In this document: positions 1 to 64,000 of the stretch, piece by piece
Position numbering within the stretch: the stretch's first letter is position 1
How the letters are laid out: each line of letters begins with the position of its first letter
Assembly (NCBI GenBank): GCA_019635875.1
Contig: JAHBYP010000001.1
Location: 1,054,001-1,118,000 of the forward strand
From: Alphaproteobacteria bacterium
GTDB taxonomy: Bacteria; Pseudomonadota; Alphaproteobacteria; Reyranellales; Reyranellaceae
Reading direction: 5' to 3'
Length of the DNA stretch: 64,000 bases
The notes under the pieces: model-generated
What the model was told of the DNA's origin: nothing
What the model saw: only the letters and a program-made list of their open reading frames with translations
The model's database searches: none
Made by a program: the position numbers and the translations under genes

Positions 1-146
1 TGCAGGAGCTCGACTGTGACGCGCTCGCCCAGCGCGGCGCGGCAGGCGGCAAAGAACGGCCGGGGCATGCGGCGCACCGGCGCCAGACTGTCGCGGCGGA
101 TCAGGAAGTATTCTTCCTCGATGCCGAAGGTGTAGGCCTCGGTCAT
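1..146 (-). CDS. Carboxylate-amine ligase (GCS2/YbdK family), N-terminal part
   Basis: Only the first 48 codons lie in the window; the gene runs off the left edge. The reverse-strand translation begins MTEAYTFGIEEEYFLI. The FGIEEEYFL stretch is the N-terminal signature of the glutamate-cysteine ligase type 2 / YbdK carboxylate-amine ligase family, ATP-dependent enzymes joining a carboxylate to an amine. A GGAG ribosome-binding site lies about 6 bases before the ATG. It is transcribed divergently from the DjlA-like gene across a 173-base gap. The substrate cannot be told from this fragment. Confidence 0.75.
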   Translation of the reverse strand, partial: MTEAYTFGIEEEYFLIRRDSLAPVRRMPRPFFAACRAALGERVTVELL

Positions 147-319
147 GGTCCGCTCCGTCGACGATGGGCACGTCACTGAAGAGGCATGGAGTCGGGTCGG
201 TCTCCGGCCGGCGGGGTTCAACGCGCGGACGCTCGCCGCGTTGCCGCCGAGCGGGACTGTGGCTCGAATGTGACGGCATCAGGTTGTGTGTCGGCCGCAC
301 TCCGGTTAGAGGTGCGCCG

Positions 320-1060
320 ATGAGCATCTGGGGCAAGATTCTCGGCGGCACCGCCGGCATCGTGATTGGGGGACCGATCGGCACGCTTCTCGGGGCCGGC
401 GGACGGAGTCTCGACTCTGCCGACGCTGAGACAGAGGGGCCGCCCGAGGCGACGCAGCAGATCGCCTTCACCATCGGTGTGATTGCGCTGGGCGCCAAGC
501 TGGCGCGGGTCGACGGCCAGGTGACGCGGCGCGAGATCGACGCCTTCCGCTCGTTCTTCCACGTGCCGCCGGAGGAGGTCGAGAACGTCGGCCGCTTCTT
601 CGACGTCGCCCAGCGCGACACGTACGGCTTCGAGACCTATGCGCGCCAGGTCGCCGGCCTGTTTCCCGACGATCCCCACGTGCTGGAGCAGGTTCTTGTC
701 GGACTGTGCCTGATCGCCGGCGCCGATGGTTCGGCCTCGCCGCCCGAGGTCGAGTATCTGCGCGTCGTTGCGGCGATCTTCGGCATGGGGGAGGTGCGCC
801 TGCGCCGCGCCTTCGCCGCCGCCGGCGTCGAGCTGCGCGACGATCCCTGGGCGATTCTCGGCGTCATGCCCGACGCCGACGCGGAGGAGCTCAAGCGCGC
901 CCATCGCCAGCTGGCGCTCGAGTACCATCCCGACCGCCTGATGGCGCGCGGCCTGCCGGCGGAGGCGATCCAGCTCGCCAATCGCAAGTTCGCTGCGATC
1001 AACGCCGCCTACGACAGAGCTCGCGCTGCGCTGCCAGGCGGATCCACCGACACGCAATGA
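320..1060 (+). CDS. DjlA-like co-chaperone: TerB domain plus C-terminal J domain
   Basis: A 246-residue protein. The N-terminus (MSIWGKILGG, then a Gly-rich hydrophobic stretch to about residue 27) resembles the membrane anchor of DjlA. Residues ~47-165 form a TerB-type helical domain with acidic loops at ARVDG (63-67) and AGADG (133-137). The C-terminal J domain (~176-236) carries the HPD motif at 203-205, which stimulates DnaK ATPase. The start at 320 was chosen because the upstream in-frame extension is Arg-rich and unlike the family, whereas MSIWGKI matches DjlA N-termini. The next gene starts inside its stop codon (ATGA), so the two are coupled. Confidence 0.85.
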   Translation: MSIWGKILGGTAGIVIGGPIGTLLGAGGRSLDSADAETEGPPEATQQIAFTIGVIALGAKLARVDGQVTRREIDAFRSFFHVPPEEVENVGRFFDVAQRDTYGFETYARQVAGLFPDDPHVLEQVLVGLCLIAGADGSASPPEVEYLRVVAAIFGMGEVRLRRAFAAAGVELRDDPWAILGVMPDADAEELKRAHRQLALEYHPDRLMARGLPAEAIQLANRKFAAINAAYDRARAALPGGSTDTQ

Positions 1061-2130
1061 CCTATCTGCCGGCGCTCGACGGGCTGCGGGCGCTGGCGGC
1101 GCTGTGGGTCGTGGCCTTCCACGCCACCGCCTTCACGGGCGTCGCGCCGCCGGTGATCCGTCACGGCTATCTCGGCGTCGACCTGTTCTTCGTCCTTTCC
1201 GGCTTCGTGCTGGCGCATGTCTATGCCCCGGTCTTCGCCCGCGACGGCATGCCCTTCTATGCGCGCTATCTGTACCGGCGCGTGGCGCGGCTTTGGCCGG
1301 TCTGGCTGGCCGTGCTGGCGCTGTTCGCGCTCAAGGCCGAGATCGGAAGCTGGAGCGGACTGGGCGGCGGCGGCCTGCGCCTTGCCGACGATCCGGGTCT
1401 GTGGTCGCTCTACGCGCTGCTGATGCAGAGCTGGGGCTGGGCCGATCCCGAGCGCATCAATCCGCCGGGCTGGAGCCTCAGCTACGAGTGGGCGGCCTCG
1501 CTGCTGCTGCCGCTGGCGCTCGCTGCCGCGGTGCGGCTGCGTTCGCCGCTCATCTGCCTGGCGTTGGTGCTGCTGAGCGTGGCGGCACACACGCTATACA
1601 CGCACCTCAACGGCCTGCCGTCGCTGCATACCGCGGCGGCCCATGGCGGCGCGCGCGTCGCGGCGGAGTTCCTCGCCGGGGTCCTCATGTGGCGCTGCTG
1701 GCATCAGACCGACTGCGCGCCGGCGTCCGCGGGGCTGCTCGCCGGCCTGTGCGCGTTGCTGGCGATCGCGGCGATGGCTGCCTTCGGCCCGGCTCTGTGG
1801 CTCGATCATCTCCTGATCGTGCTGGCCGCCGGTGTGATCGGCGGCGTGGCCGCGGGCCGGGGCAGGCTGGCCGTCCTGCTGTCAAGTCGGGCGCTACGGA
1901 TGGTCGGTGCGGCGTCCTATGCGCTCTACGTTGTGCACTGGCTGGTCTTCGAAAGCCTGTGGTGGGCCTTCGACCGGCTCGGGCTGGTCGTCGGAACGGC
2001 AGCGGGCTGGCTGTTCTTCGGCGCTATGATCACGCTGTCGCTGGTCGCCGCCTTCGCCCTGCATATCGTGATCGAGCGGCCCGCGCGCAGCACGCTGCGC
2101 CGTCTCGCCGAGGCCGAGCCGGCGCGCTAG
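1057..2130 (+). CDS. Acyltransferase family 3 (OafA/YrhL-like) membrane protein
   Basis: A 357-residue polytopic membrane protein opening MTYLPALDGLRALAALWVVAFHA. The DGLRA start and the conserved His in the first transmembrane segment (VVAFHA) are hallmarks of acyltransferase 3 enzymes, which move acetyl or other acyl groups onto sugars of peptidoglycan, O-antigen or exopolysaccharide. HGYLGVDLFFVLSGF follows, the second family motif. About ten hydrophobic segments are visible. Start 1057 gives a 4-base ATGA overlap with the preceding gene. The peptidoglycan amidase downstream suggests, but does not prove, a cell-envelope substrate. Confidence 0.88.
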   Translation: MTYLPALDGLRALAALWVVAFHATAFTGVAPPVIRHGYLGVDLFFVLSGFVLAHVYAPVFARDGMPFYARYLYRRVARLWPVWLAVLALFALKAEIGSWSGLGGGGLRLADDPGLWSLYALLMQSWGWADPERINPPGWSLSYEWAASLLLPLALAAAVRLRSPLICLALVLLSVAAHTLYTHLNGLPSLHTAAAHGGARVAAEFLAGVLMWRCWHQTDCAPASAGLLAGLCALLAIAAMAAFGPALWLDHLLIVLAAGVIGGVAAGRGRLAVLLSSRALRMVGAASYALYVVHWLVFESLWWAFDRLGLVVGTAAGWLFFGAMITLSLVAAFALHIVIERPARSTLRRLAEAEPAR

Positions 2131-2139
2131 GCTCGTGCG

Positions 2140-2883
2140 ATGATCGAAGCACCCTCGAACAACCATGGACCGCGTGAGGCGCCGGTCGCGCATCTCGTGC
2201 TGCATCACACCGCGCAGCCGCTCGACGTGTCGCTGGACCTGCTGCGCTTCGGCCGTGTCAGCGCCCACTACGTCGTCGACGTCAACGGCGACATCTATCG
2301 GCTCGTCGCCGAGGAGCGCGTCGCCTGGCACGCCGGCCTTTCTTGGTGGGGTGATGCGCGGGCACTGAACGAGACCTCGATCGGCATCGAGATCGTCAAC
2401 ATGGACGGCAACGTCCACGACTATCCCGCGGGGCAACGCGACGCGGTGATCGGCCTCTGTCGCGGCATCCTCGAGCGCCATCCCGGCATCGCCGCGCGCA
2501 ACGTGGTCGGCCATTCCGACATCGCGCCCGGGCGCAAGGACGACCCGGGCGGCCGGTTCTTCTGGCGCGCGCTGTCGGAGGCGGGCATTGGCCTCTGGCC
2601 AACGCCGTCGCCGGCCGCGGGCATGGTTGACGAGGCTGGCCTGCTCGCCGTCCTGCGGCGCATCGGCTATCCGCCACCGCATCGCTATGGCACGCGCGAC
2701 GGTCGCTTCGCCTATGTCGACGGCGACGACGACGCTGGCTTCAGTGAAATTGTCGATGTCAGCCCCGCCGACATCCTCGTCGCCTTCCAGCGGCGCTTCA
2801 GGCCGGCGCGGATCGATGGCCGCGCCGACGCCGAGTGCCTGGCGCTGGCGCGCGCGCTTGACGCGGCGCAGGCGCGGGCCTAG
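2140..2883 (+). CDS. N-acetylmuramoyl-L-alanine amidase (AmpD/AmiD, amidase_2 family)
   Basis: A 247-residue amidase_2 protein that cleaves the amide between (anhydro)MurNAc and the stem peptide. Likely zinc ligands are H22, H125 (GHSDIAPGRKDDPG) and D135; the spacing of ten between the last two equals that in AmpD (H154/D164). E84 in GIEIVN fits the catalytic glutamate, and K133 fits the conserved lysine. Residues ~160-247 look like a peptidoglycan-binding or AmiD-like C-terminal helical region. No signal peptide is visible, so it may act on recycled muropeptides in the cytoplasm. It starts 9 bases after the acyltransferase; rnpB follows at once. Confidence 0.88.
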   Translation: MIEAPSNNHGPREAPVAHLVLHHTAQPLDVSLDLLRFGRVSAHYVVDVNGDIYRLVAEERVAWHAGLSWWGDARALNETSIGIEIVNMDGNVHDYPAGQRDAVIGLCRGILERHPGIAARNVVGHSDIAPGRKDDPGGRFFWRALSEAGIGLWPTPSPAAGMVDEAGLLAVLRRIGYPPPHRYGTRDGRFAYVDGDDDAGFSEIVDVSPADILVAFQRRFRPARIDGRADAECLALARALDAAQARA

Positions 2884-2892
2884 CTGGAGGCT

Positions 2893-3301
2893 GTCAGACG
2901 GCTGGACGGCCGCGGCGCGGCCCCGCGAGGGATACCGCGTCGAGGAAAGTCCGGGCTCCACGGAAACACGGTGCCGGCTAACGGCCGGCGGGGGCGACCC
3001 CAGGGAAAGTGCCACAGAGAGCAGACCGCCGAACGGGCCTCGGCCCGTGGCAAGGGTGAAAGGGTGCGGTAAGGGCGCACCGCGCGACCGGCAACGGAAG
3101 CGGCACGGCAAACCCCACCGGGAGCAAGACCAAATAGGGATGGCACAGGCCGGGCAACCGGCCGCAACGCGTTTCCGCGTCGCCGTCCGGGTCGGTCGCG
3201 CGAGGCGTCCGGTGACGGGCGCCCCAGAGGAATGGTCGTCGAACGCCCCAAGGCTTTGGCCGGCGGGGCGGGAACAGAACCCGGCTTACAGGCCGTCTGA
3301 C
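2893..3301 (+). ncRNA. rnpB: RNase P RNA (M1 RNA), bacterial type A
   Basis: Catalytic RNA of ribonuclease P, which trims the 5' ends of tRNA precursors. The universally conserved CR-I block GAGGAAAGTCCGGGCTCC lies at 2942-2959; the matching CR-V block (ACAGAACCCGGCTTACA) is at 3274-3290, and the CR-IV-like CAAGACCAAATAGGG is near 3125-3139. The closing P1 helix pairs GTCAGACGGC (2893-2902) with GCCGTCTGAC (3292-3301); the mature ends may extend a few bases further. It sits 9 bases after the amidase stop and converges on the LRR gene. Reading frames across it are spurious. Confidence 0.97.
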
Positions 3302-3314
3302 GCCTTGCCCGAGC

Positions 3315-4517
3315 CTATTTGCTGACGCGCACCTTGGGGTGGCTCGTCTTCGCCGCCGCCACGGCGCCGTCGCTGACTTGCGATTTCGAAGCCGTGATCG
3401 AGGTCACGGTCTTGATCTCCAGCAGGGCCTTGAAGCCGGCATCGCCGACGCTTGTCGAGGCGACGCCCACCGAGCGCAGCGCGCCGAATTTCGACAGGGT
3501 GGTCATGCCGGCATCGGTGACCTTGGTGCCGTCGAGCTTGATCCACGACAGCTTGGGCAGGGCGGCGAGCGGCGGCAGTCCGGCGTCGGTGATCGCCGTG
3601 TTGTCGAGCCACAGGGTCTGCAGCTCCCTGTTGGCGGCCAGTGCCTTGAGCCCGGCGTCGGTGATCGGCGTGTCGTTGAGGTAGATCGTCTCAAGCTTCG
3701 CCAAGCTGCCGATCGCCGGCATCGACTTGTCGCTGATCTTGGTCTTCCACACGAACAGGCGGCGCAGGTTCTTCATCTTGCCGAGATGCTGGCCGCCGGC
3801 GTCGTCGAGCTTGCTGGCCATGAAGGTGACGTCCTCGAGCACCGGCGCCTTGGCCAGTTCCTCGATCTCCTCGTTGATCTCGGCGAACTGGATCACCAGG
3901 TGGCGCAGCGCCGGCATGGCGGCGATCGCCGCCATGCCTTTGCGCGTCACGCCCTTCATCGAGTTGAACCACAGGCTGCGCAGCGCCGGCAGGCCCCTGA
4001 TCGCCTCGAGCCCGGCGTCGCCGATCTCGGTGCTGCTGACGTCGAGGTTCTGCAGCTTCTTGAGCTTGGCGACATGCGCCATGCCCGCCGCCGTGACCTT
4101 GGTGTTGAACATCTTGAGGTCGGTAAGCTCGTCCAGAGTGCCGATCTGGGCGAGTGCCGTGTCGGTTATCGCCGAGAAGTGCACGCTCAGGCGCCGCAGC
4201 TTCGGTACCGTCTTGACCAGAACGGCGACCGCCGCATCCGTACCCGCCCTGTTGCCGAGGCCCACGTCGGCGAGCTTTGGAAATGCCTTGAGCTTGGCGA
4301 GGTCGGCGGGAACCAGAGTCTTGTCGCGTGCCAATCCGTTGAAGTCGACCGATGTCGCGATCTGCACCAGTTCCGGCGTTGCGTCCTTGGAGTTCAGCTT
4401 GATGCCTAGCCCCCTGAGCCAGTCGGCCGCTTCCTGCGGGCTCTGCGCGGTGGCGGGCCCGCAAAGGGCCGCTACCGCGATCACGGCCAGCGCAATCAGG
4501 CGCATCGTACGGGTCAT
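3315..4517 (-). CDS. Secreted leucine-rich-repeat protein
   Basis: A 400-residue protein with a Sec signal peptide (hydrophobic ~5-20, AxA-type site near residue 25, ...GPATAQ). From about residue 91 to 390 it is built of roughly a dozen near-regular 24-residue leucine-rich repeats. They follow the pattern ITDAGL..LA.L..L..L.L..T and are closest to the RNI/AMN1-like repeats common in planctomycetes and some proteobacteria. No enzymatic domain is seen; LRR solenoids usually bind proteins, so a periplasmic or exported binding role is inferred. A strong GAGGGGGAG ribosome-binding site precedes the ATG. It converges on rnpB, whose end is only about 14 bases away. Confidence 0.8.
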   Translation of the reverse strand: MTRTMRLIALAVIAVAALCGPATAQSPQEAADWLRGLGIKLNSKDATPELVQIATSVDFNGLARDKTLVPADLAKLKAFPKLADVGLGNRAGTDAAVAVLVKTVPKLRRLSVHFSAITDTALAQIGTLDELTDLKMFNTKVTAAGMAHVAKLKKLQNLDVSSTEIGDAGLEAIRGLPALRSLWFNSMKGVTRKGMAAIAAMPALRHLVIQFAEINEEIEELAKAPVLEDVTFMASKLDDAGGQHLGKMKNLRRLFVWKTKISDKSMPAIGSLAKLETIYLNDTPITDAGLKALAANRELQTLWLDNTAITDAGLPPLAALPKLSWIKLDGTKVTDAGMTTLSKFGALRSVGVASTSVGDAGFKALLEIKTVTSITASKSQVSDGAVAAAKTSHPKVRVSK

Positions 4518-4542
4518 CGCTATTCTCCCCCTCGCGCAGCCG

Positions 4543-5496
4543 CTACGGCTGGATGTTCGTCAGGAACCTCTCCGGCGGATTCTCGCCCCACTGCGAAACA
4601 AAGCCTTGCTCAACGCTTAGTAGATTACCGCCATTGGCGACATTGAGCCGATCGGTGTCGGCCCAGCGCTCATGCATTCGGCCCCAGGGATCGCTCCAGT
4701 AGTCGTAGACCTGGCTGCCCAGCGTGTGGCGGCCGATGCCCCACATGTGCTCGTACTTGCCCAGGCCCTTGAGATACGCGTGGTCCTGCATCACCGCGTC
4801 GATGTCAGGCACCTCGAAGGAGAGGTGGTTCAGCCCCGTCTTCTCGTGGCGGATGCAGAAGAAGACGTGGTGGTCGACATGCTCCGCGCCACGGTCGAGA
4901 CGGTTGAACGAGCCGATGACGTTGTCGGGCGCGCCGGCATAGACGTCGTCGGAGCGGACGAAACCCAGCGTGTCACGGAACCACTTCACGGTCTCCTCGA
5001 CCCTGGGTGTGCCCATCACGCCATGGCCGATGCGCTTGATCATGGTGGGCGATTTCGACAGCCTCATCAGCCGACCTTTGCGGCGCAGCGGCTCGTCGCC
5101 GCTGTTGGACGGATCGCGCGGCACGGCGATCGGCGGGAGCTCGGCGACGCCGTGCACGACCTCGATCTGGTAGCCGTTGGGCTCGCGCAGCCGCACACGC
5201 CTGCCACCGCCAGGCTCGTCGATGGTCTCGACGCCGGAGGCGCCGGGCAGGGCGGCGAGCCTGGCGAGATCGTCCTCGCTGCGCGCGTGATAGGCGAAGC
5301 CGACGAATCTCGGGTCACCCTTCTCGGTGACGTGTATGTGGTGCGGCGCGTCGGAGCCGCGCATGTACAGCGCGGTATCGGTCCGTGCCGACCGTACCAT
5401 GCCAAAATGCGTGAGGAACTCCTCCATCGCATCGAGGTCGGGCGCGCGCAGGCGGCCCCAGGCGAGGTCGATCACCTTTACGATCGGTGCGGTCAT
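4543..5496 (-). CDS. Two-domain VOC protein, extradiol-dioxygenase type
   Basis: A 317-residue protein with two vicinal-oxygen-chelate domains (~8-118 and ~153-290). The second keeps a full iron site: H158 (GHGVMG), H224 (LNHLSFEV) and E276 (MHERW). The intervals (66 and 52 residues) closely match those of 2,3-dihydroxybiphenyl dioxygenase (H146/H210/E260). A catechol-type ring-cleaving reaction is therefore plausible; the aromatic substrate is unknown. A GGGAGAG ribosome-binding site precedes the ATG. It lies 25 bases upstream of the LRR gene on the same strand, and co-transcription is possible though no functional link is obvious. Confidence 0.8.
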   Translation of the reverse strand: MTAPIVKVIDLAWGRLRAPDLDAMEEFLTHFGMVRSARTDTALYMRGSDAPHHIHVTEKGDPRFVGFAYHARSEDDLARLAALPGASGVETIDEPGGGRRVRLREPNGYQIEVVHGVAELPPIAVPRDPSNSGDEPLRRKGRLMRLSKSPTMIKRIGHGVMGTPRVEETVKWFRDTLGFVRSDDVYAGAPDNVIGSFNRLDRGAEHVDHHVFFCIRHEKTGLNHLSFEVPDIDAVMQDHAYLKGLGKYEHMWGIGRHTLGSQVYDYWSDPWGRMHERWADTDRLNVANGGNLLSVEQGFVSQWGENPPERFLTNIQP

Positions 5497-5725
5497 GGCG
5501 CTCTCCCGCGCTCATTCGCCATTATGCGGCGACGCTGCGGATTTTCGTTCAATGATTATGTCGGCGGCAAGCGTGATATCATGCGCCGGTGCTTCAAGAA
5601 CGTAGCGGATAACCGCCGTCGGGCGGTTGGCGGCGGCCATATTGTCGCCACGCACGCGTTCCAGCGTGCTGAAGTTCGGGTGGTCGGCGCGCGGCCATCC
5701 CAAAGGCAAAGGTGGAGATGAGACG

Positions 5726-5956
5726 ATGACCAAATTTCCTGTCGGCCTCAGGGTCGTGCCGGCTGTCGTCGCGGTGTCGCTGCTGCTCTCGGCGTGCGGC
5801 AACACTTGGGGACAGCGCGCCGTGACGGGCGGCGGCATCGGCGCCGCCGCCGGCGCGGTGGTGGGCGCCGCGACCGGCGGACTCTCTGTCGTCGGCGGTG
5901 CACTCATCGGCGGCGCCGTCGGCGCCGGCATCGGCGCAGCGACCACGCCCCGCTGA
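5726..5956 (+). CDS. Small glycine-zipper lipoprotein
   Basis: A 76-residue protein: a short charged N-terminus, a hydrophobic segment and a lipobox LLLSACG with the lipidated Cys near residue 23. A Gly/Ala-rich tract follows (GGGIGAAAGAVVGAATGG and onward), typical of glycine-zipper outer-membrane lipoproteins. The start at 5726 has a good purine-rich site (GGTGGAGATGAG) 6-15 bases upstream; the in-frame upstream extension would bury the signal peptide. The function is unknown; such proteins are usually envelope-associated. Confidence 0.75.
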   Translation: MTKFPVGLRVVPAVVAVSLLLSACGNTWGQRAVTGGGIGAAAGAVVGAATGGLSVVGGALIGGAVGAGIGAATTPR

Positions 5957-6127
5957 TTCGACGCGGGGCAGCGCGCCGCCTTGAGTACCACGCGCGCCTC
6001 CGCTCGCATCGAATGACGAGGGATGCCCCGGTGGCGTTGCCTGGGAAGAAAACGACGAACTCGCCAGTCCTGAGGGTCGACGGGGCGCTCGGCATTCTCG
6101 CCACCAATAGTACCGGCCTGAGTGCGC

Positions 6128-6171
6128 AGGATGACACTTCGGCAACGCGGCTTGCGGCCGAAGGTCATCCT
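6128..6171. repeat. Imperfect inverted repeat (hairpin)
   Basis: AGGATGACACTTCGGC (6128-6143) faces GCCGAAGGTCATCCT (6157-6171), complementary apart from one unpaired base, with a 13-base loop. No T-run follows. Its GGATGAC ends resemble the outer ends of the dispersed palindromes elsewhere in the window. It may be a relic of that family or a hairpin ending transcription from upstream. Confidence 0.5.
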
Positions 6172-6405
6172 CGTCTCGCCACCCACTGACATCCTCGGTC
6201 GTGGCATAGCCACTCGACGCATCGAACGAACCGTGATTCAATTCAGGGGGCGCATTGCGTCCATGCTCAATGTGTATTTCAGTTGGCGCCATCTGCAGCA
6301 GATAGAGGGCCATAGCATGCCAGCGCGCTATTAGCGGGAGGGCCATTCACTCCAGGGTTGAGGCTAACCCATTCTCCAGACGGCCATTTTTGCCTGTCCT
6401 AAGGT

Positions 6406-6434
6406 TTGACGTCCGTAGCTTCCCGTGATATCCC
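6406..6434 (+). promoter_or_regulatory. Candidate mraZ / dcw promoter
   Basis: TTGACG (6406-6411), 17 bases, then TATCCC (6429-6434). The -35 matches the sigma-70 consensus in five of six positions; the -10 is weak (TAT then CCC). It overlaps the MraZ boxes, as expected for an autoregulated promoter, and lies about 90 bases before the mraZ ATG. This is inferred from sequence only. Confidence 0.4.
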
Positions 6435-6445
6435 ATGATATCCCG
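6421..6445 (-). promoter_or_regulatory. MraZ-box operator (three 10-bp-phased repeats)
   Basis: Three direct repeats begin TCCCG (6421), TCCCA (6431) and TCCCG (6441), exactly 10 bases apart. Read on the minus strand they are CGGGA, TGGGA, CGGGA with 5-base spacers (both TATCA). MraZ is known to bind tandem TGGGN boxes separated by 5 bases, so the spacing and core fit well. Placement just upstream of mraZ points to autorepression of the dcw operon. The boxes are on the strand opposite to mraZ. Confidence 0.65.
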
Positions 6446-6529
6446 TAAGCCGCTGAAGTCGGCAGGGGATGCCACCGGTTCCGCGTGGGGCGGAGGGGGC
6501 TCAAAGACCGGGCGCATGGGGGATGGGAC

Positions 6530-7033
6530 ATGTTCCTATCCACATACCTGATGAAGGTGGACGGCAAGGGGCGCGTATCCGTCCCGGCCGCTTGGCGCGC
6601 CCACCTCAGCAACGATGGGCTCGACGGTTTCATCGCCTTCCCGTCCCTGACCCACCCGGCGGTCGACGCGCGCGGCAAGGGCGGCTTCGGCCAGCTGATG
6701 GCCAAACTGCGTAGCGACAGCGAGGCGCGGGCCGGCACGCTGGAGACAGAGCTGTTCGTCGAGGGCGACAACGACGCAGCCTATCTCTCGAGCGTGGCGA
6801 TCGATGTGACGTTCGATAGCGAAGGCCGCCTGTCGCTGCCGGCGACGCTGTGGTCGGCGCTGGGAGTCAACGGCGGCGGCGAGAAGCCCGGCCAGCTCGC
6901 CTTTGTCGGCCGCAACTCGTATTTCCAGGTATGGGCCGCCGCAGCCTGGGCCGCACAGTCCGAGCACGAGCGCGAGCGCTTCATGGCCCGCATCGCCGGC
7001 CGCCGCGTCGTGCCGCTTCCCGGGGGTGGGTGA
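6530..7033 (+). CDS. mraZ: Transcriptional regulator MraZ
   Basis: A 167-residue protein with two AbrB-like SpoVT/MraZ DNA-binding domains. The first begins [22 protein letters not shown] and the second contains [18 protein letters not shown]; the repeated D..GR.S.PA pattern is the family signature. Family members form ring-shaped oligomers that repress the dcw operon through tandem TGGGN boxes, which are present upstream. Start 6530 yields the canonical [12 protein letters not shown]-terminus. Its stop overlaps the rsmH start (TGATG). It is slightly longer than the usual 140-150 residues. Confidence 0.95.
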
Positions 7034-7986
7034 TGAGCGCGACCCATGTCCCCGTCCTGGTCGAGGAGGTCGTCGCGGCCTTGCTGCCGCGCGATGACGC
7101 GCTCTTCGTCGACGGCACCTTCGGCGCAGGTGGGTATACCCGCGCATTGCTGGGCGCCGCCGCCTGCCGCGTGTACGGCATCGATCGCGACCCCACCGCG
7201 ATCGATGCCGGCCGGGTTCTCGTCGCGGAGTACCCCGGCCGCCTGCGGCTGATCGAGGGCCGCTTCGGCGATCTCGACACCCTGCTTGCAGCCAACGACG
7301 TCGCGCCCGGGACAATCGATGGCGTGGCGCTCGATCTCGGCGTGTCGTCGATGCAGATCGACAGTGCCGAGCGCGGCTTCTCGTTCCGCTTCGACGGACC
7401 GCTCGACATGCGCATGTCGGCCAGCGGCGCGTCGGCCGCCGACGTGGTCAACAACGCCGACGAACGCGAGCTCGCCGACCTCATCTACCGCTACGGCGAG
7501 GAGCGCCAGTCACGCCGCGTCGCGCGCGCCATCGTCAGCGCGCGCAAGGCCGACCGCATCGAGCGCACCGGCCAGCTCGCCGACATCGTGCGTCGCGCGC
7601 TGGGTCCGGCGGCATCGCGCGCGGCCATCGATCCGGCAACGCGCACCTTCCAGGCGCTGCGCATCCACGTGAACGACGAGTTGGGCGAGCTCGAGCGCGG
7701 TCTGGCCGCCGCCGAGCGCGTGCTGGCGCCGGGCGGCCGTCTCGCGGTCGTCTCGTTCCATTCGCTGGAGGACCGCATGGTGAAGGGCTTCCTGCGCGGT
7801 CGTGCCGAGGAAGGGCCGCGTCCGTCGCGCCATCTGCCTGATCCGCGCCGTGCCGATCCGCGGCGACCCGGCTGGCGGCTCGTCACCCGCCGGCCGATCG
7901 AGCCCGGCGACGCGGAGGTCGCACGCAATCCACGCGCCCGCTCGGCCAAGTTGCGCGTCGGCGAGAGAGTTGGAGCGGCGGCATGA
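7033..7986 (+). CDS. rsmH: 16S rRNA (cytosine-1402-N4)-methyltransferase RsmH (MraW)
   Basis: A 317-residue S-adenosylmethionine-dependent methyltransferase that modifies C1402 in the ribosomal P site. The N-terminus [11 protein letters not shown] and the SAM motif [16 protein letters not shown] are diagnostic, as are [26 protein letters not shown] and [13 protein letters not shown]. The length is normal (about 310). Start 7033 overlaps the mraZ stop (TGATG). It is the second gene of the dcw operon; ftsL starts within its stop codon (ATGA). Confidence 0.97.
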
Positions 7987-8507
7987 TCAACCGCGGCATC
8001 CTCTTCTGGATTGTGGCAGCGATCCTCACCGGTATCGGCCTGTTCGTCGTGAAGTATCACGAGCGGCGGCTGGAGGAGCGCCTCGAGGCGCTCAACCGGG
8101 AGATCGTCGAGAACCAGCGCGTGACCAATATCCTGCGCGTGGAGTGGGCGCATCTCGGCGCGGTCAATCGCATCGAGGCGCTCAACGCCAGGTACATTCG
8201 TCTGCAACCCATCACGATGCGCCAGATCGGCAGCATCGGCCAGATTCCGCCGCGGCGCGCGGGCGGGGCGATCGCCACAGACACCGGAAAATCCGGGTCG
8301 GACGCCCCCTCAAAGGCCGACGCCCCCTCAGCGTCGGCGATCCCTCGCCCCGCCGCGGCGCGAAAGGAGGCTGGCGTGAAAACGCCAGCCTCCGCTCCTT
8401 TGCCGGCCAAGCCATTGGTCGACGAGCCGGTGACATCGGGCATCGACGACGATGACGCGCCCCCCCCACCACCTGCGGCGCGGCCGGCCGCCGGAGGACG
8501 TCAGTGA
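7983..8507 (+). CDS. ftsL: Cell division protein FtsL with long disordered tail
   Basis: A 174-residue single-pass protein: transmembrane segment ~5-23, periplasmic coiled coil ~27-75 ([16 protein letters not shown]...), then a low-complexity Ala/Pro/Asp tail (~90-174) ending in a Pro run. FtsL bridges FtsQ and FtsI/FtsW and activates septal peptidoglycan synthesis. It is assigned on position between rsmH and ftsI plus topology, since sequence conservation in the family is low. The tail makes it longer than usual, and at DNA level it spans three inverted repeats (8284-8393). It overlaps rsmH (ATGA) and ftsI (GTGA). Confidence 0.85.
8284..8393. repeat. Three consecutive inverted repeats inside the ftsL tail
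   Basis: Perfect hairpins follow each other within coding sequence: CCGGA/TCCGG at 8284-8288 and 8292-8296; GCCGACGC/GCGTCGGC at 8316-8323 and 8331-8338; and a 12-base stem GGAGGCTGGCGT/ACGCCAGCCTCC at 8366-8377 and 8382-8393 with a GAAA loop. They fall exactly in the part encoding the disordered FtsL tail, which suggests palindromic elements inserted in frame. Confidence 0.75.
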
Positions 8508-10351
8508 TTGCGCGGCTCTGGCGCCGCCGTCCGGCCGACGACGTCGAGACGCCCCCGGCCGAAGACCAGCTGTCCGTCCCCCGCCGCCCGGCCGCCGCGC
8601 CGCGCGATGCGCTTGAGGTCGCCCGCTCGCGCCTGTCGGTCGCTGGTGCGCTGTTCGCCGTGCTGTTCGCCGCCATCGCGCTGCGGATGGCGCATGTCTC
8701 GTTGCTCCGCGAGGCCGGCGAGGGCGGTGGCCCGGGCACGGCGGTCGCCGGTAACACGGTGCGGGCCGAGCGCGCCGAGATTGTCGATCGCAACGGCGTG
8801 GTGCTGGCGACCTCGTTGCCGGTCGCCTCGCTGTTCGTCAACCCGCGCCAGGTGATCGACGTCGAGGAAGCCTCACGCAAGATCGCCGGCGTGCTGCCGG
8901 AGTTCAAGCCGGACGACATCCGCGAGAAGCTCGAATCCGGCAAGAGCTGGGTCTGGGTCAAGCGCGCGCTCAGCCCGCGCGAGCAGGACGCGGTCAACCG
9001 GCTGGGCCTGCCCGGATTCGAGTTCCAGAACCAGGAGCGGCGAATCTTCCCGCAGGGCGCGGTGGCGCCGCATATCCTGGGATACACCGACATCGACAAC
9101 ACCGGCGTCGCCGGCATCGAGAAGACCTTCGACCAGCGCCTGCGCCTGGGCGAGAAACTGACCCTGTCGATCGACATGCGCCTGCAGCGCTTCGTCGAGC
9201 AGGAGCTGGCGCGGGCGATGCAGAGGTTCTCGGCGATCGGTGCCACCGCGGCCGTCATGGACGTCAATACCGGCGAGATCCTGGCGCTGGCCTCGTTGCC
9301 GGCCTACGACCCCAACCACCACCGTACGATCTCGTCCGAGGCGCTGTTCAACCGCTCGACCCTGGGCGTCTACGAGCAAGGCTCGACATTCAAGATCTTC
9401 AACACCGCAATGGTGCTCGACAGCGGCCGCTTCACGCCGGCCTCGGCCTTCGACGCGCGCGAGCCGATCAAGATCGACCGCTTCACCATCAACGACTATC
9501 ATGGCCAGCGCCGCGTGATGAGCGTGTCGGACGTCTTCAAGTATTCGTCCAACATCGGCTCGGCGAAGATGGCGCTGGAGGTTGGCGTCGAGGGCCAGCG
9601 CGCCTTCTTCGACAAGATCGGCTTCCTCAAGGCGGTGCCAATCGAGTTGCCCGAGATCGGCCGGCCGCTCTATCCAAGGAACTGGCGCAAGATCAACCTG
9701 CTGACCATCGCCTTCGGGCACGGCATGTCGGTGACGCCCTTGCACGTCGTGTCGGGAACGGCTGCAATGATCAATGGCGGCATCTACTACCCGCCGACCC
9801 TGCTGAAGCGCGACGAGCCGCGCGCGGCGGAGGCCGGCGTCCGGGTCATCAAGCCAGGGACCTCGCAGCACATGCGGGACCTGCTGCGGCTGGTGGTGTC
9901 TGATGGCACCGGCAAGTCGGCCGACGTGCCCGGCTACGAGGTCGGCGGCAAGACCGGCACGGCCGAAAAGCCCGGCAAGTCCGGCTATCGCGAGAAGGCA
10001 CTGATCAGCTCCTTCGTCGGCGCATTTCCGATGCGCTCGCCACGATACGTCGTGATGGTGTCGATCGACGAACCCAAGGGCACCAAGGAGACTGGTGGTT
10101 ACGCCACGGGAGGTTGGGTGGCTGCGCCGTCGGTAAAGGCCATTATCGAGCGCATCACCGTACTGTATGGCATCCCGCCGGTCGATCCGGCCGCGGCCGC
10201 CAGGGCCATGGCCGCAGCCGACGCCGTAGCGGCGCGCGAGGCCGCGACGACGACTTTGCCGCCGGCGACGGGCAAGCCCGTTGCGGCGAGGACCGCCGGC
10301 ACGACCATCGACCAGATTCTCGGCGCCGCGCCGAAGCCGGGAGGCCGCTGA
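8504..10351 (+). CDS. ftsI: Septal peptidoglycan transpeptidase FtsI (PBP3)
   Basis: A 615-residue class B penicillin-binding protein. One transmembrane anchor (~45-63), a pedestal domain, and a transpeptidase domain with the three active-site motifs in order: STFK with nucleophile S294, SSN at 348-350 and KTG at 483-485. It cross-links septal peptidoglycan together with FtsW. The start is GTG at 8504, overlapping the ftsL stop (GTGA). The C-terminus has an Ala/Pro-rich extension of about 60 residues beyond the catalytic domain. Confidence 0.97.
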   Translation: MIARLWRRRPADDVETPPAEDQLSVPRRPAAAPRDALEVARSRLSVAGALFAVLFAAIALRMAHVSLLREAGEGGGPGTAVAGNTVRAERAEIVDRNGVVLATSLPVASLFVNPRQVIDVEEASRKIAGVLPEFKPDDIREKLESGKSWVWVKRALSPREQDAVNRLGLPGFEFQNQERRIFPQGAVAPHILGYTDIDNTGVAGIEKTFDQRLRLGEKLTLSIDMRLQRFVEQELARAMQRFSAIGATAAVMDVNTGEILALASLPAYDPNHHRTISSEALFNRSTLGVYEQGSTFKIFNTAMVLDSGRFTPASAFDAREPIKIDRFTINDYHGQRRVMSVSDVFKYSSNIGSAKMALEVGVEGQRAFFDKIGFLKAVPIELPEIGRPLYPRNWRKINLLTIAFGHGMSVTPLHVVSGTAAMINGGIYYPPTLLKRDEPRAAEAGVRVIKPGTSQHMRDLLRLVVSDGTGKSADVPGYEVGGKTGTAEKPGKSGYREKALISSFVGAFPMRSPRYVVMVSIDEPKGTKETGGYATGGWVAAPSVKAIIERITVLYGIPPVDPAAAARAMAAADAVAAREAATTTLPPATGKPVAARTAGTTIDQILGAAPKPGGR

Positions 10352-10352
10352 C

Positions 10353-11834
10353 GTGCGATTGAGCGCGCTCCTGCCGATCGGCCTCGACCGCGACTCGGAT
10401 CGCGAGATCGCCGGCGTCACGGCGGACTCGCGCGCGGTCAAGCCGGGCTATCTCTTCGCCGCGCTACCAGGTAGCAAGGTCGACGGCGCGCGCTTTGCCG
10501 CGCAGGCCGTGCGCTCGGGTGCAGTCGCCATCCTCGCCGCCCGCGACGCTATGCTCGAAGGCGTGCCCGACGGCATCGTCGTGCTGCGTCAAGATGAGCC
10601 GCGCCGCACCCTGGCGCGAATCGCCGTCGTATTCGCTGGACCGCAGCCCTCGACGGTCGTCGCCGTCACCGGCACCAACGGCAAGACTTCCACCGCCGAT
10701 TTCGCGCGCCAGATCTGGACGTCGCTGGGTCAACCGGCCGCCAGCGTCGGCACGCTGGGCATCGTTTCGCCGGCGCTCAACCGGCCGCCGGGCCTGACCA
10801 CACCCGATCCGGTGGCGCTGCACGCCGATCTCGCGCGCCTCAAGCGCGCCGGCGTCGAACGTGTCGCGATGGAGGCGTCGAGCCACGGCCTCGACCAGTT
10901 TCGTCTCGACGGCGTAAGCCTGCGCGCGGCGGCGTTCACCAACCTCACGCACGAGCATCTCGACTACCATGCGACGATGGACGCGTACTTCGCCGCCAAG
11001 ACGCGCCTGTTCACCGACCTGCTGGCGCGCGACGGCACCGCGGTGATCAACGCCGACTCCGATCGCGCCGCTGCGTTGTCCGGGATCTGCGGGCGGCGCG
11101 GCGTGCGGGTCTGGACCTATGGCCTGCAGGGCCGCGAGCTGAAGCTCGAGCAGGCGCGGCCGTCGGCACGGGGTCAATCGCTGACGCTCTCGCTCTTCGG
11201 CCGGTCTCACACGATCGAGCTGCCGCTGATCGGTGATTTCATGGCGGCCAATGCGCTTGCCGCGTTGGGGCTGGTGGTTGCCGCGGGCGAAGATGCCGAT
11301 CGAGCCGTGGCGACGTTGACCGGCCTGCGTGGTGCGCCGGGACGGCTGGAGCTGGTCGGCCGCGCGCGCTCGGGCGCAGCGGTCTATGTCGATTACGCGC
11401 ACAAGCCCGACGCTCTGGAGATCGTGCTGCGCACCATGCGGCCGTTCACGCGCGGCCGGCTGATCGTGGTGTTCGGCTGCGGCGGCGATCGCGATCGCGC
11501 CAAACGGCCGATCATGGGCGGCATCGCTGCGCGGCTCGCCGACGACGTCTTCGTCACTGACGACAATCCGCGTGGCGAGGTGCCGGCCGACATTCGCCGC
11601 GAGATCATGCGAGGCGTGCCGGCGGGCGCAGGTCACGTGCGTGAGGTGTCGGACGGCCGTCGGGCGGCGATCACCGCCGCGCTCGACGCTGCGCGCAGTG
11701 CCGACGACCTCGTCGTCGTCGCCGGCAAGGGTCACGAGCGCGGCCAGACCATCGGCGACGTCACGCATCCCTTCGACGACGCCGAGGTGGTGCGCGAGCT
11801 CTTGGGCGGGCGCGCCGAAGGAGCCGCGGCATGA
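10353..11834 (+). CDS. murE: UDP-MurNAc-L-Ala-D-Glu:meso-diaminopimelate ligase MurE
   Basis: A 493-residue Mur ligase adding the third stem residue in the cytoplasm. ATP-binding motif GTNGKTS at 107-113; substrate motif SSHGLDQFRLDG; DNPR at 404-407, the hallmark of meso-diaminopimelate specificity (lysine enzymes differ here). The start is GTG at 10353, one base after the ftsI stop, giving MRLSALLPIG; the upstream in-frame ATG at 10281 would add a non-homologous Arg-rich leader. It overlaps murF by 4 bases (ATGA). Confidence 0.96.
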   Translation: MRLSALLPIGLDRDSDREIAGVTADSRAVKPGYLFAALPGSKVDGARFAAQAVRSGAVAILAARDAMLEGVPDGIVVLRQDEPRRTLARIAVVFAGPQPSTVVAVTGTNGKTSTADFARQIWTSLGQPAASVGTLGIVSPALNRPPGLTTPDPVALHADLARLKRAGVERVAMEASSHGLDQFRLDGVSLRAAAFTNLTHEHLDYHATMDAYFAAKTRLFTDLLARDGTAVINADSDRAAALSGICGRRGVRVWTYGLQGRELKLEQARPSARGQSLTLSLFGRSHTIELPLIGDFMAANALAALGLVVAAGEDADRAVATLTGLRGAPGRLELVGRARSGAAVYVDYAHKPDALEIVLRTMRPFTRGRLIVVFGCGGDRDRAKRPIMGGIAARLADDVFVTDDNPRGEVPADIRREIMRGVPAGAGHVREVSDGRRAAITAALDAARSADDLVVVAGKGHERGQTIGDVTHPFDDAEVVRELLGGRAEGAAA

Positions 11835-13267
11835 GCGTCGGTTTCGTCAAGCTGCCGCTTTGGTCCGTCGCCGACGCGCAATCGGCCACCGGCGGTGTCG
11901 CGCTGGGGCCGGCGTGGCTCGCCAGCGGCATCGCCATCGATACACGCATGCTGGAGCGCGGCGATCTTTTTGTCGCCCTGCGCGGCGAGCGTGACGGGCA
12001 CGCCTTCGTCCCGGCTGCGTTCGAGCGCGGCGCCGCCGCGGCGCTGGTCGACGACCCGAGGATGACTGTCGAAGGCGCCGGCGGGCCGCTGCTGCGCGTC
12101 GCGGACTCGCTGAAGGGCCTGGCGGCGATGGGATTCGCGGCGCGCGCACGCTCGTCGGCCAGGGCGATTGCGATCACCGGCAGCGTCGGCAAGACCAGCA
12201 CCAAGGATGCGCTGCGCCATGTTCTGTCGCGTCAAGGCGCGACGCACGCGGCGGCGGCGAGCTTCAACAACCACATCGGCGTGCCGCTGACGCTGGCCCG
12301 CCTGCCGGTCGACGCGCGCTTCGGCATCTTCGAGGTCGGCACCAACCATCCCGGTGAGATCGAGCCGCTGGCGCGCCTGGTGCACGCCGATGTCGCCGTC
12401 ATCACCACGGTCCAGCCAGTACATATCGAGCATTTCGGCACGATCGACGCCATTGTGCGCGAGAAGGGTCAGATTTTCGCCGGCGCGAATGGTGGCACGG
12501 CCATCCTGGAGCGGGACTCCCCGCATTTTGACGCACTGGCGACCATCGCGCGCGGCCATGGCATCAGGCGGATCATCAGCTTCGGCGAGGATGCCGCAGC
12601 CGATGTGCGCCTGACCGCCTGTGGAACAGATGCGAACGGCAGCGACGTTGCGGCGCTGGTACTGGGCGGCGAACTTCGCTATCGCGTCGGCGCGCCGGGC
12701 CTGCACTGGGCGCGCAACAGCCTCGCCGTGCTGGCCGCGGTCGAGGCGCTGGGCGCCGACGTGCCGGCCGCGGCGGCGGCGCTCTCCGGCGTCTCGCCGC
12801 CGGCCGGGCGCGGCGCGCGCCGGCGGGTTGCGCTGGGCGGCGGCGATATCGAGCTGATCGACGAGAGCTACAACGCCAGCCCGATCGCGGTGCGCGCCAT
12901 GCTGACGAACCTCGCGATGGCGACGCCCGGCCCCGGTGGCCGCCGCGTTCTGGTGCTGGGCGACATGCTGGAACTCGGCGCCGCTGCCGAGGCAGCGCAT
13001 GTCGGGCTGGCGCCCGACATCGGGGCGGCCGGCGTGTCGCAGGTGTACACCTGCGGGCCGAACATGGAGAAGCTGCGGGCGGCACTGCCGGCTCCGCTGC
13101 GCGCGGTCCATGCGGCCGATTCGGCGCGGTTGGCGCAGCGCGTGGTCGAAGGGCTGCGCGCCGGCGACGTTGTGGCGGTCAAGGGCTCGCTGGGCTCGAA
13201 GATGAAGGTGGTCGTCGACGCCATCCTGGCGATGGGCGCGGTGACGGGCGGATCGGGAAAGGGCTGA
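11831..13267 (+). CDS. murF: UDP-MurNAc-tripeptide:D-Ala-D-Ala ligase MurF
   Basis: A 478-residue Mur ligase that completes the pentapeptide by adding D-Ala-D-Ala. P-loop GSVGKTS at 117-123, followed by NNHIGVPLTLARL and the family motif DESYNASPIAVRAML. Length and order between murE and mraY are canonical. The ATG overlaps the murE stop. A GTG-started mraY follows after 6 bases. Confidence 0.96.
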   Translation: MSVGFVKLPLWSVADAQSATGGVALGPAWLASGIAIDTRMLERGDLFVALRGERDGHAFVPAAFERGAAAALVDDPRMTVEGAGGPLLRVADSLKGLAAMGFAARARSSARAIAITGSVGKTSTKDALRHVLSRQGATHAAAASFNNHIGVPLTLARLPVDARFGIFEVGTNHPGEIEPLARLVHADVAVITTVQPVHIEHFGTIDAIVREKGQIFAGANGGTAILERDSPHFDALATIARGHGIRRIISFGEDAAADVRLTACGTDANGSDVAALVLGGELRYRVGAPGLHWARNSLAVLAAVEALGADVPAAAAALSGVSPPAGRGARRRVALGGGDIELIDESYNASPIAVRAMLTNLAMATPGPGGRRVLVLGDMLELGAAAEAAHVGLAPDIGAAGVSQVYTCGPNMEKLRAALPAPLRAVHAADSARLAQRVVEGLRAGDVVAVKGSLGSKMKVVVDAILAMGAVTGGSGKG

Positions 13268-13273
13268 ACGGAC

Positions 13274-14365
13274 GTGCTGTTTCATCTCCTGGCGCCGCTG
13301 GCGGACCAGTTCACGCCGATGAATCTCTTCCGGTACATCACGTTCCGTACCGGTGGCGCCTTCATGACCGCGCTGTTGCTGTCTTTCCTGATCGGCGGCC
13401 GGCTGATCGCCTGGCTGCGCAGCCGCCAGGGCAAGGGCCAGCCGATCCGCGAGGACGGGCCGGAAGGCCATCTGCTGACCAAGAAGGGCACGCCCACCAT
13501 GGGCGGCTTCCTCATCCTGATCTCGCTCACCATCGCCACCCTGCTGTGGGCCGACCTGCGCAACCGCTATGTCTGGATCGTGCTGCTGATCACGCTGGGC
13601 TTCGGCGCGATCGGCTTCCTCGACGATTTTCTCAAGGTCACCAAGCGCAACACGACGGGCCTGCCCGGCTGGTTGAAGCTGGCGGTTTCGGTCCTCTTCG
13701 CCGTGCTGGCGGTGGCCTTCATCGCCCAGGTGTCGCCGCAGCCGCTGCGCTATCAGCTGGCGCTGCCGTTCCTCAAGAACGTGCTGGTGCCGCTGGGCAT
13801 CGTCGGCTTCTTCGTCTTCGCCGTGCTGGTGATCGTCGGTGCCTCCAACGCGGTGAACCTCACCGACGGCCTCGACGGCCTGGCGATCGTGCCTGTCATC
13901 ATTGCCACCGGCGTATTCGGCATCATCAGCTACTTCGTCGGCCATTCGGTCTACACCAATTACCTGCAACTGCATGGCATCCCCGGCTCCGGCGAGCTGG
14001 CGGTGATCTGCGCCGCGCTGATCGGCGGCGGGCTGGGCTTCCTGTGGTTCAACGCGCCGCCGGCCATGGTCTTCATGGGTGACACCGGCTCGCTTGCCAT
14101 GGGCGGGGCGTTGGGCGCCATCGCCGTGATCATCAAGCACGAGATCGTGCTGGGAATCGTCGGCGGCCTGTTCGTGCTCGAGACCGTGTCGGTGATCGTC
14201 CAGGTGCTGTCGTTCAAGCTCACCGGCAAGCGCGTCTTCCGCATGGCGCCGTTGCACCATCACTTCGAGAAGAAAGGCTGGGCCGAGCCGACCATCGTCA
14301 TCCGCTTCTGGATCATCGCGACCATCCTGGCGATGGCCGGGCTGGCCACGCTGAAGCTGAGGTGA
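13274..14365 (+). CDS. mraY: Phospho-MurNAc-pentapeptide transferase MraY
   Basis: A 363-residue inner-membrane enzyme with about ten transmembrane segments. It transfers phospho-MurNAc-pentapeptide to undecaprenyl phosphate, making lipid I. Signature motifs: [10 protein letters not shown] near 72-80, FLDDFLK with the catalytic aspartates at 117-118, [10 protein letters not shown], and the C-terminal [11 protein letters not shown]. The start is GTG (13274), giving [12 protein letters not shown], standard for the family. Confidence 0.97.
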
Positions 14366-14372
14366 TCCGCCG

Positions 14373-15757
14373 ATGATCGACCTCTCCGCCCTTCGCGGAT
14401 CGCGCTTCGTGGTGCTCGGGCTCGCCCGCAGCGGCCTTGCGGCATCACGCGCGTTGAAGGCGGCGGGGATCGAGTTCACGGCGTGGGACGACAACCCGGC
14501 CAGGCGCGAGGCGCTGGCGGCGCAGGGCGTGCGCGTCGCCGACCCCGTCGGCATGGACTGGTCCGGCATCACCGGCCTAGTGCTGAGCCCGGGCATCCCG
14601 CATTCCTACCCGGCGCCGCATCCGGCGGCCGCCGCGGCCAGGGCCGCGGGCGTGCCGTTGATCGGCGACATCGAGCTGCTGGCGTTGAGCGGCTCGAAGG
14701 CGCGCTTCGTCGGCATCACCGGCACCAACGGCAAGTCGACGACGACGGCCCTGGTTGGCCACATCCTGCGCATGGCGGGCATCGACTGCGAGATCGGTGG
14801 CAATCTCGGCCCGGCAGCGCTTGATTTCCGGCCGTTGGGCGCCGGCGGCGTCTACGTGCTGGAAATGTCCTCTTTTCAGCTTGAGCTGGTGCCCAGCCTG
14901 CGCTTCGACGTTGCCATCTGGCTGAACATCACGCCCGACCACATCGATCGCCATGGCGACCTTCAGGGCTACATTGCCGCCAAGCGCCACATATTCGACA
15001 ATCAGCGGCCGACCGATGTGGCGGTGGTCGGCGTCGACGACGATGCGTCGAGGTTCGAGGCTATCCGGCTCGCTGGCCTGCGCCGGACCATCGGCATCGC
15101 GGTGAAGGGCGATGCGCCAGCGGGTGTGACGGTCGTCGACGGCATTCTGCGCGATGCCGGTGACGGCGCCTCGACCGACCTGCGGGGCATCAGGACCCTG
15201 CCCGGCGCGCATAATTGGCAGAACGCCGCCGCCGCCTGGGCGGCCTGCCGGGCGCTGGGCCTGTCGGCGCCGGTGGTGGAGCGGGGACTGCGCACCTACC
15301 CTGGCCTCGCGCATCGCCAGGAGCGTGTCGCCGTCGTGGGCGATGTTGTCTACATCAACGACAGCAAAGCGACCAACGCCGATGCAACCGAGAAGGCGCT
15401 CGCCGCCTACGAAACGATCTACTGGATCGTCGGCGGCACGGCCAAGGCCGAGGGAATCGCGCCGCTGGCGCCGTGGTTCTCGCGCGTGGTGCACGCCTTC
15501 CTTGTCGGCGCCTCGAGCGGGCCGTTCGCCGCCACGCTCGAGGGCCGCGTTCCCTTTACCTGCTCGGGCGACCTGCGCACCGCCCTCGACCAGGCGCACG
15601 CCATGGCGCAGCGCGAGCATCGCCCCGGCGCCGTGGTGCTGCTGTCGCCGGCCTGCGCGTCCTACGACCAGTGGCCGAATTTCGAGGCACGCGGCGATGC
15701 CTTCCGAACCATGGCGCGCGCTCTGCCGGGCGCCGTTGTCGAGACGGGGGCGGCCGC

Positions 15758-15761
<4 letters not shown>
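14373..15761 (+). CDS. murD: UDP-MurNAc-L-alanine:D-glutamate ligase MurD
   Basis: A 462-residue Mur ligase adding D-Glu. An N-terminal nucleotide-binding domain (VVLGLARSGLAASRAL) precedes the ATPase motif GTNGKST at 117-123. EMSSFQLE and NITPDHIDRH follow, then the C-terminal domain with INDSKATNADAT. It starts 7 bases after mraY and overlaps ftsW by 4 bases (ATGA). Confidence 0.96.
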
Positions 15762-16881
<1,120 letters not shown>

Positions 16882-16885
<4 letters not shown>

Positions 16886-17988
16886 GCGGCCAACCTGTCA
16901 TTCTCGCCACCGGCGGCACGGGCGGCCATGTCTTTCCGGCGGAGGCGCTGGCCGGCGAACTCGCCGCGCGCGGCGTCAGCCTGGCGCTGATCACCGACGA
17001 TCGCGGCAAGCGCTGGCAGGGCGAGCTGGCGCGCCACCCGGTGCATCACGTGCACGGCGGCAGCCCAGCTGCCGGCGGCGTCGCGCGCCGCATCGCCAGT
17101 ACGCTAGGCTTGGCGATGGGCACGGCCGAGGCCTTCGGCGTGATCGGCCGCGTGAAGCCCGCCGTCGTGGTCGGATTCGGCGGCTACGCCTCGGTGCCGA
17201 CACTGCTGGCCGCGCGCTTCCGCGGCGTGCCGCGCGTGGTGCACGAGCAGAATGCCGTGCTCGGCCGTGCCAACCGCGTCGTCTCCGCCGGCGCGCGCGC
17301 CATCGCTACCTCGTTCCGCAAGGTGCGCCACATCGCCAATGGCGATCCGCGCATCCACCTCGTTGGCAATCCCGTGCGCGATGCGGTGCGGACTCTGCGC
17401 GACGTGCCCTACGAGCCGCCCGGCGCCGATGGTCCGATTCGCATGGTGGTGATCGGCGGCAGCCAGGGCGCGGCCTCCTTCAGCACGGTGATCCCCGAGG
17501 CGATCGCCTCCTTGCCCGAGGACCTCCGGCAGCGTCTGCGCCTGGCGCAGCAATGCCGACCCGAGGATCTCGAGCGGGTGCAATCCTTCTACGCGGCGCG
17601 CGGCATCGATGCCGAATGCGCGCCCTTCTTCCGAGACTTCCCGGCGCGCCTCGCCGGGGCCCACCTCGTTGTCGCGAGGGCGGGGGCGTCGACGGTGGCC
17701 GAACTCACGACTTCGGGTCGGCCATCGGTCCTCATCCCCTTCCCCCACGCAACTGAGGACCATCAACGCGCGAACGCCCTGGCGGTCGACGAGGTGGGCG
17801 CTTCCATCCTGCTGCCGCACGAGGCCTTCACGGCGGAAGCCCTGCGTCAGCATCTTGTGACATTGTTCACAGATCCGCGGCGCCTCGCGGGAATGGCCTG
17901 GGCCGCGCGCGAAGCTGGCCACCCGGACGCGGCGTCGCGCTTGGCCGACATAGTCGTCGGCGTGATGAGCGGGAGTGCGTCCCAGTGA
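16882..17988 (+). CDS. murG: Lipid II synthase MurG (GlcNAc transferase)
   Basis: A 368-residue GT28 glycosyltransferase on the cytoplasmic membrane face that adds GlcNAc to lipid [11 protein letters not shown] at 11-20 is the first G-loop; [11 protein letters not shown] and [13 protein letters not shown] follow; the second G-loop is VIGGSQGA. The UDP-GlcNAc site is [23 protein letters not shown]. The ATG overlaps the ftsW stop and its own stop overlaps the GTG of murC. Confidence 0.97.
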
Positions 17989-19441
17989 GAGCCTTGCCTC
18001 TTAACATCGGCCTCATCCATTTTGTCGGCATCGGCGGAATCGGCATGTCGGGCATCGCCGAGGTGCTGCACAATCTCGGCTACAAGGTCCAGGGCAGCGA
18101 CCTCGCCGACAACGCCAACTGCAGGCGGCTCGCCTCGCTGGGCATGAAGATCATGATCGGCCACCGCGCCGAGAACGTCGGCGCCGCGCAGGTGGTCGTG
18201 GTGTCCTCGGCGGTCAAGCCCGACAATCCCGAGGTGCTGGCCGCCCGCGCGCGTTTCACCCCCGTCGTGCGCCGCGCCGAGATGCTAGGCGAGCTCATGC
18301 GCCTGAAATGGTCGGTGGCGGTCGGCGGCACGCACGGCAAGACGACGACGACCTCGATGATCGCCGCCCTGCTCGACGCGGCGCACCTCGATCCGACGGT
18401 GATCAACGGCGGCATCATCAACGCATACGGCACCAACGCGCGTCTTGGCCAGGGCGACTGGATGGTCGTGGAATCCGACGAGTCCGACGGCTCGTTCCTG
18501 CGCCTGCCCGCGACCATCGCGGTCGTCACCAACATCGACCCGGAGCATCTCGACCACTACGGTGACTTCGACGCCCTGCGCGCCGCCTTCGTGCGCTTCG
18601 TCGAGAACATCCCGTTCTACGGCTTCACCGCGCTGTGCAGCGATCATCCCGAGGTGCAGGCGATCATCCCGCGCGTCGCCGACCGCAAGATCGTCACCTA
18701 CGGCCTGGGCGCCAGCGCCGATGTGCGCGCGCTCAATCTGAGGCTTGACCGCAACGGTGCCGATTTCGACGTGATGATCGAGAATCGTGCGACCAATGAG
18801 TCGACGACGATGAGCGGCCTGCGCCTGCCGATGTTCGGCCAGCACAACGTGCAGAACGCGCTTGCCGCCATCGCCGTGGCACACGAGATGGGCATTGACG
18901 ACGAGACCATCCGGCGTGGGCTCGCCGGCTTCAGCGGCGTGCGCCGCCGCTTCACCCGCACCGGCGAGGCACATGGCATCACGGTGATCGACGACTACGG
19001 CCATCACCCGGTCGAGATCGCCGCCGTGCTGCGCGCCGCACGCCAGGCCTATGGCGGCTCGGGCGCGGTGATCGCCGTGGTCCAGCCGCATCGCTACACG
19101 CGCCTGCGCGATCTGCGCGACGAGTTCGCGCGCTGCTTCGGCGACGCCGACGCCGTTGTGGTCACCGACGTCTACGCGGCTGGCGAAGCACCGATCGCCG
19201 GTGTCGATCGTGACATGTTGGTCGAGCGCATCGGCCGGGCAGGCCACCAACGGGTCTTCGCGCTCGACGGTCCCGGGCAATTGCCCTCGCTGATCTGGAG
19301 CATCGCGCGTCCCGGCGACGTGGTGGTCTGCCTCGGCGCCGGCAATATCACCGCCTGGGCGCACGCGCTGCCCGGCCAGTTGCAGCAGATCGCGACGCAG
19401 CAGGCGCCGCGTGCGGTCGCCAACGATTCCGGGTCGGTCGC

Positions 19442-19445
<4 letters not shown>
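17985..19445 (+). CDS. murC: UDP-MurNAc:L-alanine ligase MurC
   Basis: A 486-residue Mur ligase that adds the first amino acid, L-Ala, to UDP-MurNAc. N-terminal Rossmann motif [18 protein letters not shown] motif GTHGKTT at 115-121; [11 protein letters not shown] and [10 protein letters not shown] are family signatures. It starts with GTG at 17985, overlapping the murG stop (GTGA). The murB ATG lies within its stop codon region. Confidence 0.97.
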
Positions 19446-20385
<940 letters not shown>

Positions 20386-20389
<4 letters not shown>

Positions 20390-21318
20390 GTAAGCGCGTC
20401 GCGGTCCTCAAGGGCGGCTGGTCGCCCGAGCGCGAGGTCTCGCTGGTCACCGGCCGCGAATGCGCCGCCGGGCTGCGCAGCGCCGGCTACGACGTGACCG
20501 AGATCGACGTCACGCGCGACCTGCCGATGCTGATCGAGGCGCTGCGCCCGGCCGAGGGTGGCGGCCCGGAGGTTGTATTCAACGCGCTGCACGGCAAGTG
20601 GGGCGAGGATGGATGCATACAGGGCGTGCTCGCCATTCTGGGTGTGCCATACACCCACTCCGCCGTGCTGCCCTCGGCCGTGGCGATGGACAAGCCGCTG
20701 TCGCGCCACATCTTCAGGTCGCTCGGCATGCGCTGCGCCGACGGAATGGTGATCGAGCGCCGCGCGCTGCTGACGGGCGATCCGATGGCCAGGCCCTATG
20801 TCGTGAAACCGATCGACCAGGGCTCGAGCATCGGGGTGCATATCGTGCGCCACGGCGACAATCTCGCGGTCGTCGAGTCGGCCGAGGCCAGGTTCGGCGA
20901 ACGCGTGCTGATCGAGCGTTACGTGCCCGGCCGCGAGCTCACGGTGGCGGTGCTGGGTGATCGCGCGCTGGCCGTGACCGAGCTGCGCCCGACCGTGGCG
21001 TTCTACGACTACGAGGCAAAGTATACCGACGGCGTCACCCAGCATCTCGTGCCGGCACCGATTCCCGATGCCGTACGCGATCTGGCGATGGACTGGGCGC
21101 TGTCGGCACATCGCGCACTGGGTTGCGCGGGCCTGACGCGCTCGGATTTCCGCTGGGACGACAGCCAGCCCGGCACCGACGGGCTGGTGATTCTCGAGCT
21201 CAACACCCAGCCCGGCATGACGCCGCTGTCGCTGGCGCCGGAACAGGCGAAGTGGGTCGGCATCGAGTTCCCGCAACTCGTGGCCTGGATGGTGGAGAAC
21301 GCGCGATGCCCGCCGTAA
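20386..21318 (+). CDS. ddl: D-alanine:D-alanine ligase
   Basis: A 310-residue ATP-grasp ligase making the D-Ala-D-Ala used by MurF. Motifs: [15 protein letters not shown] at the N-terminus (with the glutamate E16 that contacts substrate), [30 protein letters not shown], and C-terminal [14 protein letters not shown]. It overlaps murB by 4 bases and ftsQ by 13 bases. The length is typical of ddlB inside dcw clusters. Confidence 0.96.
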
Positions 21319-22391
21319 CCACCACGCCCTTCGGCAAGGACATCGATGTCCGCCCGCGTCGCGGCGCCGCGCGGCGACCGGGTGCGCCGCGTCCCGGAAC
21401 GGCACGTCCTTCGCACGGCCGCAAGAACGCACGCCGGCGTCTTCCCCTGCGGATCTCGTGGCGCAGCGCACTCATCCTCGGCGTCGTCGTCATGACCCTG
21501 GGAGGCGGTGCGATCGCCGGCTACGCGCTGTGGAAGAGCGGCGCCGTCGACGACGGCAAGGCGTGGGTCGAGCGGATCGCCAATCGCGTGACCGGCTTCG
21601 CCCCGTTTCCTCTCGAGGATGTCACCGTCGAGGGCCGCAAGCACGTCACCAAGGACGCGGTCTTGAAGGCGCTCAACGCCGCCCGCGGCGATTCGCTGCT
21701 GACCGTCGACCTGCACGGCGCGCGCGAACGGCTGGAGCGCATCGAGTGGGTCGAGTACGCGGCCGTCGAGCGGCGCTGGCCCGACACCATTCATGTCGCG
21801 CTGCGCGAGCGCCAGGCGGTGGCGCTGTGGCAGTCGACAAGCGTCGGCACCGACGGCCGGAGCGTCACCGAGTACATCCTGATCGACCGCTTTGGCCGCA
21901 GGGTGCGCACCGTCGATCCGGCGGAAAGCTCGGTGCGGCTGTTGCTTGCGGGCGAGGGTGCGCCCGAGCAGGTGGCCGGGCTGTTCCTGCTGCTGCAGGA
22001 CGCCAGGCCGATCGCCGACAGGTTGCGCGCCGCGGTCTTCGTCGGCCAGCGCCGCTGGAACCTGATCCTCGACGGCGATCTGCAGATCCGCCTGCCGGAA
22101 GAAGGTGCGGGCGAGGCCCTCAAGCGCGTCCTCGAGCTGGACCGCAGCGACCAATTGTTGGCGCGCGACCTCTCGGTGATCGACCTTCGGCTGCCCGATC
22201 GCATCACCCTGCGCCGTGCCGGTGCGCCCGATCCCCTGCTGTCGGTCGGACCGCGCCGCGAATCCCCACCGCCATCACCGCCGGCGGCGACCGGCGGTCC
22301 GGCGAGATCTCCCGTCGCCAGGCCCCCGGCGACGCCACCCGCCCCCAACGGCAAGCCGCGCGGCGTCAAGCCCGCCGGCCAGAAGACTTGA
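21306..22391 (+). CDS. ftsQ: Cell division protein FtsQ
   Basis: A 361-residue bitopic protein: basic cytoplasmic N-terminus (~1-50, Arg-rich), one transmembrane segment (~55-75), a POTRA domain (~102-170, [23 protein letters not shown]), a beta domain, and an unusual Pro/Ala-rich C-terminal tail (~315-361). FtsQ recruits FtsB and FtsL to the divisome. The start at 21306 gives the expected cytoplasmic tail and overlaps ddl by 13 bases. Confidence 0.93.
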
Positions 22392-22403
22392 AGGGTAAGT
22401 ACA

Positions 22404-23642
22404 GTGATCAAGGCGAGGAACGGTATCGTCGCGGCGCTCGACATCGGCACCAGCAAGGTCGTCTGCTTCGTGGCGCGGATTGACGGCTCCGGCCTGCGCG
22501 TCATCGGTATCGGCCAGCACCACTCGACCGGCCTGCGCTCCGGCAACATCGTCGACATGGAGGCGGCCACGCGGGCGATCTCCTCGGCGGTCAGCGCGGC
22601 GGAGGAGATGTGCGGCGAGACCGTGCGCGAGGTGCTGGTGGGCGTCGGCGGCGGCCAGCCGGCCTCGCACAACCAGCAGCTCGACGTGCAGGTCGGCAAT
22701 CACGAGATCGGCGAGCGCGACGTGCGTCGCCTGCTGTCGCAGGTGCATTTGCCGGCGGAGACCGCCGACCGCGACCTGATCCACACCCTGCCGATCGGCT
22801 ACACCGTCGACGGCTCGGCGGTGGTCGAGCCGCGCGGCATGTATGGCGAGCGGCTGGGCGGACAGGTCCATCTGGTGACGGCGGCCACCGGCGCGATGCG
22901 CAACCTCGCGATATGCATCAAGCGCGCCCATCTCGACATCGCCGACCGGGTCGTCTCGGCCTATGCCTCGGGACTTGCCTCTCTGGTGTCCGACGAACGC
23001 AATCTCGGCGCCACGCTGATCGACATGGGCGGCGGCACGACCTCGATCGCCGTTTTCTATGACGGGCACCTGGTGCACGTCGATTCGATCCCGATCGGCG
23101 GCATGCACGTGACCAGCGACATCGCCCGCGGCCTGTCGACGCCGATCGCCGATGCCGAGCGCATGAAGACCCTGATCGGCCGCGCCCGCGCCAAGCCCAA
23201 CGACGAGTACGACATCATCGACGTGCCACTGATCGGCGAGCAGGAGCGCACGACGCCGAACCACGTGCCGCGCAGCATCCTGGTCGGCATCATCCGCCCG
23301 CGCATCGAGGAGACCTTCGAGCTGGTGCGCAGCCGGCTGGAGGCCAGCGGCGTCGATCGCCTGGCCGGTGGCCGCGCCGTCCTCGTCGGCGGCGCCAGCC
23401 AGCTCGACGGGCTGGCCGACGTCGCCGCCGACATCCTCAAGAAGAAGGTGCGCATCGGCGGTCCGATTCGCGTCGCCGGCTTGGCGGAATCGACCGGCGG
23501 CCCGGCCTATGCCGCCTGCGCCGGCCTGCTGGTCCACGCCGCCCAGCAGGCCATCAGCCAGCCGCAGCAGGCGGCCCAGACGACGGAGCCCCCGGTCGGG
23601 CGCTTGGGGCGAATTGGCAGTTGGATACGTGAGAACTTTTAG
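22404..23642 (+). CDS. ftsA: Cell division protein FtsA
   Basis: A 412-residue actin-family ATPase that tethers FtsZ to the membrane. Phosphate-1 motif ALDIGTSKVVCFV (~11-23); the SHS2 subdomain follows; LIDMGGGTTSIAVF is the phosphate-2 motif; VLVGGASQLDGL is the adenosine motif. The last residues (RLGRIGSWIRENF) form the amphipathic membrane-targeting helix. The start is GTG at 22404. A 136-base gap precedes ftsZ. Confidence 0.97.
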   Translation: MIKARNGIVAALDIGTSKVVCFVARIDGSGLRVIGIGQHHSTGLRSGNIVDMEAATRAISSAVSAAEEMCGETVREVLVGVGGGQPASHNQQLDVQVGNHEIGERDVRRLLSQVHLPAETADRDLIHTLPIGYTVDGSAVVEPRGMYGERLGGQVHLVTAATGAMRNLAICIKRAHLDIADRVVSAYASGLASLVSDERNLGATLIDMGGGTTSIAVFYDGHLVHVDSIPIGGMHVTSDIARGLSTPIADAERMKTLIGRARAKPNDEYDIIDVPLIGEQERTTPNHVPRSILVGIIRPRIEETFELVRSRLEASGVDRLAGGRAVLVGGASQLDGLADVAADILKKKVRIGGPIRVAGLAESTGGPAYAACAGLLVHAAQQAISQPQQAAQTTEPPVGRLGRIGSWIRENF

Positions 23643-23778
23643 TCTAGAATCTCAGATGGGACTGGCACTCCCCACTTGACCGGCAAAAGAATCGCCGGCG
23701 CCGTCGACGGTCACACAAACAAGCACCGCGACGTCATCCAACGAAGATCACCCCTCGTCTACGTGTGGAGACAATGCC
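23643..23778 (+). promoter_or_regulatory. ftsA-ftsZ intergenic region with two GANTC sites
   Basis: This is the only sizeable gap inside the division cluster, so a separate ftsZ promoter is likely. It holds two GAATC sites (23647-23651 and 23689-23693), which match GANTC, the CcrM methylation target of alphaproteobacteria. A TTGACC hexamer occurs at 23676, but no good -10 lies at the right distance. Confidence 0.4.
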
Positions 23779-25464
23779 ATGACGATTAGCTTGTCGCTCC
23801 CACAGCAGGAGTCCGACCTTAAGCCGCGTATCACCGTGATCGGTGTGGGCGGCGCCGGCGGCAATGCTGTGAACAACATGATCAGCTCGGCTCTTGAAGG
23901 CGTGGAGTTCGTGGTCGCCAACACGGACGCCCAAGCCCTCGGGCAGTCGCTGGCCGATCGCCGAATCCAGCTCGGTATCAGCATCACCCAGGGTCTCGGC
24001 GCCGGCGCGCGCCCGGCCGTGGGTAAGCAGGCGGCGGAAGAGGCGCTGCCCGAGATCATGCAGGCCCTCGAAGGGTCCAACATGGTCTTCGTCACCGCCG
24101 GCATGGGCGGCGGCACGGGCACCGGCGCCGCACCGGTGATCGCCCAGGCCGCGCGCGACCAGGGCATCCTGACCGTGGGCGTGGTGACCAAGCCCTTCCA
24201 CTTCGAAGGGCGCCGGCGCATGACGATGGCCGACGACGGCATCTCCGAGCTGGAGAAGTACGTCGACACGCTGATCATCATTCCCAATCAGAACCTGTTC
24301 AAGATCGCCAACGAGAAGACGACCTTCGCCGACGCGTTCAAGATGGCGGACGACGTCCTCTACTCGGGCGTGCGCGGCGTCACCGACCTGATGGTGATGC
24401 CCGGCCTGATCAACCTCGACTTCGCCGACATCCGCACCGTGATGGGCGAGATGGGCAAGGCGATGATGGGCACGGGCGAGGCCGAGGGCCCGGATCGCGC
24501 CAAGGCGGCGGCCGAAGCGGCGATCTCCAACCCATTGCTGGAAGATGCCTCGATGAAGGGCGCCAAGGGCGTCCTGATCAACATCACCGGCGGTCTCGAC
24601 ATGACCCTGCTCGAGGTCGACGAGGCGGCCAACCGCATCCGCGAGGAAGTCGACCCCGACGCCGACATCATCTTCGGCTCGACCTTCGATGCCGCCATGC
24701 AGGGCCGTATGCGGGTTTCGGTTGTCGCCACCGGCATTTCCGCGGCGGTCATGACGCAGCCGCAGCCGACCATCATCAGCATGGACAATCGTTCCATGCA
24801 GACCGGTCAGCCGCATCTGCAGCGCGTCATCACGCCGCAACGCCCGCCCTCGGCCTATGCGACGATTCCGCAGGCGCCGCCGACCGTGGCGCCCGCTCCC
24901 GTGCCGCCGGCACCGCCGGTCATGACACCGCCCTCGCCGCCGGTGGCCGAAGCCGCCGCGCCGGAGATGGTCGAGATGGCGGCCCCGCAGCCGGTCGTGG
25001 AACTTGAGCCGGTCACGGAAATGAAGGTGGCCGAGCCGGTTCCGGAAATGGCCGCGCCGACGCCGGCACCCGTGGAGCTGCCCCTGACGGCGCCCGTCGT
25101 CGAGCCGACGATCGCCGCTGCGCCTCGCATCGAGCCTGTCGCGCGGCCCGCGCCGGTGGCCAAGCCGATTCCGATGGCGGTCAGGACGCCAGATCCCAAT
25201 CGCGCGCCCACCGTGGCGACCAAGGGGCCGAGCCTTTTCCAGAAGATGACCGGCCTGATCGGCGGCGGCAGCCGGCCGGCGGTGGGACCGGAGCCGGCCG
25301 GGGAACCACAGCGGATCATCGAGCCGGCGCCGCCACAGCGCCCGGCGGCGACGATTACGGCGATTCAGCCGCCCCTCAGCGGGCTGGACGCCAATCGGGC
25401 CAAGGCGGCGCGCGACGAAGACGATCTGCAGATTCCCGCGTTCCTGCGCCGCCAGGCGAATTGA
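23779..25464 (+). CDS. ftsZ: Cell division GTPase FtsZ
   Basis: A 561-residue tubulin homologue that polymerises into the Z ring. GTP-binding signature GGGTGTG at 110-116; NTDAQAL and [18 protein letters not shown] are also typical. The GTPase core ends near residue 325. A linker of about 220 residues, very rich in Pro, Ala, Val and Glu, separates it from the conserved C-terminal peptide [10 protein letters not shown], which binds FtsA and other partners. Long linkers are usual in alphaproteobacterial FtsZ. It has its own upstream gap and a strong terminator downstream. Confidence 0.98.
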
Positions 25465-25469
25465 CGGTG

Positions 25470-25494
25470 CGACCGGGCGTCCCGCGCCCGGTCG
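25470..25494 (+). other. GC-rich hairpin just after ftsZ
   Basis: A perfect 10-bp stem, CGACCGGGCG (25470-25479) with CGCCCGGTCG (25485-25494), and a 5-base loop, begins 6 bases after the ftsZ stop. No T-run follows. It probably protects the 3' end of the transcript or aids the true terminator 28 bases further on. Confidence 0.6.
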
Positions 25495-25521
25495 AGATCC
25501 GTATCTCCACACGATGACTTC

Positions 25522-25549
25522 CGGGGGCCCTCGCGCCCCCGTTTTCTTT
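25522..25549 (+). terminator. Rho-independent terminator after ftsZ
   Basis: Stem CGGGGGC (25522-25528) with GCCCCCG (25535-25541), a 6-base loop, then TTTTCTTT (25542-25549). This is a textbook intrinsic terminator and marks the end of the dcw transcription unit. bamD must therefore have its own promoter; TATAAG at 25562-25567 is a possible -10, though no good -35 pairs with it. Confidence 0.85.
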
Positions 25550-25610
25550 GCCGTCCTGTGCTATAAGCCGGGCTGCCGGCGGTCCCCCGCGGCGGTGCGA
25601 CGGAAGATCC

Positions 25611-26464
25611 ATGACAGACAGGACGAGGCTGGCGATGCGACGGTACGCAGGGGCGGCGGCGAGGGCGCTGGCATTGGCGACGACACTGGCGCTCGGCGCC
25701 TGCGGCCTGTTCGGCGGCAGCGACGACGACAGGAACTATGCCGAGGCACCGGTCGAGCAGCTCTACAATCGCGCGCTCGATGCGCTGGGCGCCAGCGACT
25801 ACAAGTCCGCCGCCAAAGGCTTCGAGGAGGTCGATCGCCAGCACCCTTATTCGGTCTGGGCGGTCAAGGCGCAGTTGATGACGGCCTTCGCCTATTACCA
25901 GTCCAACAAATACGACGACGCGATCATCGCGCTCGACCGCTTCATCCAACTGCACCCTGGCCACCGTGACGTGCCCTACGCCTACTATCTGAAGGCGCTC
26001 TGCTACTACGAGCAGATCTCCGATGTCGGCCGCGATCAGCGGATGACGGAGCAGGCACTGAACACGCTGGGCGAGGTGGTGAAGCGCTTTCCCGACACAC
26101 CCTATGCCCGCGACGCGCGCCTGAAGATCGACCTCGCCGTCGACCATCTCGGCGGCAAGGAGATGGAGGTCGGCCGCTTCTACCAGACGCGCAAGCAATG
26201 GGTCGCGGCGATCAACCGCTACCGCCGAGTTATCGAGCAGTACCAGACCACGACGCACACGCCGGAGGCGCTGCACCGGCTGGTCGAGAGCTACCTCGCG
26301 CTCGGCGTTGTCAACGAGGCCAAGATGGCAGCCGCCGTGCTGGGGCACAATTTTCCAGGCAGCGACTGGTACGCCGACAGCTACTTCCTGCTCGAAGGCG
26401 TCGACCTGCGCCCGGAGAAGGACGACCGCTCCTGGCTCGGCCGCATCTGGAAATCGATCTTCTG

Positions 26465-26465
<1 letters not shown>
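25611..26465 (+). CDS. bamD: Outer-membrane assembly lipoprotein BamD (ComL)
   Basis: A 284-residue TPR lipoprotein of the beta-barrel assembly machine. Signal peptide with lipobox LALGACG, lipidated Cys about residue 31; then five TPR-like repeats starting EQLYNRALDALGASDYKSAAKGFEEVDRQHP... The start at 25611 has GGAAG 4-5 bases upstream; an alternative ATG at 25635 would still leave a signal peptide. Its stop overlaps the recN ATG (TGATG). In many alphaproteobacteria lpxC sits between ftsZ and this gene; here it does not. Confidence 0.93.
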
Positions 26466-30318
<3,853 letters not shown>

Positions 30319-30448
30319 TCTTCGTGATCGCCTGTATGCGTACAGTCAGCAGTGCAATATTCTCTATGAACATTTTCTGGCCACTCGGGCGATCCGGACG
30401 TGTCTGCCAAGCGGCACCTATGCGTTGATTTTCAGCGCTCTTTCGCGG

Positions 30449-30477
30449 TTGACCCATCGCCGCCTTATGCATAGTTT
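30449..30477 (+). promoter_or_regulatory. Possible promoter for the membrane hydroxylase
   Basis: TTGACC (30449-30454), a 17-base spacer and TAGTTT (30472-30477) sit in a locally AT-richer part of the 238-base gap after ligA. The -10 is poor. Nothing else was found in this gap (30319-30556). Confidence 0.25.
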
Positions 30478-30556
30478 GATATCAACTTCGTCTTCCCGTG
30501 CATCGACCAGCATGCGCGGGCGTTCCTCCCCCGACGTGTTCCGAACCGCAGGCCCG

Positions 30557-31384
30557 ATGCTCACGGATCTCCTCCCGCCTTGGCTGTCCGTCGCCGTGGT
30601 CGCCTGGACGCTGCACATGGTCGTCTACCATGGCATCGCGCTGGGTTTTGACTGGCTGGACGCCACGGCCCGCCTGCAGCACTTCCGGGTGCGCCGGCCG
30701 GAGCGTCGCGGCTATGCGGCGCTGCTGCCGCGCGTGCTGTTCAACCAGTGCATCATCCTGCTGCCCTGCATGCTGGCGCTGGAGTGGACCGGATTGGCCT
30801 TCGTCGGCGAGCCGCAGCTCGATGCCAGCTGGTTCATCGCCTCGCTGCTGCTGATGGCCGTCGGCCATGACGTCGTGCAGTACGTCGGCCATCGCCTGAT
30901 GCACCGGCGTTCGCTGCTGCGCGTGCTGGGCCACCACGTCCATCACTCGACCGGCGCCAGCCGTGCCGTCAGCGCCTGCTACATGAGCGGGCCGGATTTC
31001 TTCCTCGAGATCGTGCTGCCCTACCTGCTGCCGCTGGTGCTGGTCGGCGGCGGCGGATCGGATCTGCTGTTCCACGTCGTTACCATGAGCCTGGGCGCGG
31101 TGGGCGGCCTGTACGAGCATTCCGGCTTCGATTTCGCCCGCGCGCTGCGCGGCGAGAAGTCGACGCCGCTGCGCACGACGATCTGCAACTTCATCGCCGA
31201 CAAGACCAGCAGCCATGCCCACGCCGAGCACCACCGGCGCTCCACGGTGAGCTTCAGCGACGGCTTCGGCAGCCCGGGCATCTGCGACACGCTGTTCCGC
31301 ACCCGCTGGGACCTGGCGGATGGCGCCACCGCGCCACCACAGGGCGCGCGACCTGCCCACAGCGAAGGCGGCGCCGCCGACTGA
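30557..31384 (+). CDS. Sterol desaturase / fatty-acid hydroxylase family membrane protein
   Basis: A membrane di-iron hydroxylase of about 275 residues. The eight-histidine pattern is present as HRLMH, HHVHH and, near the C-terminus, HAHAEHH. Several hydrophobic segments flank them. Relatives hydroxylate or desaturate lipids, sterols, hopanoids or carotenoids; the substrate here is unknown. I favour the start at 30557 (MLTDLLPPWLSV). An ATG at 30512 and one at 30425 are in frame, but they add Ser/Arg-rich sequence unlike the family, and none has a strong ribosome-binding site. Confidence 0.8.
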   Translation: MLTDLLPPWLSVAVVAWTLHMVVYHGIALGFDWLDATARLQHFRVRRPERRGYAALLPRVLFNQCIILLPCMLALEWTGLAFVGEPQLDASWFIASLLLMAVGHDVVQYVGHRLMHRRSLLRVLGHHVHHSTGASRAVSACYMSGPDFFLEIVLPYLLPLVLVGGGGSDLLFHVVTMSLGAVGGLYEHSGFDFARALRGEKSTPLRTTICNFIADKTSSHAHAEHHRRSTVSFSDGFGSPGICDTLFRTRWDLADGATAPPQGARPAHSEGGAAD

Positions 31385-31424
31385 CCAAACGTCGGCCGCA
31401 TTTATCCGCTCCTCATTGCGTATG

Positions 31425-31442
31425 TGACGTATTGTTACGTCA
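31425..31442. terminator. Small hairpin between convergent genes
   Basis: TGACGTA (31425-31431) and TACGTCA (31436-31442) form a perfect 7-bp stem with a TTGT loop, overlapping the stop codon of the dehydrogenase gene. It lies where transcription from both sides would meet, so a bidirectional termination role is possible, but the T-run is missing. Confidence 0.3.
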
Positions 31443-32417
31443 GTCCATCGGCACCGGCGTCAGCACCGGCCGCCCGGCGAAATGGGCGTCGAAGTTCGCC
31501 AGCGCCGTCTCGCCCATCGCCCGGTTGGCCTGGCGCGTGCCGCCGCCGAGGTGCGGCGTCATCACGACGTTCTCCAGCGTCATCAGCTTGGGATGGACGA
31601 CGGGCTCCTCCTCGAACACGTCCAGTGCCGCGCCGGCGATGACGCCGGCCTCGAGCGCGTCGGCCAGTGCCGCCTCGTCGACCGCCATGCCGCGCGAGAT
31701 GTTCACCACGTGGCCCAGCGGCCCGAGCTTCTTCAGCAGCTCCATGTCGATGATGTGCCTGTTCGAGGCGTCCGAGCGCAGGGCGACGATCAGGAAGTCC
31801 GACCACTCGGCCAGCGCCATGGCGCTCGGCAGGTAGGCCCAAGGCGCGTCCGGCCTTCTCGTGCGGCTGTGGTAGCCGATCTCGGCCTCGAAGGCGGCGA
31901 TGCGGGTGGCGATGCGCGCGCCGATCGCGCCCAGGCCGAGGATGCCGACCTTGGCGCCCTTCAGTCCGACGATCGGCGGCCACAGATGCGCGCCCCTGCG
32001 CTCCCAGCGCCCGGCGCGGATGTAGCGGTCGCCCTCCGCGATGCGCCGCGTCGAGGCCAGCAGCAGGCCGACCGCGATGTCGGCCACGGCGCTGGCGTTG
32101 GAGTCGGCGGCATTGGTGATGACGATGCCGCGCTCCCTGGCCGTCTTCAGGTCCATGCGCTCGAAGCCGGTGCCATAGCAGTGGATGATCTCGACGTTGG
32201 GCAGTGCGTCGAGCATTGGGCGGCCACCCTCGCCGATGCTGCCCACCGTGGCGATGGCGCGCACCCGCGCGCGAAAATCCTCAGGCACCATGTGCGGCGC
32301 GATCTCGCGGGTCGGGAACGGTCCGAACACGTCGAAGCGCTTCTTCAGCTCCTCGGTGAACCAGGGCGAGAAATGATAGAGCGCGAGCAGGCCGGGCTTC
32401 TCATCGGCGGACATCAC
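31440..32417 (-). CDS. D-isomer-specific 2-hydroxyacid dehydrogenase (glyoxylate/hydroxypyruvate reductase type)
   Basis: A 325-residue NAD(P)-dependent dehydrogenase. Rossmann motif GLGAIG at 161-166; catalytic R242 (NISRG), E271 (DVFEEEP) and H289 (TPHLGGG). The layout matches hydroxypyruvate/glyoxylate reductases and hydroxyphenylpyruvate reductases. The cofactor loop after the beta-2 strand contains YHSRTRR, where the basic residues favour NADP(H). The start is the first of two adjacent ATG codons. A palindromic repeat separates it from the aminopeptidase gene. Confidence 0.88.
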   Translation of the reverse strand: MMSADEKPGLLALYHFSPWFTEELKKRFDVFGPFPTREIAPHMVPEDFRARVRAIATVGSIGEGGRPMLDALPNVEIIHCYGTGFERMDLKTARERGIVITNAADSNASAVADIAVGLLLASTRRIAEGDRYIRAGRWERRGAHLWPPIVGLKGAKVGILGLGAIGARIATRIAAFEAEIGYHSRTRRPDAPWAYLPSAMALAEWSDFLIVALRSDASNRHIIDMELLKKLGPLGHVVNISRGMAVDEAALADALEAGVIAGAALDVFEEEPVVHPKLMTLENVVMTPHLGGGTRQANRAMGETALANFDAHFAGRPVLTPVPMD

Positions 32418-32425
32418 AAACCCCC

Positions 32426-32527
32426 GTCATCCTGAGCGCAGCGAAGGATCTCGCGGTATCGCGGTCACGTCGACGCGCAGTGTCCGTTGGCACCACCGCC
32501 AGATCCTTCGCTGTCGCTCAGGACGAC
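32426..32527. repeat. Dispersed palindromic repeat, family B, copy 1
   Basis: The left arm (32426-32451) begins GTCATCCTGAGCGCAGCGAA; the right arm (32501-32527) is its near-complement, ending TCAGGACGAC. The roughly 50-base centre contains CGCGGTATCGCGG and ACCACCGC, both shared with the copy at 47554-47654. It fills the gap between aminopeptidase P and the dehydrogenase. Confidence 0.85.
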
Positions 32528-32538
32528 GGCAATCGTTG

Positions 32539-34578
32539 TCACAGCGGCTGCGTCGCGGCTTCGAGCCAGGCGCGTGCCTCGCCATCGAGCTGCGGTCCGA
32601 CGACTTCGCGCACCCGGGCGTGATAGGCGTCGAGCCAGGCACGCTCCGGACCGCTCAGCAGCGCGACGTCGATGCAGGCGCGGTCGATCGGCGCCAGGGT
32701 GAGCGTCTCGAACTCGAGATAGGCGCGATCGGCGCCATCGATCTTCGCCTCGCGCACCGTCACGAGGTTCTCGATCCGGATGCCGTAGGCGTCGGCCTTG
32801 TAGAAGCCGGGCTCGTTGCTGACGATCATGCCCGGCCGCAGCGCCACTGCGTTGTGCGCCTTCGAGATGCGGTGCGGGCCCTCGTGCACCGAGAGATAGG
32901 CGCCGACGCCGTGGCCAGTGCCGTGATCGTAGTCGAGGCCGACCTGCCACAGATGGTAGCGCGCCAGCGCGTCGAGCTGCGAGCCGGTGGTGCCGACGGG
33001 GAAGCGCGCCATGGCCAGCGCGATATGGCCCTTCAGCACGCGCGTGAAGCGGTCCTTCATCTCGGCGCTGGGCTCGCCGATCGCCACGGTGCGGGTCACA
33101 TCGGTGGTGCCGTCGCGGTACTGGCCGCCGGAGTCGACGAGATAGAGCTCGCCGCGCTGCAGCTTGCGCGCGCTGCGCGGGCTGGCGCGATAGTGCACGA
33201 TGGCGCCGTTGGCGCCGGCGCCGGAGATCGTGTCGAAGCTCAGGTCGCGGATCGCGCCGGTGGCCTCGCGCAGCGCCTGCAGCTTGTCCGACGCAGCGAT
33301 CTCGTCGGTGTCGCCCTTGGGCGCTTCGCCCGCCAGCCAGTGCAAGTAGCGGCTGATCGCGGCGCCGTCGCGGCGATGCGCGGCGCGCACGCCGGCGAGC
33401 TCGACCTCGTTCTTGCACGCCTTGGGCAGCGCCACCGGATCCATCTCGCGCACCAGCTTCGGCTCGCCGCCGGCACCCGATGCCAGGCGATCGAGCGCCC
33501 AGCGCGGCGCAGTCTGCGGATCGAGCCACACCGTGCGGCCCTCACGACCCAGCGCCTCCAGCGCGCCGGCCAGCGCGTCGGGTTGCTGCAGGGCGACGCC
33601 GTTGCCGAGATGCGCGCGTGTCACCGGCGGCAGCTTGCGCGCATCGATGAACAGGTCAACGCCGGCATCCCGGTGCAGGAGCGCGAAGGACAAAGGGAAG
33701 GGCGTGCGCGGCACGTCGCCGCCGCGCACGTTGAGCAGCCAGGCGATGGAGTCGGGCTGGCTCAGCAGCACGGCGTCGGCGCCTTTCTCGGCGACCGCCT
33801 GGGCGATGCGCGCGCGCTTCTGCCCGCTCGATTCGCCGGCGAGCTCGACCGGTTGCGGGATCACCGGCGACAGCGGCGGCGGCGGCCGCGATACCCAGAC
33901 CGAGTCGATCGGATTGCCATCGACCGGCACCAGCGCCGCGCCGGCCCTGGCGCAGGCGCTCGTCAGGCGCTCGGCCTCCGACAGGCCGTGCAGCCAGGGA
34001 TCGAAGCCAAAGCGCGCGCCCGACGCCAGGTTCTCCGCCACCCAGGCGTCGGGTGGCGTCGCGGGATAGTCGACCGGTGCGTAGAGCGAGACGTCGACCT
34101 GCTGGCGTACCTGCAGGGTATAGCGGCCGTCGATGAAGATCGCCGCCTTGTCGGCCAGGATCACGGCCCAGCCGGCCGAGCCGGTGAAGCCCGTGAGCCA
34201 GGCCAAGCGCTGCGCGGCGCGCGGCACGTACTCGCCCTGATGCTCGTCGGCGCGCGGCACGATGAAGCCATCCAGGCCGCGGCGCTTCAGTTCGGCGCGC
34301 AGCGCCGCCAGACGCTTCGCCGACTCCTCGGGCGACAGGCCGCCATCGCCGAGCCCGTCGTCCCGGCCGGCCATGCTCTCGCGCAGGGCGGTGAGCTCGG
34401 AGCGGATCCGCTCATCGGCATTGGGGCTCACCAGATCGACCCATTCGGCGCCGGCCAGCCCCTGCGGCGCGGCGGCGATGCCGGCCATCAGCTCGCCGAG
34501 CTCGTCGGGACCATAGGCGCGGCCGCTGGATCGCAACATGTCGGCGAGTCGGGCGAGACCGTCGTCGGGAGTCGACAT
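32539..34578 (-). CDS. pepP: Xaa-Pro aminopeptidase (M24B), N-terminally extended
   Basis: A 679-residue metallopeptidase removing N-terminal residues before proline. It has two creatinase-like N-terminal domains (from ~83) and a pita-bread catalytic domain with all five metal ligands: D482, D493, H556 (GTGHGVGAYL), E589 (SNEPGFY) and E603 (IRIENL). It belongs to the long, eukaryote-like aminopeptidase P subgroup with a C-terminal extension (~615-679). About 80 N-terminal residues come before the usual start region (SAKRLAALRAELKRRGLDGF). They could be real or a start-choice artefact. Confidence 0.9.
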   Translation of the reverse strand: MSTPDDGLARLADMLRSSGRAYGPDELGELMAGIAAAPQGLAGAEWVDLVSPNADERIRSELTALRESMAGRDDGLGDGGLSPEESAKRLAALRAELKRRGLDGFIVPRADEHQGEYVPRAAQRLAWLTGFTGSAGWAVILADKAAIFIDGRYTLQVRQQVDVSLYAPVDYPATPPDAWVAENLASGARFGFDPWLHGLSEAERLTSACARAGAALVPVDGNPIDSVWVSRPPPPLSPVIPQPVELAGESSGQKRARIAQAVAEKGADAVLLSQPDSIAWLLNVRGGDVPRTPFPLSFALLHRDAGVDLFIDARKLPPVTRAHLGNGVALQQPDALAGALEALGREGRTVWLDPQTAPRWALDRLASGAGGEPKLVREMDPVALPKACKNEVELAGVRAAHRRDGAAISRYLHWLAGEAPKGDTDEIAASDKLQALREATGAIRDLSFDTISGAGANGAIVHYRASPRSARKLQRGELYLVDSGGQYRDGTTDVTRTVAIGEPSAEMKDRFTRVLKGHIALAMARFPVGTTGSQLDALARYHLWQVGLDYDHGTGHGVGAYLSVHEGPHRISKAHNAVALRPGMIVSNEPGFYKADAYGIRIENLVTVREAKIDGADRAYLEFETLTLAPIDRACIDVALLSGPERAWLDAYHARVREVVGPQLDGEARAWLEAATQPL

Positions 34579-34856
34579 TGGAACAAACCGTCACGTCAGA
34601 AGGGCGTCTTGAGCACACCGTACGAGGCTGCGCGGGCGGGCGCAATAAACGAACCCTATGTCTCGCTTGTCATGGTGCATTGCAGCAGTGAAGAATTGTT
34701 CAGGTCATGATTTTCTTGCATGACTGACTCTTTTCCTTAGCGCTTATCGCATGAAATCAACGGCTTATATTTACGTTCGTACCGCGCCGGAATAGTCGGC
34801 CTGGGCATGAAGGGGCGAGAATTGTCTCGATCCCGAGACCGAAAGCGAAGGGAACA

Positions 34857-35246
34857 ATGTTCAGCCTGTCCAGCACACCCGCCTTCTCGAGCTTTGGCAG
34901 CGTGATCGCGCCGACGCCGGCGCGTGATGCGGGCAAAGTCCGCCTCGATCTGGTGGAACGGCGAGCCATCGAACACCGGGCGCGCGTCGAGCGCGCCGAG
35001 TACTTCGGCGAGCTGATCGGGGGTGGCCTCGCCCGCCTCTGGCGCAATATCCGTGCGGCCTTGCGCCGCCGGGCCGCCATCGCCGAGCTGAGCGCGCTCG
35101 ATGACCGCATGCTGGCCGATATCGGCCTGTCGCGCGGCCAAATCCACGCTGCCGTAAACAGCGCCGCGGGCTTCGGCCCCGATCTGCCGGTCGGCCCGGG
35201 TGTGGCCGTCTCGCGCAACGACAACACGTTCAAGCGCGCCGCGTAG
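34857..35246 (+). CDS. DUF1127 family protein
   Basis: A 129-residue protein whose C-terminal half (~58-102) is a DUF1127 (YjiS-like) domain: LARLWRNIRAALRRRAAIAELSALDD and on to RMLADIGLSRGQIHAAV. Such Arg-rich small proteins are common in alphaproteobacteria and some act in RNA turnover or phosphate and carbon metabolism; this one is unassigned. GAAGGGAACA before the ATG is a fair ribosome-binding site. The 278-base gap upstream, shared with aminopeptidase P, is relatively AT-rich and probably holds both promoters. A strong terminator follows. Confidence 0.8.
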   Translation: MFSLSSTPAFSSFGSVIAPTPARDAGKVRLDLVERRAIEHRARVERAEYFGELIGGGLARLWRNIRAALRRRAAIAELSALDDRMLADIGLSRGQIHAAVNSAAGFGPDLPVGPGVAVSRNDNTFKRAA

Positions 35247-35305
35247 GCGCTCCACCGTCTCCCTGAGCGCGCGCACCTCCCCCATACCCCGCGCGCGCTT
35301 CCCTG

Positions 35306-35336
35306 AAAGGGCCGGCCCCCAAGCCGGCCCTTTTTT
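35306..35336 (+). terminator. Rho-independent terminator after the DUF1127 gene
   Basis: Stem AAAGGGCCGGC (35306-35316) with GCCGGCCCTTT (35323-35333), a 6-base loop CCCCAA and a T-run of six (35331-35336). The 5' AAA lets it also work on the minus strand, where prmA ends 8 bases away. Confidence 0.9.
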
Positions 35337-35343
35337 CATCGGC

Positions 35344-36252
35344 TCAGCGGCTGAGCACCAGAGTGCGCCAGTCGGCACCGCCGGCTTCGTGGTCGATGCC
35401 GCGCGCCAGGGCAAAGCCTTGGGCGCTATATGCGGCCAGCACCTCGTCCGCCTGCTCGACCAGCAGGCCCGACAGGATCAGCTTCGCACGCGCCGTCGCG
35501 GCCGCCGCGAAGGCGGGCGCCAGCCCGACCAGCGGGCCGGCGAGGATATTGGCGACGATCAGGTCGTAAGGCGCGCGGCTCGCCAGCGGCGGCGCCGAGA
35601 GTCCCTCCGAGAGGTGGAAGTCGCACAGATCGGCGACGCCGTTGAGTCGGGCATTTTCGCGCGCGACGGCGATCGACTCGGGGTCGTTGTCGCCGGCCAG
35701 GATCGGGCGCCGCCAGGCGCGCGCCATGGCAATGGCGAGAATGCCGCTGCCGGTGCCGACATCGACAGGATTGGCGATGCCGCTCGGGTCGAGCGCGCCG
35801 ATTGCCTCGAGGCAGCCGCGCGTGGTGGCGTGCGTGCCGGTGCCGAAGGCCAGCCCGGCGTCGATGCGCAAGGGGATCGTTCCATCCGGTGCCGGGTCGG
35901 TGGCGTGCGAGGGATGCACCCAGAAGCGGCCGACTCGGAATGGCTGGAAGGAGCGCTGGTTCTCGGCCACCCAGTCCGTATCGGGCAGCATCTCGATGCT
36001 CCATCGGGGTGCCGCGAGTCCGGCCTGCGCCGCCGCCGCCGCGATCGCCTCGGCCAACAGGGTGCGCGCGGCGGTGTCCGGTCCCGAGGCATCGTCGGCC
36101 TCGCCGTAGATCTCGCTGCGCCAGGGCCCGTCGCGCGTGGTCTCGATCGTCGAGACCACGAAGCCATGCTCTACCAGCGCCTCCGACAGCGCGGCGTCGA
36201 ACGCCATGGCGGCCGGGGCGGGGATGGTGGTGGCGATCTTCCAGGCGGGCAT
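35344..36252 (-). CDS. prmA: Ribosomal protein L11 methyltransferase PrmA
   Basis: A 302-residue SAM-dependent methyltransferase that trimethylates ribosomal protein L11. The substrate-binding N-terminal domain precedes the catalytic domain. Signatures: PLRIDAGLAFGTGTHATTRGCLEAI, the SAM motif VDVGTGSGILAIA, and DLIVANILAGPLVGLAP (the NPPY-like NIL motif). The C-terminus GGADWRTLVLSR is typical. The ATG has no strong ribosome-binding site. Confidence 0.95.
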   Translation of the reverse strand: MPAWKIATTIPAPAAMAFDAALSEALVEHGFVVSTIETTRDGPWRSEIYGEADDASGPDTAARTLLAEAIAAAAAQAGLAAPRWSIEMLPDTDWVAENQRSFQPFRVGRFWVHPSHATDPAPDGTIPLRIDAGLAFGTGTHATTRGCLEAIGALDPSGIANPVDVGTGSGILAIAMARAWRRPILAGDNDPESIAVARENARLNGVADLCDFHLSEGLSAPPLASRAPYDLIVANILAGPLVGLAPAFAAAATARAKLILSGLLVEQADEVLAAYSAQGFALARGIDHEAGGADWRTLVLSR

Positions 36253-36333
36253 GGCGTGGCCCTAGCACGTCGGGCGGCGTGCCGCACAGACTCCGCGCGC
36301 TTGTTGCGCTATAGCGCTGGCCCTTCAGACGCC

Positions 36334-36945
36334 ATGCGCCTCCTCGTCTCCGCCCTGCTTCTCGTTGCGCTCGCCGGCTGTGCCACGGTGCCCGCCGCGC
36401 AACTCGACTCGGACATCGCGCCGCCGCTCGTCACGGTGACGCCTTTCGCCGATTCCCGGCACTTCATGGTCGAGCGTGACGCGATCTTCCGCATCGCCGG
36501 CGGCGAGCAGCCGATCGTCGTGCCGGCGGGCTTCGTCACCGACTTCGCCTCGGTGCCGCGCGCCTTCTGGTCCGGCCTGTCGCCGCATGGCCAGTACAGC
36601 CGCGCAGCCGTGCTGCACGACTACCTCTACTGGACGCAGTCCTGCACCCGCGCCCAGGCCGACAGGCTCTTCCTGCTGATGATGAGGCAGAGCGGCGTCT
36701 CGCCCGCCAACCAGCTTGCGATTTACCGCGCCACGCGCGCCGCCGGCGAGGGCGGCTGGCAGCGCAACCTGGCCGACCGCGGCGCCGGCTTCGTGCGCGT
36801 CATCCCCGACGGCTATCGCGAGGTGCCGTCGACGGCGACCTGGCCGGCCTACCGGCGGCAATTGAGAGACGCCGGGCTGCGCCCGCCATCCGCCAAACCC
36901 GGCGCTTCATATTGCGCACCGGCGAACGACTCCGGCACGTCGTAG
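36334..36945 (+). CDS. DUF1353 lipoprotein
   Basis: A 203-residue protein with a signal peptide and lipobox LVALAGC (Cys at ~16). The DUF1353 domain (~50-150) contains IVVPAGFVTDFASVPRAFW and AAVLHDYLYW, both diagnostic. DUF1353 proteins occur in phages and bacteria and the function is unknown. The start at 36334 was chosen for its signal peptide; the much longer in-frame extension upstream is antisense to prmA. It is divergent from prmA across an 81-base gap containing a TATAGC hexamer. Confidence 0.8.
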   Translation: MRLLVSALLLVALAGCATVPAAQLDSDIAPPLVTVTPFADSRHFMVERDAIFRIAGGEQPIVVPAGFVTDFASVPRAFWSGLSPHGQYSRAAVLHDYLYWTQSCTRAQADRLFLLMMRQSGVSPANQLAIYRATRAAGEGGWQRNLADRGAGFVRVIPDGYREVPSTATWPAYRRQLRDAGLRPPSAKPGASYCAPANDSGTS

Positions 36946-37091
36946 GTCCCCGCCGCTTGGGGTATAGTCAGCGCATCCGACGCCGATACCGTCAGCCGCC
37001 CATCGCAGGCCCTTCCAAGAAGCGATCGAAGCGCATGAACAGCCCGTTCCTGATCGACGTCGACCTCGACCCGCCGGCCGACGAGGGCTGA

Positions 37092-39506
37092 TCACGTCGT
37101 CTGGACGAAGCTGTCGAGAACCTTCTTCGAGCCGGCCTTGTCGAACTCGATGTCGAGCTTGTTGCCGTCGATCGCGGTGATCAGGCCGTAACCGAACTTC
37201 TGGTGGAAGACGCGCTGGCCGACCGACAGCGAATCGGCCGGCCGGTCGCCCTGGGCGCGGCGGTCGTCGAAGGTGTCCTCGCGGCCGAAGCGGCCGCGCT
37301 GGAACTGGCCGCGGCCGCTGCCTGATCCGCGCGTGGCCCCACCGATCTGGCGCGCGCGGTTCCAGTCCGGGCCCCAGTCGACGCTGTCGACATCGACGTC
37401 GGTCATGCCGGAGCCGCCGCCGCGCAGCCCGCCGAAATGACCGGCCGAGGCGGTGCCGTAGAGACCGGCATCGCTCGACGCCTCGACATGATCAGGCGGC
37501 AGCTCCTGCACGAAGCGCGAGGGGATCGCCGACACCCACTGATTGAAGACGCGGCGGTTGGCGGCGAACGAGATGTAGACCCGCTTGCGCGCGCGGGTGA
37601 TACCGACATAGGCCAGTCGACGCTCCTCCTCGAGGCCCGACAACCCGCTCTCGTCGAGCGCGCGCCTGTTGGGAAAGAGGTCCTCCTCCCAGCCCGGCAG
37701 GAAGACGGTGTCGAACTCCAGCCCCTTGGCGGCGTGCAGGGTCATGATGTTGACCATGTCGCCGCCGGCACGCTCGTTGCCCTCGGTGACCAGCGCCACA
37801 TGCTCGAGGAAGCCCGACAGCGAGTCGAACTCCTGCATGGCGTTGACCAGCTCCTTGAGGTTCTCCAGCCGGCCCGGCGCCTCGGGCGAGCGGTCGCGCT
37901 GCAGCATCTCGGTGTAGCCGGACTCGTCGAGCACGGTCTCGGCGACCTCGACATGCGGAAAGCCCTCGAGCATCCCGCGCCAGCGCTCGAAGCTCTTGAT
38001 CAGGTCGCCGAGAGTCTTGCGCTGCTTGGCCTTGAACTCATCGGTTTCCAGCGCGCGCCGCGCCGCCTCGAACAGGCTGACGCGCTGCGTCTTGCCGATG
38101 TCGCGCAGGGTCTTCAGGGCGGATTCACCCAGCCCGCGGCGTGGCACGTTGTAGATGCGCTCGAAGGCGAGATCGTCGTCGGGCTGCGCGATGATGCGCA
38201 GATAGGCCATCGCGTCGCGGATCTCCTGGCGCTCGTAGAAGCGCGGGCCGCCGATCACCTTGTAGGGCAGGCCGAGTGTGATGAAGCGCTCCTCGAACTC
38301 GCGCGTCTGGAAGCCGGCACGCACCAGGATGGCGATCTGCGACAGCGCGTGCTTCTCGCGCTGCAGCGCTTCGATCTCCTCGCCGACGGCGCGCGCCTCC
38401 TCGTCGCCGTCCCATACGCCGCGCAGGCGCACCTTGTCGCCCTCGGCCATGTCGGTCCACAGCGTCTTGCCCAGCCGCCCCTCGTTGTGGGCGATGACAT
38501 GGCTGGCGGCGGCGAGGATATGCGGCGTGCTGCGGTAGTTGCGCTCCAGCCGGATGACGGTGGCGCCGGGGAAATCCTTCTCGAAGCGCAGGATGTTGCC
38601 GACCTCGGCGCCGCGCCAGCCGTAGATCGACTGGTCGTCGTCGCCGACGCAGCAGATGTTGCGGTGCTGATCGCTGCCGCCACCCTGCGCCAGCAGGCGC
38701 AGCCACAGATACTGCGCGACGTTGGTGTCCTGGTACTCGTCGACCATGATGTAGCGGAAGCGCCGGTGGTAGTCGGCGAGGATGTCGGGGTGCTGCTGGA
38801 ACAGGCTCACGCAGTGCAGCACCAGGTCGCCGAAATCGGCGGCGTTCAGCTGCGCCAGGCGCTCCTGGTACTGCTTGTAGATGTCGACGGCGCGGCCGTT
38901 GGCGAACTCCGCCGAGTCGTCATGGTTGCCGACCTTGTCGGGGGTGAGCGCGCGGTCCTTCCAGCGCTGGATCACACCCGAGAGCACGCGGGCGGGAAAC
39001 TTCTTGTCGTCGATGCCCTCGACCTCCATCAGCTGCTTGAGCAGCCGTACCTGATCGTCGGTATCGAGGATGGTGAAGTTGCTCTTCAGTCCGACCAGCT
39101 CGGCGTGCCGGCGCAGGATGCGCACGCCGATCGAGTGGAAGGTGCCCAGCCACAGCCCGTCGGCGGCGTGGCCGATCAGCTGGCCGACGCGGTCGAGCAT
39201 CTCCCGCGCCGCCTTGTTGGTGAAGGTCACCGCCAGGATCTGGCTGGGAAAGGCCTTTCGCGCGAGCAGGATGTGGGCAATGCGGGTGATCAGCACGCGC
39301 GTCTTGCCGGTGCCGGCGCCGGCCAGCACCAGCAGCGGGCCCTCGGTGTGCTCCACCGCCTGGCGCTGTGTCTCGTTGAGCTTGCCGAGGTGGTCGACAG
39401 CCTCATGCGCCGGGGCCGCCGGCGCGGGGACGAAGCCGCGCCGGCGCGCGCCGGGCTGCGGGCCTGAGTCCTCGGGCTCGTCGGTCAATTCGAAGGGATC
39501 GGACAT
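37092..39506 (-). CDS. uvrD: UvrD/PcrA-type DNA helicase
   Basis: An 804-residue superfamily 1A helicase used in nucleotide excision and mismatch repair. Walker A GAGTGKT at 63-69; Walker B in VDEYQDTN; further motifs GDDDQSIYGWRGA, LERNYRST, TLHAAKGLEFDTVFL and AYVGITRARKRVY. The C-terminus (VFHQKFGYGLITAIDGNKLDIEF) is the Tudor-like domain of PcrA/UvrD that contacts RNA polymerase. I chose the ATG at 39506 (MSDPFELTDE); an ATG at 39515 is also possible, while the longer frame is unsupported. Confidence 0.93.
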   Translation of the reverse strand: MSDPFELTDEPEDSGPQPGARRRGFVPAPAAPAHEAVDHLGKLNETQRQAVEHTEGPLLVLAGAGTGKTRVLITRIAHILLARKAFPSQILAVTFTNKAAREMLDRVGQLIGHAADGLWLGTFHSIGVRILRRHAELVGLKSNFTILDTDDQVRLLKQLMEVEGIDDKKFPARVLSGVIQRWKDRALTPDKVGNHDDSAEFANGRAVDIYKQYQERLAQLNAADFGDLVLHCVSLFQQHPDILADYHRRFRYIMVDEYQDTNVAQYLWLRLLAQGGGSDQHRNICCVGDDDQSIYGWRGAEVGNILRFEKDFPGATVIRLERNYRSTPHILAAASHVIAHNEGRLGKTLWTDMAEGDKVRLRGVWDGDEEARAVGEEIEALQREKHALSQIAILVRAGFQTREFEERFITLGLPYKVIGGPRFYERQEIRDAMAYLRIIAQPDDDLAFERIYNVPRRGLGESALKTLRDIGKTQRVSLFEAARRALETDEFKAKQRKTLGDLIKSFERWRGMLEGFPHVEVAETVLDESGYTEMLQRDRSPEAPGRLENLKELVNAMQEFDSLSGFLEHVALVTEGNERAGGDMVNIMTLHAAKGLEFDTVFLPGWEEDLFPNRRALDESGLSGLEEERRLAYVGITRARKRVYISFAANRRVFNQWVSAIPSRFVQELPPDHVEASSDAGLYGTASAGHFGGLRGGGSGMTDVDVDSVDWGPDWNRARQIGGATRGSGSGRGQFQRGRFGREDTFDDRRAQGDRPADSLSVGQRVFHQKFGYGLITAIDGNKLDIEFDKAGSKKVLDSFVQTT

Positions 39507-39576
39507 GGACCCCATATAGCATGTGGATGGCGCGGGCGACGGCGGCTTTACCGCGCGCCCTGCAGACGCCATGGTG

Positions 39577-39595
39577 AGGGGGACGAAATCCCCCT
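39577..39595 (+). promoter_or_regulatory. Hairpin just before the LprI-like gene start
   Basis: AGGGGGA (39577-39583) pairs with TCCCCCT (39589-39595), with a 5-base loop, ending two bases before the ATG at 39598. The left arm contains the only good Shine-Dalgarno-like run (GAGGGGG), too far away when unfolded. The stem could mask or reposition it. This is seen in sequence only. Confidence 0.3.
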
Positions 39596-39597
39596 GA

Positions 39598-40395
39598 ATG
39601 AGACCGAGAATGCGGCCAGTTCCTGTTGCGGCGCTCCTGTGCCTGATGGCCGGGGCTGCCTTGGCCCAGATGCCGGCACCCAAGCCGCCGGCGTCCAAGC
39701 CAGCGGCCGGTCCGAGCTACGATTGCGCCAAGGCCAGGAGCGGTCGCGAGAAGATCGTCTGTGCCCATGCCGACCTGGCGGCGCTGGATCGCACGTTGGC
39801 CGATACCTACGCCAGGGAGCGCCGGCGGCGCGATGCCGCCAGCCAGGCCGAGCTGCAGCGCGAGCAGCTGCGCTGGCTGGCCGGCATTCCCAACACGTGC
39901 GGCGTGCCCGACACCGCCGGGCCGGAGCGCTGGGCCGAGCCGCAGCGCAGGTGCCTGGCCGATCTCTACCGCGCACGCACGACGGCGCTGGCCGGCGCGG
40001 CGTCGTCCACACCGGCGTCGAGCGCGCCGCAATCGGTGACCGGCCGCTTCACGCTGGTGTTGCCGTCGGCCGATGCCGGCAGCGGTCGACTGACGGTGTC
40101 GCCGGCCGGAGGCGGAAAGTATCGCGTCCAGCTCGAGACCGTGATCGGACCTACGGCACACACCTGCGCCATCGACACCACGCAAGGCGTTCTCGACGGC
40201 GGGATGGTCCGCGTCAGCGCGCCGGCGGAGATCTACGACCGCGTCAGCGCGTCGATGAAGCCGGCACCGTGCAACTTCCGTATCATGAGCACAGTCGAAG
40301 GTGTGCGGGTCGATGTCGGCGAGTTCCAGGAGGCATGCCGATCCTTCTGCGGCGCCCGCGCGTTCTTCCACGGCGACTACAAGAGGGCGCGTTAG
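39598..40395 (+). CDS. LprI-like (DUF1311) periplasmic protein
   Basis: A 265-residue exported protein: signal peptide (~1-23, ending ALAQ), a Pro/Ala linker, then an LprI N-terminal/DUF1311 domain (~40-130; YDCAKARSGREKIVCAHADLAALDRTLADTY with paired cysteines). A C-terminal beta-rich domain with further cysteines (~140-265) follows. LprI of mycobacteria inhibits lysozyme, which is a possible but unproven role here. Start choice is between 39598 and 39610. Its last four bases overlap the end of the convergent GH3 gene. Confidence 0.75.
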   Translation: MRPRMRPVPVAALLCLMAGAALAQMPAPKPPASKPAAGPSYDCAKARSGREKIVCAHADLAALDRTLADTYARERRRRDAASQAELQREQLRWLAGIPNTCGVPDTAGPERWAEPQRRCLADLYRARTTALAGAASSTPASSAPQSVTGRFTLVLPSADAGSGRLTVSPAGGGKYRVQLETVIGPTAHTCAIDTTQGVLDGGMVRVSAPAEIYDRVSASMKPAPCNFRIMSTVEGVRVDVGEFQEACRSFCGARAFFHGDYKRAR

Positions 40396-41975
40396 GGCGG
40401 TGCTTCCGCGCCGTTGCGCGCGGCGTCGAGCAGCGTGCGCATCAACCCGGTGTCGTGGATGACCCGGGGCACCTTGTTCTGGCCGCCGAGCCTGCCGCGC
40501 GCCTTCATCCATGCCGTGAAGCAGCCGGGCGGCGCGGCGACGATCTGCGGCGGTGCGATGCCGACTCCCGGCGCGCGGTGCGCGCGGTAGTCGTCGTTGC
40601 GCGCACACAGCTCGCGATCAAGGACGTGCGCCAGAGTGGCGGCTGTCGTCGGATCGACGAGGCGATTCGCCTCGACGACGTAGACATGCCCACCCGGCGC
40701 ATCGGGCCAGCCCTCCGGTCGACGGACGCCAGTAAACTCGTGGCATGTGCCGTCGGCCGCGAAATGGGCCGCCGCCACGCTGTAGTCAACCACGTCGATC
40801 GCGGCCGCCGCTGCCGCTGCGCTGAGCGCAGCGTCGATCTCCTCGCCGATGAGGTGCTCGCCGAAATCCGACAGCATGTAGCTGGTGCGGCCGGTGATCA
40901 GCAGGCGCGGCGGATCGAGCGTGATGAAGCGCACCGTGTCGCCGACGATGTACGACCAAAGGCCGGCGCAGCTGCTCACCACCAGGGCGTAGTTCACGGC
41001 GATCTCGACCGTGCCGATGCGGTGGCGCGTCGGCCGGGGTGAATCGAGATCGCCGACCGGCACGAACTCGAAATAGAGGCCGTGATCGACGTTGAGGCGC
41101 AGCCCTTCACCAAAACCGCGATCGGCGGTGGCGAAAAAGCCCTCGCTGGCGGGATAGACCTCGCGCAGGTCGGGCGTCGCGGGCTCGAGCAGTTCCGCGA
41201 AACGCCGGCGATAGGGATCGAAACGCACGCCTCCGTGCAGCAACAGCGCGAGGTCTGGCAGTGGCGCCGACACCCGACCGAGCGTCGCGCGTTCGGCGCG
41301 CAGCCGCTCGAGCAGAAGCAGCAGCCAGCTTGGCGTGCCGGTCAAGGTCGTGATGCGTTGATCGATCGCCGCCTTGGCGATCAGCTCCAGCTTGGCTTCC
41401 CAATCCGCCAGCAGCGCCAGCGCCCGCGGCGGGAAGACGAGCGGCGCGGCATACCAGGGCAAGGTCGCGGTCGCGATGCCACTCAGGTCGCCGGCACGCA
41501 CGCCAGGCGCCGGTGCTTCGAGCGCCGTGCTGCCCCCCAGCATCAGCGAACGGCCGGACACCGCGTTTGAGGCGGGACGGGCAGCGAAGTGGAAGGCAAG
41601 GGCATCGAGTCCGGCACGCCGGTTGGAAGCCAGCATGGCGCGGGTCACCGGAACGCGCTTGGCGGTGCCGCTGGTCGTGCCGGAGCTCAACGCGAAGAAC
41701 GGGATGCGGCCGGGCCAGGCGAGGTCATCGAGCGTCGGCCAGGCCGGCGCGAACCAGTCACGCCAGAAATCCTCATAGCGACGCAGGGGAACCGCGGCCG
41801 CGAAGTCATCCGGACCACGCAGGCGGGCGAAGTCATGCGCGCGGCCGAAACGCGTGCCGGCGGCGATGCGCAGCAACCGATCCAGCGTACGCCGCTGCGC
41901 TGTCACGGCGCTGACGCGGCTCGACGCGCGCGCGCGCAGCGCCACCAGCGCGCGGATCACCGGGCTCAGCAGCAT
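40392..41975 (-). CDS. GH3-family acyl-acid amido synthetase
   Basis: A 527-residue member of the GH3 (auxin-responsive) adenylating family. In plants these enzymes activate indole-acetate, jasmonate or benzoates with ATP and conjugate them to amino acids; bacterial roles are poorly known. ATP motif SSGTTSGTAKR at 97-107; second motif YPASEGFFATAD; third motif around SYMLSDFGEHLIGEEI. The start at 41975 (MLLSPVIRALVALRAR) fits bacterial homologues; the upstream in-frame sequence is antisense-like. It begins 13 bases after the acylase stop, so the two are probably co-transcribed. Confidence 0.88.
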   Translation of the reverse strand: MLLSPVIRALVALRARASSRVSAVTAQRRTLDRLLRIAAGTRFGRAHDFARLRGPDDFAAAVPLRRYEDFWRDWFAPAWPTLDDLAWPGRIPFFALSSGTTSGTAKRVPVTRAMLASNRRAGLDALAFHFAARPASNAVSGRSLMLGGSTALEAPAPGVRAGDLSGIATATLPWYAAPLVFPPRALALLADWEAKLELIAKAAIDQRITTLTGTPSWLLLLLERLRAERATLGRVSAPLPDLALLLHGGVRFDPYRRRFAELLEPATPDLREVYPASEGFFATADRGFGEGLRLNVDHGLYFEFVPVGDLDSPRPTRHRIGTVEIAVNYALVVSSCAGLWSYIVGDTVRFITLDPPRLLITGRTSYMLSDFGEHLIGEEIDAALSAAAAAAAIDVVDYSVAAAHFAADGTCHEFTGVRRPEGWPDAPGGHVYVVEANRLVDPTTAATLAHVLDRELCARNDDYRAHRAPGVGIAPPQIVAAPPGCFTAWMKARGRLGGQNKVPRVIHDTGLMRTLLDAARNGAEAPP

Positions 41976-41988
41976 GGACCGCGGCTCA

Positions 41989-44271
41989 TCACGAGCCCGA
42001 CCGATTCGCCGCCCCCGGCTTGGGCTGCAGATCCATGACCCGCGGGAACTCGCGCGCGACGGCGTCCGGCCGCAACGGCACACGGATGTACTCGCGCCGC
42101 TGCCACAGCGGCAGCTGATCGGCGTAGGCCGTGCTGCCCAGCCAGCCATCCTGGCCGCCGAACAGCAGGAACCAGTTGGCGTCGGGATCGGCCATGTCGG
42201 AAATGTGGCGCGACTGCGAGCCGTAGCGCGCATCGTGGCGATCGTTCACGAGGTCGTGCGCGGTCTTCATGACGGTCTCGCGCGAGCCGCCCGCCGGCAG
42301 GTCGGCGACGACGAAGGCGCCACCGATGAGTGGCGCATTGACCAGCAGGTGGGCGGCTCGCAGGCGATGCATGTCCCCCCATGTGGCGAAGCGCGCCGCG
42401 TCGCGCGCCGCCGCCGACAGCGCCGCCGCCAGCACGGCGTGCCGCCGCGCCGTCGGCAGCGCTTCCAGGTCGGCGACGAAGAAGCGCGTTATGTGGGGCC
42501 ATTGCAGGTACACGCCGGGCAGGTCGCGGTGGCTGGCGGCGCCATACACGGCAGGAAGCAGGTGGAAGAGCAGCGTTTCGAACGCCACCGGGCCCGGCGA
42601 ATTCGCGCGATAGTCACCGTCCCAGTCGGCCAGCCGCCGCACGAAGTCGGGTGCGACGCCGTCGAGGCCCGCCGCCCCGATCGCACCGAGAATGCCCTTG
42701 CCGACCGCGAGCGCCTTCTCAGATCGCGTGTCGCCCTGCAGGGCCATCAGATCCTCCACGGAGATGCTGGGCCGATCGCGCAGCAGCGCCTGCAGCCGGC
42801 CCACACGCTCGTCGTCGCTGAAGAAGAAGCCGATCGGCGTCCTCGACACGGCCGGCCTGTTGTTGGCAGAGGCGACGAAGCCCTCTGCAGGGTTGAGCGT
42901 ATGCGGCAGGTCGCCGGCCTCGACGAAGCCGCGCCAATGCGTCGCCGGATCGGCGGCGTCGAGCACCGGGTCGTCGTGGCGCAAGCTGTCGCGCGCCGGC
43001 AGTGTCGCGGCGAGAACCTGGCCGACATTGCCGCGCGAATCGGCGAACAGCATGTTCTGCGCCGACACGCCGAAGCCCGAGAAGGCGCGGCGGAACTCGT
43101 CCGGCGTACGGGCGCGCGAGGCGCGCAACAGGGCGGTGATCTCGTCGGTCGGCTCGTGACCGATCCAGCGCAGCGCGATCATCTCGCCTGGCCTGGCCTG
43201 GATCATCGGCGAGTCCGACACGATCGGGCCGAATGGGCTCATGCGGGTCGCGCGGACGCTGTCGAACCAGGCACGCACGCCGATGCGGACCTCCTTGCGC
43301 GTGATCGCATCCGGCGACAGCTTCGAGACGTCGTACAGGTCGCTGGAGGCGGCGCGCATGTTGGTCCCGCCCCACGCCATGTCGGGGCTCCGGCCCAGCG
43401 CCACGAAGGGCAGCCCGGGCACCATCAGCCCTACCATGTTGTAGCTCGGCGAGCGCATGCCGACGATCAGCCAGGCGTTGGGCAGAGAGAGGCCTAGATG
43501 CGGATCGCTGGCGATCAGCGCACCGCCGGTGGCGCTGTTGCGCGCCGAGACCGCGACCGAGTTGCTGCCCGAGCGGCTGCGACCGGCCAGGATGTCGCTG
43601 AGCACGGTTTCCTGCGGTGTCGCGGCGAAGCTGGTCGCCCCATCGGCGCCCGCTGCCAGCGTGCGCCGCCAGATCTCGGCGAAGCCAGGCTTGCCGCGCT
43701 CCTTCAGCATGGCGAAGTAAACCAGCCAGTTGACATCCGCGCCAGCCAGCCGACCGATCGTGAGGATGTCGCGCAGCGTCCAGGGCTCGGCGGCAATGCC
43801 CATCAACCCGAACTCCGGCGGCTTGTGGCGCCGGCGCGACTGGTAGTGATTCATGCCGTCGACGAAGGCCTGGGCGAAGTCCTGGGTGTCCGCGGGCATG
43901 CGCGCGATCACAGCGTCGACAGCGCGACCCAGTCCCAGAATGCGCAGCGAATGATCGATGTCGACGGTGAACGGTCCCGCCGATTCCGAAAGCCGGCCCT
44001 GCGATATGCGGCGCAGGACCTCGAGCTGACCCTCGCGCAGATGCAGATGGACCATGCCGAGCGCGAAGGCGAGATCGCGGTCGGTGGCCGCATCGATGAA
44101 GGGCACCTGATGCGCGTTCCAGCGGATGGTTACCGGCTCGGCCAGTGGCAGCTCTGTGGTGGGAAAGCCCGACAGTCGATCCTCGCTGGTGGTGCGCTGC
44201 GGCGAGAGCGCAGCGCACCCCGGAAGCACGAGCGCAAGCACGCCGAGCAGGACTTGCCGAGCCGCACGCAT
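41989..44271 (-). CDS. Penicillin-acylase-family lipoprotein (Ntn amidohydrolase)
   Basis: A 760-residue Ntn hydrolase precursor. Signal peptide with lipobox LVLPGC (Cys19), alpha chain, spacer, and the autocleavage point at GSNSVAV, giving Ser236 as the new N-terminal nucleophile; the usual Trp of GSNxW is Val here. ASDPHLGLSLPNAWLIVGM follows, as in the family. Relatives cleave amides of penicillins, cephalosporins or acyl-homoserine lactones. The substrate is unknown, and the adjoining GH3 synthetase suggests N-acyl amino acids. A strong GAGGAGGTGG ribosome-binding site fixes the start at 44271. Confidence 0.88.
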   Translation of the reverse strand: MRAARQVLLGVLALVLPGCAALSPQRTTSEDRLSGFPTTELPLAEPVTIRWNAHQVPFIDAATDRDLAFALGMVHLHLREGQLEVLRRISQGRLSESAGPFTVDIDHSLRILGLGRAVDAVIARMPADTQDFAQAFVDGMNHYQSRRRHKPPEFGLMGIAAEPWTLRDILTIGRLAGADVNWLVYFAMLKERGKPGFAEIWRRTLAAGADGATSFAATPQETVLSDILAGRSRSGSNSVAVSARNSATGGALIASDPHLGLSLPNAWLIVGMRSPSYNMVGLMVPGLPFVALGRSPDMAWGGTNMRAASSDLYDVSKLSPDAITRKEVRIGVRAWFDSVRATRMSPFGPIVSDSPMIQARPGEMIALRWIGHEPTDEITALLRASRARTPDEFRRAFSGFGVSAQNMLFADSRGNVGQVLAATLPARDSLRHDDPVLDAADPATHWRGFVEAGDLPHTLNPAEGFVASANNRPAVSRTPIGFFFSDDERVGRLQALLRDRPSISVEDLMALQGDTRSEKALAVGKGILGAIGAAGLDGVAPDFVRRLADWDGDYRANSPGPVAFETLLFHLLPAVYGAASHRDLPGVYLQWPHITRFFVADLEALPTARRHAVLAAALSAAARDAARFATWGDMHRLRAAHLLVNAPLIGGAFVVADLPAGGSRETVMKTAHDLVNDRHDARYGSQSRHISDMADPDANWFLLFGGQDGWLGSTAYADQLPLWQRREYIRVPLRPDAVAREFPRVMDLQPKPGAANRSGS

Positions 44272-44441
44272 GTCGCCACCTCCTCGGAAGTTGCTTTCGC
44301 CCTCTTGGGCGCTGAGGTTAACATGGCTCATTTCCGGATTGGCGACAGGCTGATATGGGATCGGCCAGAGGCCGAGTTGCGGGGTTCCGGTACCCCGTCG
44401 ACGTGGTACCCTCGACCACTGAAAGCGGAGGTCGGTTTGCC

Positions 44442-45479
44442 ATGAGAGCGTCCCGACGGTTCTTGGCGCTGGCGGCGTTCCTTGCGGTCGTCGTCGGCCT
44501 GTCGCCGGCTGTGGCGCAGACGGCAGGCAAGCCGACGACGAGCGAGCCAGCGGCGCGCGCACTGAGCGATGCGGTGAAGGCGGTGCTGGCCTCGCTGGTG
44601 ACCGTGAAGAGCACCGTGCCGCGCGAGGCGCGCAGCGCGCGCAATCTCGGCACAGAGCGCGAAGGTCACGGCGTCGTGATCGACGACGAGGGCCTGGTGC
44701 TGACCGTCGGCTACCTCGTGCTCGAGGCCAACAGCGTCGAGATCGTCCAGGACAGCGGCAGGCGCGCTTCGGCGATGGTCGTGTCCTACGACTACGATTC
44801 CGGCTTCGCGCTGGTGCGTACCGCCATCCCGTTGAAGCTCAAGCCGGTGGCCTTCGGCGATTCGGACGTGCTCAAGCAGCGAGACAGCATCGTGGTCGCC
44901 GGCGCTGGCGGCGAGGACAAGGCGCTGCGTGGCCTGGTCGCCGACCGCCGCCAGTTCGCCGGCTACTGGGAGTACCTGCTCGACAACGCGATCTTCACGG
45001 TGCCGCCGTACCACAACTGGGGCGGCGCGGCGCTGCTCAACGAGCAGGGGGCGCTGATGGGCATCGGCTCGCTGCAGGTGCCCGATGCCTATCGCGGTGG
45101 GCGCAGCTTCCCCGGCAACATGTTCATCCCGATCAATCGGCTGAAGCCGATCTTCGAGACCATGAAGGCGGGGCGCCGGCCGGAAGGTTCCAAGCCGTGG
45201 ATCGGCATCACGACACACGAGGCGCGCGGCCGCCTGATCATCGCCAGTGTTCAGCCCGGCAGCCCGGCGGAGAGCGCCGGCCTGCGCCGCGGCGACGTCG
45301 TGCGCGCGGTCGGCGGCACCGAGGTCGATTCGCTGGCCGAGTTCTACAGCAATCTGTGGAAGGCGGGGCCGAGCGGCACCACCGTCACGCTGGGCATCGA
45401 TCGCGGCGGCGAGCGCGTCGACGTGGCGGTGCGTTCCGGCGACCGTTACAAGTACCTGCGGCTCGACAGCAGCCTGTAG
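44442..45479 (+). CDS. HtrA/S1C-like protein with PDZ domain, catalytic triad lost (secreted)
   Basis: A 345-residue protein with a signal peptide (~1-25, AVAQ). The DegP-like trypsin fold (~40-245) is recognisable, but every catalytic residue is replaced. Where TNNHV is expected it has TVGYLV (88-93); the Asp position (DIAL) reads GFAL with G121; GNSGGA is HNWGGA with W193. A PDZ domain follows (~250-335, SVQPGSPAESAGLRRGDVV). It is therefore predicted to bind rather than cut peptides in the periplasm. It is divergent from the acylase across 170 bases and followed after 21 bases by its paralogue. Confidence 0.82.
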   Translation: MRASRRFLALAAFLAVVVGLSPAVAQTAGKPTTSEPAARALSDAVKAVLASLVTVKSTVPREARSARNLGTEREGHGVVIDDEGLVLTVGYLVLEANSVEIVQDSGRRASAMVVSYDYDSGFALVRTAIPLKLKPVAFGDSDVLKQRDSIVVAGAGGEDKALRGLVADRRQFAGYWEYLLDNAIFTVPPYHNWGGAALLNEQGALMGIGSLQVPDAYRGGRSFPGNMFIPINRLKPIFETMKAGRRPEGSKPWIGITTHEARGRLIIASVQPGSPAESAGLRRGDVVRAVGGTEVDSLAEFYSNLWKAGPSGTTVTLGIDRGGERVDVAVRSGDRYKYLRLDSSL

Positions 45480-45500
45480 CGTCCGAACGAGGAGACCACC

Positions 45501-46538
45501 ATGTCGCGTCAGACGTCCGGGCCGACGACGATCACCATGGCCAGCCTGATGCCGATCTTCCCCGACGCCTCCGACGAGGCCGAGGAGCAGAACGAGGAGC
45601 GTTCATCCGAGCGTCGGCGCGGCATTCCGGCGCCGCCGGGGCTGGTACGCGCCATGCGCTCGGTGGTCGGGCTGAAGTCCAGCGTGCCCAAGGATGCGCG
45701 CACCGCCGAGACGCTGGGCACCGAGCGCGGCGGCCACGGCATCGTCATCGACGACCAGGGCCTGGTGGTGACCGTCGGCTACCTGATCATGGAAGCCAGC
45801 AGCGTCGAGATCGTCGAGCCGGGCGGCCGCTCGGTGCCGGCGCGTGTCATCGCCTACGATTTCTCGACCGGCTTCGGCCTGGTGCGCGCCACGCTGCCGA
45901 CGCGGGTCAAGCCGGTGAGCTTCGGCGATTCGCAATCGGTGAAGAACAAGGACACGGTGACCATCGCCGGCTTCGGCGGCGGCGCCGCGCAACGCGCCAT
46001 CGTCACCGACCGTCGCGACTTCGCCGGTTACTGGGAGTACTTCATCGAGAACGCGATCTTCACCTCGCCGCCCTATGAGTCGTTCGGCGGTGCGGCGCTG
46101 TTCACCGACGATGGCGAACTCCTTGGCGTCGGCTCGCTGTTCATTGGCGATGCCTATCGTGGGCCCTCGGGCGTGCTGCCCGGCAACATGTTCATCCCGA
46201 TCGACCGGCTGCCCGCCGTGCTCGACTTGGTGAAGGAAGGCAAGCGGCCAGGCCTCGGGCGGCCGTGGCTCGGCCTTTACGCCCAGCAGGTACCGGGCGG
46301 GTTGGTGATCGCCCATGTGTCGCCCGACGGGCCCGCGGCGCGCGCCGGGCTCAGGCGCGGCGACGCGATCAACAGCGTCGGCGACGTGCTGGTCGACGAA
46401 GTCTCGATGTTCTATCGCGCGGTGTGGAGCGCCGGCCCGGCCGGCACGCGCATCACGCTCAGCATCGAGCGCGAGGGCGACGAGTTCGATGTCACCATCC
46501 GCACCGTCGACCGCTATGATTTCCTCAAGCTCGACTAA
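45501..46538 (+). CDS. HtrA/S1C-like protein with PDZ domain, catalytic triad lost (no signal peptide)
   Basis: A 345-residue paralogue of the preceding protein, similar along its length (for example VTVGYLIMEASSVEIVEPGG and DRRDFAGYWEYFIENAIFT). The catalytic positions are again gone: TVGYL for TNNHV, GFGL for DIAL, and SFGGAA for NSGGA with F195 at the serine site. The PDZ domain is kept (~260-335). The N-terminus (~1-45) is acidic and Ser/Glu-rich with no clear signal peptide, so it may be cytoplasmic. GAGGAG before the ATG is a strong ribosome-binding site. Confidence 0.82.
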   Translation: MSRQTSGPTTITMASLMPIFPDASDEAEEQNEERSSERRRGIPAPPGLVRAMRSVVGLKSSVPKDARTAETLGTERGGHGIVIDDQGLVVTVGYLIMEASSVEIVEPGGRSVPARVIAYDFSTGFGLVRATLPTRVKPVSFGDSQSVKNKDTVTIAGFGGGAAQRAIVTDRRDFAGYWEYFIENAIFTSPPYESFGGAALFTDDGELLGVGSLFIGDAYRGPSGVLPGNMFIPIDRLPAVLDLVKEGKRPGLGRPWLGLYAQQVPGGLVIAHVSPDGPAARAGLRRGDAINSVGDVLVDEVSMFYRAVWSAGPAGTRITLSIEREGDEFDVTIRTVDRYDFLKLD

Positions 46539-46586
46539 CTGGGAGCGCCGGCGTCCCGCCGGCTCTCCCCACAGAGGGGCAGCAGC

Positions 46587-47543
46587 ATGAGCAGGGCTTT
46601 CGCCTCACAGGCGGATACCGAAGACAAGAAGATCACCTTCAGCCGCCTGTCGGAGCACGCCTACGCCTTCACGGCCGAGGGCGATCCCAACACCGGAATC
46701 GTCGTCGGCGACGACTGCGTGATGGTGATCGACGCGCAGGCGACGCCCGTGATGGCGCAGACGGTAATCGAGAAGATCCGCACCGTCACCGACAAGCCGA
46801 TCCGTTACGTCGTGCTGACGCACTACCACGCGGTGCGGGTGCTGGGCGCCTCGGGCTACGCGCCGCAGCACATCATCTGCAGCGAGGCGACGCGCGACCT
46901 GATCGTCGAGCGCGGCGCGCAGGACATGAAGTCGGAGATCCAGCGCTTTCCGCGCCTGTTCCGCGCCGTCGAGTCGATACCCGGCCTGACCTGGCCCACC
47001 ATTACATTCCACGACCGCATGAGCATCTGGCTGGGCAGGCTGGAGGTGCAGATCATCCACGCCGGACGCGGCCACACCAAGGGCGACACCATCGTCTGGC
47101 TGCCCGAGGAGAAGACGCTGTTCAGCGGCGATCTCGTCGAGTTCGCTGCCACACCCTACGCCGGCGACGCCTATTTCGAGGAGTGGCCGCACACCCTCCA
47201 GAAGCTGCGCGACCTGAAGGCGGCGGCGCTGGTGCCGGGTCGCGGCGACGCGCTGATGGGCGCCGAGCAGGTCGAGGCGGGGCTGAGCGGCACCCAGGGC
47301 TTCATCGCCGAGCTCTACACCGAAGTGAAGAAGCGCGCCGATGCCGGCGGCGACCTCAAGACGGCCTACGATTCGGCGATGGTGGCGATGCGGCCGCGCT
47401 ACGGCAACTGGGTGATCTTCGACCACTGCATGCCGTTCGACGTGTCGCGCGCCTACGACGAGGCCAAGGGCATCGCCGATCCGCGCATCTGGACCGCCGA
47501 GCGCGACATCGAGATGTGGAAGGCGCTTGAGCAACAGCCGTAG
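46587..47543 (+). CDS. Metallo-beta-lactamase-fold protein with altered metal site
   Basis: A 318-residue MBL-fold protein. The HxHxDH motif reads HYHAVR (79-84): the first two histidines remain, but the Asp and third His are Val and Arg. The later ligands H163 (AGRGHTKGD) and D182 (FSGDLVE) are present. It may bind a single metal or have lost hydrolase activity. The fold covers lactonases, glyoxalase II-type thioesterases and more, so the reaction is open. It lies 48 bases after the second pseudoprotease, on the same strand. Confidence 0.8.
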   Translation: MSRAFASQADTEDKKITFSRLSEHAYAFTAEGDPNTGIVVGDDCVMVIDAQATPVMAQTVIEKIRTVTDKPIRYVVLTHYHAVRVLGASGYAPQHIICSEATRDLIVERGAQDMKSEIQRFPRLFRAVESIPGLTWPTITFHDRMSIWLGRLEVQIIHAGRGHTKGDTIVWLPEEKTLFSGDLVEFAATPYAGDAYFEEWPHTLQKLRDLKAAALVPGRGDALMGAEQVEAGLSGTQGFIAELYTEVKKRADAGGDLKTAYDSAMVAMRPRYGNWVIFDHCMPFDVSRAYDEAKGIADPRIWTAERDIEMWKALEQQP

Positions 47544-47553
47544 CGCCACCGCT

Positions 47554-47654
47554 GTCGTCCTGAGCGCAGCGAAGGACCCCGCGGTATCGCGGCCGAATCC
47601 AGACAGGATTTCCCTTTGAACCACCGCTAGGTCCTTCGCTTCGCTCAGGACGAC
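47554..47654. repeat. Dispersed palindromic repeat, family B, copy 2
   Basis: The left arm begins GTCGTCCTGAGCGCAGCGAA at 47554; the right arm (47629-47654) ends TCAGGACGAC. The centre shares CGCGGTATCGCGG and ACCACCGCTAG with the copy at 32426-32527. It separates the MBL gene from the flavin hydroxylase gene and may act as a transcription stop or mRNA stabiliser. Confidence 0.85.
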
Positions 47655-47664
47655 TCCGCAGAGA

Positions 47665-49329
47665 ATGGCCTCCTACACCTATCCGAAGTACGTCTACGTC
47701 CCACCGCCCGAGCTGGTGCTGAAGCCTGGGGGGCCGCAGACCGTGCCGGTGCTGATCGTCGGTGCCGGGCCTGTGGGACTCACGCTCGCGCTCGATCTCG
47801 CGCTGAAGGGCATTCCCGTCACCGTGCTCGACGAGGACGATACGGTGAGCGTCGGCAGCCGCTCGATCTGCCAGGCCCAGCGCACGCTGGAGATCTGGCA
47901 CCGGCTGGGAGTCGCCGACCGCATGGTGGCCAAGGGCGTGACTTGGGACGAGGGCGAGGTGCTGCTGGGCGACCGGCCGCTCTACCGCTTCAACCTGCAG
48001 CCCGAGCCCGGCCACCGTTTCCCGGCCTTCATCAACCTGCAGCAATACTACTGCGAGCAATACCTGGTAGAGCGCTGCCTGCAGGAGGACAAGGTCGACC
48101 TGCGCTTTCTCAGCAGGCTGGTCGGCGTACGGCCCGACAGGGAGCACGTCGAGGTCGACATCCAGACGCCGGACGGCACCTACCAGCTTCGAGGGCAGTG
48201 GCTGGTGGCCTGCGACGGCGTACGCAGCCCGGTGCGCACCATGCTCGGCCTGCCCTACGAAGGCGAGGTGTTCGACGATCAGTTCCTGATTGCCGACATC
48301 CGCATGACGGCCGACCTGCCGAAGATCCGCCGCTACTGGTTCTATCCGCCGTTCCATCCCACGGACTCGGTGCTGCTGCATCGCCAGGCAGACAACGTGC
48401 TGCGCGTCGACTTCCAGCTCGGCCGCGACGCCGACGCCGAGGAGGAGCGCAAGCCGGCCAATATTGACCGGCGCCTGCGCATGATGTTCGGACCGGACGC
48501 ACGCTGGGAGCACGAGTGGAGCAGCGTCTACAAGTTCAGCTGCCGCGCCATGCCGCGCTTCGTGCATGGCCGCGTGATCTTCGCCGGCGACGCCGCGCAT
48601 GTCGTGTCGCCGTTCGGCGCGCGCGGCGGCAATTCCGGCGTCGAGGACGCCGACAATCTCGGCTGGAAGCTGGCGCTGCTGCTCAACGGCCACGCCTCAG
48701 CCTCGCTGCTCGCCAGCTACGACAAGGAGCGGGGTGCGGCGGCTCGCGAGAACATCCGTCAGTCGACGCGCAGCACGGACTACATCACGCCGAAATTCCC
48801 GGCTGCGCGCCTGCTGCGCGACGCCTCGCTGTCGCTGGCGCGCGACTTCGCGTTCGCCCGCGCCATGGTCAACAGCGGGCGCCTGTCGCGACCGACGCCC
48901 TACGCCGACTCGCCGATCAGCACGCCCGATGACATCATCGCGACCTGGGACGTCGCGGCGCCGGCGCCCGGCATGCCGCTGCCCGACGCTCCGCTGGGCG
49001 AAGGCTGGCTGACCGAGCTTGTCGCCGGCCGCTTCGCCGTGCTCGTCTTCGCCGAGCGCGCCGCGTCGCTCGACGCGGCCGAGGCCCGCCGAGTCGCCGA
49101 CATGGCCGACGAGATCCCCGGCTTCGTGCCGATCCTGGTCACGCGAGACCGCTTGGGTGCGCCGAATGGCTGGACCACGGCGATCGACAAGGCCGGCCTC
49201 GCCGCGCGGCGCTGCGATGCGCAGGACGGCACGACCTATCTCATCCGGCCGGACCAGTATGTCGCGGGACGGTGGCGCAAGCTGCACGACTCGACCATCT
49301 GGTCGGCGCTCAAGCGGGCGACGTCATGA
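47665..49329 (+). CDS. FAD-dependent aromatic hydroxylase (PheA/TfdB/MhpA type)
   Basis: A 554-residue class A flavoprotein monooxygenase. Rossmann GAGPVG at 33-38; the DG motif in ACDGVRSPVRTMLG; the GD motif in FAGDAAHVVSPFGARGGNSGVEDADNLGWKLAL (starting near residue 308). The C-terminal thioredoxin-like domain is as in phenol hydroxylases. It likely adds oxygen to an aromatic ring using NAD(P)H. A DUF2783 gene is coupled to it by a 4-base overlap, a pairing I associate with this hydroxylase subgroup. Confidence 0.87.
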   Translation: MASYTYPKYVYVPPPELVLKPGGPQTVPVLIVGAGPVGLTLALDLALKGIPVTVLDEDDTVSVGSRSICQAQRTLEIWHRLGVADRMVAKGVTWDEGEVLLGDRPLYRFNLQPEPGHRFPAFINLQQYYCEQYLVERCLQEDKVDLRFLSRLVGVRPDREHVEVDIQTPDGTYQLRGQWLVACDGVRSPVRTMLGLPYEGEVFDDQFLIADIRMTADLPKIRRYWFYPPFHPTDSVLLHRQADNVLRVDFQLGRDADAEEERKPANIDRRLRMMFGPDARWEHEWSSVYKFSCRAMPRFVHGRVIFAGDAAHVVSPFGARGGNSGVEDADNLGWKLALLLNGHASASLLASYDKERGAAARENIRQSTRSTDYITPKFPAARLLRDASLSLARDFAFARAMVNSGRLSRPTPYADSPISTPDDIIATWDVAAPAPGMPLPDAPLGEGWLTELVAGRFAVLVFAERAASLDAAEARRVADMADEIPGFVPILVTRDRLGAPNGWTTAIDKAGLAARRCDAQDGTTYLIRPDQYVAGRWRKLHDSTIWSALKRATS

Positions 49330-49526
49330 GCACACTGAAGGACGAACTCAACCTCGCGCGGCCCGACGATATCTACAACCTGATCGTCGACGCGCACAAA
49401 GGCCTGACACCGGAGCAGAGCGAGAGACTCAACGCCGCGCTGGTGCTGCTTCTGGCCAACCATGTCGGCGACGAGGGTGTGATCCGCCAGGCGGTGGCGG
49501 CGGCGCGCAAGAGCCTCACCGCCTGA
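49326..49526 (+). CDS. DUF2783 protein
   Basis: A 66-residue protein beginning MSTLKDELNLARPDDIYNLIVDAHKGLTPEQ. The pattern of a short helical protein with DD.Y..L..AH.GL....S fits DUF2783. Its ATG overlaps the hydroxylase stop (ATGA), so the two are made together; it may assist that enzyme. Function unknown. Its last 11 bases overlap the end of the convergent acetyltransferase gene. Confidence 0.75.
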   Translation: MSTLKDELNLARPDDIYNLIVDAHKGLTPEQSERLNAALVLLLANHVGDEGVIRQAVAAARKSLTA

Positions 49527-50307
49527 AGCGACTCATCCACTCCACGGCGTAGTCGACCAGCGCGCGCTGGCGCATCAGCCGTGCAGTGGCGGCGCCGACC
49601 CTGCCGACGCGGACGGCGCCGGCGTCGCGCTCGAGATTGTCGCCCAGCCGCGCGAAATCCGAATCGTCGAAGTCGAGGTCGTCGACCTCCAGCCAGTGCC
49701 GCGCGCCGTCGATCGTGACTGGGCTGGCAAAGGTCGCATGCCGCCGGGACGGCCAGTGCGCGCGGTACTCAGCGAGATGCAGCGAGGTGTTGCGCTCGTG
49801 GCTGACGCCCAGCAGCAGCACGTCGGCGTCCAGGTCGTACAGCCGCGCCAGCGGCGAGCGTTCACCCATGGCGCAGTTGAGCGAATGATCGTCCGTGATG
49901 AAGCCCGCGCGCGGGCCGCGTGCGGCGAAGGATTGGCGCGGATGGGCACTGCGGCGCACGCCGGGGTGCGTGCGGAAGCTCTCGGCGATCGCGCCCATGA
50001 TGCGCGTGGGCGTGATGGCCGGGTCGTAGGCCGGCATCTCGGCGCGGATGCGGCCGTGCCACTCGACTGGCACCGGCGGGGCGACCCAGCCGGCGGGATC
50101 GGACAGGCCGCCGCTATGCGTCGGCATGACCAGCGTGCCCTCGGACCCCAGCGCCGTGGAGAGCGCGGCGATCACCGCTGGCGCGTCGCCGATCACCCAG
50201 CCGAGCGATGACAGGGAGGAATGCACGATCATGGTCGCGCCCGGCCGCACGCCCAGCGCGCGCAGGTCGGTGGTCAGCGAGGCGGTGCTGACCGGCGGGC
50301 CGCCCAT
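49516..50307 (-). CDS. AAC(3)-fold N-acetyltransferase family protein
   Basis: A 263-residue member of the Antibiotic_NAT (aminoglycoside 3-N-acetyltransferase) fold. MIVHSSLSSLGWVIG, GTLVMPTHS, RSAHPRQSFAARGP and LGVSHERNTSLHLAEYRA are the conserved blocks, the last holding the catalytic His/Glu region. Many members are not resistance enzymes, and the catabolic operon context argues against resistance. Its ATG overlaps the stop of the upstream thioesterase (TGATG). It is the last gene of a five-gene minus-strand operon. Confidence 0.8.
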   Translation of the reverse strand: MGGPPVSTASLTTDLRALGVRPGATMIVHSSLSSLGWVIGDAPAVIAALSTALGSEGTLVMPTHSGGLSDPAGWVAPPVPVEWHGRIRAEMPAYDPAITPTRIMGAIAESFRTHPGVRRSAHPRQSFAARGPRAGFITDDHSLNCAMGERSPLARLYDLDADVLLLGVSHERNTSLHLAEYRAHWPSRRHATFASPVTIDGARHWLEVDDLDFDDSDFARLGDNLERDAGAVRVGRVGAATARLMRQRALVDYAVEWMSRFRR

Positions 50308-50843
50308 CAGCGCCTGGGGATGCCGATCAGGCGGCCGGATTTCGCCGGCTTCGGCAGCTTGCCATGCGCCTCGGCCATGCGCGCGATGCGATCCTGCACG
50401 ACCCGGCGGAAGGGCGCTGATCTCCGCGTCCCGGCGTCGATGTGCATGATCATCGATTCGCAGGTCGAGGCGAGGAAACCTTCCTCGGCGTGATACATCT
50501 GATGGAACAGATGCAGGCGCTTGGCGTCGTGGTCGAGGAGCTGGGTTGTAAAGCGCAGCGGCGCGCCGCCTCTCAGCTCGCGGTCGTAGGTGATGTGGGC
50601 CTCGAGCACGAAGGTCATGCCGAGCTTGTTGTCGATGTAGCGGCGGCCCATGCCGATCTGGGTGTGGAAGGCGCCGGAGGCGTAGTCGAAAGCCTCCATG
50701 TAGCGCGCCATGTTCATGTGGCCGTTCCAGTCGACCCACTCGTCCTTGACGACGGCGCGGTGGCGGTCGAGCGGCGCCACGAGGTCGAGCTCGGGCAGCT
50801 CGTAGGGCAGGGGTGCCTCGTCGGCGTGCAATGTGTCGGGCAT
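50307..50843 (-). CDS. Hotdog-fold acyl-CoA thioesterase, paralogue B
   Basis: A 178-residue 4-hydroxybenzoyl-CoA-thioesterase-like protein. The active-site loop DWNGHMN (38-44) has the Asp and the HM typical of the YbgC/FadM branch. It is clearly homologous to the next gene upstream, sharing DWNGHMN, KxGMTFVLEAH.TYDRE, DAKR, MYHA.EGFLAST and a C-terminal GR.IGI.R. It should hydrolyse an acyl-CoA in the cytoplasm; the substrate is unknown. It starts 8 bases after paralogue A and overlaps the acetyltransferase gene. Confidence 0.85.
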   Translation of the reverse strand: MPDTLHADEAPLPYELPELDLVAPLDRHRAVVKDEWVDWNGHMNMARYMEAFDYASGAFHTQIGMGRRYIDNKLGMTFVLEAHITYDRELRGGAPLRFTTQLLDHDAKRLHLFHQMYHAEEGFLASTCESMIMHIDAGTRRSAPFRRVVQDRIARMAEAHGKLPKPAKSGRLIGIPRR

Positions 50844-50851
50844 GGGACTCT

Positions 50852-51367
50852 TTACGGCTTGCGGCGGATGCCGATGACGCGGCCGGCCTGTTTCGGACGC
50901 GGCAGCCTGGCGTGCGACTCGGCCATCAATTCCAGGCGACGCAGCGACTCGGCCGGCCACGGCGCGGTGCGGCGCGACTCGAAGTCGATGTTCATCAGCA
51001 TCAGCTCGTTGGTCGAGGCGAGGAAGCCCTCGTCGGCGTGGTACATGGCGTGGATGAAGTGGCAGCGCTTGGCGTCGAGATCGAGGATCTGGGTGGTGAT
51101 GCGCAGCGGATCGCCCTCCTTGACCTCGCGGTCGTAGGTGGCGTGCGCCTCGAGCACGAAGGTCATGCCGATCTTGCGCCTCGTGTATTCCCAGCCGACG
51201 CCGAACTGGTTGCAGAAGGTGTCGGTCGCCTTGTCGAAGGCGACGATGTAGTAGCCGACGTTCATGTGGCCGTTCCAGTCGATCCACTCCTTCAGGACGG
51301 TGGCGCGGTGGCGGTCGAAGGGCGCGGCGAGGTCCAGCGGCTCGATGTCGTAGGGCAGATCCGTCAT
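50852..51367 (-). CDS. Hotdog-fold acyl-CoA thioesterase, paralogue A
   Basis: A 171-residue protein (175 if the ATG at 51379 is used) with the same loop DWNGHMN (30-36) and hotdog fold as paralogue B. Both copies keep the catalytic Asp, so neither looks dead. They differ most just after the loop (VGYYIVAFDKATDTFCNQFG versus MARYMEAFDYASGAFHTQIG), where the acyl pocket is expected, consistent with different substrates. It sits 34 bases after the alpha/beta hydrolase gene. Confidence 0.83.
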   Translation of the reverse strand: MTDLPYDIEPLDLAAPFDRHRATVLKEWIDWNGHMNVGYYIVAFDKATDTFCNQFGVGWEYTRRKIGMTFVLEAHATYDREVKEGDPLRITTQILDLDAKRCHFIHAMYHADEGFLASTNELMLMNIDFESRRTAPWPAESLRRLELMAESHARLPRPKQAGRVIGIRRKP

Positions 51368-51401
51368 GGCGCGGACCATAGCGAAGCGCCGGCGTTCCTG
51401 G

Positions 51402-52115
51402 CTACGGAATCTGAAGCAGTTCGTCCGCCACCAGATCGGGCGCGGAGATGATGCAGTTGTGGCCGGCCTCGATCGGCCGGAAGCGCACGCCCGGCGTGGC
51501 CTGGGCGCGCTCGTGGCTGCCGGCCGAGACCGGGTAGCGCGGCCTCGTGCAGGCGATATAGGTGATCGGCAGACCGTTGCCCGGCCCGTTGGCGATGCGT
51601 ACCGGCTCGGTGTAGCAGCGCGCCGGATGCGGCGTCAGCCGCTCGTGCGTCCATTTTGCCAGCTCGGGATCGTCGATGATCAGGCTGGTGACCGGCGCGA
51701 AGGGCAGCACGTCGGTGCCGTTGACCTGGTAGATCAGGGTCCTGCGCCTGGCGCTGATGCGCTCGGGGATGCGGCCGAAGATCGACTGGCCGTCGCGCGC
51801 GATGCCGCCGTCGATGATCACCAGATGGGCCACGCGCGAGGGATCGCGATCGACCACGATCTGCGCGATCAGGCTGCCGAAGCTGTGGCCGACCAGCACG
51901 ACGTCGCTGAGATCGTTGTCGCGCAGGCAGCAAAGCGCGTCCTCGGTGCAGGTCTCGTTGCCGATCTCGGGCGACAGCTCCGACGCGCGCTCGGCCACGC
52001 CGCGGAAGCTCGGCGTGTAGACGGTGTGGCCCGCCGCGCGCAGGCGCCTGGCAACGAACTCCCAGGTCCAGCCGCCCATCCAGGCGCCGGAGAGACAGAC
52101 GAAGGTGCGGCTCAC
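51402..52115 (-). CDS. Alpha/beta hydrolase
   Basis: A 237-residue alpha/beta hydrolase. The nucleophile elbow is GHSFG with Ser78; the oxyanion region CLSGAWMGGWTW lies at the N-terminus and the catalytic His is probably in EAGHNCI near the C-terminus. The layout resembles the EstC / salicylate-esterase-like branch, small esterases. It starts 10 bases after the PrpD-family gene, so the two are co-transcribed. Substrate unknown. Confidence 0.82.
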   Translation of the reverse strand: MSRTFVCLSGAWMGGWTWEFVARRLRAAGHTVYTPSFRGVAERASELSPEIGNETCTEDALCCLRDNDLSDVVLVGHSFGSLIAQIVVDRDPSRVAHLVIIDGGIARDGQSIFGRIPERISARRRTLIYQVNGTDVLPFAPVTSLIIDDPELAKWTHERLTPHPARCYTEPVRIANGPGNGLPITYIACTRPRYPVSAGSHERAQATPGVRFRPIEAGHNCIISAPDLVADELLQIP

Positions 52116-52125
52116 GACGCGCTGA

Positions 52126-53478
52126 TCAGTTCTTCACCGTGAGCTTCATCACCTCGCCGACGTCCTCGACCGTGTCGAGGTCGCGGCAGAGCCGGGCCAG
52201 CTTCGCCGTGCGCTCCTCGCCGAGGATCGGGCCGACCAGCGCGCGGAACTTCGCTTCGAGCTTCGCCCACTGCGCGTCGAGGTCGGTCATCGGGATACCG
52301 ACATCAGTGGTCTCGCTGAGCTCGCGGCCGTCGCTGAGCCTCACCACCACCTCGGCGGCGCTGTGGTGGTCGTGCCGGCGCGTCTCGACCACGACCTTGT
52401 CGCGCAGCGCCACCAGCTCGGGTTCGTGCGTCAGCGCATCGGTGTAGACGCCGTCGTTCGAGGTATCGCGCCCGGCCAGCGCCATCGCCGCGGTGAAGCG
52501 CAGCGAGAACTTCACCTCCAGCCCGCTCTTCGGCTCGGCGATGTTGCACACCTTGAGGTGGCCGGCATCGACCTTCAACGTGACCCGCTCGACCTCCTCG
52601 CCCGTCAGCTTGTGGCGCTCGCGCAGGGTCTTCAGCGCCTCGATGCTGGAATGCGTGAGGTAGCAGGCGGCGTGGTACTTGAAGACGGTGTCCGTCGTAT
52701 GGAAGCCGCCCGGCGGATCGGCCAGCGCCGCTTCGGGCGCCGGCGTCGAGGAGGCGGTGGCCAGGAAGCCCTGTGGCACGTCGAGGACCGATGCGTTGGC
52801 GGTGAAGCCCTTCTGGGCCCAGCGCGCCGCCTGCAGCCCGTTCTGCGCCGCCTTGCCGGCATGCAGCGGCTTGGTCATCGTGCCGAACATGCTCTTCAGC
52901 CCGGCGGCCTGCGCGCCGGCGATGCCCATCGCCTGGCGCGTGCGCTCGATGTCCAGGCCCAGCAGGTTGGCGCAGGCCGCGGCGGCGCCGAAGGCGCCCA
53001 GGGTGCCGGTGTTGTGCCAGCCCTTCTCGTAGTGGCTCTTGCCCACCAGCTCGCCCAGCCGGCATTCCATCTCGATGCCGGCGACGATCGCGGTGATGAG
53101 GTCGCGGCCCGACATCCCGCGGCTCTCCGCCAGCGCCAGCGCCGCCGGCGCCACCGGCACGGTGGGATGGCCGCCCATGGTGAGGTTGACGTCGTCGTAG
53201 TCGAGCGCGTGGCTCATCGCGCCGTTGATCAGCGCGGCGTTCGCCAGGGAGGTGCGCGTGCCGCGGCCGATCACCGTCGCCTCGGCGCGCCCGCCGTCTT
53301 CTTCGGCGACCTCGCTCAGGATATTCGACAGGGGCTCGTCCATGCCCGAGAGCGTGACGCCCAGGAAATCGAGCAGGCACTGCTTGGCCACCGTGCGGGC
53401 TTGCGGCGTCAGGTGCTGGAAGCGCAGCGCCGCAGCCTTCTCGGCCAGCGCCGCCGTGACATTCGCCGCCTCGGTCAT
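52126..53478 (-). CDS. MmgE/PrpD family protein
   Basis: A 450-residue member of the 2-methylcitrate dehydratase / cis-aconitate decarboxylase family. Visible family blocks: DFLGVTLSGMDEPLSNILSE, NGAMSHALDYDD, GHPTVPVAPAALALAE, GTLGAFGAAAACANLLGLD and KPLHAGKAAQNGL. The reaction may be dehydration or decarboxylation of a tricarboxylate-like acid; the real substrate is unknown. GGGAGGGA before the ATG fixes the start at 53478. It is the first gene of the minus-strand operon. Confidence 0.87.
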   Translation of the reverse strand: MTEAANVTAALAEKAAALRFQHLTPQARTVAKQCLLDFLGVTLSGMDEPLSNILSEVAEEDGGRAEATVIGRGTRTSLANAALINGAMSHALDYDDVNLTMGGHPTVPVAPAALALAESRGMSGRDLITAIVAGIEMECRLGELVGKSHYEKGWHNTGTLGAFGAAAACANLLGLDIERTRQAMGIAGAQAAGLKSMFGTMTKPLHAGKAAQNGLQAARWAQKGFTANASVLDVPQGFLATASSTPAPEAALADPPGGFHTTDTVFKYHAACYLTHSSIEALKTLRERHKLTGEEVERVTLKVDAGHLKVCNIAEPKSGLEVKFSLRFTAAMALAGRDTSNDGVYTDALTHEPELVALRDKVVVETRRHDHHSAAEVVVRLSDGRELSETTDVGIPMTDLDAQWAKLEAKFRALVGPILGEERTAKLARLCRDLDTVEDVGEVMKLTVKN

Positions 53479-53614
53479 GGTCGTTCCCTCCCGATGATTG
53501 CGGCTCTCATCGTGTCGCAGCGGCAGGGCAGGGGCAACCGGCAGCGGCCCGTCCTTTGCGCAACCTTGCCATGAAGGTGGCGTTGCCGGTGACCAGATAC
53601 CGGAGCGCCTTGTC

Positions 53615-54481
53615 ATGGCCATCACCGACCGCGTGGACGTCGTCGTCGATACGGGAGCCGGCGCGTCCTCCGCCGTCTCCTGGGGCGCCATCCTGGCCGG
53701 CGGCCTGGCGTCCGCCGCCCTGACCCTGATCCTGCTCAGCCTCGGTACCGGGCTCGGCCTGTCGGTGATTTCGCCGTGGTCGGACTGGAACATCACGGCG
53801 GTGCGCGCGGCGACCGGCGCCGGCATCTTCGCCTGCGTCGTCGCCGTCATGGCCTCGGCGGTCGGCGGCTACCTCGCCGGCCGGCTGCGCACGCGCTGGA
53901 GCGGCCTGCACGGCAATGAGGTCTATTTCCGCGACACCGCGCATGGCCTGCTGGCCTGGGCCTTCGCCACCGTGGTCAGCGTCGGCATCACCGGTGCGGC
54001 GGCGACGCATCTCGCGGCGGGCACGGCTTCCGGCCTGGCGCCGGCGGCCACTTCCGCCGCGCGCGACGGCGGCATGGCGAGCGGCCCGCTCGACATCCAT
54101 GTCGATCGGCTGCTGCGCCCGAGCTTCGCCGTGCCGGCCGATGCCGCGGCGCAGCCGGCGCCGCCGCCGGGCCGCGACGCCGCCGACCGGGCCGAGATCA
54201 CCAGGCTGTTCGCGCGCGCCAACCGCGCCCGCGCCGATCTGGCGCCGACCGACCGCACCTATCTTGTCCAGCTCATCGCCGCGCGCACCGGCCTGCCGCC
54301 GGCCGAAGCCGAGCGTCGCGTCGGCGAGGTCACCGAGCAGATGAAGCAGGCGCTGAACGAGGCGCGCCGCGCCACCGCGCATTTCGCCCTGTGGCTGACC
54401 GCGGCGCTGCTGTTCGGCGCCTTTGCCGCCGCCTGGGCGGCCACCGAAGGCGGCGAATGGCGCGACGGTGTCCGCACCTGA
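53615..54481 (+). CDS. Membrane protein with four predicted transmembrane segments
   Basis: A 288-residue protein. Hydrophobic segments near 20-42, 58-85, 104-125 and 262-280 surround a soluble middle part (~130-255) rich in Ala, Arg and Glu, which includes DRAEITRLFARANRARADLAPTDRTYLVQLIA. It resembles alphaproteobacterial membrane proteins of unknown function that are encoded beside tiny membrane peptides. The start at 53615 was chosen because upstream in-frame sequence lacks hydrophobicity. Function unknown. Confidence 0.7.
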   Translation: MAITDRVDVVVDTGAGASSAVSWGAILAGGLASAALTLILLSLGTGLGLSVISPWSDWNITAVRAATGAGIFACVVAVMASAVGGYLAGRLRTRWSGLHGNEVYFRDTAHGLLAWAFATVVSVGITGAAATHLAAGTASGLAPAATSAARDGGMASGPLDIHVDRLLRPSFAVPADAAAQPAPPPGRDAADRAEITRLFARANRARADLAPTDRTYLVQLIAARTGLPPAEAERRVGEVTEQMKQALNEARRATAHFALWLTAALLFGAFAAAWAATEGGEWRDGVRT

Positions 54482-54502
54482 TCCCCTGAACGGAGAACTC
54501 CC

Positions 54503-54580
54503 ATGGGCAAATACGTGCTGCTCTGGCTACTCGGCATCCCGATCCCGGTCCTGATCCTGCTGGCTCTGTTCTGGCGTTAG
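54503..54580 (+). CDS. 25-residue single-transmembrane peptide
   Basis: A short frame encodes MGKYVLLWLLGIPIPVLILL followed by ALFWR. It is almost entirely one hydrophobic helix with a positive N-terminal Lys and a C-terminal Arg. GGAG ends 7 bases before the ATG, an excellent ribosome-binding site. It lies 21 bases after the membrane protein gene on the same strand, suggesting a shared transcript and perhaps a complex. Too short for usual gene callers. Confidence 0.6.
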   Translation: MGKYVLLWLLGIPIPVLILLALFWR

Positions 54581-54619
54581 CTCCCCTCTTCCCACCGGGC
54601 GAAGGCAAGTCCCTCCGCA

Positions 54620-54649
54620 GCGCGGAATCCCGCCGTGGATATTCCGCGC
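54620..54649. promoter_or_regulatory. 9-bp palindrome upstream of the MDR reductase gene
   Basis: GCGCGGAAT (54620-54628) and ATTCCGCGC (54641-54649) are perfect inverted repeats separated by 12 bases, 45 bases before the reductase ATG. The half-site spacing (about two helical turns centre to centre) would suit a dimeric repressor; a transcript hairpin is the alternative. Confidence 0.35.
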
Positions 54650-54693
54650 GGTTCATCTGATAGGGTGGGGCAACGACCCCAACGGAGGCCACC

Positions 54694-55719
54694 ATGGCCG
54701 AGATGAACCGCCGCGTGCTCCTGAAATCCCGGCCGCAGGGCGAGCCGGTGCCGGCCAATTTCGAGATCGCCGAGGCGCCGCTGCCCGAGCCCACCGAGGG
54801 ACAGTACCTGTCGCGCACCATCTGGCTGTCGCTCGACCCCTACATGCGCGGGCGCATGTCGGAGGCCAAAGGCTACGCCGCCAACACCGGCCTGGGCGAT
54901 CCCATGGTCGGCGGCACGGTCGGCCAGGTGATCAAGTCGCGCCACCCCAAGTTCAAGGAAGGCGATTTCGTCGCTGAGTACAGCGGCTGGCAGAGCCACG
55001 CCGTGTCCAACGGCGCCGGCGTCATGAAGCTCGACCCCAAGGCGGCGCCGCTCTCGGCCGCGCTGTCGGTGCTGGGCATGCCAGGCATGACGGCGTGGTG
55101 GGGGCTGATGCATATCGGCCAGCCCAAGCCGGGCGAGACCGTCGTGGTCTCGGCGGCCTCCGGCGCGGTCGGCTCGGTGGTCGGCCAGGTCGCCAAGATG
55201 AAGGGCTGCCGCGCCGTAGGCATCGCCGGCGGCAAGGACAAGTGCGACTACGTGGTGAAGGAGTTGGGCTTCGACGCCTGCGTCGACTACAAGGCCGAGG
55301 CCGGCAACCTGTTCAAGGCGATCCGCGAGGCGGCGCCCAAGGGCATCGACATCTATTTCGAGAATGTCGGCGGCGCGGTGCAGGCGGCAGTGATCCCGCA
55401 GCTCAACGACTTCGCGCGCGTGCCGCTGTGCGGCCTGATCTCGTCCTACAACGAGATGCAGATGAATCCCGGCCCCGACTGGCGGATGCTGCTGATCAAG
55501 CGGGCGCTGGTGAAGGGTTTCATCGTCAGCGACCACTTCAACCAGATGCCGGAGTTCTGGCAGGAAGTGCCGCCGGCGGTGAAGAGTGGCCGCATCAAGT
55601 ATCGCGAGGACATCGTGAAGGGCCTCGACGCCGCACCCGACGCCTTCATCGGCCTGCTCAAGGGTCGCAATTTCGGCAAGCTGCTGGTGCAGGTGTCGGA
55701 CGATCCGACGCGGAAATAG
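54694..55719 (+). CDS. NADP-dependent oxidoreductase, MDR family (CurA/LTB4DH-like)
   Basis: A 341-residue zinc-independent medium-chain reductase. N-terminus MNRRVLLKSRPQGEPVPANF and LSLDPYMRGRM are typical of prostaglandin reductase / leukotriene B4 dehydrogenase-like enzymes. The cofactor motif is SGAVGSVVGQVAKMKGCRAVGIAG, and GLISSYN lies near the active site. It likely reduces alpha,beta-unsaturated carbonyls with NADPH. GGAGGCCACC before the ATG is a strong ribosome-binding site. Confidence 0.9.
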   Translation: MAEMNRRVLLKSRPQGEPVPANFEIAEAPLPEPTEGQYLSRTIWLSLDPYMRGRMSEAKGYAANTGLGDPMVGGTVGQVIKSRHPKFKEGDFVAEYSGWQSHAVSNGAGVMKLDPKAAPLSAALSVLGMPGMTAWWGLMHIGQPKPGETVVVSAASGAVGSVVGQVAKMKGCRAVGIAGGKDKCDYVVKELGFDACVDYKAEAGNLFKAIREAAPKGIDIYFENVGGAVQAAVIPQLNDFARVPLCGLISSYNEMQMNPGPDWRMLLIKRALVKGFIVSDHFNQMPEFWQEVPPAVKSGRIKYREDIVKGLDAAPDAFIGLLKGRNFGKLLVQVSDDPTRK

Positions 55720-55734
55720 CTGCTGTCGCCGGCT

Positions 55735-55803
55735 CCTGTCATCCCGAGCGCGGCGAGGGATCCAGGGCCACCCTAGATCCCGCGCTGCGCTCGGGATGAC
55801 AGG
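55735..55803. repeat. Dispersed palindromic repeat, family A, copy 1
   Basis: Begins CCTGTCATCCCGAGCGCGGC and ends GCTCGGGATGACAGG, with arms complementary over about 28 bases and a short centre. The same unit occurs at 57798-57868 and 60737-60805. It lies 15 bases after the reductase stop. Confidence 0.88.
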
Positions 55804-55837
55804 CGGTGGGGAACAACGTGCAGGACAAGTCAGAGTC

Positions 55838-56662
55838 ATGAGCGAGAAGAAAGCACCGTCGACGCCGTTGCCCGCCACCACGGTGCTGCTGGTCCGACCG
55901 AAGAACCCCGACGACGCAGGCTCGCCCCTCGAGGTGTTCATGGTGGTGCGCCACCACAAGATCGATTCGTTCTCGGGCGCGCTGGTGTTCCCAGGCGGCA
56001 AGCTCGAGGACGCCGACGCCGATCCGCGCCTGCGCGCGCGCTGCGCCGGCGCCGATAGCATCCCCGACGGCGAGCTGGCCTTCCGCGTCGCCGGCATCCG
56101 CGAGGCCTTCGAGGAGTGCGGCATCCTGCTGGCGATGCAGCGCGGCAGCTCGGCGCTGATCGGCGCCGCCGAGCTGGCGCCGGTCGAGGCCCGCTGGCGC
56201 GACAAGCTGGCCAAGGACGAGGCCAGCATCGTCGACATGGTCGAGGCCGAGGATCTCGTGCTCGCGGTCGATTGCATGACGCCCTTCGCGCACTGGATCA
56301 CGCCGGCGATGGTGCCCAAGCGCTTCGACACCTGGTTCTTCGTCGCCGCCGCGCCGGCCGACCAGGTGGCGCTGCACGACGGCTCGGAATCGGTCGACTC
56401 GGTGTGGATCGAGCCCAACCTCGCCGTCGCCGAAGCCGATGCCGGCCAGCGCACGATGGTATTTCCGACACGGCAGAACACGCTGATGCTGGGCGAGGCC
56501 AGGACCGTGGCCGAGGCGATCGCGCAGGCGAGCGCGCGGCGCATCGTCGACGTGCTGCCGTGGCTGAAGACGGAGGACGACGGCTCGGTGTGGCTCAACA
56601 TCCCGCCCGACGCCGGCTACCCCATCCACCGCGTGCCGCGCGAGAAGATGGCGGGCGGTTAG
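55838..56662 (+). CDS. Nudix hydrolase (NUDT19-like)
   Basis: A 274-residue Nudix protein. The Nudix box is split: GGKLEDAD at 53-60 and REAFEECGI at 88-96, with about 20 extra residues between, as in NUDT19-type CoA/nucleotide diphosphatases. The rest (FAHWITPAMVPKRFDTWFFVAAAP) also fits that group. Probable role: hydrolysis of CoA derivatives or another nucleoside diphosphate. The start at 55838 begins MSEKKAPSTPLPATTVLLV. It is flanked by palindromic repeats on both sides. Confidence 0.85.
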   Translation: MSEKKAPSTPLPATTVLLVRPKNPDDAGSPLEVFMVVRHHKIDSFSGALVFPGGKLEDADADPRLRARCAGADSIPDGELAFRVAGIREAFEECGILLAMQRGSSALIGAAELAPVEARWRDKLAKDEASIVDMVEAEDLVLAVDCMTPFAHWITPAMVPKRFDTWFFVAAAPADQVALHDGSESVDSVWIEPNLAVAEADAGQRTMVFPTRQNTLMLGEARTVAEAIAQASARRIVDVLPWLKTEDDGSVWLNIPPDAGYPIHRVPREKMAGG

Positions 56663-56685
56663 TCTCGGTGTCGGCGGTTACTCTT

Positions 56686-56809
56686 ACCTTTCCTCGGAGG
56701 GGGAAGGTGGCGCGAAGCGCCGGATGGCGGATGTCGAAGACGAACGCGGGGGTCCGGCTTCGACATCCCCCTTCCGCCCTTCGGGCACCTTCCCCCTCCG
56801 GGGGAAGGT
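56686..56809. repeat. Intergenic palindromic element, family C
   Basis: ACCTTTCCTCGGAGGGGGAA at the left (56686) faces a right arm ending TCCGGGGGAAGGT (to 56809). Inner segments are also complementary: GGATGTCGAAG with CTTCGACATCC. It fills the gap between the Nudix and AEC genes. Its sequence is unrelated to families A and B. Confidence 0.75.
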
Positions 56810-56820
56810 AGTTCTCCGCC

Positions 56821-57765
56821 ATGACCGTCGTCTTCGAGATCGTCCTGCCGGTCGCGCTGCTCGGGCTGGCGGGGTTCCTGGTCGCCCGCTCGGCGCTGGT
56901 CAGCGAGGAGGCGGTGCGCGGCCTCGCCAACGTCACCTTCTACATCCTGTTCGCGGCGCTGCTGTTCCGCTCGATGTCGAAGGTGCGCATCGAGGCGCTC
57001 GATCCCGCCATCCTGCTGGCCTTCTTCAGCGGCGTGGCGCTGGTCTTCGGCGCGCTCATGCTGATCGGCCGCTTCGTGCTCGGCATGCGCCTGGCCGACC
57101 AGGCGATCCTGGCACTCTCCGGCTCGTTCTCCAACGGCGTCGGACTCGGCATCCCGCTGGTGGCGCTGGCCTTCGGCGAGGCAGGGCTGGTGCCGCTGCT
57201 GATGATCATCAGCGTGCATTCGCTGGTCATGCTCACGCTGACCTGCTTCCTGATCGAGATCGACCGGCACGAGCGCGGCGGCATCGCGCGGCGCATGGGT
57301 GGCGCCATGCTCACCATGTTCAGGCACCCGGTGCTGCCCTCGATCTTCGCGGGCCTCGCCTGGGGCGAGCTGACGCGGCGCGTGCCGGGCATCGCGATGC
57401 CCGACGCGCTCGACAAAGCACTGGCGCTGGCGGCGCAGGCCGCCGCGCCGATGGGCCTGATCACGCTCGGCGCATCGCTCGCCCATGTCGGCTTGCGTGG
57501 CCACTGGCGCGAGGGCGTGCTGACCTCGACGGCCAAGCTTCTCGTGTTGCCGGTGGTGGTCTACCTGTTCGGCCGCTACGTCTTCCGGCTCGAGCCGCTG
57601 TGGCTCACCATCGCCGTGATCGACGCCTGCATGCCGGCCGGCGCCAACGTCTACATGATTGCCCAGCGCTACAACGTCGGCGTCGGCCGCGCCACCAATG
57701 CCGTGGTGCTGTCGACGGTGGCGAGCGTGCTGACCGTGAGCGTCGCGCTGGCGCTGTTGCGGTAG
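56821..57765 (+). CDS. AEC-family transporter (auxin efflux carrier type)
   Basis: A 314-residue membrane protein with about ten transmembrane segments in a 5+5 arrangement. LSGSFSNGVGLGIPLVALAFG in the fourth segment and PMGLITLGASLA in the second half are characteristic of AEC permeases (malonate, malate or auxin-like acid transport). The C-terminal CMPAGANVYMIAQRYN is also typical. The substrate cannot be told. The ATG at 56821 follows directly on the palindromic element, with no obvious ribosome-binding site other than the repeat's own purine run. Confidence 0.88.
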   Translation: MTVVFEIVLPVALLGLAGFLVARSALVSEEAVRGLANVTFYILFAALLFRSMSKVRIEALDPAILLAFFSGVALVFGALMLIGRFVLGMRLADQAILALSGSFSNGVGLGIPLVALAFGEAGLVPLLMIISVHSLVMLTLTCFLIEIDRHERGGIARRMGGAMLTMFRHPVLPSIFAGLAWGELTRRVPGIAMPDALDKALALAAQAAAPMGLITLGASLAHVGLRGHWREGVLTSTAKLLVLPVVVYLFGRYVFRLEPLWLTIAVIDACMPAGANVYMIAQRYNVGVGRATNAVVLSTVASVLTVSVALALLR

Positions 57766-57797
57766 ACCAGAGCGACGCGCACTAGATCAGATTCACC

Positions 57798-57868
57798 CCT
57801 GTCATCCCGAGCGCAGCGAGGGATCTAGGGAAGCCGCCTGGATCCCTCGCTGTGCTCGGGATGACAGG
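57798..57868. repeat. Dispersed palindromic repeat, family A, copy 2
   Basis: CCTGTCATCCCGAGCGCAGC at the left, GCTCGGGATGACAGG at the right, inner CGAGGGATC paired with GATCCCTCG. It lies between the convergent AEC transporter and the small protein gene downstream of the Rieske oxygenase. Confidence 0.88.
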
Positions 57869-57884
57869 GAGCCGGACGGCGATC

Positions 57885-58112
57885 TTAGTCCAGGCTCGAC
57901 GCTCCGGCTGGCGGGCGGCCCAGGGCGACGACATCCTGCGCGAAGACCATCTCTTCCTGCCCGACCAGCGTTGGGTCGCGCGGCGAGGAAAGATAGCGTG
58001 CGAACAGCCAGACCCCGTCGCCCGGATTGTCGACGATCTCGGCCTCGGCGCCATTGACGAGGACGACCGAGGTTCCCGGCGCGAGGTCGCGGATGTTCAC
58101 CGGCGCGCTCAT
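57885..58112 (-). CDS. Small protein of the Rieske oxygenase operon
   Basis: A 75-residue protein (MSAPVNIRDLAPGTSVVLVNGAEAEIVDNPGDG...) following the oxygenase alpha subunit by 11 bases on the same strand. It is short and beta-rich in character (VVLVNG, AEIVDN, GVWLFARYL), with no recognised domain, no cysteines for a ferredoxin and no signal peptide. Co-translation with the oxygenase suggests an accessory role; no function can be assigned. Confidence 0.65.
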   Translation of the reverse strand: MSAPVNIRDLAPGTSVVLVNGAEAEIVDNPGDGVWLFARYLSSPRDPTLVGQEEMVFAQDVVALGRPPAGASSLD

Positions 58113-58123
58113 GCCACCGGCCT

Positions 58124-59506
58124 CTATTCCGCCGCCTTCTGCTCGCGCCTGCGCCAGGTCGCGAGTTGCGACCAGTCGTCAGCCTCCATGAATTCGGCCC
58201 AGCGGCGGTAGAAGTTGCGCATCGGCTGCTCGCTCGACTGCACCTCGGTGAGGTCGATCACCTCGCCCGGCACGCGCAGGCCCTGGTACTCGTAGTCGGT
58301 GACCGCGGTGCCGCTGCCCTGATCGTAGTTGTAGGGAAAGCGCCGCGCGATCGTGCCGCGACTCGCCGCATGCGCGTAGTTCCAGTTCTCCATGTCGTCC
58401 TGCTCGGTCATGCCGGCGGGACCGGAGTAGCGGATGTAGTAGTCGCGCAGGAACCGCTTGACCTCGCCGGGCGCGTCGCGATCGACGAAGAACCAGCGCC
58501 AGCATTCGGTTTCATGCGGACCGCGCGGGTGCCATGCCGCCATCGTCCGGGGCTGGCGCGACAGCAATGCGGTATTGGGAAAGATCTCGCCAGGCGCGCC
58601 GATCAGCCGCGCCTCCTCGCCGCGCAGCCGCCGCCGCTCCGCCTCGCAGTGGCGGAAATACTCGGCGACGATCGGCGCATTCTGGTAGGCGGGCGGCGGC
58701 GATCGATCCGCGGGCAGCAGGTAGTGGATGGTCTGGTGGCCGCGGTCGGGCATGCAGACATGCAGCCGGCGGCTTATCTCGCGCTCGCCCATGTCGCGGC
58801 GGCCAGCGCCCGACGGCCCGATTCCGGCGAGGTCGACCGAGCGGTGGCTGATATTGTGGTAGGTGTCGCCGCTGAAGTTCTCAGCCGGGAACTTCCAGTT
58901 GCACGGCACCCGCCATTTCTGGATGCCGCCCAGCACCTCGGCCTGGCCCTCGCGACCGTCCCAGCCGTCGAGCTGAAGATCGAGGTAGCGGGTGAAGTCG
59001 CCGAGATACTCCCTGAAGGGTGGAGCGGACGGATCCCAGGTCGCCCAGATCGAGCCCTTGTAGTTCTCCAGTTGCGCGACCTCGACGAGGCCCCATTTTT
59101 CCTTGTCGAGCCGTGAGTGGTAGGCCTCGCGGAAGTACGGCACGCCGACCAGGCGCCCGTCGGTGCCGTAGCTCCAGCCGTGATAGGGGCAGGTGAAGAC
59201 GCTGGTCGAGCCCTCGTCGTAGCGGCACACCTTCATGCCGCGGTGGCGGCAGGAATTGAGGAAGACGTGAACCCGGCCGGCCCGGTCGCGGCACAGGATG
59301 ACCGACTCCTCGCCCATCGACGACACGAAATAGTCGCCCGGCCGGGGGATCTGGCTCTCGTGCCCGACATGCAGCCAGGCGCGCGCGAAGATGCGTTCCT
59401 GCTCCTCGGCGTAGATGTGCTCGTTGACGAAGATCTCGCGGCTGATCTCGCCCGCCTGCAGATTGACCAAGCCGGAGCGATAGCCCGTGGTTGCCTTCAT
59501 CGCCAT
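58124..59506 (-). CDS. Rieske non-heme iron dioxygenase, alpha subunit
   Basis: A 460-residue ring-hydroxylating oxygenase large subunit. The Rieske [2Fe-2S] centre is C86-x-H88 and C106-x2-H109 (SCRHRGMKVC... / TCPYHGW). The mononuclear iron site is in NFSGDTYHNISHRS, with H217, H221 and bridging D214. Together with the beta subunit it dihydroxylates an aromatic acid or hydrocarbon. The start at 59506 has GAGGTGG upstream; a GTG at 59515 is an alternative. No ferredoxin or reductase gene is nearby, so electrons must come from elsewhere. Confidence 0.93.
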   Translation of the reverse strand: MAMKATTGYRSGLVNLQAGEISREIFVNEHIYAEEQERIFARAWLHVGHESQIPRPGDYFVSSMGEESVILCRDRAGRVHVFLNSCRHRGMKVCRYDEGSTSVFTCPYHGWSYGTDGRLVGVPYFREAYHSRLDKEKWGLVEVAQLENYKGSIWATWDPSAPPFREYLGDFTRYLDLQLDGWDGREGQAEVLGGIQKWRVPCNWKFPAENFSGDTYHNISHRSVDLAGIGPSGAGRRDMGEREISRRLHVCMPDRGHQTIHYLLPADRSPPPAYQNAPIVAEYFRHCEAERRRLRGEEARLIGAPGEIFPNTALLSRQPRTMAAWHPRGPHETECWRWFFVDRDAPGEVKRFLRDYYIRYSGPAGMTEQDDMENWNYAHAASRGTIARRFPYNYDQGSGTAVTDYEYQGLRVPGEVIDLTEVQSSEQPMRNFYRRWAEFMEADDWSQLATWRRREQKAAE

Positions 59507-59516
59507 CGCCGCCACC

Positions 59517-60062
59517 TCAAATGAAGAAGGTCAGGTTCTTTGACAGCAGCACGTTCTGGTCGAGAATGATCCTGCGCCGCGCCAGAAGCCAGCCGGCTTC
59601 CTCGCGCCTGAGCGAATCCTCGCGCTTGCCGACGAGGATGTCGGTCTCGGTCTCGACGCGGTTGCGATAGATCAGGAAGCGGCAGCTGACCGAGACCTCC
59701 CGGGGCGCGGCGAGCGAAGGCTCGGCGCTGTGGACCTGCACGTTGGTCACGAGATGCGAGAGACGCGAGTGCGGCTCCTCGGCCCAGTGGATGCCGGTCT
59801 CGATCTGCTTCACGCGCCGGGTCAGGGTTTCCTTGCCCTCGTCGAACCAGTTGATGTCGCTGTCGGCGCGTGTGAACTCGCGGTCGTCCTCGCCGAACTT
59901 GACGTTACGCCGCATCGGCATCCAGTAGCGGATGTCGTCGGCCAGCAGGCCGAGCCATTCCTGGTAGCGCCGCTGATCGAGCAGCTCCGCCTCGCGATAG
60001 AGGAAGCCGGCGATCTCCTCGCCGAGCAGCAGCCGGTCGATACGCGCCTCGCGCTCGCTCAT
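59517..60062 (-). CDS. Aromatic-ring dioxygenase, beta subunit
   Basis: A 181-residue SnoaL-like small subunit that structurally supports the alpha3beta3 oxygenase. FLYREAELLDQRRYQEWLGLLADDIRYWMPMRRN and FLIYRNRVETETDILVGKRED are characteristic of the family (biphenyl/benzoate-type dioxygenases). It lies 10 bases before the alpha subunit. Its ATG overlaps the stop of the truncated gene upstream (ATGA). Confidence 0.93.
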   Translation of the reverse strand: MSEREARIDRLLLGEEIAGFLYREAELLDQRRYQEWLGLLADDIRYWMPMRRNVKFGEDDREFTRADSDINWFDEGKETLTRRVKQIETGIHWAEEPHSRLSHLVTNVQVHSAEPSLAAPREVSVSCRFLIYRNRVETETDILVGKREDSLRREEAGWLLARRRIILDQNVLLSKNLTFFI

Positions 60063-60250
60063 GGTTCGTCTCCGTGGCGCGCAATCCGGTGCCGGCCATG
60101 CGCTCGGGCCGGCGCCAGCATATGCGCGGCCAACGTCGCCGTGGCCTCGGGCCGGATATCGTGCGCGGCGAGGTCGCGTCCGGCCGCCATCAGGTCCGGC
60201 ACGATCGGCCCTGCCGTCGCGCCCATGCCGACAAATCCGATGCGCATCAT
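60059..60250 (-). pseudogene. Truncated 3-hydroxyisobutyrate-dehydrogenase-like gene (remnant)
   Basis: A 63-residue frame starting MMRIGFVGMGATAGPIVPDL, a clear beta-alpha-beta nucleotide-binding start (GxGxxxG) of the 6-phosphogluconate / 3-hydroxyisobutyrate dehydrogenase superfamily, which normally has about 290 residues. It stops after roughly the first quarter with unrelated His/Arg-rich sequence. A strong ribosome-binding site (GAGGGGAAG) is preserved, and the stop overlaps the oxygenase beta start (ATGA), so it may now act as a translated leader. An internal deletion is inferred. Confidence 0.65.
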
Positions 60251-60344
60251 GCTTCCCCTCTGGCCGGCGGCGTGCGCCAGCCGACCGGGTGAAACTTGGA
60301 CGACCAGGTCAATCGAGCCTACAAAGAGGGTGATTGTCGATCAA

Positions 60345-60395
60345 GGGAATGGACCGTGGCGACTGCGCTTTCGCGTCCATGACGGAGATGCTCAC
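60345..60395 (+). pseudogene. Eroded HigB toxin (C-terminal remnant)
   Basis: The codons just before higA read NGPWRLRFRVHDGDAH, matching the usual end of HigB/RelE-family toxins (WR.CF.W.DGDAY). The rest of the roughly 90-residue toxin is missing: upstream sequence is unrelated and no start remains. It is in frame with higA. Confidence 0.5.
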
Positions 60396-60710
60396 ATGTC
60401 GAAATCATCGACCGTCACTAGGCGCGGAACGCTGCCGCCGGTCCATCCCGGCCGGTTTCTGCGCCGCGAGATGACAGCGCGCGATCTGTCGGCCAACGCG
60501 CTGGCTCGCGGTTTGCGCGTGCCACCAGGACGCATCGTCGATATCGTCAACGGCAAGCGCGCGATCACGCCGGAGACGGCGCTGCGGCTCGGGCGCTACT
60601 TCGGCAATGGCGGCGGGTTCTGGCTGACATTGCAGACCAACTACGATCTCGCCTCGGCCGAACGCGAACACGGCGCGCGCATCGCGGTCGAGGTGCTCGC
60701 CGCCGCTTAG
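60396..60710 (+). CDS. higA: HigA-type antitoxin (XRE family)
   Basis: A 104-residue helix-turn-helix protein. LPPVHPGRFLRREM and the following LSANALARGLRVPPGRIVDIVNGKRAITPETALRLGRYFG are the HigA / VapI signature, with the conserved tail GGFWLTLQTNYDLASAE. It normally neutralises the HigB mRNA interferase and represses their shared promoter. Only a scrap of higB precedes it, so it appears orphaned but intact. GGAG lies 8-9 bases before the ATG. Confidence 0.85.
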   Translation: MSKSSTVTRRGTLPPVHPGRFLRREMTARDLSANALARGLRVPPGRIVDIVNGKRAITPETALRLGRYFGNGGGFWLTLQTNYDLASAEREHGARIAVEVLAAA

Positions 60711-60736
60711 CGGGACGCGTGGCCAGTCAAGGGCAG

Positions 60737-60805
60737 CTGTCATCCCGAGCGCAGCGAGGGATCCAAGGAAGCTGCCTGGATCCCTCGCTGCGCTCGGGAT
60801 GACAG
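60737..60805. repeat. Dispersed palindromic repeat, family A, copy 3
   Basis: CTGTCATCCCGAGCGCAGCG at the left and GCTGCGCTCGGGATGACAG at the right, with near-perfect arms of about 28 bases. It lies between the convergent higA and metH genes, making it a candidate bidirectional terminator. Very close in sequence to copy 2. Confidence 0.88.
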
Positions 60806-60865
60806 GTGCATCTGAGTAGCCGCACGCCGCTTTGAGAAGAGCCGGCGGGTCGCTGGTGGTCCCAG

Positions 60866-63507
<2,642 letters not shown>

Positions 63508-63508
<1 letters not shown>

Positions 63509-64000
63509 CAGAAGAAACTCGCCGCTTCCATTCCAGACAGGCGCAGGGCCGGGATCAGGCTCGGCTTCTGCCGCGGCGGCAGGTCGCGCACCGCCTCAGC
63601 GATTGCCTTGATATGCGCCGGCGTCGTGCCGCAGCAGCCGCCGACGACATTGATCCAGCCGGCCTCGGCCCATTTGCGCACCAGCTTGGCAGTCAGCTCG
63701 GGCGGCTCGTCATAGGCGCCCATGTCGTTGGGCAGGCCGGCGTTGGGATAGACGCAGACCAGGCTGTCGACGCGGCCGTTCATGTCGGCGACGTAGGGCT
63801 GCAGTTCGGTGGCACCGAAGCTGCAGTTCAGCCCCATGGTCAACGGCCGCACGTGGCGGATCGAATGCCAGAAGGCCTCGACCGTCTGGCCCGAGAGGTT
63901 GCGGCCGGCGAGGTCGGTGAGCGTCATCGAGACCATCACGGGCAGCTCTTCGCCGAGAGCCTCGGCCGCCTCGTCGGCGGCCACCAGGGCCGCCTTGGCG
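63508..64000 (-). CDS. metH: Methionine synthase, homocysteine S-methyltransferase subunit (partial)
   Basis: The C-terminal 163 residues of a homocysteine methyltransferase domain; the gene continues past the right edge. The zinc ligands are visible: Cys in GLNCSFGA and the Cys pair in [29 protein letters not shown] is the typical intervening block. It provides activated homocysteine to the cobalamin subunit encoded next. The Met at 63984 is internal, not the start. Confidence 0.93.

Follow-up and report, generated by a model that had tools for sequence, protein, structure and literature searches.

Two adjacent genes in a genome of the Reyranellaceae (Alphaproteobacteria) encode HtrA-like paralogues, P0001 and P0002, in which none of the three catalytic positions holds its usual residue. 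We consider the pair to belong to an old pseudo-HtrA family in which proteolysis was given up for a binding or scaffold role, with two putative ligand sites retained; we assign this reading a probability of about 0.6. The window analysed was a stretch of 64,000 nucleotides of contig JAHBYP010000001.1, and all positions refer to it. Hundreds of genes in Alphaproteobacteria and neighbouring groups, including nitrogen-fixing rhizobia and Azospirillum, are labelled serine proteases and are probably not proteases.

The tandem pair and its fold

The two ORFs are intact, lie on the + strand and are separated by 21 bp; their coordinates were confirmed. The features of the pair are as follows.

44427..44431, + strand: GGAGG, ribosome-binding-site-like, 5′ of the P0001 ATG (sequence)
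44442..45479, + strand: P0001, pseudo-HtrA of 345 aa with a trypsin-like domain, one PDZ and a conserved C-terminal tail, signal-peptide-bearing (ORF, Pfam, phmmer, AlphaFold, Foldseek/VIA)
44442..44519, + strand: P0001 signal-peptide-like segment, residues 1-26, with RR, a hydrophobic core and AVAQ (sequence, hydrophobicity rule)
44712..44714, + strand: P0001 Tyr91, catalytic His column (alignments)
44802..44804, + strand: P0001 Gly121, catalytic Asp column (alignments)
45018..45023, + strand: P0001 Trp193-Gly194, the aromatic residue preceding the Ser column and then Gly in the catalytic Ser column (alignments)
45195..45434, + strand: P0001 PDZ, residues 252-331, with a carboxylate-loop-like P-W-x-G (Pfam, family alignment)
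45441..45476, + strand: P0001 C-terminal tail DRYKYLRLDSSL, with a hydrophobic last residue, typical of signal-peptide members (family comparison)
45489..45494, + strand: GAGGAG, ribosome-binding-site-like, 5′ of the P0002 ATG (sequence)
45501..46538, + strand: P0002, pseudo-HtrA of 345 aa without a signal peptide (ORF, Pfam, phmmer, AlphaFold)
45501..45641, + strand: P0002 acidic N-terminus, of low model confidence, probably a decayed signal peptide (comparison with secreted relatives)
45780..45782, + strand: P0002 Tyr94, catalytic His column (alignments)
45870..45872, + strand: P0002 Gly124, catalytic Asp column (alignments)
46083..46088, + strand: P0002 Phe195-Gly196, the residue preceding the Ser column and then the Ser column (alignments)
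46263..46502, + strand: P0002 PDZ, residues 255-334 (Pfam)

P0001 and P0002 share 53% identity over 295 residues. Both scored above the Pfam cut-offs for Trypsin_2 and PDZ (PDZ_2, PDZ_6 and PDZ all passed), and their best PDB matches by phmmer were DegQ/DegP. The family-based AlphaFold models of the two proteins had a mean pLDDT of 88 and a pTM of 0.82-0.83, with low confidence at both N-termini and in the last five residues of P0001. The P0001 model, the one used for structural searches, matched DegQ, DegP and HtrA chains including HtrA1 (Foldseek E 1e-23, VIA Z 23-26). The retention of a trypsin-like fold and a PDZ domain, as claimed in the earlier note, thus agrees with Pfam and AlphaFold for both copies and with Foldseek/VIA for P0001, and both proteins are predicted to have an HtrA-type chymotrypsin-like double barrel with one C-terminal PDZ. 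Neither reached the NCBIfam cut-offs for the Do family, DegP, DegQ, DegS or HtrA; the best was TIGR02037, which scored 93 bits where the cut-off is 416.

Loss of the catalytic triad

In three intact HtrAs encoded in the same genome, the corresponding motifs are TNNHV, (T/I/Y)D(L/I)A and GNSGG. In both P0001 and P0002, the His column is occupied by Tyr, with TVGYL in the place of TNNHV, and the Asp column by Gly (SGFAL in P0001, TGFGL in P0002). These two replacements are as the earlier note had described them (GFAL/GFGL for DIAL in the second case). It had also placed W193 and F195 at the serine position, which is off by one. Three alignments (phmmer to DegQ, the family profile to PDB HtrAs, and hhalign to the HtrAs of this genome) put Gly194 of P0001 and Gly196 of P0002 in the catalytic Ser column, with the aromatic residue directly preceding it; in the family profile and hhalign alignments this residue falls on the Asn of GNSGG. 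This correction of register leaves the conclusion standing: in the alignment to DegP-type structures that the note had suggested, the triad columns of both copies read Tyr, Gly and Gly. A substitute triad, which would have spoken against the loss, did not emerge from the sequences, as no His column exceeded 42% in 59 members and Cys was nearly absent, with none conserved. From these sequences we infer that P0001 and P0002 lack proteolytic activity. The three intact HtrAs could still supply proteolysis in this organism.

A widespread family without His and Asp

By profile search, members of the family turned up in 27 of 41 close relatives; in the wider sets the figures were 42 of 190 genomes for the class and 35 of 398 for the phylum. 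A scan of contigs yielded at least 583 encoding stretches, 80 of which were kept for analysis. According to record titles, these came mostly from Alphaproteobacteria, with some from Beta- and Gammaproteobacteria and one titled Deltaproteobacteria.

The replacements at the catalytic columns are shared across the family. The His column is Tyr in 127 of 129 members and Phe in the other two, Gly occupies the Asp column in every one of the 59 members aligned, and the residue preceding the Ser column is aromatic or His in 59/59. The Ser column itself is more variable (Gly 92, Ser 22, Ala 9, Thr 3 and Pro 1 among 127 scored relatives), and Ser in this column (22/127) is always accompanied by Tyr or Phe at the His column. 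These Ser-column relatives, among them L040, L047, L055 and L057, have neither His nor Asp at the other two positions (WSGAAL around the Ser). In the PDZ, P252, W253 and G255 (P0001 numbering) are each found in 59/59. P0001 and P0002 both carry the family marks, namely the Tyr and Gly columns, the aromatic residue before the Ser column, and the motifs RR-F-AGYWEY and PGNMFxPI; these two motifs also served as search patterns, so that their presence needs caution. A short N-G-(H/Y)-(K/R) motif soon after the start was observed in L037, L047, L049, L057, L101, L115 and L134, whether or not a signal-peptide-like stretch was present.

Members in Rhizobium, Neorhizobium, Phyllobacterium and others are annotated as ‘S1C family serine protease’ or ‘signal protein PDZ’. 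The former name implies an activity that these sequences cannot sustain through the known mechanism.

Because every examined member lacks His and, where aligned, Asp, the loss of the triad is ancestral to a family that spans several proteobacterial classes. The earlier note had stated that the loss came before the duplication and has been kept. It is indeed older and maintained, but this greatly understated the case, since the loss is family-wide (about 130 relatives without His). Three members of the genus have both copies, as does one further genus of Reyranellaceae; in the contig of the latter (G004) a stop interrupts the upstream copy. Family and genus are assigned here from the tree, in which Reyranella soli and other Reyranella records grouped with genomes of the same family. 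The tandem duplication is a late event at the level of the Reyranellaceae within the older pseudo-HtrA family. A lone member also occurs in a single-contig genome of the same class of only 1.21 Mb, SAR11-like in size (L140:8930-9931), with no operon around the family gene.

Conservation and selection

Conservation was strongest around the former active site and in the PDZ binding loop. Mean entropies among 59 members were 0.86 bits for the His loop, 0.77 for the Asp loop and 0.67 for the PDZ carboxylate loop; the protease domain as a whole had 1.48 and the PDZ 1.73. Neither the His loop nor the Asp loop was among the search patterns. The L1 region is also conserved (0.96 bits), a value that is biased because one of the search patterns falls in L1.

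Within the genus, omega was 0.18-0.31 for P0001 and 0.05-0.07 for P0002, and within P0002 it was 0-0.08 for the acidic N-terminus and 0.01-0.03 for the PDZ. Purifying selection thus acts on both copies; the earlier note had proposed to look for it at the PDZ groove, where the P0002 PDZ omega and the low entropy of the carboxylate loop agree with it. Such a pattern of constraint in the sequences is more readily explained by a binding site that has been retained than by decay. With the loops of the old active site and of the PDZ best conserved, no conserved His, and purifying selection, the family is therefore read as one of putative non-catalytic binding or scaffold proteins.

Compartments and the C-terminal tail

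P0001 begins with the signal-peptide-like sequence MRASRRFLALAAFLAVVVGLSPAVAQ, and the start of P0002 is acidic, without a signal peptide. Signal peptides were assigned by a hydrophobicity rule plus reading, and the N-terminal sequences assigned in this way bear out the earlier description of the two starts. The two copies probably work in different compartments, as had been proposed. By eye, MSRQ...ITMASLMPIFPD of P0002 aligns with MPRQ...IAIASLVPVFLGG of secreted single-copy relatives, and the acidic N-terminus is probably a decayed signal peptide, itself under constraint. With an exported and a non-exported copy side by side in one operon, the pair would be a clean test system for why a dead HtrA scaffold persists.

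Most members of the family have a signal-peptide-like start; the exceptions are Reyranella (MARGLNGS...), the P0002 clade and one rhizobial clade. The last residue is Y, F, L, I or V in 67 of 76 members with a signal peptide versus 1 of 51 without one, and in 16% of conserved neighbouring genes. This hydrophobic end is usually preceded by Ser or Thr and lies at a near-constant distance from an invariant Arg. P0001 ends in SSL, the type with a signal peptide, and P0002 in KLD, the type without. On the trees, the signal-peptide label changed three to four times, and an independent-pairs test of signal peptide versus C-terminal residue, with 2-3 pairs, was not significant (p 0.5). Because the label changed about three times, which gives two to three independent contrasts, the link of the tail to the signal peptide is suggestive and is taken here as a lead.

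In the reading favoured here, the scheme would be as follows. One putative ligand site would be the former active-site cleft, now reshaped, and the other the PDZ, which would take protein C-termini. P0001 would most likely be periplasmic. Its tail, DRYxYL(K/R)LxxS(Y/L/F), may be a ligand for the PDZ of a neighbouring subunit, leading to self-assembly, or for that of an active periplasmic HtrA. P0002, with its signal peptide and tail residue lost, would most likely be cytosolic. A bolder version, which we hold as tentative, is that the family tail is a PDZ ligand that builds periplasmic homo- or hetero-assemblies, that several moves to the cytosol entailed loss of both signal peptide and tail ligand, that this tandem pair contains both modes, and that the former active site has become a new, strongly conserved ligand pocket.

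The possible docking of the tail on an active HtrA leads to a different reading, in which the proteins are non-catalytic activators or inhibitors that tune proteolysis, either by joining hetero-oligomers or by docking their tail in the PDZ domains of DegP/DegQ/DegS-like enzymes. Exported members do have the hydrophobic tail, three active-type HtrAs are encoded in this genome, and MamO activates MamE without catalysis (PMC4794232). However, activation by MamO needs a TauE domain that the pair lacks, htrA was not a recurrent neighbour of the family gene in the loci examined, and the non-exported lineages would be left unexplained. We regard a regulatory role of this kind as rather improbable.

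Gene neighbourhood

Downstream of the pair, two co-directional genes follow.

46587..47543, + strand: metallo-beta-lactamase-fold (MBL) protein (homologue adjoins the pseudo-HtrA gene in 19/81 loci, nearly all Reyranellaceae-like)
47665..49329, + strand: FAD-dependent oxidoreductase, PRK08132 subfamily (homologue downstream in 13/81 loci)

In Reyranellaceae-like genomes, the pseudo-HtrA gene heads a same-strand run with these two genes. No partner gene was shared across the 81 loci and 49 further loci; the context varies by lineage and names no pathway. Contexts with UvrD/PrmA, MBL/FAD, DUF992, MlaC-like, DUF465 and NUDIX/PALP genes each recur in a part of the family only, and guilt by association was rejected as a guide to function. 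In several loci, further ORFs some 2.5 kb upstream (37437-39467 in the window) lie on the strand opposite to uvrD and were grouped with the family by accident.

The lineage-specific run would also suit a binder of a small molecule or metal, in which the ligand of an aromatic-lined site would be tied to an oxidative or hydrolytic pathway with the downstream metallo-hydrolase and FAD oxidoreductase. Such a role would agree with the aromatic residues that now stand where the catalytic ones were, and pca genes occur near the family gene in two rhizobial plasmids. However, the operon link is lineage-restricted, other genes intervene between the pca genes and the family gene, and the family has no conserved His or Cys as a metal ligand. 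This explanation is unlikely.

Several other features of the window were observed. The usual metallo-beta-lactamase motif is HxHxDH. The MBL-fold protein has HYHAVR at this site and VPGRG close to where the last His is normally found, and from its sequence it appears to have lost the second-site metal ligands and kept the first-site His and the bridging Asp. VPGRG is common to most MBL homologues located beside pseudo-HtrA genes, and HYHAVR together with VPGRG is also found in PDB 8d2z. A penicillin-amidase-family protein (41989-44562, - strand) is divergent from P0001, and its N-terminus from an internal Met resembles a lipoprotein signal. An aminoglycoside 3-N-acetyltransferase-like domain (49516-50739, - strand), which stays under the NCBIfam cut-offs, adjoins thioesterase-like genes, and a bacterial RNase P RNA of class A is located at 2894-3304.

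Residual catalysis or decay

A hydrolase with a non-canonical site, using for example a conserved Tyr, Glu or Ser210 without His, could be imagined from the conserved polar residues Y91, E95, D117, E177 and S210 and from the 22 relatives with Ser in the nucleophile column. Since Ser occupies this column in about one sixth of relatives, some unusual mechanism that works without His is conceivable there. However, both P0001 and P0002 lack Ser in this column, no conserved His or Lys base lies near the loops, and S210 is on a later strand of the model; we consider such an enzyme very improbable. Decaying pseudogenes or leftovers of duplication, which annotated proteases without a triad and the stop-split upstream copy of G004 might bring to mind, can practically be dismissed, since purifying selection on both copies contradicts decay, the ORFs are intact in the three genus members with the pair, and the family has been kept across several classes and in the 1.21-Mb genome.

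Comparison with known systems

Inactive serine-protease homologues have been counted earlier in prokaryotes (42/966; PMC2605481). The pseudo-HtrA proteins resemble the HtrA/Deg proteases (MEROPS S1C: DegQ, DegP, DegS and HhoA) in their trypsin-like domain plus PDZ, their fold and 20-29% identity. They differ from these in that the pair has neither His nor Asp, Gly at the Ser position and one PDZ, and in that some lineages of the family have no signal peptide.

The closest precedents are MamO and PflC, which show that an HtrA scaffold can be put to a new use (PMC4794232, PMC12222027). MamO is likewise HtrA-derived, with a degenerate triad and a bulky aromatic residue in loop L1, and is needed for proteolysis by MamE, acting non-catalytically (PMC4794232). 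However, H116 and D149 are kept in MamO, its nucleophile is Thr, and it carries a di-His that binds metal as well as a TauE domain at the C-terminus (PMC4794232). The pseudo-HtrA family has no His column above the 42% given earlier that could match the di-His site, and the 345 aa of each protein of the pair comprise trypsin and PDZ only. MamO was not among the PDB matches listed, which is no evidence of absence. PflC, of the Campylobacter flagellar medial disk, is a periplasmic HtrA that has lost catalysis and serves as a scaffold, with two PDZ-like domains, the His loop lost altogether and a C-terminal PDZ without the binding loop (PMC12222027). In contrast, the proteins of the pair have one PDZ, and the former catalytic loops of the family, including the His loop, and its PDZ carboxylate loop are strongly conserved. 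The family therefore lacks the tested defining features of MamO, of PflC and of HtrA catalysis, yet has the HtrA fold.

A search of the open-access literature, annotation names included, found no paper on the pseudo-HtrA family. The repurposing of HtrA itself is already known; what is new is a broad family of repurposed HtrA. Known HtrA pseudoproteases are narrow in distribution, being confined to magnetosomes and one type of flagellar motor, and the present family is far wider, with its constraint centred on the old active site.
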